Of a DNA stretch of 40,861 nucleotides, positions 1-40,861 are shown in pieces (the first letter of the stretch is position 1; the number at the start of each line of letters is the position of its first letter). Below the pieces are notes generated by a model. That model saw only the letters and a program-made list of their open reading frames with translations, was not told the origin of the DNA and searched no databases. This DNA comes from Synergistaceae bacterium (GTDB taxonomy: Bacteria; Synergistota; Synergistia; Synergistales; Aminobacteriaceae): assembly GCA_031272145.1 (NCBI GenBank), contig JAISUL010000069.1, positions 1 to 40,861 on the forward strand. The letters are read 5' to 3'. The position numbers were made by a program, and so were the translations under genes.

Positions 1-640
1 CAGCCGCAAGAAGGGGCGTTACGCCGTCGTCGTCGCCCTCGTCAACTTTCGCGCCGCCGCCGAGAAGGATGCGCACGGCGTCAGCTTTGCCGCGCAGGGC
101 CGCCACCCACAGGGGGGAGTGGCCATCCTCGTCGCGGGCGTTGGGGTCGGCGCCGCAGCGCAGGAGGGCGGCCACCACGTCGGGGTTGGGGTTGACCGCC
201 GCAGCTAGGAAGAGGGGGGTGCGCCCGAGCTTGTCCGGCATGTTGACGGCGTCGGGCGACGACTCGGTCATGAGGGAGGCCAGAGTTTCGGTTACGCGGT
301 AGCTGTCGTTGTAGGCCGCGGCCAGCATGAGGGGGGAGAGCTTTTCCATGCCTGGCGCGAACAGAGACGCGCCGCGCTGGACGAGCACGCGTATCAGAGC
401 GGGGTCGTAGGCGTACTCCGCTGCCACGTGGATCGGCCTGTCGCCGCCGGGGAACTCGTTGTTCACGGAGAGCTCCTCGGTGTCAAGTGCGGCCTCGATT
501 TTTTTGATGCCGGGCAGTCCCTCGAGGCACATGCGTGCGAACGTCGCCTTGTCGATGGCGCCGGCCGTATATCCTATGACGGCGCTGGTCAATAGCATTC
601 CGGCGACCGTGGTGACCACCCTTGCGAAGAACTGTTTCAA
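1..640 (-). CDS. Exported/membrane-anchored ankyrin-repeat protein (3' end outside the window)
   Basis: Read leftward from a TTG at 640-638, with a GGGGGT ribosome-binding site just upstream; the frame stays open to the window edge (213 codons seen). The N-terminus is basic and then hydrophobic (KQFFARVVTTVAGMLLTSAV, then IGYTAGA), so it is a signal peptide or membrane anchor. From about residue 65, ankyrin-type helix pairs follow (PIHVAAEYAYDPALIRVLVQ, TPLFLAAAVNPNPDVVAALL, SPLWVAALRGKADAVRILL). Ankyrin repeats bind proteins; the partner is unknown. The TTG overlaps the TGA of the upstream gene (TTGA), so translation is probably coupled and the two products may work together. It is related in repeat style to the ankyrin gene at 9098-10111, but that one lacks an export signal. 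Confidence 0.82.
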   Translation of the reverse strand, partial: MKQFFARVVTTVAGMLLTSAVIGYTAGAIDKATFARMCLEGLPGIKKIEAALDTEELSVNNEFPGGDRPIHVAAEYAYDPALIRVLVQRGASLFAPGMEKLSPLMLAAAYNDSYRVTETLASLMTESSPDAVNMPDKLGRTPLFLAAAVNPNPDVVAALLRCGADPNARDEDGHSPLWVAALRGKADAVRILLGGGAKVDEGDDDGVTPLLAA

Positions 641-1092
641 TTCGATACCCCCGTCGCTGTTTTATTTGCGCCGTGCGCCATGTCGATGGGGGGGATGAGG
701 TCGCGGATTCTGGGGTGGGGCTTTTGGTCTGGGGGGCACTCTGGGGTGTAGGAGTAGACCTCAAGGAAGCCCTTCAGGCCGAGGAGGAAGCTCTTGGCCA
801 CGCGGCGCGGGCCGCCCGCGTCGGAGACGAGCAGGAAGCGCTGGGTGACGACGTCCGGCAGGGGGTGCCACTCGCGCATGATGTACTCGACGTCCGCTGC
901 GTCGTCGTGAGTCCAGACCACGTAGTCCCACGCGTAGTACTTCGCAATGGGGAGCAGCTGAGGGCCTTTAATCATGGTCACCAGCCGCGCGACTCCCTCC
1001 ATGGCTCCGCCGTTTCTCTCGTGCCTCCAGGGAGAGAAGCCGAGGTAGTTCCACATGTCCATGCTGTGGCGCATGTGCGAAAAGTCCGACAT
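637..1092 (-). CDS. Hypothetical protein of 151 residues, co-translated with an ankyrin protein
   Basis: I do not recognise this family. The start at 1092 (MSDFSHMRH) is set by a GGAGG seven bases upstream; the frame is open further upstream but runs through tRNA genes there, so the longer version is not real. The product is soluble-looking, rich in Trp/Tyr/Asp (YYAWDYVVWTHDDAADVEYI), with no membrane segment and a Pro-rich C-terminal part. Its TGA stop overlaps the TTG start of the following exported ankyrin gene. Ankyrin genes are often paired with a specific client protein, so this could be the ligand of the ankyrin protein; that is inference from the overlap only. Confidence 0.7.
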   Translation of the reverse strand: MSDFSHMRHSMDMWNYLGFSPWRHERNGGAMEGVARLVTMIKGPQLLPIAKYYAWDYVVWTHDDAADVEYIMREWHPLPDVVTQRFLLVSDAGGPRRVAKSFLLGLKGFLEVYSYTPECPPDQKPHPRIRDLIPPIDMAHGANKTATGVSN

Positions 1093-1167
1093 TATAGTGC
1101 CTCCGTCTGGGGTCTGAGAGGGCGCTCGAGCCCCCAACCCCTTTGGGTTAAGATGATGGGTATTATA
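1093..1167 (-). promoter_or_regulatory. Promoter and structured 5' leader of the 637-1092 gene
   Basis: On the minus strand a GTGTATAAT -10 box lies at 1167-1162. The leader then holds AACCC-AAAG-GGGTT and a G-rich/C-rich stretch (GGGGGCTCGAG ... CTCAGACCCC) that can form hairpins directly before the GGAGG. This resembles the leaders at 8944, 11845, 14943, 18133 and 18859. Confidence 0.5.
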
Positions 1168-1202
1168 CACTTGAATGGAATATAAAGGGAAAAATAAAAG
1201 AC

Positions 1203-1278
<76 letters not shown>

Positions 1279-1294
1279 ACGACTTGCCGCAACT

Positions 1295-1371
1295 TGGCGC
1301 GCCCGGCAGGATTTGAACCCGCAGCCTGCGGATCCGAAGTCCGCTGCTCTATCCAGTTGAGCTACGAGCGC
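1295..1371 (-). tRNA. tRNA-Arg (TCG)
   Basis: Minus-strand cloverleaf: acceptor GCGCTCG pairs with CGGGCGC, discriminator G, encoded CCA. The anticodon stem GCGGA/TCCGC encloses CTTCGGA, giving anticodon TCG. Its acceptor 3' end is nearly identical to that of the second tRNA-Arg at 1550-1626. Confidence 0.95.
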
Positions 1372-1403
1372 GTGCCCTCTTTTGCCTGCCCCCTGCCGCC
1401 CTC

Positions 1404-1481
1404 TGGGGTGAGCGAGGGGACTCGAACCCCCGGCCCCCGGGACCACAACCCGATACTCTAACCAATTGAGCTACGCTCACC
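1404..1481 (-). tRNA. tRNA-His (GTG)
   Basis: Minus-strand cloverleaf with acceptor GTGAGCG paired with CGCTCAC, an encoded extra G at position -1 (base 1481) opposite discriminator C, and encoded CCA. The anticodon stem encloses TTGTGGT, giving anticodon GTG. The G-1 is the identity element of tRNA-His. Confidence 0.95.
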
Positions 1482-1490
1482 GCTTCACTC

Positions 1491-1548
1491 TTGGCGCGCC
1501 CGGCAGGACTTGAAGCTGCTTAGCGCGCCCGGCCGGACTTGAAGCTGC
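1491..1548 (-). repeat. Two tandem 29-bp decayed copies of a tRNA-Arg 3' end
   Basis: Units 1491-1519 and 1520-1548 match the first 29 bases (1549-1577) of the adjacent tRNA-Arg(TCT) on the plus strand, which is the tRNA's 3' half of the T-arm, acceptor strand and CCA. They differ from it mainly in the T-arm (GAAGCTGC instead of GAACCCGC) and, in the middle unit, in the CCA (CTA). They lie between tRNA-Arg and tRNA-His in the same transcript. Tandem tRNA 3' ends are typical footprints of integrase-mediated insertion and loss, but slippage duplication is also possible. Confidence 0.75.
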
Positions 1549-1549
1549 T

Positions 1550-1626
<77 letters not shown>

Positions 1627-1660
1627 GCGTGCAATCGTCCGCGTCGAGACGCCGGATATA

Positions 1661-1689
1661 TTTATACCACTTGCTGGGGCGCAAGTCAA
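1661..1689 (-). promoter_or_regulatory. Sigma-70-type promoter of the tRNA cluster
   Basis: Minus strand: -35 TTGACT at 1689-1684, a 17-base spacer, and -10 TATAAA at 1666-1661. The position fits transcription through tRNA-Arg(TCT), His, Arg(TCG) and Lys. It is divergent from the promoter of the permease gene at 1714. Confidence 0.8.
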
Positions 1690-1713
1690 GCTCTAACGAG
1701 CTCGATTTTCGGG

Positions 1714-1764
1714 TATACTGTTCGTATGAACGAGTTTAGGCTAGAATACGCACTCCGCGCGTGA
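1714..1764 (+). promoter_or_regulatory. -10 box and 12-codon upstream ORF before the permease gene
   Basis: TATACT at 1714-1719 would start transcription at about 1726, exactly on an ATG (1726-1728). That ATG opens a 12-codon frame (MNEFRLEYALRA) whose TGA at 1762-1764 overlaps the GTG start of the permease (1761-1763). No ribosome-binding site precedes the GTG. Either this is a leaderless leader peptide coupled to the permease, or the N-terminus of the permease with a one-base frame discrepancy. Confidence 0.45.
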
Positions 1765-2930
1765 CGGCCATCGCTTCGCTCGCGGTTCACAGGGCGCGCT
1801 CCCTCCTGACCATGCTCGGCATCGTCATGGGGGTCGCGGCAGTCATCACCACCGTGGCGCTCGGAAACGGCGCGGCGGACGTGATGGACAGGTTCGTCGC
1901 GGGGGTCGGGGTGAATATGCTCTTGGTCTTCCCTGGCAGGGCAGGCCAGGGGCAGCGCTCGGCATCCCTCACGCTCGCGGACGCGGAGGCGCTGAGGCAC
2001 GGGGTCTTCATCTCCAAGGTAGTGCCGGAGACCTACGGGGGTGCTAGGCTCGTCTGCCGGGCGCGCAGCTGGAGCACCAACGTCCAGGGCACGACGCCGG
2101 ATACGCTCGACGTCCGCGAGTGGAGGATCGCCGAAGGGCGCATGTTCACGCCAGCCGAAATGACCAGCGCGGTCTGCGTGCTCGGCGCCACAGTTGCGCG
2201 CAACCTCGGCCTCTCGGCGCACGGGGCGGTGGGGACAATGGTTCGCGTCAAGAACACGCCGTTCCGCGTCATAGGGGTGATGCGCCCGAAGGGGCCGACC
2301 CCCTGGGGGTACGATCAGGACGACATAGTGCTAGTTCCGCTGGTGACGGCGCAGAGGCGGCTGTTTCGGAGCGGAAACGCTCTCTCCCGCATCACGCTCA
2401 AGGCCGCGGGGCGGGAGTACCTCGCGGAGGCGACGGCGGAGGCGCGCGCGGTGCTCAGGCAGAGGCACAGGCTGACTAAGGGGGACGACTTCGTGATGTA
2501 TGACATGACAGCAGCGCTCGAGAACGCCGCTAGGTCGACTCACATAATGAGGCTGCTGCTCGGCGCCACCGCGTTCGTGTCGCTCCTCGTCGGTGGCATA
2601 GGCATAATGAACATCATGCTCGTCTCGGTCAGCGAAAGGACTAGGGAAATAGGCATCCGCATGGCGGTTGGAGCGCGGCCTTGGGACGTGAGGCGCCAGT
2701 TTCTAACCGAGGCGGCGGTTTTGTCCGGCGTCGGCGGAGGCCTCGGAGTGATTTGCGGCGCTGCTCTGTCACGCGCTCTGACGGGGCTGTTCGGGTGGCC
2801 GACCATCGTCTCGGCTGGCGCAGCTCTGGCGGCAGCGGGAGGAGCGGCGCTCGTCGGAGTGGCGTTCGGCTTTTGGCCGGCGTGGAAGGCCTCCGCGCTC
2901 AACCCAATAGATGCATTGCGCTCTGAATAG
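1761..2930 (+). CDS. MacB/FtsX-type ABC transporter permease
   Basis: A 389-residue inner-membrane permease. The N-terminal transmembrane segment has the family signature (RSLLTMLGIVMGVAAVITTV), followed by a periplasmic MacB-type domain (about residues 50-240) and an FtsX domain with three C-terminal helices (LLLGATAFVSLLVGGIGIMN, then SERTREIGIRMAVGARP, and the final NPIDALRSE). Such permeases work with a MacB-type ATPase and often a membrane-fusion protein in export or mechanotransmission; neither is in this window, so it is an orphan here or encoded apart. Translation starts at a GTG without a ribosome-binding site, coupled to a tiny upstream frame. The canonical family N-terminus is a few residues longer, so the exact start is uncertain. 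Confidence 0.88.
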   Translation: MTAIASLAVHRARSLLTMLGIVMGVAAVITTVALGNGAADVMDRFVAGVGVNMLLVFPGRAGQGQRSASLTLADAEALRHGVFISKVVPETYGGARLVCRARSWSTNVQGTTPDTLDVREWRIAEGRMFTPAEMTSAVCVLGATVARNLGLSAHGAVGTMVRVKNTPFRVIGVMRPKGPTPWGYDQDDIVLVPLVTAQRRLFRSGNALSRITLKAAGREYLAEATAEARAVLRQRHRLTKGDDFVMYDMTAALENAARSTHIMRLLLGATAFVSLLVGGIGIMNIMLVSVSERTREIGIRMAVGARPWDVRRQFLTEAAVLSGVGGGLGVICGAALSRALTGLFGWPTIVSAGAALAAAGGAALVGVAFGFWPAWKASALNPIDALRSE

Positions 2931-2945
2931 AAAGGGGTTTCTAAT

Positions 2946-4235
2946 ATGATAGTAGGCGCTTATCTCGTACCGCATCCGCCCATCATCATTAAGGGCATAG
3001 GCAGAGGCGATGAAATTCCGGACACGCGCCACGCCTATCAAGTGGTAGCGGCTGAAATAGCGGGCAAAAAGCCCGACACCGTCGTCATCGTCTCGCCTCA
3101 CAGCGTGATGTACCGAGACCGCTTTTTAGTCGCTGGTGGAACGGGGGCGACCGGGGACTTCTCCGCGTTCGGCGTCGGGATGGCGGGAGGCGGGATTTCC
3201 ATCGACTATGACGAGGACTTTGCCGATCTCATCTGCAAAATAGCCGAAAGGCGGGGCGTTCCGTCGGTGCAGGACAATGAGGCCATCCTCGACCACGGGG
3301 TGACTGTGCCTTTGTACTTTATCAGGGCGGCTGTTCCTTACGCGCGGTTTGTCAAAATTTCGCCGTCTGGGCTTCCGCTTGCGACGCACTTCCGCCTCGG
3401 AGGTTGCATTACGCTGGCCGCAGCGCGCGAACGCCGCGTCGTAGTCGTGGCAAGCGGGGACATGTCGCATAAGCTGAAGGCCGACGGGCCGTACGGGTTT
3501 GCCAAGGAGGGGCCGGAGTTCGACAGGCTCGCGAAGGAGTGCTGCGAGACGGCGGACTTCCAGAGGCTGCTTGACCTTGACCACGGCTTCCGCGAAAAGG
3601 CGGGGGAGTGCGGGCTTGCCGGCATGGCGGTAATGGCTGGCGCCCTCGACGGGCTTGACGCTAAGGGGCGCGTGCTTAGCTACGAGTGCCCGTTCGGCGT
3701 AGGGTACCTCGTGGCGTCGTTTACGACAGACCCTTACGTGTGGCTTGCAAGGGCGAACGTCGAGAGCGTCGTCCGCACGGGGGAGTCCATTGCGCAGCTT
3801 CCAGACCTGCCGAAACAGATGCTGAGCCGGCAGGCCGGGGTGTTCGTCACCATCAAAAAGGACGGGCAGCTCCGCGGGTGCATCGGGACGATTGGGCCGA
3901 CGCAGGAAAACGTCGCGGAGGAGATAATATCGAACAGCGTCCTCGCCGCCTTGAAGGACCCGCGCTTCGACCCCGTCGATCCGTCGGAGCTGGACTCTCT
4001 GACTTACGACGTGGACGTGCTGTCGCCGTCTGAAGTGGTCGTGGACGAGCAGCTGCTCGACCCCAAACGCTACGGAGTGATAGTGTCGTGCGACGGACGG
4101 CGCGGGCTGCTGCTGCCCGACCTGGACGGGGTAAACACTGCCGACGACCAGATTGACATCGCCCTGAAGAAGGGCGGCATAAGCAAAGCAGAGCCATACA
4201 GCCTCGAGCGCTTCGAGGTCACGCGGCACGTGTAG
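2946..4235 (+). CDS. amrA: MEMO-like/AMMECR1 fusion (AmmeMemoRadiSam system protein A)
   Basis: A 429-residue, two-domain protein. Residues 1 to about 265 are a class III extradiol dioxygenase/MEMO-like domain (LVPHPPIII, VSPHSVMYRD, DHGVTVPLYFI, SGDMSHKLK, which keep His/Asp/Ser of the metal-site region). Residues about 270-429 are an AMMECR1 domain with its hallmark LRGCIGTIGPT near residue 310. The biochemical role is unknown; the family is linked to a radical-SAM enzyme, and indeed the next gene starts on the base after this stop codon. AAAGGGG precedes the ATG. In other genomes MEMO (B) and AMMECR1 (A) can be separate; here one polypeptide carries both. Confidence 0.9.
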   Translation: MIVGAYLVPHPPIIIKGIGRGDEIPDTRHAYQVVAAEIAGKKPDTVVIVSPHSVMYRDRFLVAGGTGATGDFSAFGVGMAGGGISIDYDEDFADLICKIAERRGVPSVQDNEAILDHGVTVPLYFIRAAVPYARFVKISPSGLPLATHFRLGGCITLAAARERRVVVVASGDMSHKLKADGPYGFAKEGPEFDRLAKECCETADFQRLLDLDHGFREKAGECGLAGMAVMAGALDGLDAKGRVLSYECPFGVGYLVASFTTDPYVWLARANVESVVRTGESIAQLPDLPKQMLSRQAGVFVTIKKDGQLRGCIGTIGPTQENVAEEIISNSVLAALKDPRFDPVDPSELDSLTYDVDVLSPSEVVVDEQLLDPKRYGVIVSCDGRRGLLLPDLDGVNTADDQIDIALKKGGISKAEPYSLERFEVTRHV

Positions 4236-5099
4236 ATGGTTACGGCGCGGTTTTACGAGGACATCGGGGACGGACTTCAGTGCCGGCTTTGCCCGCATGG
4301 CTGCATCATAAGGGACGGCAAAACTGGTATGTGCGGGGTGAGGCGGAACTGCGAAGGGACGCTGGTCTCCGATTTTTACGGGGTTGTGTCAAGCATGGCG
4401 CTGGACCCAATCGAGAAGAAGCCCCTGGCGCGGTTTCACCCCGGCAGCTTCATCCTGTCCATAGGCGGGCTGGGATGCAACATGCGGTGCTCCTTTTGCC
4501 AGAACAGCGCAATATCTCAGCCTCGCTTTGGGACAAGCAAAACGGAGACGGAGTTCCTTTCGCCCCAGCAGCTGCTTGACACCGCCCGCTCTGTGCCGGG
4601 GAACGTCGGGGTTGCGTTTACTTACAACGAGCCCCTGATTGGCATAGAGTACCTGCTTGACGCGGCGCCGCTCCTGCGTTCAGAGGGGCTTGAGACTGTG
4701 CTGGTGACCAACGGCATGGTCGAGCCGGAACCGCTTCGCGAGCTTTTGCCCCACGTCAGCGCCATGAACATCGACGTGAAGGCGTTCACGGACGGCTTTT
4801 ACGCGAGAATGGGCGGCGACCTCAGAACCGTCAAGCGCAGCGTCGAGATGTGTGCGCCACTGTGTCACGTTGAGGTCACCACGCTTGTTATTCCGGGTGA
4901 GAACGACGGCGAGGAGGAGATTAGGGCGCTGTCCGTTTGGCTGGCGTCTGTGTCGCGGGAGCTGCCGCTCCACTTGACGCGGTTTTTCCCGAGGCACAAG
5001 ATGCTGGACAAGGCGCCCACTCCTACTGATACGCTTTATAGGCTGGCGGACGTGGCAAGGAGGGAGCTGGAGTTCGTGTACGTGGGGAACGTGCCCTAA
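4236..5099 (+). CDS. amrS: AmmeMemoRadiSam system radical-SAM enzyme
   Basis: A 287-residue radical-SAM protein. The CxxxCxxC cluster motif is at C81, C85 and C88 (CNMRCSFCQN), preceded by an N-terminal cysteine set (C16, C19, C23, C33) that could bind another metal. The SAM-domain features GNVGVAFTYNEPLI and LVTNGMV follow. It directly abuts the MEMO-AMMECR1 fusion gene (no intergenic base), so the two are surely co-translated. The family resembles pyruvate formate-lyase activases, and some databases label it so, but no glycyl radical enzyme is nearby. The substrate is unknown. Confidence 0.92.
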   Translation: MVTARFYEDIGDGLQCRLCPHGCIIRDGKTGMCGVRRNCEGTLVSDFYGVVSSMALDPIEKKPLARFHPGSFILSIGGLGCNMRCSFCQNSAISQPRFGTSKTETEFLSPQQLLDTARSVPGNVGVAFTYNEPLIGIEYLLDAAPLLRSEGLETVLVTNGMVEPEPLRELLPHVSAMNIDVKAFTDGFYARMGGDLRTVKRSVEMCAPLCHVEVTTLVIPGENDGEEEIRALSVWLASVSRELPLHLTRFFPRHKMLDKAPTPTDTLYRLADVARRELEFVYVGNVP

Positions 5100-5111
5100 T
5101 TCGCCGCTCGT

Positions 5112-5870
5112 TCACGCCCCCAGGCTGCGAACCTGCACGCCGCTCTTCTCAAGCGCTTCCCGCACGGCTGCGGCCATCTTAACGGCGGCGGGGTTGTCCC
5201 CGTGGAGACATATCGACTTAGCGCTCAGCGTGACGGTCTGGCCGTCCGGCGTCTCGACCACTCCGTCCTTGACGAGCCGAACCATGCGCCTGCCAGCCTC
5301 GTCGGGGTCGTGGACGAACGCCCCCTTCTGGCTTCGCGGCACAAGCGAGCCGTCAGGCATGTATCCGCGGTCGGCAAAGGCCTCGGCGGCGAACGGCACC
5401 CCGGCCTCGGCAGCCGCTCCCTCAAACTCGGAGTTCGCCAAGCCGAGAAGGATTATCCCCGAACCGCACGCCTTAATGGCGCGCGCGATGGCCAGAGCGC
5501 CCTTCGGGTCCTTAGCGGCCTGGTTGTACATCGCTCCGTGCGGCTTCACGTGCTGGAGCGCCACCCCCTCCGACAGACACACGGCAGCTAAGGCGCCTAC
5601 TTGATACAGAGTGTAGGCGTAAAGCTCGTCGGGCGTGCAGGTCATGTTGCGGCGGCCAAAGCCAAGCAGGTCGGGGTAGCCTGGGTGCGCTCCAACGGCC
5701 ACGCCCTTCGCCTTCGCAGCCTTGACGGTCTTTATCATGGTCTCGGAGTCGCCGGCGTGCCAGCCGCAGGCAACGTTGGCGGAGGTGATGTGAGACATGA
5801 CCTCCTCGTCCATGCCCATCTTCCAGACGCCGAAACTCTCGCCGAGATCGCTGTTCAAGTCCACCATCAT
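5112..5870 (-). CDS. pxpA: 5-oxoprolinase subunit A (LamB/YcsF family)
   Basis: 252 residues, the usual size. It begins VDLNSDLGESFG and has HITSANVACGWHAGD, VGAHPGYPDLLGFGRR and the ICLHGDNPAAV motif near the C-terminus, all typical of PxpA. With PxpB and PxpC it cleaves 5-oxoproline to glutamate with ATP. The start at 5870 is fixed by GGAGGAG seven bases upstream; a longer open frame has no ribosome-binding site. It is the last gene of a leftward operon (transporter, pxpB, pxpC, pxpA). 5-Oxoproline arises spontaneously from glutamine/glutamate and from peptides, which suits an amino-acid fermenter. Confidence 0.93.
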   Translation of the reverse strand: MMVDLNSDLGESFGVWKMGMDEEVMSHITSANVACGWHAGDSETMIKTVKAAKAKGVAVGAHPGYPDLLGFGRRNMTCTPDELYAYTLYQVGALAAVCLSEGVALQHVKPHGAMYNQAAKDPKGALAIARAIKACGSGIILLGLANSEFEGAAAEAGVPFAAEAFADRGYMPDGSLVPRSQKGAFVHDPDEAGRRMVRLVKDGVVETPDGQTVTLSAKSICLHGDNPAAVKMAAAVREALEKSGVQVRSLGA

Positions 5871-5883
5871 AATAACTCCTCCT

Positions 5884-6885
5884 TTAATAATGCGGGCGGG
5901 AACGCCACGTCGCTCTGAGGCGCCGCGCTTCGGCGATGAGCTCCTCCTCATAGCGAAGCAGCGCGACGGCCTCCTTGGGGGTCGTCATCTCGAAGCGGAC
6001 GCGCTGGCCGGGCAGGCGCTGAGACAGGGCCTCCACGTCAACAGCGCAAACGGTCGCTATCTTCGTGTAGCCGCCGGTCGTCTGACGGTCGGCAAGCATC
6101 ACTATCGGCATGCCGTGGCCAGGCACCTGCACACTGCCAAGCGCCACCGCGTCGGAGATGATGTCGGCGCCGGCTTTGTGCTCAATCTCCGCGCCCTCCA
6201 TGCGGTAACCCATGCGGTCAGCGGCGTTCGTTATGGTGTACTCGGACGTGTAGAACGCGTCGGTGCCCTTCTTCGTGAAGCCAGCGTCCTGAGGGCCGGG
6301 TATGGTGCGGAGCGGCGCGTTTGGGTCGCGAACGGGGCGCAGCGCTTCGGGCAGAGTAAGCCACTCGCACTCCTCCCAGAGCAGGTCGGGCGTTCCGGTG
6401 GTCAAGACGTCGCCTGCCGCAAGGGCGCGTCCATCTAGGCCGCCGAACTTGCCCCGCGTGTAGGTCGAGCGGCTGCCCATCACAACGGGAACGTCCACGC
6501 CGCCCGATACGCAAAAATACGCCCGCGCTCCGCCTCGCAAAGCGGTGACGGCAATTTCATCGCCGTCCCACACGCGAATGGCAGTCCATGACGGGACGGA
6601 GAGGCCGTTCACGGTTATCATGGCGTCCGCGCCGGTCACGGCAAAACAGCCGCTCCCTTCGGCGCGCAGAACTGGGCCAAGCACGGTTATCTCCAGGCCA
6701 GCTGGCTCCAGAGCGGGGTTCCCGCTGGCGGGCTCATTGCCGACGAGCACGTTGCCGAGCCGGAGCGCCGCTGAGTCCATCGCGCCAGCAACGGGGACGC
6801 CCAGCGCCTGAAAGCCCCTTCGCCCTAAGTCCTGCACAGTCGTGAACATGCCAGGCTTCTCAACAAGCAGCCTCAATTTGCACAC
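5884..6885 (-). CDS. pxpC: 5-oxoprolinase subunit C (KipA/biotin-dependent carboxyltransferase-like)
   Basis: 333 residues, full length. The N-terminal VEKPGMFTTVQDLGRRGFQALGV-type region (split here to its parts: TTVQDLGRRG, GVPVAGAMDS) and the IPGPQD and YTITNAADRMGYRMEG motifs are typical of the KipA family, which is related to urea amidolyase domains. Starts with a GTG at 6885 inside the end of pxpB (13-base overlap), so translation is coupled. It forms the catalytic complex with PxpB and acts with PxpA. Confidence 0.92.
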   Translation of the reverse strand: MCKLRLLVEKPGMFTTVQDLGRRGFQALGVPVAGAMDSAALRLGNVLVGNEPASGNPALEPAGLEITVLGPVLRAEGSGCFAVTGADAMITVNGLSVPSWTAIRVWDGDEIAVTALRGGARAYFCVSGGVDVPVVMGSRSTYTRGKFGGLDGRALAAGDVLTTGTPDLLWEECEWLTLPEALRPVRDPNAPLRTIPGPQDAGFTKKGTDAFYTSEYTITNAADRMGYRMEGAEIEHKAGADIISDAVALGSVQVPGHGMPIVMLADRQTTGGYTKIATVCAVDVEALSQRLPGQRVRFEMTTPKEAVALLRYEEELIAEARRLRATWRSRPHY

Positions 6886-7736
6886 CCCCCAGACATGCGG
6901 TCAAACTCCGCGCGGCTTATCGGGACGAACCTGACCCACATGCCGGCGTTCAGGAATATCGCCGGCTCCCGAGTTGGGTCGAACATCTTTAGCGGCGTTC
7001 TTCCTATTATGTTCCACCCGCCGGGGCTGTCGATCGGGTATATGCCGGTCTGCTTTCCGCCTATGGCCACTGAGCCAGCCGGTATCCTCTCGCGCGGCTC
7101 CTTCAGCCTTGGAGTCTCAAGCGACGCGTCCATGCCGCCGAGGTACGAATACCCAGGCACGAAACCGAGCATGTAGCAGTAGCAGTCCTTCGACGTGTGA
7201 CGCCGCACGACCTCCTCGCGCGAAATCTTGGCGTTGGACGCAACGCGGTCAAGGTCGGGCGCAAGGTCGTCGCCCTCGTAACAGGTTGGGATGGTCAGAA
7301 GCTCGGCCTCCTTGGGGGCCTCGGACCCCTTGGTGTCCACAGACGCCTGGGCTGCCGTCTCCGACCCATTGGAGTCGCGCTCGCCTTTGGCGCCTTTCTT
7401 GCCCTTGGTTTTGTGCGGTGCAGGCGCCTCCTGTGCAGGCACCTCCGGGGCTGCCGGCACCTTTATGTCCGCCGCAGCCGCCCTGAGGAACGCTTCGGCC
7501 TCGTCGGGCGCGGTGACTAGGGGGTTGAAGCACACGGCAAGCGAACGGTACGTCGGGATAGCCTCCAGAAAGCCCGCAAACGGAGCGGCGGTGACGCGTG
7601 CGCGCAACGTCTGCACGCACGCGTTGATGCCCATGTCTATCGCGTCGCCGAACTCAACGACAACGCATGCCTCGCCAGCAAGCGCGTACCGAGGCGCAGG
7701 GAAAGGCGCTGGCGCAGTAGAAGAAGACGCGCTCAT
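6873..7736 (-). CDS. pxpB: 5-oxoprolinase subunit B (KipI) with an extra low-complexity insert
   Basis: 287 residues, about 50-60 longer than most PxpB proteins. Residues 15-92 are the KipI N-terminal domain and residues about 145-287 the cyclophilin-like domain (CYCYMLGFVPGYSYLGGMD, IPAGSVAIGGKQTGIYP, GGWNIIGRTP). Between them, residues about 93-144 are Ala/Pro-rich, then Lys/Gly-rich, then acidic, and look disordered. This linker is not part of the family fold. Four bases separate the start from the stop of the transporter gene. The insert may be a flexible linker acquired by slippage. Confidence 0.9.
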   Translation of the reverse strand: MSASSSTAPAPFPAPRYALAGEACVVVEFGDAIDMGINACVQTLRARVTAAPFAGFLEAIPTYRSLAVCFNPLVTAPDEAEAFLRAAAADIKVPAAPEVPAQEAPAPHKTKGKKGAKGERDSNGSETAAQASVDTKGSEAPKEAELLTIPTCYEGDDLAPDLDRVASNAKISREEVVRRHTSKDCYCYMLGFVPGYSYLGGMDASLETPRLKEPRERIPAGSVAIGGKQTGIYPIDSPGGWNIIGRTPLKMFDPTREPAIFLNAGMWVRFVPISRAEFDRMSGGCAN

Positions 7737-7740
7737 AGCT

Positions 7741-8943
7741 TTATTTCACCAGGGCGGCCAGGCCGGAAAGCGAGTTTATGCCCATCCACGCGGTGAAGGC
7801 CACCATAACCCAGCCGAGGACGGTCATCCAGACGGGGTGACGGTATTCGTCGATTATATCCCGACGGTGAGCCGCAAGCAGCATCGACGCCAGGGAAAGG
7901 GGCAGTATGAGGCCGTTTATAGAGCCAGCCAGGACAAGAAGGGTCACGGGACGGCCGATGAAGCTCAGTATCGACGTCGAGGCCACAATGAAGCCGATTA
8001 TCCAGTAGCGCTGGTACTTTTCCACAAAGGTCGAAAGAGTGCGCAGGAACGACACGGACGTGTAGGAGCACCCAACGACTGAGGTGATCGAGGCCGCCCA
8101 GAGGATGATGCCGAAGATCTTGTACCCCACGTCGCCGGCCGCGAGACGGAAGGCGTCCGCCGCGGGGTTGCCCTTGTCAAGCGCCACGCCGCTGGCCACC
8201 ACGCCCAAAATGGCGAGGAAAAGCAGGAAGCGCATAACGCCGGTTATCGCAATGCCGTTCGTCGCGCCGACGCTGATGCGGCCTAGGTTCTCGCGCCCAA
8301 CTATGCCGGCGTCAATGATGCGGTGCGCGCCGGAAAACGTGATGTAGCCTCCGACTGTGCCGCCCACGAGCGTGAGGATGGTCATCCAGTTGATCGACGA
8401 CGGGACGAACATCTCCTTTACCGCTACCACCACCGGCGGACGGGTTACGACGACCACGTAGGCTATCATGGCTATCATAACGAAGCCCAGCACCTGCGCG
8501 AACTTGTCCATCGCCTTGCCGAGGTCCTTCCATAGGAAGATGACGATGGCGATGATCGCGCTGATCCACGCGCCGGTGGTCTGGTCGAGTCCAGCGATGA
8601 CGTTCACGCCGAGCGCCGCGCCGCCGACGTTGCCGATGTTGAACGCAAGCCCGCCAAGCGCCACGGCGAAGGCGAGGAAGTACCCCAGCCCTGGCAGCAC
8701 CCGGTTGGCCACGTCCTGCCCACGCAGCCCCGACACAGCGAGGATGCGCCAGATGTTGAGCTGCACCACGATGTCGATGAGGATGGAGATGAGGATGGCG
8801 AACGCGAACGCAGCCTTAAGCTGCTCCGTGAACACCGTGGTCTGAGTGATAAACCCAGGCCCTATCGCCGACGTCGCCATAAGAAACGCCGCCCCGAGCA
8901 GCACGCTCAAAGTGCCCCCGGAGCCCTTGTCCTTGTCCTGCAT
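7741..8943 (-). CDS. NRAMP-fold transporter of the 5-oxoprolinase operon (YcsG-like)
   Basis: A 400-residue protein with about eleven hydrophobic segments and the NRAMP opening (FLMATSAIGPGFITQTTVFT). NRAMP metal carriers have a DPGN motif in helix 1 and MPH in helix 6; here helix 1 reads GPGFITQT and helix 6 FSGAHRIIDAG, so the known metal ligands are missing. In Bacillus subtilis a similar protein, YcsG, sits with YcsF/KipI/KipA. As first gene of this pxp operon it may import 5-oxoproline or another organic substrate rather than a metal; this is inference. GGGGGG acts as ribosome-binding site and a perfect hairpin precedes it. Confidence 0.85.
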   Translation of the reverse strand: MQDKDKGSGGTLSVLLGAAFLMATSAIGPGFITQTTVFTEQLKAAFAFAILISILIDIVVQLNIWRILAVSGLRGQDVANRVLPGLGYFLAFAVALGGLAFNIGNVGGAALGVNVIAGLDQTTGAWISAIIAIVIFLWKDLGKAMDKFAQVLGFVMIAMIAYVVVVTRPPVVVAVKEMFVPSSINWMTILTLVGGTVGGYITFSGAHRIIDAGIVGRENLGRISVGATNGIAITGVMRFLLFLAILGVVASGVALDKGNPAADAFRLAAGDVGYKIFGIILWAASITSVVGCSYTSVSFLRTLSTFVEKYQRYWIIGFIVASTSILSFIGRPVTLLVLAGSINGLILPLSLASMLLAAHRRDIIDEYRHPVWMTVLGWVMVAFTAWMGINSLSGLAALVK

Positions 8944-9018
8944 TTAAAGCCCCCCTTTTTACGGGGCTGCTCAAGCCCCGTCTGCCCTCTATATATCACG
9001 CACATCGGAAAAATGCAA
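8944..9018 (-). promoter_or_regulatory. Promoter and 8-bp hairpin leader of the 5-oxoprolinase operon
   Basis: Minus strand: TTGCAT (9018-9013), 16-base spacer, TATATA (8996-8991), then a perfect hairpin ACGGGGCT-TGAGC-AGCCCCGT (8981-8961), then GGGGGG (8955-8950) and the ATG at 8943. The hairpin would lie near the 5' end of the mRNA. It could protect the transcript or control ribosome access; which is unknown. Confidence 0.6.
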
Positions 9019-9029
9019 GGGAAGTGCGC

Positions 9030-9058
9030 TTGATTTTTTCGCCTGCACGGTCTATACT
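9030..9058 (+). promoter_or_regulatory. Promoter of the ankyrin gene at 9098
   Basis: TTGATT (9030-9035), 17-base spacer, TATACT (9053-9058). It is divergent from the operon promoter at 9018-8991. Confidence 0.65.
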
Positions 9059-9097
9059 TTTCCCAAATTCTTTTTTTGAGGGGAGCGCCTGGAAACA

Positions 9098-10111
9098 ATG
9101 GGAAAGCTGTTGCCAGAGGAATTCATCACTCTCTGCAAAAGCGGGACGTCGCGGGAAGTCACGGATGCCATCACCGCTGTAGGGCAGTCGGCCCCGAGCG
9201 TGAACGCTCAGGACGACGACGGAATGACGCCCCTCCTGTACGCCGTGTACTTCAACAACACCGAAGCGGCCGCCGCCCTGCTGAAGGCCGGTGCCGACGT
9301 TGAGGCAAGGGACACCGACGGCGAGACGCCCCTCATGCACGCCGCAAGCTCCGCCTCTCCCAACCTCACGCTCATCGCTGCCCTGCTGAACGCCGGCGCC
9401 GACGTCGAGGCAAAGGACACCGACGGCATGACAGCCCTGATGCACGCCGCGTACCTCTCAAGCCTCACGGTCATCTCCACCCTGCTGAAGGCCGGTTCAA
9501 ACGTGAACGCTAAGGACTACTACGGGATGACGCCCCTCCTGCACGCCTCCGCCTATAACCCCAACCCCGCCGTCATCACCGCGCTTCTCGACGCTGGCGC
9601 CGACGTCCACGCAAAGAACAGGGACGGCGTCACCCCTCTGATGATGGCCGCCTACAGCAACCCCAACCCCGCCGTCATCACCACCCTGCTCAAAGGGGGT
9701 GCGTCCACCGAAGCCAAGAAGCCAAGCGGCTGGACGCCCCTTATGTATGCCGCGACACATAACGACAACCCGGACATCATCGCCGCCCTGCTCAAATCCG
9801 GGTGTGACCCGGTCGACTCCAAGGACGCCGACGGCTGGACAGCCCTCCTGCACGCCGCGCGGTCCAACAACAACCCCGCTGTCCTCGTCGCCCTCATCGA
9901 TAGGGGCGCCGACGTTCACGCAAGAAACAGGGACGGCGTCACTCCCCTGATAATGGCCGCTGCGCGCAGCCGCAACCCCGCGGTCATCGCTGCCCTGCTC
10001 GAAAAGGGCGCCGACCCCAATGCACGGGACGGCAGAGGGAACACCGCTGCCGTGTACGCACGCGAGAACAAGGATTTGAAGGACAGCAAGCTCCCGGGGA
10101 TAACCATTTAA
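9098..10111 (+). CDS. Cytoplasmic ankyrin-repeat protein, nine repeats
   Basis: 337 residues with no signal peptide or membrane segment. After about 35 residues, nine ankyrin units of 33-35 residues follow (pattern DxDGxTPLxxAAxxxNPAVIxALLxxGADVxAK), ending with a degenerate cap (DGRGNTAAVYARENKD). The array covers nearly the whole protein, so it is a binding scaffold; the partner is unknown. At DNA level two segments 309 bases (three repeats) apart are about 89% identical (9596-9651 and 9905-9960), showing recent internal duplication. GAGGGGAG lies 10-12 bases before the ATG. Repeats resemble those of the exported protein at 1-640. Confidence 0.92.
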   Translation: MGKLLPEEFITLCKSGTSREVTDAITAVGQSAPSVNAQDDDGMTPLLYAVYFNNTEAAAALLKAGADVEARDTDGETPLMHAASSASPNLTLIAALLNAGADVEAKDTDGMTALMHAAYLSSLTVISTLLKAGSNVNAKDYYGMTPLLHASAYNPNPAVITALLDAGADVHAKNRDGVTPLMMAAYSNPNPAVITTLLKGGASTEAKKPSGWTPLMYAATHNDNPDIIAALLKSGCDPVDSKDADGWTALLHAARSNNNPAVLVALIDRGADVHARNRDGVTPLIMAAARSRNPAVIAALLEKGADPNARDGRGNTAAVYARENKDLKDSKLPGITI

Positions 10112-10130
10112 GAGGACGGCTCCGGTCAGG

Positions 10131-11132
10131 TCATGTAATATCCATTAGCTTTTCAAGCCCCGCCAGCGCCCTTTGGGGCGTTATATCTGCCAGGCACTCA
10201 TTTTTTTGCGGGCAGCGGTAGTTCCAGCAGCCGGCGTCGGGGCAGCTTACCTGCACCTCACGGAACCACGGCGCTCGAAACCCCAGCCTGTACGAGTCCG
10301 TCGGGCCGAAGAAACCCAGCGTCGGAGTCCCGGCCAGCGCGGCAAGGTGCAGAGGCCCGCTGTCGTTTCCCGCCGCCGCGTCGCATAACTTCGCCGCCGC
10401 CGCCATCACGGCGTAGTCCATCTTCCCAACCAGGGAGAGCAGGCCTCCAGATGGAAGCGCCTCCGTTATCTCCCGCGCAGTCCGCGCCTCCGCCTCGCCC
10501 CATCCGTTCAGGACGACGCTCCAGCTTGAGGCCGACTGATCCCCCTTTGCTAGCAGATGCCTCAGGAACTCCACCCAGTGGCGGACTGGCCAGAGCTTTT
10601 GCGGCTTGCTTGCCCCAATCACGGCGAAAAGCCGCCTCTTGCGGGGAGCCAGTTCCCCGAGCAGGGCTTTTGCCGTCTCGTCCGCCTCCCGCGTCGTGAA
10701 TATCGCCGTGCCGTCCCTGTTCATGAAGTCCACGCCGAGCGAGTCGAGCGCGTCCCAGTGCGTCCCGGCGTAGCAGAACTGCATGCTCCGGTTGTAGCCG
10801 AAACGCCGCGTCACGCCTGACGCCAACGCCAGGCACGCGGCCGCGCCCCCCTGATGCAGGCTGAACACCCAGTCGAAACGAGACGCCGCGCGCGCCGTGC
10901 TGAAACCCCCCCATGGGCGCTTCGGGTCCCACTGGATCACTCCGTCGACGTACGGCTGGGTTCTCACGATATCCGCGTACTCGGGCCGCGTCATGAACGT
11001 CAGTTCCGTTTCCGGGTATCGGAGCTTGAAGCGCTGCGCCCCCGCCGCCGCCTGGAGCACGTCCCCAAACGCCCCGAAACGAATCCATAAAACTCTGTCC
11101 CCAGGCTTCGGGGCACTCCCCCTAATCGCCAT
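10131..11132 (-). CDS. Glycosyltransferase family 9 (heptosyltransferase-like)
   Basis: 333 residues. The N-terminal domain opens VLWIRFGAFGDVLQAAAG, typical of GT9 enzymes that add heptose to the LPS inner core; the C-terminal nucleotide-sugar half has AVIGASKPQKLWP, and DAAAGNDSGPLHLAALAGTPTLGFFGPTD (seen as NDSGPLHLAALAGTP then LGFFGPTD). The C-terminus is cysteine-containing (CWNYRCPQKNEC), common in LPS heptosyltransferases. The start at 11132 is chosen because AGGGGGTGAG lies just before it and the longer frame crosses the divergent gene. It supports a diderm cell envelope with LPS. Acceptor and donor cannot be told. Confidence 0.88.
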   Translation of the reverse strand: MAIRGSAPKPGDRVLWIRFGAFGDVLQAAAGAQRFKLRYPETELTFMTRPEYADIVRTQPYVDGVIQWDPKRPWGGFSTARAASRFDWVFSLHQGGAAACLALASGVTRRFGYNRSMQFCYAGTHWDALDSLGVDFMNRDGTAIFTTREADETAKALLGELAPRKRRLFAVIGASKPQKLWPVRHWVEFLRHLLAKGDQSASSWSVVLNGWGEAEARTAREITEALPSGGLLSLVGKMDYAVMAAAAKLCDAAAGNDSGPLHLAALAGTPTLGFFGPTDSYRLGFRAPWFREVQVSCPDAGCWNYRCPQKNECLADITPQRALAGLEKLMDIT

Positions 11133-11180
11133 GTGCTCACCCCCTGGAGGTGTATAATAAACAAACAGGGGGGTTTTAAA
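11133..11180. promoter_or_regulatory. Compact divergent promoter region
   Basis: On the plus strand GTGTATAAT (-10 box TATAAT at 11152-11157) serves the HAD gene, followed by GGGGGGT before the ATG at 11181. On the minus strand the same bases read TTATACACC and could be a -10 for the glycosyltransferase, so only 48 bases hold both starts and both promoters probably overlap. Confidence 0.5.
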
Positions 11181-11777
11181 ATGGGCGATCTCGCCCTGTT
11201 CGACTTCGACGGAACCATAACGAGGCACGACACGTTTTTCGGGTTCAACACCTTCGCGCGAGGGCGGACTCGCGTCGCGGCTGCCGAGGTGCGGGCAGTC
11301 GCTGCTGGGCTGCGGCATGGGTGCTTCGATACGAGCTTTCTGAAGGAGGTCTTCGTCGGCGCCCTCTGGTCTGGGACGCCTGTGATCGAGTACAGGGAGC
11401 TAGCCAGGCGCTACGCCGAGACGCTGGACGCGGACGTATTTCCCGACGCCGTCCGTGCCCTCGCATGGCACGCGGAGCGCAGCGACGAGGTGTACATCGT
11501 CACGGCCTCGATGAGGGACTGGCCAGCGTTCTGGGGTGAGCCGCGCGGCATATCGGTCATCGGGACGGAGCTCGAGGAGAAAGACGGGCTTCTGACTGGG
11601 CGCTTCGCCACGCCGAACTGCCGCGGGCCGGAGAAGGTGGTGCGCATCAGAGCTGCCATCGACATAGAGCAGGTGCGGCGCGGCGGGCGTCGGATATTCG
11701 CCTATGGAAACAGCGCCGGGGACAGGGAGATGCTAGCTCTCGCAGACGTGCCTGTCTATAGATGGAAGAGAGTGTGA
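11181..11777 (+). CDS. HAD superfamily (subfamily IB) phosphatase
   Basis: 198 residues. Motif I is DFDGT (D8 nucleophile, D10), motif II lies in VYIVTASMRDW, the conserved Lys region is GPEKVVRI and motif III is YGNSAGDREML. It belongs to the phosphoserine phosphatase-like IB group; the substrate is unknown. The start is the ATG with GGGGGGTTTT upstream; an upstream in-frame GTG at 11133 lies before the -10 box and is rejected. Divergent from an LPS glycosyltransferase gene, so a role with sugar-phosphate or phospholipid intermediates is conceivable. Confidence 0.88.
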   Translation: MGDLALFDFDGTITRHDTFFGFNTFARGRTRVAAAEVRAVAAGLRHGCFDTSFLKEVFVGALWSGTPVIEYRELARRYAETLDADVFPDAVRALAWHAERSDEVYIVTASMRDWPAFWGEPRGISVIGTELEEKDGLLTGRFATPNCRGPEKVVRIRAAIDIEQVRRGGRRIFAYGNSAGDREMLALADVPVYRWKRV

Positions 11778-11804
11778 CTCAGAGCAGATGGCGGCCCTAT
11801 GTGC

Positions 11805-11867
11805 TATAATCGCGAAGAACGCTTATTTATAGGCGGCCAATAATGGGGTCTGAGACCCCAAGGAGGG
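11805..11867 (+). promoter_or_regulatory. Promoter and hairpin leader of the zinc-ribbon gene
   Basis: An extended -10 (TGCTATAAT; TATAAT at 11805-11810) is followed by a perfect hairpin GGGGTC-TGA-GACCCC (11845-11859) and immediately AAGGAGGG, then GTG at 11874. One of the clearest members of the hairpin-plus-Shine-Dalgarno leader set. Confidence 0.6.
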
Positions 11868-11873
11868 ATTGCC

Positions 11874-12239
11874 GTGGCGCTGGTGGCTTGCAAGCTGTGC
11901 GGGCGCGGGTTCATAAACGGGCCTGAGGGCGAGGACGTGTGCGTCGAATGCCGAGAGAAGATGAAGCACGTCTACAGGACGGTGCGCGAGTTCCTGCGCG
12001 ACCACGAGAATCAGATGTTCAGCGTGTACGACATAAACAGAATCCTAGGCGTGCCGGTTGAGGACGTCGAGGGGCTGGTCAAGCTGGGCTGGATAGACAG
12101 CGGGGTGTCATCAAGCAAAAAAAAGACGCTCAAGCCCCTCGCGGACAGAAGGGGCAGCTCCCCCTTATCCGACACCGCCGACCAAGGACGCGCGAAGTCG
12201 TCGAGCTCGATGCACACTTACGAAAAGAAAAGACGCTAG
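11874..12239 (+). CDS. Zinc-ribbon protein resembling the YvyF flagellar-operon family
   Basis: 121 residues, GTG start with AAGGAGG eight bases upstream. An N-terminal zinc ribbon (CKLCGRGF ... CVECREK) is followed by a helical segment (VYRTVREFLRDHENQMFSVY) and a MerR-like helix-turn-helix hint (DINRILGVPVEDVEGLVKLG), then a basic, Ser-rich tail. This order matches the YvyF/TIGR03826 proteins, which occur in flagellar operons of Firmicutes; there are no flagellar genes here. It is probably a small regulator. Followed by the FAD oxidoreductase gene with only 33 bases between. Confidence 0.7.
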   Translation: MALVACKLCGRGFINGPEGEDVCVECREKMKHVYRTVREFLRDHENQMFSVYDINRILGVPVEDVEGLVKLGWIDSGVSSSKKKTLKPLADRRGSSPLSDTADQGRAKSSSSMHTYEKKRR

Positions 12240-12242
12240 GCC

Positions 12243-12264
12243 GGGGTCTTAGGCCCCAAGGAGA
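12243..12264 (+). promoter_or_regulatory. Intercistronic hairpin next to the ribosome-binding site
   Basis: GGGGTC-TTA-GGCCCC (12243-12257, one G-U pair) is followed at once by AAGGAGA and, eight bases on, the TTG start at 12273. It is the same design as at 11845 but lies between two genes and has no -10 box, so it acts, if at all, on translation or RNA stability. Confidence 0.5.
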
Positions 12265-12272
12265 CTGACAAT

Positions 12273-14498
12273 TTGAAGAACCAGCGCTACTTATACTTCG
12301 CTGTTGCGGTGATTTTGATTTATGCGTGTTTTGCGGAGCCGGCTAGGGGGGCTAGCTCCCCTAAGGGAACAAGTTCTCCATCGGGGCGTTCCTACGACGT
12401 CGTCGTCGCGGGAGGCGGGATCGGCGGGATAGCGGCGGCGATTCAGGCCGCGAGAATGGGCGCGTCGGTTCTGGTCGTGGAGCCGAGCGGCTGGATAGGC
12501 GGACAGGCCACGGCAGCCGGCGTCTCCACGATGGACGACCTGAGCCGCCAGCGCAGCGGGATATATCTGGAGTTCATCTCGCGCCTTCGCGCCTACTACG
12601 ACGCCCAGGGCAAGTCCATGGGCACCTGCTACTGGGACTCGCGCAGCACCGCCTTCGAGCCCTCCGTCGGCCAGAGGGTGCTCTACGACATGCTCCCCTC
12701 AAATCTGGACTTAGCGCTCCACACGTCGGTGACCGGCGTAACCCGCGACGGCAAGTCCGTCACAGGCTTAACCCTGTCCACCGGCCAGAACGTGAAGTGC
12801 AAAGTCCTGATCGACGCCACAGAGTACGGCGACGTCCTGCCCCTGGCCGGAGCGGAGTACCGCGCCGGGAACTCCGTCACGCCGTTCATCAACCCCGACG
12901 CTATGATACAGGACATAACATGGGTCGCGATAATCCGCTCCTACCCTGGCGGCGTGCCGTCGCACCTGAGGCCGCTCCACCCTCTGCCAGGCTACGAGGA
13001 GGCTAGGAGAAACTACGAGAGCTACGTCACGCGGAACGGCTTCGACTTCAAGGGCGTGTACCCGGTGCGCCTGCCGGTGAATTTCGTCAGCCACAACGCC
13101 TACCGCGGCCTGCCGGACTCGTCCTCGCCATGGACTTACGACGCCTCCCCTGACAACTGGAAGTTCATAAGCAAGACCGCCGTCAACTGGGGCAACGACT
13201 ACCCAGGCAAGGAGGCGTGGAACGGGCGCATGGGGCTTCCGGTGGACTACCTTGAGAACAGGGCGCTCCGTGCGGAGGTCGAGCGGGCCGCGTTCATAAA
13301 GACCCTTCATTTTATATACTACGTCCAAAACGAGCTAGGCCAAAACTGGTCTGTGACGGAGGACGAGTACGTGGACACCGTGCCGCCCGGCCTGTCCACC
13401 CCTCTGGGCTTGGCAAACCCTCTGCCCGATGAGTGGCGCGCCGTGGCATCTCGCATGCCGCCCATCCCCTACGTCCGTGAGTCGCGGCGCATCGTCGGGG
13501 ACTACACCCTCACCTCGGAGGAAATGCTCAGAAATTCTCTGAGCTACCGAAACGGCCAGACAAGCCACGAGTTCCCCGACGCGGTCGCGATAGGCGGCTA
13601 CATCCTTGACCTGCACGGCGCCAACACCGACGCCGATGCCGAGTGGCAGCTTGCAGAGAAGGCCTCGTCAGCCATGCACAACCGCCCGCGCGGCCCCTTT
13701 CAAGTCCCGATGAGAGTGATGATACCGAAGGACGTCGACGGCCTGCTCGCGGCTGAAAAGAACATCTCCGTCTCGCGCTTCGCCGCCGGTGCGCTGCGCC
13801 TCCAGCCCATATGCATGATGGTTGGTCAGGCAGCAGGTGCGCTGGCCGCAGTGTCCGCGCAGGACGGAACCAAGCTGCGCGACGTGCCAGCCGTACGCGT
13901 GCAGAGCGCCCTGCTTGATGGGAACGTCGCCCTCTCCCTATGCCGCTACTCGGACGTCCCGCCGGAGCACCCGTTCTACAAGGCCGTGCAGATGTCGAAC
14001 CTTCATTCGTTGATCGATCCCCTTTCGCCGCCCCACGCCCCGGCCTACGACATAAGCGACCTCGACGCGCCGGAGCTCGCGATGGCCATCATAAACGGCG
14101 CCGACAAGGGCGTCTTCGGCGTGGACGAGCTCCTGACGCGAAGCGAGATGACCGCCATGCTGGCCCGCGCCCGCGCCGCCAGCCAAGTACGAAGAGGCGC
14201 GGCCCCGGCGAATGATAAGGCAAAGGGGAAAAAGGCCTTCGCATTCGTCTCGCGCTGGGACTTCACCGCCGCCCTAGCCTCCGCATTCGGCATACCGTAC
14301 GGAGAGCAGGCTCCCCATGCGAGTTACTTCTCTCTGCCTGACGGGCACCGTGCGCGGGAGCTGGTCGACGCCATGACCGCGGCAGGGGTTCTGGACGTCT
14401 TCCGCGCGGACAGAGTCTTCCACCCTGCAAAGCCCATCACGCGCGGCGAGGCCATCGAGATGACGTACCGAGCTATGACCGCCGCCAATCGCCCCTGA
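12273..14498 (+). CDS. Exported FAD-dependent oxidoreductase with C-terminal SLH modules
   Basis: 741 residues, TTG start after AAGGAGA. A signal peptide (residues 1-27; a Cys at 19 makes a lipoprotein possible but the lipobox is poor) precedes an FAD_oxidored-type domain (YDVVVAGGGIGGIAAAIQAA at 41-60; GWIGGQATAAG; later YVRESRRIVGDYTLTSEEM and LRLQPICMMVGQAAGALA). From about residue 555, S-layer-homology features appear: YSDVPPEHPFYKAV, LLTRSEMTAMLARA and FHPAKPITRGEAIEM. So it is probably anchored to peptidoglycan or the outer envelope by the SLH part. The substrate is unknown. The last 26 bases overlap the convergent protease gene. Confidence 0.88.
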   Translation: MKNQRYLYFAVAVILIYACFAEPARGASSPKGTSSPSGRSYDVVVAGGGIGGIAAAIQAARMGASVLVVEPSGWIGGQATAAGVSTMDDLSRQRSGIYLEFISRLRAYYDAQGKSMGTCYWDSRSTAFEPSVGQRVLYDMLPSNLDLALHTSVTGVTRDGKSVTGLTLSTGQNVKCKVLIDATEYGDVLPLAGAEYRAGNSVTPFINPDAMIQDITWVAIIRSYPGGVPSHLRPLHPLPGYEEARRNYESYVTRNGFDFKGVYPVRLPVNFVSHNAYRGLPDSSSPWTYDASPDNWKFISKTAVNWGNDYPGKEAWNGRMGLPVDYLENRALRAEVERAAFIKTLHFIYYVQNELGQNWSVTEDEYVDTVPPGLSTPLGLANPLPDEWRAVASRMPPIPYVRESRRIVGDYTLTSEEMLRNSLSYRNGQTSHEFPDAVAIGGYILDLHGANTDADAEWQLAEKASSAMHNRPRGPFQVPMRVMIPKDVDGLLAAEKNISVSRFAAGALRLQPICMMVGQAAGALAAVSAQDGTKLRDVPAVRVQSALLDGNVALSLCRYSDVPPEHPFYKAVQMSNLHSLIDPLSPPHAPAYDISDLDAPELAMAIINGADKGVFGVDELLTRSEMTAMLARARAASQVRRGAAPANDKAKGKKAFAFVSRWDFTAALASAFGIPYGEQAPHASYFSLPDGHRARELVDAMTAAGVLDVFRADRVFHPAKPITRGEAIEMTYRAMTAANRP

Positions 14499-14901
14499 TG
14501 ATGCTCTCCGAAACCCGCACGGCCGCCCTCTCCACAGCAGGCGACGGAGCCCGGCCCAGCTCCCGCTGGCCGGGCTGAATCCCAAGGACGAGCATCTCCA
14601 TGCTATCCCTGAACGGCGCAAGCAACGCGGACAGCGGCACGCCGTGGCTCGTCTCCACGACGCCTGCCCCCACGTCGTCGAGGGTCATAATCCGCGTCTC
14701 GCCCGGCTCCAGCCCCATGTCGACCGCGTCAACGATGAGCAGCGTGCCCTTCATATGGCGCAGTTCTCCCAAATGGTTCTCCGGCGCCACCCCGCAGTCC
14801 GTTACTGCCACGGAAGCGTCCCTAAGAAGCTCCGCGACTCGGCAGCCAACCCCGTCGTCGCCCATAAGCGCGTTGCCGACACACCAAACGCGCAAGCACA
14901 T
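14473..14901 (-). CDS. Hydrogenase maturation protease (HycI/HyaD family)
   Basis: 142 residues. The family motif GNALMGDDGVG is at residues 9-19 (Asp16 region binds nickel in relatives), IVDAVDMG follows, then SHGVPLSALL and LGIQPGQ. These proteases remove the C-terminus of the large subunit of [NiFe] hydrogenases after nickel insertion. No [NiFe] hydrogenase gene is visible here, so the substrate is elsewhere. Start ATG follows AGGGGGA. Convergent with, and overlapping by 26 bases, the FAD oxidoreductase gene. Confidence 0.88.
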   Translation of the reverse strand: MCLRVWCVGNALMGDDGVGCRVAELLRDASVAVTDCGVAPENHLGELRHMKGTLLIVDAVDMGLEPGETRIMTLDDVGAGVVETSHGVPLSALLAPFRDSMEMLVLGIQPGQRELGRAPSPAVERAAVRVSESIIRGDWRRS

Positions 14902-14935
14902 TTATAATCATCCCCCTGGAGAAGCTGGCAGTATC

Positions 14936-14966
14936 TATTATAGGGGGCTCAGACCTCAAGGAGGCC
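14936..14966 (+). promoter_or_regulatory. Promoter and leader of murJ
   Basis: TATTAT (14936-14941) lies right before GGGGGCTCAGACCTCAAGGAGG. A GGGG/CCTC hairpin is possible, and alternatively CTCAAGG-AGG-CCTTGAG (14955-14971) would fold the ribosome-binding site into a 7-bp stem. Confidence 0.45.
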
Positions 14967-14973
14967 TTGAGTA

Positions 14974-16512
14974 ATGGAGCCTGCTCGCATGGTCAGGCAC
15001 GCGCTTCTTATGATGGTCGGGACATGTCTGAGCCGCGTGCTGGGGCTTGCCCGCGAGATGGTCACAGCGGCGTTCTTCGGCGCCTCAGGGCAGCTCGACG
15101 CCTTCAACGTCGCCTACACCGGCGCGAACTTAGCACGGCAGCTTCTTGCGGAGGGAGCTCTCTCAGCCGCCTTCGTCCCGGTCTTCTCCCGCACCCTTGC
15201 AGACGGACTGCCACGCGCCATATCCCTCGCGCGTCAGGCCCTGACAGTGCTCATCGTCGCATCACTCGGCGTCACCATGCTCGGCATCGCCGCCGCACCC
15301 CTGCTGACCTTCGTCATGGCACCGGGCTTCGACGTCCCGACCGCCGCCCTCGCGACGCACCTCACCCGCTGGCTGTTCCCGTTCCTGTTCATCATCTCCC
15401 TGGCCGCCCTCGCAATGGGGGTGCTCAACAGCATGGGCTCCTTCTTCGTGCCCGCTCTGGCCCCGGCCTTCAGCAACCTGGCCTTCATAGTTTCCGCTCC
15501 GTTCCTCGTCGGGCGCTTCGGAGTGCTCGGCCTCGCCTTCTCCGTGCTGGCCGGCGGCTTCGCGCACTTCTTCAGCCAATGGCTCTGGGGACGCAGACTC
15601 GGCGTGACGCTGCTTCCTGAGCGCCCAGACCTCTCCGACCCGTCCCTCCGCCGCATGATGGCGCTCTTCCTCCCCTACGCCGCCGGCCTCTCCCTGAACC
15701 AGATAAACCCCGTCATCAGCCGCATGCTCGGGTCATTCCTCGAGGAGGGCAGCATCTCCGTCCTGAACTACGCCAACCGCGTGATCCAGCTCCCCCTAGG
15801 CCTCTTCGTGATAGCCGTATCCCAGGCCGTGCTGCCGCAGCTCTCGCGCGCCGCCGCACATGAGGACTTCTTATCCACTTTGGGCGACGCCCTGAGGTTC
15901 GCTTTGTTCATAGTCCTCCCAGCGTCGCTCGGACTGGCCGTCATAGCGGGGCCGTTCGTGCACCTGCTGTTCGTCCGCGGCGCGTTCGGCACATGGGCGT
16001 GGGAGGCAACCGAGGCCGCGCTGGTGCTCAGCGTGCTCGGCCTGCCCGGCATGGCCTGCTCCACCGTCGTCATGCGCGGGCTCTACGCCCTCTCCATGCC
16101 GCGCGAGGCGTTCAAAACCACCCTGTTCAGCGTGGCATGCACAGCCGCCCTGTCCTGCGCCCTGATGTTCCCAATGGGCTACCGCGGCTTAGCCCTCGCC
16201 CCGAGCGTGGCGTTCACTCTCGCCGGCCCCCTAGGACTACTATATATCAGAAGAAAAACCGCCACCTTCCCCTCCTTCCCCCTGCGCTGGATCATTAAGT
16301 CCGCCCTCGCCCTCGCCGCCATGGGGACAGCACTAATCTTGTTCCGCGCCTCGTTTCCCTACGACGCCGGAGCATCGGCAGCGCTGAGAACACTCTGGTG
16401 CCTCGGAGCCGTGCTGCTAGGAGGCTCAGTCTACGCCGCCGCCACCCTATCCCTGCGCTTCGACGAGTGGCGCTGGATCAAAACAGCCATCGCCCAAAAA
16501 AGAACAAAATGA
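14974..16512 (+). CDS. murJ: Lipid II flippase MurJ
   Basis: 512 residues with about 14 hydrophobic segments. The opening (LLMMVGTCLSRVLGLAREMV) and FGASGQLDAFNVAYTGANLARQLLAEGALSAAFVPVF-type region (AFNVAYTGANLARQLL, GALSAAFVPVFSR) are diagnostic of MurJ/MviN. It flips lipid II across the cytoplasmic membrane for peptidoglycan synthesis. ATG preceded by AAGGAGG. The next gene, another polytopic membrane protein, starts 16 bases after its stop, so they form an operon. Confidence 0.95.
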   Translation: MEPARMVRHALLMMVGTCLSRVLGLAREMVTAAFFGASGQLDAFNVAYTGANLARQLLAEGALSAAFVPVFSRTLADGLPRAISLARQALTVLIVASLGVTMLGIAAAPLLTFVMAPGFDVPTAALATHLTRWLFPFLFIISLAALAMGVLNSMGSFFVPALAPAFSNLAFIVSAPFLVGRFGVLGLAFSVLAGGFAHFFSQWLWGRRLGVTLLPERPDLSDPSLRRMMALFLPYAAGLSLNQINPVISRMLGSFLEEGSISVLNYANRVIQLPLGLFVIAVSQAVLPQLSRAAAHEDFLSTLGDALRFALFIVLPASLGLAVIAGPFVHLLFVRGAFGTWAWEATEAALVLSVLGLPGMACSTVVMRGLYALSMPREAFKTTLFSVACTAALSCALMFPMGYRGLALAPSVAFTLAGPLGLLYIRRKTATFPSFPLRWIIKSALALAAMGTALILFRASFPYDAGASAALRTLWCLGAVLLGGSVYAAATLSLRFDEWRWIKTAIAQKRTK

Positions 16513-16528
16513 CGGAGGTATGAACCCC

Positions 16529-18094
16529 ATGCTATTTATAATTGCATCATGGTGCCTGTGGTACGCCATAATCACCGGAATCGGCAGACTAGCCGCCTCC
16601 CCCTGGCGGCAAGACATAGGCACCTTCGACTCCTTCTGGCTCGGCCTAACCTGCCTGATAGCCGTCGCCGGCATCGCCCAGCTGTTCTTCCCCCTGAACA
16701 CTATGGCCATGTCCCTAGCCGGCGCCATCGGAGCAGTCGGCCTAATGCTGCCACCACACAGCCGCCCTCACCGCAAGGACGCCCCGTTCCTCCTGGCGTG
16801 CTTTGTTATCCTGCTCCTGACCTCCCTCCCCTCCCTATGCCCCACCATCCAATACAGCAGCGACACCAGAGGCTACCACCTCGAAACTATAGACTGGATA
16901 AACAGCTACGCCACCATCCCCGGCCTCGCCAACCTCCACAGCAGACTCGGCTACGCAACGGCATCCTCCTTCTTCTCCTTCGCCGCTCTCCTCGACAACT
17001 GGATCTGGGACGGACGCTCCTCCTGGCTCGTCGTCCAGTTCCTCCTCGCCGCCACCATGCTCCAAATCACCCACGCCCTGGTCTACGGCTCCCCTCGCGC
17101 CCGCACCTACTCCCTCATCTGCTTCGCCTACCTGCTGCTCGACCTCCTCTGGTGGCGCCCCGGCCTCTACTTTGAATCCCCAGTCTTCCACGCCCTCATC
17201 ATCGCCGGACTCTACGCCGTCGACAGGCTAACCCCCTTCGCCCTCTTCATCATCCCCACGCTGGTCATGACGGCCTTCACTATTAAGCCCATGCCAGTCG
17301 TCCTCCTCGCCCTCTGCACCGCAACCTATGCCACAGCCTTCATCATCAAGCCTAACTGCCGCAAAGCCATCGCCCTCGCCGCCGTCATCCCCACACTGCT
17401 CCTATTCGGCTACATGGCCCGCAACGTCGTCACCTCCGGCTGGGCTCTCTTCCCCTCCCCAATCCCCATCGGCCTCACTAACGCACCATGGGCTCTCTCC
17501 AAAGACGAGGTCGAAACAGAGTTCCACGTAATACGCAACTTCGACAGACTGGGACCCGCCTTCCAAATGGACAAACGCGACAACCCCGTCCGCGAGTGGG
17601 TAGGCGACTGGCTTAAGCGCGCACTCGACGACCGATTCGGGGTGGGGCTCTTTTGGGGGCCGCTTGCTTTATCGTTGCTGATGACGCTCTATTTGGGGCT
17701 TTGCCCCAAACCCCACCAAAGGGCAGGCTTGCCCTTTGGAATCCCGATCTTGACACTGCTTGCACTATATGGGTCACTGATATTTTGGTTCTTCTCTAAC
17801 GGTTCGGTTCGGTTCGCTTGGCCCTTCGCCTGGCTGCTCATGGCATGGCACGGCGTTGCTCTTTATGACGCGGGGCTCCTCTCCGTAGGCCGCAAGACGG
17901 CGCTCTCCCTGGCAGCAGCGGCGGGCGTCGCGGCCTGCTTGGCGCTCCTCTTCATTATTCTGCCCTACAGACACGCATCCCCCTCCCTCTGGAGCACCGG
18001 ACGCGCCGACCTCTACCCGCTCCACACACCCGACCCCACCCTGCGCCTCATCGACCAGCGCGACATAACTAAGGGATTCCGCAAAAAACGCTGA
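16529..18094 (+). CDS. Polytopic membrane protein, LIC_10190-like (GT-C type?)
   Basis: 521 residues with about 10-12 membrane helices. The segment SSDTRGYHLETIDWINSYA, then PGLANLHSRLGYATASSFF, recalls LIC_10190-type membrane proteins, thought to be GT-C-like glycosyltransferases of surface polysaccharide paths; this assignment is tentative. The start at 16529 is chosen because GGAGG is ten bases before it; an ATG at 16520 lies only one base after the GGAGG. It follows murJ by 16 bases. A palindromic element at 17692-17746 is inserted in frame and adds about 18 residues (LCPKPHQRAGLPFGIPI) between two hydrophobic segments; codon use around it also looks different. Confidence 0.7.
   Translation: MLFIIASWCLWYAIITGIGRLAASPWRQDIGTFDSFWLGLTCLIAVAGIAQLFFPLNTMAMSLAGAIGAVGLMLPPHSRPHRKDAPFLLACFVILLLTSLPSLCPTIQYSSDTRGYHLETIDWINSYATIPGLANLHSRLGYATASSFFSFAALLDNWIWDGRSSWLVVQFLLAATMLQITHALVYGSPRARTYSLICFAYLLLDLLWWRPGLYFESPVFHALIIAGLYAVDRLTPFALFIIPTLVMTAFTIKPMPVVLLALCTATYATAFIIKPNCRKAIALAAVIPTLLLFGYMARNVVTSGWALFPSPIPIGLTNAPWALSKDEVETEFHVIRNFDRLGPAFQMDKRDNPVREWVGDWLKRALDDRFGVGLFWGPLALSLLMTLYLGLCPKPHQRAGLPFGIPILTLLALYGSLIFWFFSNGSVRFAWPFAWLLMAWHGVALYDAGLLSVGRKTALSLAAAAGVAACLALLFIILPYRHASPSLWSTGRADLYPLHTPDPTLRLIDQRDITKGFRKKR
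17692..17746 (+). repeat. Double-palindrome element inserted in frame in a coding sequence
   Basis: Two adjacent perfect inverted repeats: TTTGGGGC-TTT-GCCCCAAA (17692-17710) and CCAAAGGGCA-GGCT-TGCCCTTTGG (17716-17739), joined by CCCCA and followed by AATCCCG. The layout is that of a small mobile palindromic element (comparable to Rickettsia RPEs or BIMEs). It is open in the frame of the host gene and encodes a Pro/Gly-rich loop, unlike the surrounding membrane helices. Confidence 0.7.
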
Positions 18095-18115
18095 ACGTTT
18101 CGCCGGCACCGGCTG

Positions 18116-18155
18116 TATAATACGCCCCAAAAGGGGTCGAGAGGCCCCAAGGAGG
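18116..18155 (+). promoter_or_regulatory. Promoter and hairpin leader of the yggS gene
   Basis: CTGTATAAT (-10 TATAAT at 18116-18121), then CCCC-AAAA-GGGG (18125-18136) and, sharing the same GGGG, GGGGTC-GAGA-GGCCCC (18133-18148), directly followed by AAGGAGG (18149-18155) and TTG at 18165. The two hairpins exclude each other. Confidence 0.6.
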
Positions 18156-18164
18156 CTGGTTCGG

Positions 18165-18848
18165 TTGCCCGACACTACGGCGAGTTTGGCTGAAAGAGTT
18201 GCGGACGTGCGCAGCAGGATCGCACGGGCGTCTCGCGGACAGGAAAACGGCGCGGTCGAGCTCCTCGCCGTGGTCAAGACCCGCACGGCCCAGGAGGTTC
18301 TCGCGGTCGCCGCCCTCGTCGACTCCATCGGCGACAACCGCGTCCAAGAGGCCGAGAGGCGCGGCGCCAGGCCGGACTGCCCCTGCCGCATGATCGGACA
18401 CCTCCAGAGCAACAAGGTCAAGAAGGCCGCAGCCCTGTTCGACTCGATAGACTCCATCGACTCCACCGCCCTCGCACTCGCCCTGAACAGCGCGGTGACG
18501 TCGCCGCCCATGCCGGTGCTCATCGAGGTCAACACCTCCGGCGAGGCCTCCAAGACCGGCGTCACTCCCGAGGCCTTCCCCCAGCTGCTCGACTGCGTCC
18601 TCGCATGCGGCCACCTGCGCCTTGACGGACTGATGACCATAGGCCCCAACTCCGACGAGCGATCGGTCAGGGCCGCCTTCGCGCTCCTGCGCCGCACAGC
18701 CGAGGACGCGCGGCAGCGCTCAGGGCTGCCCCTCCCCGTCCTGTCGATGGGCATGAGCGGCGACTTCGAGTGGGCAGTCATGGAGGGCTCCACCAGAACG
18801 CGAATCGGCACGGCCATTTTCGGCCCAAGAACCTACCATAATGTATAA
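18165..18848 (+). CDS. YggS/PLPBP family pyridoxal-phosphate homeostasis protein
   Basis: 227 residues, TTG start after AAGGAGG. The PLP-binding lysine is K38 in LLAVVKTRTAQEV; GDNRVQEAE, MIGHLQSNKVKK and LMTIGP and SMGMSGDFEWAV are typical of the YggS fold (alanine racemase N-terminal-like barrel). The family keeps PLP supply and amino-acid pools balanced and has no known enzymatic activity. It often lies next to sepF in cell-division clusters of Gram-positive bacteria, as here. The stop codon TAA is part of the -10 box of the sepF promoter. Confidence 0.93.
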   Translation: MPDTTASLAERVADVRSRIARASRGQENGAVELLAVVKTRTAQEVLAVAALVDSIGDNRVQEAERRGARPDCPCRMIGHLQSNKVKKAAALFDSIDSIDSTALALALNSAVTSPPMPVLIEVNTSGEASKTGVTPEAFPQLLDCVLACGHLRLDGLMTIGPNSDERSVRAAFALLRRTAEDARQRSGLPLPVLSMGMSGDFEWAVMEGSTRTRIGTAIFGPRTYHNV

Positions 18849-18886
18849 TGCTGAAAACGGCGGACTCGTTCCGCCCCGTAAGGAGG
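18844..18886 (+). promoter_or_regulatory. Promoter and hairpin leader of sepF
   Basis: ATGTATAAT with TATAAT at 18844-18849 overlaps the yggS stop codon. A hairpin GGCGGA-CTCGT-TCCGCC (18859-18875) follows at the predicted RNA 5' end, then AAGGAGG (18880-18886) and GTG at 18896. Confidence 0.6.
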
Positions 18887-18895
18887 GATGACCCG

Positions 18896-19333
18896 GTGTC
18901 TAACTGGCTGAAATTCCTCGGCTTTGGGGATGACTACGAAGAGGACGAGGATGAGGAGTACGCTGAAGAAGAATCCGGGACTAGACGCGGAGGACGCAGG
19001 GATCGCAGCGAACGTAACGAGCGTAGTGAAGGTGTTGGAAAGCGGACGGACGGGCGCGCCGTAAAAAAGCGCCTGCCTCAGCTTGTGTTCTTCAGGGGCA
19101 TTCCGTCCGAGGAGTCGAAGCTGGGTCTGCGCGACGCCCTGCTTGGCGGTGCCATGGTGTTGCTCGACCTGCAGGGCCTCGAGTCAGAGCGCCTCGAAGA
19201 GGGACGCAGTTTCATCAATTTTATGGGAGGGGTCGCCTTCGCTCACAAGGGCAAGATAGAGCGGATCGGACCGTCCCTTTTTCTCATCGCACCACGGGAG
19301 GGCATGCTCCAGTGGTGGGTAGAGGGGGAGTAA
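18896..19333 (+). CDS. sepF: Cell division protein SepF
   Basis: 145 residues. GTG start nine bases after AAGGAGG; a longer frame from 18848 would place the start within the -10 box and is rejected. The N-terminus (SNWLKFLGF) is an amphipathic membrane-binding helix, followed by an acidic then Arg-rich linker (residues 12-55) and the SepF domain (LVFFRGIPSEESKLGLRDAL, LLDLQGLESERLEEGRSFIN, FMGGVAFAHKGKIERIG). SepF ties FtsZ to the membrane. Five bases separate it from the divIVA gene, one operon. Confidence 0.92.
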   Translation: MSNWLKFLGFGDDYEEDEDEEYAEEESGTRRGGRRDRSERNERSEGVGKRTDGRAVKKRLPQLVFFRGIPSEESKLGLRDALLGGAMVLLDLQGLESERLEEGRSFINFMGGVAFAHKGKIERIGPSLFLIAPREGMLQWWVEGE

Positions 19334-19337
19334 GCAA

Positions 19338-20183
19338 ATGGAGCTTCTGACCGCCAAGGATGTTGAGATGAAGGTCTTCAAGAAGACCTCGTTCGGCGGG
19401 TATTCCATTGCCGACGTCGAGGAGTTTATGAATCAGGTCGCCGACGACGTGGAGTCCTACGCTTTGGCGCTCGCCGAACAGCAACGCCGCGCCTCAGAGC
19501 TCGAGGAGCGGCTGAACCGCCACGAGGCCATGGCAGAGACCATCAAGGAGACGCTCATCCTCGCCCAGAAAAGCGCTCAGGAGACGCGTGACGAGGCCGA
19601 GCGCATGGCCGAGACGACCCTCGCTGAGGCCGAAAACAAGCGCTCCCAAGCCGACCGCGAGGCCAGCGGAATCATCGAAGCCGCCCGAAAAGAGGCCGAG
19701 GAGATAGTGAACGCCGGCCGCCTCTCGCTCGTGGGCATCGAACGCGACGTCGAGGGCATGCGCTCCGAGCTCAAACGCCGCCTCGAGGAGCTCGACGCCG
19801 ACTCAAAAAGGCGCAACGAGTCCATCGAGCGCGAGGTAGCCAAGCGCCTGGAGGCAGCCGACGCCGAGGCAAAAAAACGCGTTGAGACCGCCACGTGGGA
19901 GGCCGAAAAGCTCGTGGCCGAGGCCAACGAACGCCGCGAGGAGGTCCTCTCCGGCGCCCACTCCGAGGCCATCCGGCGCGTCGGCAAGGCAACCCGCGAG
20001 CTCGACGCCCTCAAAAACGAGACCGCCTACGTCAAGGCCGAGCGCAACCGCATCATCCACGAGGTCAGCGACCTCCTCGCTAAGTTCACCAGCGAGTTCC
20101 AGCGTCTGAGCGAACAACCGCCCGCCGAGCCCGAAACAGACGAGCCTGAGGGCACTTTTATCCTCCCTGATGGACGAAACTAA
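19338..20183 (+). CDS. DivIVA domain protein
   Basis: 281 residues. The N-terminal DivIVA domain (LLTAKDVEMKVFKKTSFGGY then SIADVEEFMNQVADD) binds curved membranes; the rest is a long coiled coil rich in Glu/Ala/Arg (about residues 35-255), then an acidic tail. GGGGAG precedes the ATG. With SepF just upstream it points to a Gram-positive-like division or polar-growth control in a diderm. DivIVA homologues recruit partner proteins to poles or septa. In the same direction as recG, 30 bases downstream. Confidence 0.92.
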   Translation: MELLTAKDVEMKVFKKTSFGGYSIADVEEFMNQVADDVESYALALAEQQRRASELEERLNRHEAMAETIKETLILAQKSAQETRDEAERMAETTLAEAENKRSQADREASGIIEAARKEAEEIVNAGRLSLVGIERDVEGMRSELKRRLEELDADSKRRNESIEREVAKRLEAADAEAKKRVETATWEAEKLVAEANERREEVLSGAHSEAIRRVGKATRELDALKNETAYVKAERNRIIHEVSDLLAKFTSEFQRLSEQPPAEPETDEPEGTFILPDGRN

Positions 20184-20213
20184 GAGGAATATTGACGGAA
20201 AACCTTCGCCATT

Positions 20214-22325
20214 ATGGCCATCGCCGAAGCTCTCTCCGCCCCCGTTAGGTTAGTGAAAGGCGTGGGCCCCGCGAGGGAGCGCGCCTTCTCCCGCCTCGGC
20301 GTGAATACGGTGGAAGACCTCCTGTTCCTCTTCCCACGCCGCTACGAAGACCGCCGGAACATCGTGCCACTCTCCTCCGTGCGCGAGGGAGATGACGCAG
20401 CCGTCGTCGCCGTGGTGCAGTCCTTTGAGTCGCGCAGGGCCCGGAACGGCAGCCTCCCCCTCGCCGCCGCCGCCCTGACGGACGCCGAAGACGGGGCGCT
20501 CTTCTCGCTGCCCGTCCGAGCCGTGTGGTTCAACAGGCCGGGCTTCACCCTCCTCCCGGGCTCACGCGTCGCCCTTTACGGCAGAGTCGAAAGCGGGCTC
20601 CAGTTCGTCAACCCCGAAGTAGAGGTGCTCACGAACTCACCCCCCGAGGTCGTCGGGAGGCTTATGCCGGTCTACCCTGCCGCGTCCGGCCTGAACCAGC
20701 ACTTCATACGCCGCTCCGTCGCCTATGCCCTCGAACAATGGCTTCCACTCATGAAGGACTTCCTTCCCGACGAAATCAAAAACAAGCACGCATTCCCGTC
20801 CCCCCAAAGCGCGGTGCGCGAGCTCCACAGCCCGACCGGCGACAGGGAGGCTTGGCTGAAGGCAAGAACGCGCCTGGCGTTCGACGAGCTCTTCCTGCTC
20901 CAAGCCGGCCTCCTCTCGCGCAAAATGCGCCACGCCGCGGCGTCAGGAGCACCAGTCCGAACGGCGCTAACAGCGCAGAAAACGCCTGCCTGCTCTGTTT
21001 CTCCGAGCTCGCTTTGCGGGCGCTTCATCGGCTCTCTGCCGTTCCGCCCCACCGGCGCTCAGACCCGCGTGATAGGCGAGATAGCCCGCGACATGGCGTC
21101 CGGCGTGCCTATGAACCGCCTGCTTCAGGGGGACGTCGGGTCTGGCAAGACGCTCGTCGCTGTGGCGGCGATGCTAATGGCCGCGGAGGGCGGCGGTCAG
21201 ACGGCGTTCATGGCTCCGACGGAGGTGCTGGCGCAGCAGCATTATTTCAAGCTGAAAGACCGGCTGCTCGGGGCAAGGGCTGCGCTTCTGACCGGGTCGC
21301 TCGGCAGGAGGGAGCGCCGCGCCGTCACCGACGCCATCGCCGGCGGCGAGGTTCAGGTGCTGATCGGCACTCAGGCGGTGCTGAGCTCTGACGTGGAGTT
21401 CAGACGCTTGGCTCTGGTTGTGGTGGACGAGCAGCACCGCTTCGGCGTGGCGCAGAAGAACGCGCTCCTGACCGGCTCGCCGCTTCCCCACATGCTTGTC
21501 ATGACCGCGACGCCCATCCCCCGCACTCTGACCCTCTCCATCTACGGAGACCTCGACGTGTCGGTGCTGGACGAGCAGCCCCCTGGCCGCAAGCCCGTCA
21601 AGACCAGAGTGCTGCGCTCCACCCCCGCGGCGATGGAGAAAATCCTGACGTATATGAACGAACATCTGGGTTCACGCGGCCGCGGCCAGGCCTACTGGGT
21701 TTGTCCCCTGATCGAGGAGAGCGACAAGCTCGACCTGACGGCTGTGCTGTCGCGTTATGAGTTCCTCAAGTGCGCGCTGCCGAGGCTTCGCGTGGCTCTG
21801 CTCCACGGTCAGATGCATGGAGCTGAAAAACAGGCGGTGATGCGAGCCTTCGCGGACGGCGAGGCCGACCTGCTGGTTTCGACGACGGTCATCGAGGTTG
21901 GAATGGACGTGCCGCGCGCGACACTGATGATCGTGGAGGACGCGCAGCGGTTCGGGATGGCGCAGCTTCACCAGCTTCGCGGGCGTGTAGGGCGAGGTGC
22001 GGAGGCGGGGATGTGCGTGCTGCTGGCCGGGCAGACGTCCGCGGAGGGAGCTGCGAGGCTGCGTGCCGTTGCCTCGTCGACGGACGGCTTCAAGATAGCC
22101 GAGGCCGACCTGCGGCAGCGCGGCCCAGGCGAGGTGTGCGGCGTGCGGCAGCACGGCTTAACCGACTTCCGCGTGGCAGACCTGACTAAAGACCGCGGCC
22201 TGCTTGAGATGGCCCGCTCCGACGCCGCAGCGCTGCTGGAGTCCGACCCAACCCTGTCAGCCCACCCCTCCCTGCGGGAAGCCCTCCGAGCCCGCGGCTC
22301 CCTGGAGCTAGCCGGCACAGCGTAG
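20214..22325 (+). CDS. recG: ATP-dependent DNA helicase RecG
   Basis: 703 residues. The N-terminal wedge/OB region ([31 protein letters not shown]) is followed by the helicase core: Walker [18 protein letters not shown] at about residues 303-319, [13 protein letters not shown] (DEQH box) at about 402, [20 protein letters not shown], and motif [15 protein letters not shown]; the C-terminal TRG region is [18 protein letters not shown]. RecG remodels stalled forks and branched DNA. No clear ribosome-binding site precedes the ATG, so translation may depend on the divIVA gene before it. Confidence 0.96.
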
Positions 22326-22332
22326 TGAGAGA

Positions 22333-23072
<740 letters not shown>

Positions 23073-23103
23073 ATGAAAACCTCCAGTCTTACGTTCCATA
23101 AAG

Positions 23104-23135
23104 AGCCGGAACGAGCCCGTAGGCGCGCCCCGGCT
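23104..23135. terminator. Possible bidirectional hairpin between thioesterase and methyltransferase genes
   Basis: AGCCGG (23104-23109) pairs with CCGGCT (23130-23135), followed on the plus strand by TCTTTT and on the minus strand by CTTTAT. The T runs are short, so this is only a weak candidate. Confidence 0.3.
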
Positions 23136-23148
23136 TCTTTTAATGATC

Positions 23149-23556
23149 CTAGCGCGGCTTAGATAAAACGTTCGCGCTGAGCCACTCGCTTAGGGCACAG
23201 CCGCCTCTCAGCAGCTTGCCGGCCTTGTCCACGAAGGCGTGCTTGGTCCAGCCCTCGGCTGCGACCTTGCCGTCGGCCTTCCTGAAGACGGCGCACTCGA
23301 AGACCACGCTGACCCGCGACACGTCCTTCACGCGGGCGGCTATCTCGATTACGTCGTCGTAGAACAGCGACGACTTGTAGCGGCAGTTGGCCTCGACGAC
23401 CGGCAGAAGAATCCCGTCCCTCTCCCACTCGACGTAGCTTTTGCCCATCAGGCGGCAGAGCTCCGTCCGCCCCATCTCGAACCAGTCCAGATAGCGCCCG
23501 TAGTAGGCCACGCCCATCTGGTCGGTCTCGCCGTAGCGAACCCGCGTCTCGCACAC
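23149..23556 (-). CDS. 4HBT-type acyl-CoA thioesterase (YbgC/FadM-like)
   Basis: 135 residues from the GTG at 23556, which has AAGGA nine bases upstream and gives the usual family length. The hot-dog signature RVRYGETDQMGVAYYGRYLDWF is present (TDQMGVAYYGRYLDWFE, with catalytic Asp in ETDQMG). It hydrolyses short acyl-CoA or acyl-ACP esters. An alternative ATG at 23598 overlaps the stop of the 958-residue flavoprotein gene (ATGA) and would add 14 residues. Last gene after the electron-transfer operon and possibly co-transcribed with it. Confidence 0.9.
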   Translation of the reverse strand: MCETRVRYGETDQMGVAYYGRYLDWFEMGRTELCRLMGKSYVEWERDGILLPVVEANCRYKSSLFYDDVIEIAARVKDVSRVSVVFECAVFRKADGKVAAEGWTKHAFVDKAGKLLRGGCALSEWLSANVLSKPR

Positions 23557-23594
23557 GGAGCTCCATCCTTCTTTTTGCTGCAAAGTGCACCCCC

Positions 23595-26471
23595 TCATAG
23601 GCCGGCGAGGCGCGAGAATATCCACCTCAGGCTCTTGACCCCGTCGGGCGGCAAAGGCCCGGCGTGAACCGGCAGCACGCCGCCCCAAAGCCCCGTGTAC
23701 GTCCCTTCGCGCTCAAACTCCGAAGTGATCGGCAGGAACAGAGAGTTAGCGTCCGGCCGGGCATTGACCGAAAGCACCACGGAATCGGCAGGCGCAGATT
23801 CGGAAAGCTCAGGGAAGTCCTCAGGCGCGCAGCCTATGAACACACGGGAGTTAGAGTGGCCGGAGTTCATGTTGAGGTTCAGGTTAAGCAATCCCTTGAT
23901 GTTGGCCCCGACGGCGTACAGCGCCTTGAGCTTGGGGTCGAACTGGCTCGTGTCCCTGCTCAAGTCGACGGCTGCGGCCAGCCTAGCCATGTCCTGTATG
24001 ACGGACGTGGTGGCGCGGTCGAGCGGGGCCAGGTCGAGCAGCTTTGTTATTCCCTTGACCGTCACGGCGGAGTCGCCGATGAACGGACGCATCGCCTCGA
24101 GCTCCTGATCCGTCAGAGACGCAGATAGGAAGAACGCAGTGTTTTCCCTGCCGCCCTTCTTGACTGCCTCCGACAGGGCTGCCATTGCCGTGCTCCAATC
24201 TATGGGCTCGCCGCCGCGCGTCGGGGTCGTGATGCGGTCGTCGCCTCCGAATATCCACTTGCCGCGCAGGCATGTCAGGCCGCGGTTCGGGCTGGCGGGG
24301 TTCTCCAAATCCGTGGTCACGCGCGCGACGCGGCCGTCGGCTTTCGATATGTTCAGGATTATCTCGCAGCCAAGGGGGCAGTGCGGGCAGGTGGTTCTCA
24401 CCTCGCGGAACTCCGTCTGGTGGGGCAGGCGCTCGATGCGCCGCTCGGTCAGAGCCCCGACCGGGCAGGCCTGAACGCATAGGCCGCAGAAGACGCAGTC
24501 CGAGCTCTCCATGTCCGTGAGGAACTGCGGCGCTATCGTGGAGTCGAAGCCGCGCCTCACGAAGTCGATGGCGTGAACCCCGATCACCTCGTCGCACACC
24601 CTGACGCACTTCCCGCAGAGCACGCACTTGTCCATGTTGCGGACGTAGCGCGCGTTCTCGTCCTCCGTCCTGTGGACGCGCGCGCCGGAGACCCAGTCGG
24701 GGCACGCCTCTAGCTCCGTCGCGTACTTCCTGAGCTTGCACTCGCGAATGTCGGGGCAGCCGCACTCCATGCAGCGCTTGGCCTCGCTGAGAACCTGCTC
24801 CAGCGTGTAGCCGCGGGCGTACTCCTTATCCGGCGCGGCGAGCCTCGCCTCCACCGAGCCCTCGGCAGGGTGAACGCGCGGTATCCTCGGCTCGTCCTCG
24901 AAGTCCTTCTCGGTCAGGGCGTCGTTCGTCACGTCGTAGACGAAGGGCTTCTTTGCTACCCCGTATTTCAGGTAATGCTCGACCGAGTCGGCGCACCAGT
25001 GTCCGTTGCCGATGGCCTCGATCGCTATCTTCGCTCCGGTCTGCTGGTCGCCGCATACGAACACCCCGGCGAGAGGCGTGGCGTAGTCGGCGTCGACGTT
25101 CATATGGCGCCCGTCGTGCAGAGTGCCGCTCGGCCCCATGAGGGACAGGTCGACGGTCTGGCCTATGGCCGAGATGACCATGTCGGCCTCGATCTCGAAC
25201 TCGGCGCCGGTAGGCACGGGGCTTCGGCGTCCGGACGCGTCGGGCTCGCCCAGCTCCATGCGCTCGCACAGGAGGCGGTTGGCCTTCCCGTCTCCGTCCA
25301 CGAGGACGGACTTCGGGGCGGCAAGGTAGACGAACTCGACGCCCTCCTCCATCGCCTCGCGTATCTCGTCCGGCTCGGCGGGCATCTCCTCCCTCGTGCG
25401 GCGGTAGACCACATACACTTTCTCGGCTCCGAGCCGGCGCGCGGAGCGGCAGGCGTCCATGGCGGTGTTGCCCCCTCCGACGACGGCGACGCGGCGGCCA
25501 ACCTTCATCGGGTTGTGGGTGTTCACCGTGTACAGGAAGTCGATCCCCCCGACTACGCCGGCGGAGTCCTCGCCCTTGACCCTCATCGGCTGGGACTTCC
25601 AGCAGCCCATCGCGAGGACGACCGCGTCGTGCCTCAGGCGGAGCTCCTCAAGCTGGACGTCTCTGCCGAGCGCGACGCCCGTCTTGAGCTCTATCCCGTG
25701 GGAGAGTATCCAAGCTGCCTCGGCGTCGATGACCTCCTGGGGCAGGCGGTAGTCAGGTATGCCGTACCTCATCATTCCGCCGGGCTTGGCCTCGCGCTCG
25801 TAGATGGTGACGGAGCACCCGGCGCGCCTGAGGAAGTAAGCGCAGGAAAGTCCCGCTGGCCCGGCGCCGACCACCCCGACGCTGAAGCCGTTCTCCTCGA
25901 TGGCCGGCAGGGCGCCGAGGTTTTGGCTCGCTATGCCCCAGTCGCCGACGAAGCGCTTTATCTCCCGTATGGAGACGGTCTCGTCGACCAGGTTGCGGCG
26001 GCATTTTTTCTGGCACGGGGCCGGGCAGACTCTGCCTATGCCGGCCGGCAGCGGGATGTTGTCGTGGAGCGCGTCCAGCGCCGCGCGGAAGTCGCCGAGG
26101 GCGGTGAGGTTCACGTACGCCTGCACCTTCCCCTGAGCGGGGCAGGCCAGAGTGCAGGGCGAGCGGCAGTCCCCCACGTGGTCGGAAAGCATAAGCTCCA
26201 GCGCGAGGCGGCGCGCGGAGGTCACCCGCGTGGTGTCGGTCCGCACGACCATGTTCGGCGCTATGTCGTTGGCGCACGCCCGCGCGAGGGCCTTCGCTCC
26301 CTCGATCTCGACCAAGCACATCGAGCAGCCCCCGTGCGTCGAAAGGTGCGGGTCGTAACAGAGCGTCGGAATGTCGACTCCGGCCTCACGGCACAGGTCG
26401 AGCAGCTTCTGGCCAGGAAAGCCGTAGACGTCCCGCCCGTCAATATTAACTTTTACGGTTCTGTTTGTCAT
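23595..26471 (-). CDS. NuoG/GltD-like iron-sulfur flavoprotein (NAD(P)H-linked subunit of a soluble electron-transfer complex)
   Basis: 958 residues, a fusion. Residues 1-80: [2Fe-2S] domain with C38, C49, C52, C66. Residues 100-165: Cys-rich GltD-type region (CRSPCTLACPA, CPAPCQKKCRR). Residues 198-500: FAD/NAD(P)H glutamate-synthase-like domain (VGAGPAGLS at 201, VGGGNTAMD at 331). Residues 616-669: two [4Fe-4S] ferredoxin motifs. Residues 695-734: molybdopterin-oxidoreductase type [4Fe-4S] motif (C695, C698, C702, C734), followed by a shortened tail without a clear pterin site. Third gene after NuoE- and NuoF-like subunits. The set resembles the Sporomusa-type bifurcating transhydrogenase (Stn); alternatively a formate dehydrogenase or hydrogenase partner. 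ATG follows AGGAGG. Confidence 0.85.
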   Translation of the reverse strand: MTNRTVKVNIDGRDVYGFPGQKLLDLCREAGVDIPTLCYDPHLSTHGGCSMCLVEIEGAKALARACANDIAPNMVVRTDTTRVTSARRLALELMLSDHVGDCRSPCTLACPAQGKVQAYVNLTALGDFRAALDALHDNIPLPAGIGRVCPAPCQKKCRRNLVDETVSIREIKRFVGDWGIASQNLGALPAIEENGFSVGVVGAGPAGLSCAYFLRRAGCSVTIYEREAKPGGMMRYGIPDYRLPQEVIDAEAAWILSHGIELKTGVALGRDVQLEELRLRHDAVVLAMGCWKSQPMRVKGEDSAGVVGGIDFLYTVNTHNPMKVGRRVAVVGGGNTAMDACRSARRLGAEKVYVVYRRTREEMPAEPDEIREAMEEGVEFVYLAAPKSVLVDGDGKANRLLCERMELGEPDASGRRSPVPTGAEFEIEADMVISAIGQTVDLSLMGPSGTLHDGRHMNVDADYATPLAGVFVCGDQQTGAKIAIEAIGNGHWCADSVEHYLKYGVAKKPFVYDVTNDALTEKDFEDEPRIPRVHPAEGSVEARLAAPDKEYARGYTLEQVLSEAKRCMECGCPDIRECKLRKYATELEACPDWVSGARVHRTEDENARYVRNMDKCVLCGKCVRVCDEVIGVHAIDFVRRGFDSTIAPQFLTDMESSDCVFCGLCVQACPVGALTERRIERLPHQTEFREVRTTCPHCPLGCEIILNISKADGRVARVTTDLENPASPNRGLTCLRGKWIFGGDDRITTPTRGGEPIDWSTAMAALSEAVKKGGRENTAFFLSASLTDQELEAMRPFIGDSAVTVKGITKLLDLAPLDRATTSVIQDMARLAAAVDLSRDTSQFDPKLKALYAVGANIKGLLNLNLNMNSGHSNSRVFIGCAPEDFPELSESAPADSVVLSVNARPDANSLFLPITSEFEREGTYTGLWGGVLPVHAGPLPPDGVKSLRWIFSRLAGL

Positions 26472-26496
26472 GTCGTCTTCCTCCTGACAGCCGGCG

Positions 26497-28308
26497 TCAT
26501 TCGACTGATATGCAGGAAACGGGGCAGTTCTTGGCGCACAGGCCGCATCGGACGCAGAGCGCGTCGTCGATGCGGTGCGGATTTTTGAGCGAGCCGCTTA
26601 TGGCCTTGACGGGGCAGTTCTTGGCGCAGCGCCCGCAGCCGACGCAGCGGCTCTCGTCTATCGAGTAGCGTATGAGCGCCGCGCAGACCTTGGCCGGACA
26701 CCTCTTCTCGCCTATATGCGCCTCGTACTCGCTGCGGAAGTACTTCACCGTGGTCAGCACGGGGTTGGGCGCCGTCTGGCCGAGTCCACAGAGCGAGCCG
26801 TCCTTCACTATTGACGCGAGGGACAGCAGCCTGTCCAGGTCGTCGCTCCGGCCTGAGCCGTTCGTGATCCGCTCCAGGGTTTCGAGCATGCGCTTCGTCC
26901 CTATGCGGCAGAACGGGCACTTGCCGCAGGACTCCTTCTGGACGAAGGCAAGGAAAAACCGCGCCACGTCCACGATGCACGTGTCCTCGTCCATGACCAC
27001 CATGCCGCCCGAGCCCATTATCGCGCCGGTCGCGTTGATGGACTCGTAGTCGACCGGCGTGTCAAGCAGGGACTCCGGCACGCAGCCGCCCGAAGGCCCG
27101 CCGAGCTGCACGGCCTTGAAGCTGCGGTCCTTCTCGATACCGCCCGCTATGCCGTATATGACCTCGCGGAGCGTCATGCCCATCGGAACCTCGGCCAGCC
27201 CGCCCTTCTTTATCTTGCCCGCGAGCGCGAAGACCTTAGTCCCCTTGCTTTTGCCGCAGCCGTATGCGCTGAAGGCTGCCGCGCCGTTCTGGATTATCCA
27301 TGGGACGTTGGCCCAGGTCTCGACGTTGTTGATGTTGGTCGGCTTGCCCCATATCCCGCTGTTCGCAGGGAACGGCGGACGCGGACGCGGCATACCCCGC
27401 TTGCCCTCGACGGAGGCGATCAGAGCAGTCTCCTCGCCGCAGACGAACGCGCCGGCCCCTTCCTTTATATACATGTCGAAGCTGAAGTCCGGGTCGCCGA
27501 ACCTCTCCTTCGCCCCCTCGCCGATGTAGCCGCGCTCCCGCGCCTGTTCGAGCGCTATGCCGAGGTGCTTTATCGCCATCGGGTACTCGGCGCGGCAGTA
27601 GATTACGCCGTGCGACGCCCCGACCGCGTATGCCCCTATCGCCATGCCCTCTATGACGCTGTGGGGGTCGCTCTCAAGAACCGACCTGTCCATGAACGCG
27701 CCAGGGTCGCCCTCGTCGGCGTTGCAGACCATGTACTTGTCCGTGCCGTTCGGGTTCGAGGCGTTGGGCTCGGCCGCCTTTGCTCCCCTTGCGAAGCCCC
27801 ACTTCATGCCGGTCGGGAAGCCTGCGCCGCCGCGTCCGCGGAGTCCGCTGTCCTTGACCTCTTTGATGACGTCCTCGCGGGACATCTCCTTGACGGCTCG
27901 CTCCAGCGCCTTGTAGCCTCCGCGGGCGATGTACTCGTCTATGCTCTTCGGGTCTATGAGGCCGCTGTTCCTGAGGACGATCCTGACCTGCTTCGAGGCC
28001 CGCTCGCTCTCGCTGCCGGTCTCGTTCGGGTCGTCGGTCAGTATCAGGCGCTCTCTGAGCGCCGCGCTCATCTCTCCTCCGTCAAGCTCCGAGGCGATCC
28101 GGCGCGCGGCCTCCACGTCGACGTGGCCGTAGACGTAGGTCTTGCCGTCCCGTATGACGCTGACCAGAGGCTCCATGTAGCAGTAGCCTAGGCAGCCCAC
28201 CTCTTTGACCCGGCCGTTCAGCAGGCGCCTGAGCTCCTCCGCCACAGGGAGGGCGCCAGCTGCTATGCCGCAGCTCGCCAGGCCGACTGTAACCAAAGTT
28301 TCGGACAT
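26497..28308 (-). CDS. NuoF/HndC-like NADH-binding flavoprotein subunit
   Basis: 603 residues. Residues 1-95 form a thioredoxin-like [2Fe-2S] domain (CGIAAGA, CLGYC). The NuoF domain has GLRGRGGAGFPTGMKW and YMVCNADEGDPGAFMDR (NADH and FMN sites), NSGIWGKPTNINNVET, and a [4Fe-4S] site ESCGKCPFCRIGTKRM plus SLCGLGQ. The C-terminus holds two [4Fe-4S] ferredoxin motifs (CVGCGRCAKNCP, CVRCGLCAKNCP). This is the NADH-dehydrogenase module of HydABC/Hnd/Stn electron-bifurcating complexes. Starts one base after the stop of the NuoE-like gene. Confidence 0.92.
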   Translation of the reverse strand: MSETLVTVGLASCGIAAGALPVAEELRRLLNGRVKEVGCLGYCYMEPLVSVIRDGKTYVYGHVDVEAARRIASELDGGEMSAALRERLILTDDPNETGSESERASKQVRIVLRNSGLIDPKSIDEYIARGGYKALERAVKEMSREDVIKEVKDSGLRGRGGAGFPTGMKWGFARGAKAAEPNASNPNGTDKYMVCNADEGDPGAFMDRSVLESDPHSVIEGMAIGAYAVGASHGVIYCRAEYPMAIKHLGIALEQARERGYIGEGAKERFGDPDFSFDMYIKEGAGAFVCGEETALIASVEGKRGMPRPRPPFPANSGIWGKPTNINNVETWANVPWIIQNGAAAFSAYGCGKSKGTKVFALAGKIKKGGLAEVPMGMTLREVIYGIAGGIEKDRSFKAVQLGGPSGGCVPESLLDTPVDYESINATGAIMGSGGMVVMDEDTCIVDVARFFLAFVQKESCGKCPFCRIGTKRMLETLERITNGSGRSDDLDRLLSLASIVKDGSLCGLGQTAPNPVLTTVKYFRSEYEAHIGEKRCPAKVCAALIRYSIDESRCVGCGRCAKNCPVKAISGSLKNPHRIDDALCVRCGLCAKNCPVSCISVE

Positions 28309-28309
28309 C

Positions 28310-28780
28310 TTAGTTCGCCTCCCTCAGCCCGTTCAGGACCTTGACGGCGGCGTCGGGTGTGAGGCGTCCGTGGACGTCGCCGTTCACCATCATCACCGGG
28401 GCTAGGCTGCAGCAGCCAAGGCAGGCCACGCACTGGAGGGTAAACAGGAGGTCTGGCGTTGTCTCCCCGTCCGAGATGCCGAGCTCGCGCTCAACGCGCT
28501 GCAGCAGGCCTGCCGAGCCCTGAACGTGGCAGGCCGTCCCCCGGCAGAGGCGGACGAGGTACTTCCCCTGAGGTTTGAAACGAAACATCGCGTAGAACGT
28601 GGCGACCCCGAAAAGCTCGGCGGGCGGAATAGAAAGCCTGCGCCCAACGTACTCCAAAGCCTCGCGGGAGACGCAGCCGACCTCGCGCTGAACGTCGGCT
28701 AGGAGAGGTATCGCCGCGCCCCTCGCGCCTCGGTACTTCTCGACGATCAAGTCGAGCCTTCCCGCACACTGCGAGTCCAT
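28310..28780 (-). CDS. NuoE/HndA-like [2Fe-2S] subunit
   Basis: 156 residues from ATG 28780 (a GTG directly before it is also possible); AAGGGGGA lies eight bases upstream. A helical N-terminal part (IPLLADVQREVGCVSREALE, LFGVATFYAMFRFKPQGKY) and a thioredoxin-like C-terminal domain with CRGTACHVQG and CVACLGCCSLAP, the cysteines of a [2Fe-2S] cluster. First gene of the complex operon. No hydrogenase H-cluster or molybdenum subunit is visible next to it. Confidence 0.92.
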   Translation of the reverse strand: MDSQCAGRLDLIVEKYRGARGAAIPLLADVQREVGCVSREALEYVGRRLSIPPAELFGVATFYAMFRFKPQGKYLVRLCRGTACHVQGSAGLLQRVERELGISDGETTPDLLFTLQCVACLGCCSLAPVMMVNGDVHGRLTPDAAVKVLNGLREAN

Positions 28781-28786
28781 CACGCA

Positions 28787-28842
28787 ATTCCCCCTTAGGA
28801 CAAAAAGTCCGCTCGTGTGGTATCATCTGTTCACTGATTATA
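28787..28842 (-). promoter_or_regulatory. Promoter and hairpin leader of the electron-transfer operon
   Basis: Minus strand GTGTATAAT with TATAAT at 28842-28837, and a small hairpin GGAC-TTTTT-GTCC (28810-28798) immediately before TAAGGGGGA. The pgi gene is divergent, and the same bases read TATACA on the plus strand, so its promoter may overlap. Confidence 0.5.
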
Positions 28843-28878
28843 CACGCGCTCTAGACTTTCGCTGAAGGAGGGGTGGCT

Positions 28879-30240
28879 GTGGGAATTTTGTCGCTTGCTT
28901 ACGGGGCAGCGTTCACGGACGACGTGACGTTTGCCGGACTGGAGGGGCTTGCCCCGGCGCTCAAGGAGGGGGACGCGTGGCTCCGTGCCGGGGCCGCCGA
29001 GGGTAAAGAAGGGTTCGGCTGGATGAACCTTCCCAGAAGGGGGACGGACGACGTCCAGGCCCTGGCTCGGTGGCTCGCCACGCGCGAGTCGATCGTTCAG
29101 GTCGGCATAGGAGGGTCGGCCCTGGGCAACCTGATGCTGCACGGAGCCCTGCTGCCTCCGTACTGGAACGAGATCCCCAAGGCCAAGCGCGGCGGCCCTC
29201 GCTTCTTCATGGCCGACAACGTCGACCCGGCCGACGGCAGAGCCGTGTGGGACCTCATCGACCCGGAGAACACGGCCGTCGTCGTGGTCAGCAAGTCGGG
29301 CAGCACGGCGGAGACGGCGGCGAACTTCCTCTTCTTCTGGGAGAAGCTCCGCGACGCCCTGGGCAGCGCCGGCGCGCGCGAGAGGGTGGTCGTCGTCACG
29401 GACAAGGAGAAGGGGATACTGCGCCCCTTCGTGGAGGAGACCGGCTGCAAGAGCCTGGTGCTCCCGGCGGACGTGGGCGGCCGCTTCTCGGTTCTGTCCT
29501 GCGTCGGGCTGCTCTCGGCATGGGCTCTCGGCATAGACTGCGGCGCCCTGCTGGCCGGCGCCGCTGAGATGGACGACAGGATCGCCGGGGCCGGGTCGCT
29601 GCTCGACAACGCCGCATGGGTCATGGCAGGGCTAAACTTCCTTCATATTAATAAGCGTAACGTGACCGTCCTGATGTCCTACGCGGACGCGCTGGAGCGC
29701 TTCGGCGAGTGGTTCGCGCAGCTTTGGGGCGAGTCCCTCGGCAAGGACGGCAAGGGGTCGACCCCGGTCCGCGCCCTCGGCACCATCGACCAGCACTCGC
29801 AGATTCAGCTCTACACGTCCGGCCCCGACGACAAGCTCTACACGATCCTGACGGTCGAGGGGAAGAAGGACATAGTGCTCCCCGCGGCTCAGGAAAAGTC
29901 GTTCGAGAAGCTGGCGTACCTGCACGGAAAGTCGATGAACGGCCTGCGCAACTTCGAGGCCGAGGCGACCGCCGCCGCGCTGAGCAAGGCCGGACGCCCT
30001 GTGATGTCGATGTCGCTCGGCGCCCTTGACGCGAGGCACCTGGGCGGGCTGATACAGTTCTTCGAGTACGTGACGGCCCTGACCGGCTTCCTTCTGAAGG
30101 TGAACCCCTTCGACCAGCCCGGCGTCGAGCGCGGGAAGGACTACACCTACGGCCTGATGGGACGCGACGGTTTCGCCGAGCAGGCGCGCGAGGTGGAGGC
30201 CCTGTCCGCCAAGATCGGGGAGAGAAGCGTGGCGGCATGA
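28879..30240 (+). CDS. pgi: Glucose-6-phosphate isomerase
   Basis: 453 residues. The second of two close GTG codons is taken (28879) because AAGGAGG lies seven bases before it; the first GTG (28873) would be too close. Family features: VGIGGSALGN, VVVSKSGSTAETAANFLFFW, GGRFSVLSCVGLL, and the C-terminal sugar-binding region NPFDQPGVERGKDY. Interconverts glucose-6-phosphate and fructose-6-phosphate. Divergent from the NuoEF-like operon. Confidence 0.96.
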   Translation: MGILSLAYGAAFTDDVTFAGLEGLAPALKEGDAWLRAGAAEGKEGFGWMNLPRRGTDDVQALARWLATRESIVQVGIGGSALGNLMLHGALLPPYWNEIPKAKRGGPRFFMADNVDPADGRAVWDLIDPENTAVVVVSKSGSTAETAANFLFFWEKLRDALGSAGARERVVVVTDKEKGILRPFVEETGCKSLVLPADVGGRFSVLSCVGLLSAWALGIDCGALLAGAAEMDDRIAGAGSLLDNAAWVMAGLNFLHINKRNVTVLMSYADALERFGEWFAQLWGESLGKDGKGSTPVRALGTIDQHSQIQLYTSGPDDKLYTILTVEGKKDIVLPAAQEKSFEKLAYLHGKSMNGLRNFEAEATAAALSKAGRPVMSMSLGALDARHLGGLIQFFEYVTALTGFLLKVNPFDQPGVERGKDYTYGLMGRDGFAEQAREVEALSAKIGERSVAA

Positions 30241-30328
30241 CGAACGCGGTCAGCGCGCCTCCGAAAAGCCCGCAGCACCAAATTAGGAGGAGAGTACCAT
30301 AAACGCCGAAACCACCGAGACCGGAAGC

Positions 30329-30739
30329 ATGGCAAAGGGAAGCAGCGCCTTCACCCCAGCCTACGATTTTATGTCAAAGGAGCGGTACGTCGATTCGTCG
30401 TCCTTCAAGACCGAGTTCGACCGCGTGCTCGACGAGATAGCGAGCATCAGCGATGACCTGCTCGCTTGGGAGATACTGAAGCTGACCAAGCTCCACTTTG
30501 GAGACAGGGACGAGGACAAAGCGCGCAAGATGGAGGCGTTCTTGGGCGCCTTCATAATCAAAGCGGCCTCGGCACTCTTTGACAGAGGACAGAGCGAGGC
30601 AGCCTACCGCCGTTTGGATGAGGCCAGGGCCGTCCTAGACGCCAAGGGCAAGCTCACGGACGAAGCCGACTCCATACGCATGAAACTTGAAGAGACGCGG
30701 ATAGATGTCTCAGACCTCCTCGGATTATTCAACAGCTGA
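30329..30739 (+). CDS. Hypothetical helical protein (136 residues)
   Basis: I do not recognise it. It is acidic and mostly helical (FDRVLDEIASISDDLLAWEI, RKMEAFLGAFIIKAASALFD, then RLDEARAVLDAKGKL), with no membrane segment. The ATG at 30329 has no ribosome-binding site. A perfect AGGAGG lies at 30285-30290, eight bases before an in-frame ATA (30299), which may be the true start and would add ten residues. It overlaps the zinc-hook gene by 35 bases, so the two are co-translated and may interact. Confidence 0.65.
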   Translation: MAKGSSAFTPAYDFMSKERYVDSSSFKTEFDRVLDEIASISDDLLAWEILKLTKLHFGDRDEDKARKMEAFLGAFIIKAASALFDRGQSEAAYRRLDEARAVLDAKGKLTDEADSIRMKLEETRIDVSDLLGLFNS

Positions 30740-33023
30740 GCGCGCAAATAACCGCGGGATGGACGCGGAAAAATCCGACGCGGCTGAGGCCATAAAGCGC
30801 GAGCTTGCGCTTATCGCCGAAAAAGACGCCGAGCTCTCCCGCCGCGAGGATGGCTTTGCCCAGGAGCTTGCGCGCCTGAACCGAGCCCGTGCCGCTACCG
30901 AGTTCAGCAACGCCTACGCGGTGCTTATTGCCCTTCGCCGCGAGCAGGAGAACGACAAGCGCAGGCTCGCGGAATACCAGACGAGGACTCCGGAGGCAGA
31001 GGCCGAGGTTCGCGTCGCCGAGGACGACATGCAGTCCGCCGCGAACGTCTACTCACAGAAGCTGGCCGAGCTCAAGACCACGCAGGAGGTCGTTGGCAAG
31101 GTCAGGGAGCTCGACGTGAACGTCATCAAAAAGGACGGCCCGATAATTGAGGCGCGCGCCGAGATCACGCGCCTGACCGCGGCGTCGTCTGCCCTGGCCG
31201 CCGAGATCGAGGCCGACGCCCTGGAGCGCGAGAGGACGAACATCGAGCTTCGCGACGCCAGGCAGTACGTGCAGCACAACTCGATCGACGAGCGCCTGCC
31301 CGAGCGCGTACCCAGCATACGCGCCCGCTTCGAGGCCCTGACTGACGCACTGGAGCGCCGCGAGCGCGTAATAGCCGAGCGCTCGTCCGCCGAACGGGGG
31401 CAGCACGACGCTCAGGCCGAGCTGGACGACCGAAGCGCAGTCCACGAGACCCTGAAGGCGCGGCACTCCTCTCTGGAGAGCGCCCTTCGGAACATGAAGG
31501 CGTCGCGGGACGAGCTTCTGGGCGGCGCGACACTTGACGATCACAGGGAGACGCTTGCTGCCCTATTGAACGAGAGGGCCTGGCTTCTGGACGTCGAGAA
31601 GATCATAGAGGACAGAGAGGAGCCTGCCGAGGCGCTGCGCAGGGCCAAGGAGAGGACGTCGATTCTGGAGGTCGCGCGCAGGGACAAGGCACGCGAGATG
31701 GCGCGGGTGGAGGCGGCCCTCCGCGCCGCCGAGAAGGAGCGTTCCCGTTGCGAGACGCACATGGCGCTTATAAGGAGAATAGCCGAGCTTGAGGCGGACA
31801 GAGCGGCTCTCTCAGCCGGCGACCCCTGCCCTCTGTGCGGCTCTACCGCGCACCCGTTCGCCATGGGGCGCCTGCCAGACGTCCGCGAGGCCAAGGCAGC
31901 CCTCGACGCCGCGAACAGCGAGGCAGATGCCCTGTCCGCGTCGTTCGCCGAGGTCTCCGAGAAGGAGGCGCAGATTGGCCGCGAGATGGCCGCGCTGGAC
32001 GACGAGACGGCCAGGCTCCGCGAGCGGGTGGGGCAGTTCGACGCGAGGCTCTCGAAGTGCGTCGCAGACCTCGGCATGTCGTCCGAGGGCGGCGTCTTTC
32101 GCCTTGACACGGTGCGCGCACGGAGGCAGAGGGCAGACGACGCGCTGCAGAAGGAAAAAATCCTGGTCGGGCGTGCCGAGCAGCTCGGCAGGGACATAGA
32201 GGTCGCCCGCGCCGAGATCGAGTCGGTGCGCTCCGAGCGGGACGAGGCCGCGCGCGCCAGGCAGGAGACCGAGTTCAGACTGACCTCCGCCTCCCTCGAC
32301 CTGCGCCGGGCTTCTCAGGAGCTCCACGTCCAGGACGAGGATATAAAAAACATTCAGATCGACCTGATCCGCCAGGTGTCGCCATGGGGCTTCCGCGACC
32401 TCCCAGTCGAACACCCCGAGACCGTCATGGCCGCCCTTGAGGACAGGCTGGCTAGGTGGCTGGAGTACGGGGGCAGGCTGGCAGACCTAGAGAAGCGCTC
32501 GGCCATCATGGACAGCAGAGACCGAGCCAAGCGCGAGGAGCTGAACGCCAAGAACGCCGCGCTGAAGAAGAAGACCGACCTCCTCCGGCGCCTCAACGCG
32601 GAGAAGGAGGCCTTCCGCCAGCAGAGGGTCGCCCTCATGGAGGATCGAAGCCCGGACGCCGAGGAGGACGCAGCCGTGAAGTCCGTGGAGTTCGCGCGGA
32701 CGCTCGCCGACGTCAAGCGCGAGGAGCGCAGCGCGGTCGTGTCCCGTTTCGCCGACATGAGGCACGAGATGGAGGACCTGGCCAGGTCGGTCTACATACG
32801 CTCCGACGCCATCCTGAAGGCCTCCGCGTCGTTCGAGAAGCTGCTGGCCTCGCGGGGCTTCAAAAACGAGGACGACTACCTGGCCTCATGCCTGCCGGAG
32901 AGCGAGCGCAAGACGCTTCAGGAGCGGGCCAGAACTCTCGCAGCCGAACGGGCCGAGCTGGACGCCCGGCGCTCCGACGCGATATTCCGCATGGCCGAAC
33001 TGCGCCGCTCGATCATGGAGTAA
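30705..33023 (+). CDS. SbcC/Rad50-like zinc-hook coiled-coil protein without ATPase heads
   Basis: 772 residues, nearly all coiled coil. The hook CPLCGSTAHPF has Cys375 and Cys378, almost exactly at the midpoint, so the protein is a symmetric hairpin with arms of about 370 residues. The region from about 560 to the end (LMEDRSPDAEEDA, FEKLLASRGFKNEDDYLASC, LPESERKTLQ) resembles the coiled coil of SbcC. There is no Walker A at the N-terminus and no signature/Walker B at the C-terminus, and no frame beyond the stop supplies them. It therefore cannot be a normal SbcC. It overlaps the preceding small gene; a second possible start is ATG 30760. Neither start has a clear ribosome-binding site. Confidence 0.8.
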   Translation: MSQTSSDYSTAERANNRGMDAEKSDAAEAIKRELALIAEKDAELSRREDGFAQELARLNRARAATEFSNAYAVLIALRREQENDKRRLAEYQTRTPEAEAEVRVAEDDMQSAANVYSQKLAELKTTQEVVGKVRELDVNVIKKDGPIIEARAEITRLTAASSALAAEIEADALERERTNIELRDARQYVQHNSIDERLPERVPSIRARFEALTDALERRERVIAERSSAERGQHDAQAELDDRSAVHETLKARHSSLESALRNMKASRDELLGGATLDDHRETLAALLNERAWLLDVEKIIEDREEPAEALRRAKERTSILEVARRDKAREMARVEAALRAAEKERSRCETHMALIRRIAELEADRAALSAGDPCPLCGSTAHPFAMGRLPDVREAKAALDAANSEADALSASFAEVSEKEAQIGREMAALDDETARLRERVGQFDARLSKCVADLGMSSEGGVFRLDTVRARRQRADDALQKEKILVGRAEQLGRDIEVARAEIESVRSERDEAARARQETEFRLTSASLDLRRASQELHVQDEDIKNIQIDLIRQVSPWGFRDLPVEHPETVMAALEDRLARWLEYGGRLADLEKRSAIMDSRDRAKREELNAKNAALKKKTDLLRRLNAEKEAFRQQRVALMEDRSPDAEEDAAVKSVEFARTLADVKREERSAVVSRFADMRHEMEDLARSVYIRSDAILKASASFEKLLASRGFKNEDDYLASCLPESERKTLQERARTLAAERAELDARRSDAIFRMAELRRSIME

Positions 33024-33037
33024 TAACGCGGCAGGCC

Positions 33038-33475
33038 CTATAAATCCTCGAACGGGCTCAGAGCCAGGAGCGCCTCGATCTCCTTGTCTGTGTAGAGGCG
33101 CCCCTCGTTCATGCCAGGGCACAGCTCTGCCTCCCTGTCCCACGACTCCCTCGACCTCATGACCGACGGCCAAAAGGGAAACAGGGCGCACTGGGCCGGG
33201 CGCAGCGGATATATCTTGCACCTGGCGAGCTCCGCGTCGTAGAAGACGCAGTCCCCGTTGCTCCGCTCCCTCAGGCTCGGCCTGCCCCACTTCATCGTCA
33301 CGAATATCTTCGTGAACTCCTCCTCCGTGAACCTCTCCCCGTTCACCTCGATGCCCTCCGCTATGCGCCTGCCCTCGTCAGGCGTGAAGAAGACAGCCCC
33401 AGGCTCGCCGCGGCAGCACCGCCCGCAGCCTATGCAGGAGAACCTCACCTCACCGATCGGGCGGTAGCGGCTCAA
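33038..33475 (-). CDS. YkgJ family cysteine-cluster protein
   Basis: 145 residues. The cysteine signature CIGCGRCCRG (CxxCxxCC) at the N-terminus and DCVFYDAELARCKIYPLRPA, with C in PAQC, identify the YkgJ family, which binds zinc or an iron-sulfur cluster; function unknown. TTG start at 33475 overlaps the TGA of purD (TTGA), so it is coupled to purD. The C-terminal stretch (LYTDKEIEALLALSPFEDL) is helical. Confidence 0.88.
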   Translation of the reverse strand: MSRYRPIGEVRFSCIGCGRCCRGEPGAVFFTPDEGRRIAEGIEVNGERFTEEEFTKIFVTMKWGRPSLRERSNGDCVFYDAELARCKIYPLRPAQCALFPFWPSVMRSRESWDREAELCPGMNEGRLYTDKEIEALLALSPFEDL

Positions 33476-34761
33476 GCCCTGCTGATCTCCCTGTAGGCTA
33501 TGTCGCGGCGGAACACCCGCTTCTCGAAGCGTATGGACTCCACCCCGGCGTACACCCGCTTAAGCGCGTCCTTGACCGTCGCGCCGACGCCGGTCACGTC
33601 GAGGACTCGCCCCCCAGCCGTGACGAGAGCGCCGGACTCCGCCCGTGCGGTCCCGGAGTGAAACACGGTCAGGCTATCGCTGTCCTGCGGGATGCCTGTT
33701 ATCTCGAAGCCCTGCTGGTAGCTCAGGGGGTAGCCCCCGGACGCCATCACCACGCAGACCGCGTGCCAGCCGCTCCACTCGAGCTTCATCCCGCTCAGCT
33801 TTTTCCCCGTTCCCGTCGGCCCCGACGCGCAGGCGTACATTAGATCGCACAGGTCGGACTTCAGCAGGGGCAGGATGGCCTGAGCCTCAGGGTCGCCGAA
33901 GCGCGCGTTGAACTCGATGACCCTAGGCCCGTCCTTCGTCAGCATGAGGCCGATGTACAGGCAGCCCCGGTAGTCGAGCTTCTCCGAGACGAACGCGTCC
34001 CTCAGGGGGGCGATTATGGTCTGCTCGACCTCCGTCGCGACCTGGGGCGTGTATATAGACACGGGCGAGTAGGCGCCCATGCCCCCGGTGTTCGGCCCCG
34101 TGTCCCCGTCGCCTATGCGCTTGTGGTCCTGCGCCGGGAGCATCGGCAGCATCGTCCTCCCGTCGGTCAGTACCAGCAGGGAGAGCTCCTCCCCGTCGAG
34201 CTTCTCCTCTATAAGGAGGGACTCGCCGGCCTGCCCGAAGCGCCCGTCCGTCGCCCAGTCGATCGCGGCCATGGTCTCGGCCCTGTTCGGCGCGACCACG
34301 ACGCCCTTGCCCTGAGCCAGCCCGTCCGCCTTGACCACGAGCGGCGCGTCCGGCAGCGACTCGACGTACTCCCGCGCCGAAGCCGCGTCGGAGAAGGCCC
34401 GCCACGACGGGCAGGGTATCCCGTGCCTCGTCATGAACTCCCTCGCGTACCTCTTGGAGCTCTCGAGGCGCGCGCCCTCGGCCCCGGGGCCGAAGCACAG
34501 GATGCCGCGCCCCGCCAGCCGGTCCGCTATCCCCATGGACAGGGGGAGCTCCGGCCCCACGACCACCATATCGATGGCGCGCTTGGAGGCGAAGTCTACC
34601 ATCCCGTCCACGTCCGCCGCCTCGATCGGGACGAGGCTCGACACACTTGCCATGCCGGGGTTGCCAGGCGCCGCGTATATCTCCGAGACACTCGGACAGT
34701 CCGCCAGCTTCCACGCGAGGGCGTGCTCGCGCCCGCCGCCGCCTACGACCAAAACCTTCAT
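33472..34761 (-). CDS. purD: Phosphoribosylamine-glycine ligase
   Basis: 429 residues from the ATG at 34761 (MKVLVVGGGGREHALAWKL), nine bases after AAGGAGG; an ATG at 34770 touches the ribosome-binding site. ATP-grasp features: PLVVKADGLAQGKGVVVA, LDGEELSLLVLTDG, AQDHKRIGDGDTGPNTGGMG and VIEFNARFGDPEAQ. It makes glycinamide ribonucleotide in purine synthesis. No other pur gene is adjacent. Confidence 0.96.
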   Translation of the reverse strand: MKVLVVGGGGREHALAWKLADCPSVSEIYAAPGNPGMASVSSLVPIEAADVDGMVDFASKRAIDMVVVGPELPLSMGIADRLAGRGILCFGPGAEGARLESSKRYAREFMTRHGIPCPSWRAFSDAASAREYVESLPDAPLVVKADGLAQGKGVVVAPNRAETMAAIDWATDGRFGQAGESLLIEEKLDGEELSLLVLTDGRTMLPMLPAQDHKRIGDGDTGPNTGGMGAYSPVSIYTPQVATEVEQTIIAPLRDAFVSEKLDYRGCLYIGLMLTKDGPRVIEFNARFGDPEAQAILPLLKSDLCDLMYACASGPTGTGKKLSGMKLEWSGWHAVCVVMASGGYPLSYQQGFEITGIPQDSDSLTVFHSGTARAESGALVTAGGRVLDVTGVGATVKDALKRVYAGVESIRFEKRVFRRDIAYREISRA

Positions 34762-34817
34762 GTCCGCCATCCTCCTTAAAAATAGGAACTGGCTTCTATT
34801 TTAGCCGTTTTCCTCGC

Positions 34818-34846
34818 TTGACTTTGGGCATTCGATGGTGTCTAAT
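34818..34846 (+). promoter_or_regulatory. Promoter of the NYN-LOTUS gene
   Basis: TTGACT (34818-34823), 17-base spacer, TCTAAT (34841-34846); transcription would begin near 34853. Confidence 0.65.
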
Positions 34847-34891
34847 GCTGGGGAGTTTTTTATCCTTCTATATTGGAAAGGGAGTGTTTGC

Positions 34892-36268
34892 GTGCCGAAC
34901 GCGGAGTGCAACATCGCGCTCTTCATCGACCTGGAGAACTTCATAGGCAGCGCCACGGCTCTGGGCCTGCCGATCGACATCTCCAAGGTCATCATCAAGC
35001 TTAAGGAGCTGGGGAACGTCCGCATAAGAAAGGCCTACGGCGACATGCAGAGGGCGCTTCAGGCCGTCGGACTGGGCAACCGCTATTACGAGATAAGGAG
35101 GGACTTCTACGCGAATCTGATAGAGGTGGAGGACATTCCGTACCTCACGCCGCACAAGAACACGTCGGACATAAAGCTCGTCGTGGAGAGCCTCTCCGTC
35201 GGATACCAGAACGAGTACATCACCCACTTCGCAGTCCTAGCCTCCGATCGGGACTACGTCCCGCTGTACCAGAAGCTGCGCGCGCTCAACAAAACGGTCA
35301 TCACCATAGGCATCGATCAGATGAACATGAATTCGATGGTACGCGAGGCCAGCGATAGGCTGTCATATTATGAGCACCTGTTCCTAGGCGACGCTGTGGG
35401 CCAGCTCTACGAGAGCGAGGAGCAGAACATGGCCCTCAAAAACGAGTACTTCGCTCTGCTTATGCGGTCGATCAAGAAGCTGGAGCGAGAGAACACCGAG
35501 GTCTCCGCCGACGCGCTTCTGGAGTCCATGCGCAATGCCAGGTCGGACTTCGACTTCGCGCTCGTCGGGTGCAAGACGTTTGCCCATTTTCTGAAGCTGG
35601 CGGAGGAAAACCACTGCATAGAGCAGAGCGCCGACCACCTGATGAGGATAAGCGGCGCCTCAGTGCCGCACCAGCAGCAGGTTCAGGACGACATGGCCGA
35701 GATGGAGATCAAGTCGAAGACCTCCGAGCTTGCGACGTCCGACGCGGACGCGAAAAGAGAGGCGAAGATCTACAAAAAACTTCTGAGCGACGTCCTGAAG
35801 ATCCCCTTCCCCGAGCTGGCCGAGCGCCGCACCATCCTGGAGGCCATCAACAGGGCGCTGGACAGGGAGTTCGGCGTCTCCATAAAGGACGTGGTCAACA
35901 ACAACTCCTACGACTACAACAACAACAAGACCTTCACGTTCAACGACATAGCCGACATAGTCTACGAGGACATGCGGGAGGACGGCTTCGAGTCCAACCA
36001 CAGCGTCATATATAAGATAGTCCTGGGGCTCCACTTCGCGCGGTGCTTCTACGAGCAGCGCGAGAGGGTCTCCGACCTCACGTCCATCAGGGTCACCGGC
36101 GTCGCCAAGCCCTACTACGTCTGGGAGGACGAGCTCTACCGCAACTACATAGACCAGATACGCAACAACCTGCAGAGCCGCACGCCTCAGAACGCGGGCC
36201 TCGCCAAGCTCCTCTACGAGAGCATCGACGACGAGGCTCTGAAGCGCATCCAGGCGCTCCGCTCATGA
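34892..36268 (+). CDS. NYN-domain putative ribonuclease with LOTUS/OST-HTH domain
   Basis: 458 residues from GTG 34892 (AAAGGGAG upstream); a longer frame from 34835 includes the -10 box and is rejected. The N-terminal NYN (PIN-like) domain keeps the acidic residues: D13 in ALFIDLENFIG, D93 in KNTSDIKLVVES, and D119/D121 in ASDRDYVPL. Residues about 185-255 look like an OST-HTH/LOTUS winged helix (LLMRSIKKLE, FDFALVGCKTFAHFLKLAEE), an RNA-binding module. The rest (about 300-458) is uncharacterised, with a mid-protein Asn-rich stretch. Similar NYN-LOTUS proteins are thought to act on RNA. It lies before the rpmG-secE-nusG region, 30 bases upstream of rpmG. Confidence 0.82.
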   Translation: MPNAECNIALFIDLENFIGSATALGLPIDISKVIIKLKELGNVRIRKAYGDMQRALQAVGLGNRYYEIRRDFYANLIEVEDIPYLTPHKNTSDIKLVVESLSVGYQNEYITHFAVLASDRDYVPLYQKLRALNKTVITIGIDQMNMNSMVREASDRLSYYEHLFLGDAVGQLYESEEQNMALKNEYFALLMRSIKKLERENTEVSADALLESMRNARSDFDFALVGCKTFAHFLKLAEENHCIEQSADHLMRISGASVPHQQQVQDDMAEMEIKSKTSELATSDADAKREAKIYKKLLSDVLKIPFPELAERRTILEAINRALDREFGVSIKDVVNNNSYDYNNNKTFTFNDIADIVYEDMREDGFESNHSVIYKIVLGLHFARCFYEQRERVSDLTSIRVTGVAKPYYVWEDELYRNYIDQIRNNLQSRTPQNAGLAKLLYESIDDEALKRIQALRS

Positions 36269-36298
36269 GGCGCGCCGCGCGGGAAGGAGGGATGAACC

Positions 36299-36448
36299 TT
36301 GGCCGACATAGTGGGCTTGGTCTGCACCCAGTGCAAGAGGCGCAACTACACCACGACCGTCAACAAAAAAAAGCAGTCCAAAAAGCTGGAACTCAAAAAG
36401 TTCTGCAAATGGTGTGGCACTTCGGTCTTGCACAAAGAGGCGAAGTAG
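36299..36448 (+). CDS. rpmG: Ribosomal protein bL33
   Basis: 49 residues: ADIVGLVCTQCKRRNYTTT ... KLELKKFCKWCGTSVLHKEAK. Both zinc-ribbon CxxC pairs are kept, so it is the zinc-containing form. TTG start with AAGGAGG eight bases upstream. Followed by a terminator that overlaps its stop codon, then tRNA-Trp, secE and nusG, the usual order. Confidence 0.95.
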   Translation: MADIVGLVCTQCKRRNYTTTVNKKKQSKKLELKKFCKWCGTSVLHKEAK

Positions 36449-36473
36449 TGTAGAATTCTCTACGCTGTTTTTT
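36447..36473 (+). terminator. Rho-independent terminator after rpmG
   Basis: AGTGTAG-AATTCT-CTACGCT (7-bp stem, one G-U pair) followed by GTTTTTTG. The first bases of the stem overlap the rpmG stop codon. Confidence 0.75.
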
Positions 36474-36476
36474 GAC

Positions 36477-36503
36477 GGGGGAGGTTCGCCTCCTCCGGGT
36501 TTT
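36477..36503 (+). terminator. Second hairpin with UUCG loop before tRNA-Trp
   Basis: GGGGGAGG-TTCG-CCTCCTCC (8-bp stem, one G-U) followed by GGGTTTT. It may terminate leftover transcription or cap the 5' side of the tRNA precursor, whose first base is 36508. Confidence 0.55.
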
Positions 36504-36507
36504 AGAC

Positions 36508-36583
36508 AGGTCCGTAGCTCAATTGGTAGAGTACCGGTCTCCAAAACCGGGTGTTGCAAGTTCGAGTCTTGCCGGGCCTGCCA
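36508..36583 (+). tRNA. tRNA-Trp (CCA)
   Basis: Acceptor AGGTCCG pairs with CGGGCCT, discriminator G, encoded CCA. The anticodon stem CCGGT/ACCGG encloses CTCCAAA, giving anticodon CCA. Location between rpmG and secE is common in bacteria. Confidence 0.96.
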
Positions 36584-36611
36584 TTTTTGTTGTGCGGGTG
36601 CGTGATTACGT

Positions 36612-36827
36612 ATGGCTAAAGAGCCGGCGCGTTCCATTCCTCGGCTGACTGCATGGCTGACCTTCTTCCGTGAGGCCAAGGCCGAGCTGAAAAAAGTTAC
36701 ATGGCCGGGGAAGACGCAGATATGGTATTCGACTCTGATCGTTATCGCCTTCACTCTGTGCGTGTCCCTATACCTCGGAGTCGTCGACTTCCTGCTGACG
36801 TGGGTGTTCTCGACGATCCTGGGGTGA
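36612..36827 (+). CDS. secE: Preprotein translocase subunit SecE
   Basis: 71 residues with one C-terminal membrane helix (STLIVIAFTLCVSLYLGVVD) preceded by the conserved FFREAKAELKKVTWPGK. Partner of SecY in the Sec channel. Its ATG has no clear ribosome-binding site, only 28 bases after tRNA-Trp. Confidence 0.95.
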   Translation: MAKEPARSIPRLTAWLTFFREAKAELKKVTWPGKTQIWYSTLIVIAFTLCVSLYLGVVDFLLTWVFSTILG

Positions 36828-36857
36828 AAACCGGGGCGTGCGGGGAGGAGGGGCGCT

Positions 36858-37436
36858 ATGTCCGAGGAAACGTTCGAGATGGAGGAGCAGGCCGAGCGCC
36901 GCTGGTACGTCGTGCAGACGTACTCCGGCTACGAAAATCGCGTCAAGGCTAACCTCGAACAGCGCATCGCTACGATGGGGATGGAGGACAGCATCTTCTC
37001 CGTCCTTATCCCGATGGAGGAGCGCGTCTCCGTGAAGGACGGGAAGAGCCGCAAGGTCGCGCGCAAGCTCTATCCGAGCTACGTGCTGGTCGAGATGCTC
37101 CTCGGCGAGCAGTCGTGGTACGTCGTGCGGCACACGCCGGGGGTGACGGGCTTCGTCGGCTCCGGCAGCTATCCCCTGCCTCTCTCCGAAAAGGAGATGC
37201 GGGAGATAATGAACCGCGCGGGCAGCCCAGGCAAGGAGCAGCACAAGCCGCGCGTGGAGATAAACCTGAAGCCAGGCGACACCGTCAGGGTCAAAAGCGG
37301 CCCGCTCGAGGGACACGCAGGGCCCGTGGTGCGAGTCCTCCCCGACAAGGGCGAGGGCAAGGTGGTCTTCACGGTGAGCGTCTTCGGACGCGAGACAGAG
37401 GCCGAGGCCGATTACACGTCTCTGGAGAAAATATAG
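36858..37436 (+). CDS. nusG: Transcription elongation/antitermination factor NusG
   Basis: 192 residues. NGN domain (RRWYVVQTYSGYENRVKANL, LYPSYVLVEMLL, VRHTPGVTGFVG) and C-terminal KOW domain (LKPGDTVRVKSGPLEGHAGP). GGAGGAGGGG precedes the ATG. In the standard secE-nusG-rplK order. Confidence 0.97.
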   Translation: MSEETFEMEEQAERRWYVVQTYSGYENRVKANLEQRIATMGMEDSIFSVLIPMEERVSVKDGKSRKVARKLYPSYVLVEMLLGEQSWYVVRHTPGVTGFVGSGSYPLPLSEKEMREIMNRAGSPGKEQHKPRVEINLKPGDTVRVKSGPLEGHAGPVVRVLPDKGEGKVVFTVSVFGRETEAEADYTSLEKI

Positions 37437-37448
37437 GGGGTATTTCCT

Positions 37449-37871
37449 TTGGCAAAGAAGGTCGTGGGTCAGGTGAAGCTCCAGCTGCCCGCCGGCAAGG
37501 CGACGCCCGCGCCGCCTGTCGGCCCGGCGCTCGGTCAGCATGGCCTGAACATCATGGAGTTCTGCAAGCAGTTCAACGCCAAAACAGCGGACCAGCCGGG
37601 CATGGTCATTCCGGCCATCATAACGGTATACGCCGACCGCAGCTTCTCGTTCGAGCTTAAGACCCCGCCCGCCAGCGTCCTCCTCAAGAAGGCCGCGGGC
37701 GTCGAGTCCGGCTCCGGCGTGCCGAACAAAAAGAAGGTCGCCCAGATCTCCCGCGTCAAGATAAAGGAGATCGCCGAGCTCAAGAGGCAGGACCTCAACG
37801 CCTACGACGTCGAGGCCGCCATGAGGATGATAGAGGGCACTGCCCGCTCGATGGGCATAGAGGTGAAATAG
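37449..37871 (+). CDS. rplK: Ribosomal protein uL11
   Basis: 140 residues from a TTG start with AGGGGG eight bases before it. Begins [20 protein letters not shown] with [14 protein letters not shown]-terminal 23S rRNA-binding domain with [13 protein letters not shown]. Co-transcribed with nusG and rplA (one base gap). Confidence 0.97.
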
Positions 37872-37872
37872 C

Positions 37873-38583
37873 ATGAAACGCAGCAAGCGCTACCGCGAGG
37901 CCGCGGCTAAGCTCACCCCAGGAAGGTGGTACGGCCTCAGGGAGGCGATCGACCTGTTCAAGGAGATCGCCACGGCTAAGTTCAACGAGAGCATGGAGGT
38001 CCACGTCCGCCTGGGCGTCGACCCACGCCACGCCGACCAGCAGGTGCGCAGCACGGTCGTCCTGCCCCACGGCACGGGCGTCTCCAAGGTCGTGCTCGTG
38101 CTGGCCGCAGGGGAGAAGGTCAAGGAGGCCGAGGACGCCGGGGCTGACATCGTCGGCGGGGAAGACCTCGTCCAGAGGATAGCGGGCGGCTGGATGGAGT
38201 TCGACGCGGTCATCGCCACGCCGGACATGATGAAGTCCGTCGGCAGGCTCGGCAAGCTGCTCGGCCCACGCGGGCTCATGCCAAGCGCCAAGACCGGCAC
38301 AGTCACGTTCGACGTCGCGGCGGCAGTTAGCGAGATCAAGGCCGGACGCGTGGAGTTCCGCGTGGACAAGGCCGGAATCATACACAACTTCGTCGGCAAA
38401 AAGGAGTTCTCGCCCGAGCAGCTCTTCGACAACGCCAAGACCCTGCTCCAGGCCATCACGAGGGCGCGCCCGGCGTCCGTCAAGGGGACGTACATCAGGA
38501 GCATCACCGTCGCCCCGACGATGGGGCCAGGGATCCCCGTCGACGTGCTGACCGCCTCCAAGGAGACCACCGTGGCGGCGTAA
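37873..38583 (+). CDS. rplA: Ribosomal protein uL1
   Basis: 236 residues. Features: [49 protein letters not shown] and [17 protein letters not shown]. Starts one base after rplK and ends just before the L10 leader. Confidence 0.97.
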
Positions 38584-38608
38584 AAAGAGCTTCATATCTT
38601 CTATATAT

Positions 38609-38728
38609 AGGAAGCCGAAGACGGCGGGTGCGCGCTTTGCTTTGCGCTTAATTTCCCGCTTAGGCCGAGTACGCGGGGTTCGCCCCGTTGATATTCGCTC
38701 CCTTCGGCCAGGGCCGGGGGATTTTTTT
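38609..38728 (+). ncRNA. Ribosomal protein L10 leader with attenuator
   Basis: Between rplA and rplJ the RNA contains the L10-leader pattern AAGCCGAAGACGGCGGG ... TTAATTTCCCGCTTAGGCC, where GCGGG pairs with CCCGC around a GCGC/GCGC hairpin. A CGGGG-TTCG-CCCCG hairpin (38674-38687) follows. The final stem CCTTCGG/CCGGGGG (38701-38720) followed by ATTTTTTT is an intrinsic terminator. Excess L10(L12)4 binding such leaders lowers rplJL expression in other bacteria. Confidence 0.7.
38701..38728 (+). terminator. Attenuator in front of rplJ
   Basis: Stem of CCTTCGG with CCGGGGG around CCAGGG (two G-U pairs), then ATTTTTTT at 38721-38728. It should let only part of the transcripts reach rplJ, as in L10 leaders. 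Confidence 0.65.
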
Positions 38729-38755
38729 GTTTCGCTCGAAAGGAGGTGAGAAACT

Positions 38756-39289
38756 ATGCCGGCGACAGTAAAATACGAACAGGTGGCCGCCCTCAGGGAG
38801 AAGCTCGATAAGACCCGCGCGGTCTTCGTCGGGGAGTACCGCGGGATGACCGTGGCAGAGAGCACCAGGCTGCGCACGTCCGTCCGGGCGGCAGGCGGGG
38901 AGCTCAAGGTCGCGAAGAACACGCTCTTCGCGCGAGCCATGGCCGAGTCCGGCATGGCGGCTCTGCCTGAGGAAATATCGTTTGGGCCGAACGTCTACGC
39001 CCTGTGCTACGGCGATCCGGCTGCCGTGGCCAAGGCCCTGAGGGACTACGCGGCGGACAAGGCCAACAAGGCCTTCGCCCTCAAGGGCGGCCTGCTCGGC
39101 AGCACTCCGCTCGACGCCGCGAAGGTTCAGGCGATGGCAGACCTGCCGCCGAGAGACGTCATGCTGGCCCGCGCGGTGGGAACGATAGCCTCGCCGCTCA
39201 TCGGCCTCGTCACGGTGCTTTCCGGTACGACGCGCGCTCTCGTAACGTGCCTCGACCGTATCAGGGAACAGAAGGAAAAAGCCGCTTAA
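38756..39289 (+). CDS. rplJ: Ribosomal protein uL10
   Basis: 177 residues. Conserved TRAVFVGEYRGMTVAES, LKVAKNTLFARAM, FALKGGLLGSTPLDA and the C-terminal helix that holds L7/L12 (ALVTCLDRIREQKEKAA). Strong AAAGGAGGTG six bases before the ATG. Forms the ribosomal stalk with L7/L12 from the next gene. Confidence 0.97.
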   Translation: MPATVKYEQVAALREKLDKTRAVFVGEYRGMTVAESTRLRTSVRAAGGELKVAKNTLFARAMAESGMAALPEEISFGPNVYALCYGDPAAVAKALRDYAADKANKAFALKGGLLGSTPLDAAKVQAMADLPPRDVMLARAVGTIASPLIGLVTVLSGTTRALVTCLDRIREQKEKAA

Positions 39290-39314
39290 CAACGGCGAGT
39301 AGGAGGATTCACAC

Positions 39315-39695
39315 ATGACACGCGAGGAAATCATCAAGGGTATCGAGGAAATGACCGTGCTCGATCTTGCGGAGCTGGTCAAGGCCTTGGAGGAGAAGTT
39401 CGGCGTTTCCGCCGCCGCACCGGTGGCCGTGGCCGCCCTTCCGGCAGCAGGAGCCGCTGCGCCCGCCGCAGCCGAGGAGGAGAAGACCGAGTTCGACGTC
39501 ATCCTCAAGACTCAGGGCGCCACCAAGATAAACGTGATCAAGGTAGTTCGCGAGATCACCGGCCTCGGGCTCAAAGAGGCCAAGGATCTCGTTGACAATC
39601 CGCCGAAGCCGGTCAAGGAGGGCGTCTCCAAGGAAGAGGCCGAGGAGATCAAGAAAAAGCTCGTCGAGGCCGGCGCGGAGGTCGAAGTTAAGTAG
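39315..39695 (+). CDS. rplL: Ribosomal protein bL12 (L7/L12)
   Basis: 126 residues. N-terminal dimer domain ([20 protein letters not shown]), an Ala-rich hinge (residues about 35-55) and the C-terminal factor-binding domain ([40 protein letters not shown]). AGGAGG precedes the ATG. Confidence 0.97.
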
Positions 39696-39742
39696 GGGCA
39701 GAACACCGCCTCAGGTTTGGTACCGAAAAGGAGGAGAGTCAC

Positions 39743-40129
39743 ATGGCGGACAGCAACATTCCTGTCGAGGAAGAGGGCAAGGGCAGGAGCGGCAAGCTCA
39801 AGTGGATTATTGGCATCTTGGTCGTCATCCTCATTATCGCCAACGTTATGTGGAACATGACGAGCGATAAGATCGCGTCCGAGGCCGGGGCCATCAGGAC
39901 AGATGTCGCCGCTCTGAGCGCGCGCGTCGAGAAGGCCGAGAACAGCACCCTCGACAGCGACGCGGTCAAGGCAGACCTCGAGGCCATCCACAGCGCGAGC
40001 AAAACCTTCGACTCCAAGCTCGCAGCCCTGATCAAGGCCGAGGAGGCCAAGGTCGCAAGCCTCACCACCGAGCTTGAGAACCACAAGGCCTACGTGGAGC
40101 AGCTGAAGGCGCTTCAGGCCGGAAACTAG
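39743..40129 (+). CDS. Single-pass membrane protein with coiled coil, function unknown
   Basis: 128 residues; not recognised. A short basic N-terminus (GKGRSGKLK), one membrane helix (residues 20-38: WIIGILVVILIIANVMW), then an Ala/Glu/Lys-rich coiled coil to the end. Positive-inside charges put the coiled coil on the outer face of the inner membrane. GAAAAGGAGGAG precedes the ATG. Lies 47 bases after rplL in the same direction, and 67 bases before lepA. No known partner in this position. Confidence 0.8.
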   Translation: MADSNIPVEEEGKGRSGKLKWIIGILVVILIIANVMWNMTSDKIASEAGAIRTDVAALSARVEKAENSTLDSDAVKADLEAIHSASKTFDSKLAALIKAEEAKVASLTTELENHKAYVEQLKALQAGN

Positions 40130-40155
40130 AGGCCAGAGCCCTAACGCTCGCGCAC

Positions 40156-40219
40156 CAGGGCATCCACAAGCTCGTGACACAGGGCATCCGTAACTCGTGA
40201 AACAGGACGGCATCCGCAA
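40156..40219 (+). repeat. Imperfect triplication over the lepA start region
   Basis: GGCATCC occurs at 40159, 40183 and 40209, each followed by a related stretch (ACAAGCTCGTGACACA; GTAACTCGTGAAACA; GCAACTTTTGCG). The unit is 24-26 bases long. The third copy is the codons GIRN of lepA, and the copy before it supplies the GTG start. Confidence 0.6.
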
Positions 40220-40861
40220 CTTTTGCGTCATAGCCCACATCGACCACGGCAAGTCAACCCTAGCAGACCGGCTCCTTGAACGCACGGGAGCCGTGTCCGC
40301 CAGGGACATGAGGCAGCAGGTGCTGGACTCGCTCGACATCGAACGCGAGCGCGGCATCACCATTAAGTTGGTCCCAGCGCGCATGGACTACCGCGCACAG
40401 GACGGACGAAACTACGTGCTGAACCTCATCGACACGCCGGGACACGTCGACTTCGGCTATGAGGTATCGCGCTCCCTTGCCGCTTGCGAGGGAGCGCTTT
40501 TGATCGTCGACGCCACCCAGGGCGTGGAGGCCCAGACCGTCGCCAACGCCTACCAGGCCGTGGAACAGGGATTAGAAATACTCCCGGTCATAAACAAAAT
40601 CGACCTACCCTCGGCACGCCCCGACGCAGCTAAGAAGGAGATCGCCGAGGTCATCGGCCTGGACGCCTCGAACGCGGTTCTGGCGAGCGCGAAGGACGGC
40701 ACAGGCGTCGACGAGATACTCGAGCGCATCGTCACAGACGTGCCGCCGCCGGAGGGCGACCCGGACGCTCCCTCCCGCGCCCTGATTTTCGACTCGGTCT
40801 ACGACAACTACCGCGGCGTCATATGCTACGTCAGGGTCGTCGACGGGGTGCTGCGCAGCGG
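40197..40861 (+). CDS. lepA: Elongation factor 4 (LepA), 3' end outside the window
   Basis: 221 codons visible from GTG 40197. GTPase motifs are complete: G1 [10 protein letters not shown]2 in [11 protein letters not shown]3 DTPGHVDF, G4 NKID, G5 [25 protein letters not shown] and [14 protein letters not shown] separate it from other translational GTPases. LepA back-translocates or helps assemble ribosomes. The start overlaps a nine-codon mini-frame (GTG 40173, ending TGA 40198-40200) that mimics the beginning of LepA (TQGIRNS). No strong ribosome-binding site is seen. Confidence 0.93.

Follow-up and report, generated by a model that had tools for sequence, protein, structure and literature searches.

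Copies of a dispersed short palindrome among the 5' leader hairpins of a Synergistaceae bacterium

The GC clusters of yeast mitochondria are short GC-rich mobile palindromes, flanked by direct repeats of AG or ACT, which merge into tandem units by a mechanism that is still open (PMC4478555). REP families are short intergenic palindromes of high copy number that occur in clusters and in some cases inside genes (PMC3733652), whereas the RPE, of 105-146 bp, are found between genes and also in frame inside protein genes (PMC2229807). In addition, stem-loops at the 5' end that stabilise the mRNA are known, with titles on ompA and papA among those listed in PMC3997798.

The window analysed here is one entire contig of 40.9 kb from a Synergistaceae bacterium, whose draft genome comprises 2.05 Mb in 107 contigs. 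Together with further stretches it makes up a sample of 975 kb, about half of the genome, in which genes were called with a simple script based on hexamers and the Shine-Dalgarno (SD) sequence, so that all gene starts rest on that caller. As some stretches were picked for holding copies of the palindrome described below, copy densities in the pooled set are upper estimates. Rfam covariance models matched only tRNAs in the window, and nothing up to E = 1 in the region 8800-19000.

Six leader hairpins and a palindrome family

A first-pass annotation had described a leader design common to at least six genes, consisting of a -10 box, a compact hairpin, and then the SD sequence (Table 1). The genes behind the six named hairpins encode an Nramp-type transporter, an unknown protein of 121 aa, an FAD oxidoreductase with an SLH domain, MurJ, a YggS-type protein, and SepF. 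Five of the inverted repeats are genuine, but at 14943-14957 the stem is poor, since it contains a G-T pair and a G-A mismatch. An AAGGAG(G) comes after the hairpin at 11845, 12243, 14943, 18133, and 18859, but is absent at 8961, where the stem of 8 bp with a loop of 5 lies in the leader AAAAAGGGGGGCTTTAAATG. The nearby -10 box was recovered at 14943, 18133, 18859, and 8961 (the last with a -10-like TATATA close by), whereas at 11845 the TATAAT (11805-11810) is 34 nt away and at 12243 no -10-like box was found. The TATTAT at 14943 is so close to the palindrome that the start site would lie within its 5' arm. In the minimum free energy folds of the six leaders, the named hairpin forms at 8961, 11845, 12243, and 18133; at 14943 and 18859 it does not form, and the SD itself is paired instead.

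Table 1. Palindromes, hairpins, and -10-like boxes of the window
Feature	Position	Strand	Context
Family-like copy, GGGGTCCGAGGCCCC	7315..7329	-	Within CDS 6873-7736, in-frame reading KGSEAPK
Hairpin unrelated to the family, ACGGGGCT-TGAGC-AGCCCCGT	8961..8981	-	Leader of Nramp-type gene (7741-8943)
Family palindrome, exact copy, GGGGTCTGAGACCCC	11845..11859	+	AAGGAGG next; upstream of gene for 121 aa (11874-12239)
Family copy, GGGGTCTTAGGCCCC, one T-G pair	12243..12257	+	Before FAD oxidoreductase/SLH gene (12273-14498)
-10-like box, TATTAT	14936..14941	+	1 nt upstream of the 14943 copy
Diverged family copy, GGGGGCTCAGACCTC, two changes	14943..14957	+	Before murJ (14974-16512)
-10-like box, TATAAT	18116..18121	+	11 nt upstream of the 18133 palindrome
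Family copy of 16 bp, GGGGTCGAGAGGCCCC, one T-G pair	18133..18148	+	Before YggS-type gene (18165-18848)
-10-like box, TATAAT	18844..18849	+	9 nt upstream of the 18859 hairpin
Hairpin unrelated to the family, GGCGGACTCGTTCCGCC (GGCGGA-CTCGT-TCCGCC)	18859..18875	+	Leader of sepF (18896-19333)

Four of the six stems, those at 11845, 12243, 14943, and 18133, are copies of one palindrome that is dispersed over the whole genome, GGGGTCTNAGACCCC, representing a family of 15-16 bp with arms GGGGTC/GACCCC and a variable centre. The pattern GGGGTCN{3,4}GACCCC occurs 77 times, a count for the entire genome and not for the 975-kb sample, and the reversed control 0 times; in four relatives the pattern is found 87, 62, 65, and 26 times and in most others about 0-5 times. 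The looser pattern GGGGN{4,12}CCCCAAGGAG has 12 matches in the genome (0 for its reversed form). A search of 727 kb with the 15-mer gave 45 exact copies, 29 with one change, and 31 with two changes, whereas six control 15-mers in the same DNA gave 0 exact, 0 one-change, and 3-15 two-change matches.

With arrays collapsed, about 96 loci are present in the 975-kb sample, most of them between genes and without a tie to leaders. Whatever the orientation of the neighbouring genes, their density is the same, at 1.07 copies per kb in co-directional gaps, 1.13 in divergent ones, and 0.97 in convergent ones; a terminator role was rejected because convergent gaps have no excess. The stems GGGGTCT-N-AGRCCCC do recur, as first annotated, and more often than by chance, but the cause is a dispersed repeat and not a leader design. 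Because these stems are copies of a family found anywhere between and inside genes, their recurrence is no proof of a conserved leader fold, and the impression of a shared leader arose from the four family copies lying within 7 kb. Intergenic copies are nevertheless found 10-25 nt upstream of a gene start in 15 cases, against 8.8 expected from random placement in the same gaps (window included), an excess that leaves room for a leader role.

Two further repeat-bearing genes were noted in the window. The CDS 16529-18094 contains two adjacent palindromes, GGGGCTTTGCCCC and CCAAAGGGCAGGCTTGCCCTTTGG (17695-17739), the second with a longer arm for which no other copy was found in the sample, and the gene at 9098-10111 encodes an ankyrin-repeat protein and has internal DNA repeats.

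Flanks, arrays, and empty sites

Identical 2-bp direct repeats flank the palindrome at 35 of the 96 loci (12.7 expected; none of 5000 shuffles of the right flanks reached 35). They are mainly AA, TT, GA, or TC, with some three-base cases, and in the window the 18133 copy is bracketed by AA..AA. When the flank comparison is shifted outward by 1, 2, or 3 bases the matches fall to 4, 8, and 8, the flanking dinucleotides match in direct orientation in 35 of 95 cases but in inverted orientation in 3 of 95, and control non-coding hairpins of 6 bp have a direct flank match in 4 of 60. A perfect 2-bp repeat is missing at the other 61 of the 96 loci, including the window copies at 11845 (flanks at..aa), 12243, and 14943, indicating that many copies are old or are not simple insertions. 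Of 28 spacers between tandem copies, 18 measure 2 nt and 6 measure 3 nt. Tandem units were not found in viral contigs, and among GTDB contigs they were found only in one Synergistaceae bin and two unrelated bins.

Paralogous sequences provide filled and empty versions of the same site, the evidence consisting of a few cases from paralogues only. The filled site L058:9053 reads CACCGA-GGGGTCTCAGACCCC-GAGCTCC, and differs by 15+2 bp from its empty counterparts at L142:7160-7247 (97% identical, CACCAAGCTCC) and in L066 (93%, TACCGAGCTCC). An extra block of 17 bp is present at L142:6914 and missing from L058, and in the comparison of L139:1609 with L136 the junction is inexact. The sequences involved (L058:8745-9067, L142, and L066) belong to a family of paralogous genes in multiple copies whose C-termini are rich in KAEGKAEG; the palindrome recurs in this family, of which several copies resemble pseudogenes.

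Elsewhere, copies interrupt reading frames or lengthen them in frame. Within genes they read as GSQTP or GVSDP peptides, and intragenic tandem pairs are mostly 18 bp apart, which preserves the frame. Relatives have no homologue of the interrupted frame at C81:126, which leaves the frame as the one basis for reading it as an insertion. A reading frame at L210:16480-17230 (G000:C46) holds several 16-bp copies of the GGGGTCTCATGACCCC type and repeated MRPQGV-like peptides, and at L072:18950-19130 (G000:C38) an array of three palindromes is found where a gene for HU is truncated N-terminally, beside an unrelated gene, which is possibly a rearrangement junction.

From these comparisons we consider it probable that the stems at 11845, 12243, 14943, and 18133 belong to a palindrome family that has been inserted many times across the genome. 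Each insertion would add the palindrome and duplicate 2-3 bp of the target, often AA/TT or GA/TC, and the AA of AAGGAGG would be one acceptable target, leaving the SD intact. A copy inserted just behind a promoter would give rise to a 5' leader hairpin, and arrays may grow when a further copy enters at the duplicated dinucleotide, or else through slippage.

Variation among the copies points to a process acting on DNA. Paired changes in both arms keep the palindrome perfect in 8 of the 31 two-change copies, which we estimate to be above the few percent expected by chance, and palindromic variants of other sequence, GGGGCC/GGCCCC and GGAGTC/GACTCC, persist. The single changes in oriented copies give no sign of a folding preference at the RNA level, as on the sense strand they leave 6 G-U and 5 A-C pairs, so that the pressure or process works on the DNA and not on the transcript; RNA-level selection on the family copies was rejected for this missing wobble bias. 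The palindrome may be kept perfect by arm-to-arm correction or by copying through a hairpin, and its spread would involve hairpin-templated copying together with target duplication by a nuclease. More tentatively, with chances that fall somewhat short of even, the perfect palindrome of 15 bp may itself be mobile, duplicating 2-3 bp of target, forming 17-bp tandem arrays, having both arms rebuilt from one template, and in some copies becoming a leader hairpin on the side of the SD; it would then be among the smallest such elements known.

Two other origins were weighed against the same data. A 15-bp twofold-symmetric DNA operator, bound near promoters by a global regulator or a nucleoid protein, would fit the perfect symmetry, the conservation of the arms on either side of a variable centre of 3 bases, and the position of some copies just downstream of -10 boxes. 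We regard this as very improbable, since neither the equal density in convergent gaps nor the direct-repeat flanks, the tandem 17-bp arrays, the copies within reading frames, and the empty paralogous sites are expected of an operator, and the persistence of the two palindromic variants also speaks against it.

The copies could instead be footprints, or minimal MITE-like derivatives, of an insertion sequence with GGGGTCT ends that has since been lost or is unassembled. Inverted arms with a target duplication of 2-3 bp are the standard outcome of DDE-type transposition, certain contigs end close to copies, and the terminal inverted repeats and target duplication of a MITE have counterparts here in arms of 6-7 bp and repeats of 2-3 bp, with no interior. 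Single GGGGTCT arms outside the copies, however, are not in excess (22 vs 19 expected), contrary to what a longer element ending in this sequence would leave behind, and the profiles DDE_Tnp_1, rve, and Transposase_20 (IS110-type), which cover some transposase families, had no match in this 107-contig draft. We consider such an origin unlikely. A reverse-transcriptase fragment resembling those of diversity-generating systems is located at L049:1-663 (start of G000:C9), cut by the contig end; a link between this fragment (C9:1-663) and the palindrome was looked for and none was found.

Hairpins next to the SD in short leaders

Apart from the repeat family, the layout of the first-pass annotation can be read as a shared functional 5' leader of conserved fold, in which a compact hairpin abutting the SD would protect the 5' end or keep the SD open. 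Part of this idea gained some ground. Among 64 leaders in which a -10-like box lies no more than ~60 nt from the SD, with the window and all family copies excluded, 10 have an SD-abutting hairpin, where 2.8 would be expected. For leaders with an exact TATAAT the figures are 7 of 24 against 0.8-1.6. The expectation of 2.8 comes from shuffling only the transcribed segment, which replaced shuffles of the whole segment, as the latter mix the AT-rich promoter with the leader and overstate the signal. Applied to DNA upstream of the -35, this test yields 0.7x, and applied to mid-intergenic DNA 1.25x. However, the profile of stem distances over all 320 genes with an SD has no peak beside it, so that the proposed genome scan for a -10 box followed by an SD-abutting stem is borne out in the -10-proximal leaders and not in SD genes at large. 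The SD-abutting stems of unrelated leaders differ in sequence, in line with the proposal that the fold is kept rather than the sequence, and exceed expectation, but that proposal does not extend to the recurring stems, which are repeat copies. At most, the 8961 and 18859 stems are part of this trend of short-leader hairpins.

Several observations weigh against a conserved functional leader. The minimum free energy folds omit two of the six named hairpins, the family copies lack a sense-strand wobble bias and are equally dense in convergent gaps, and the expectation that the hairpin is kept in relatives did not hold, at least for the two genes compared, yggS and sepF, whose leaders in other genera are without it. 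We therefore find a shared functional leader doubtful, if still possible in view of the enrichment, of the differing stems, and of the stabilising stem-loops known elsewhere. The excess in short leaders has modest support as a moderate trend, coming from one genome, few genes, and predicted start sites. The annotated layout may plausibly be a tendency of the lineage to which inserted palindromes contribute, and a role of the leader hairpins at the 5' end or in translation is possible. As short leaders carry an excess of SD-abutting hairpins of other sequence, a leader hairpin produced by insertion may be tolerated or even useful.

Relation to described palindromes and leader hairpins

A 15-mer related to the palindrome has other settings in the relatives. 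In G008 and G024 it is part of a MITE of ~100 bp (TTAAGGAAGCACTGATTAATGGGGTTCTTAGGGGCCTGAGGCCCCTAAG...TTAATCAGCGCTTCCTTAA) with many copies (L146-L165 and L166-L185; e.g. L152:12579) and three internal hairpins. The middle one is GGGGCCTGAGGCCCC, to which some copies have added units of 17 bp (GGGGTCTGAGACCCC + 2 nt). There, unlike here, the palindrome sits within an element with inverted ends of the TTAAGGAAGC type, and the hallmark motifs of this MITE were not found in the sample of the present genome. In G003 and G037 (L186-L205) the GGGGTC/GACCCC core is found in longer palindromes, such as CAGGGGTCNNNGACCCCTG, without direct-repeat flanks. The differences among these genomes indicate that the family has several forms, the free-standing inserted form being the one found here.

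Like the leader hairpins, the ompA/papA-type stem-loops precede the SD and lie close to the 5' end of the mRNA or directly at it, but they are gene-specific and have been tested, whereas here the evidence is a statistical enrichment in one genome with predicted start sites. With the RPE the palindrome shares insertion in frame within genes as well as between them; it differs in its length (15-16 bp vs 105-146 bp), and while it has direct repeats of 2-3 bp, the review cited gives no known target duplication for the RPE.

A spread as REP-type elements by a Y1 (RAYT/TnpA-REP) transposase would fit the intergenic habit, the high copy number, the clusters, and the intragenic copies, all of which recall the GTAG/CGTC REPs and REPINs (PMC3733652). 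But the palindrome is symmetric and only 15-16 bp long, has no GTAG or CGTC tag at either end (in the consensus or its flanks), is bordered by clear direct repeats of 2-3 bp, and favours neither 3' ends nor convergent gaps. The Y1_Tnp profile (PF01797) had 0 matches in this genome, while 23 of the 61 searched genomes have one. With neither tag nor transposase found, membership in the REP families was rejected, and a REP-type origin is very improbable.

No description of an identical bacterial element was found in the literature searched, the coverage of which is partial, and this is weak evidence of novelty. If the 15-mer is self-mobile, it would have about half the size of a typical bacterial REP, with target duplications and no recognised transposase. 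More generally, a scattered repeat can mimic a conserved regulatory leader, and insertion can provide leaders with hairpins.

By analogy, the palindrome appears to work most like the GC clusters of yeast mitochondria, of which it would be a bacterial counterpart if self-mobile. Common to both are a GC-rich palindrome, direct repeats of 2-3 bp, and tandem units. They differ in length (42 nt for GC42 vs 15-16 bp here) and in location, mitochondrial in one case and on a bacterial chromosome in the other, and the mobility of GC clusters is known from population data, whereas here it is suggested by the flanks and by empty paralogous sites.
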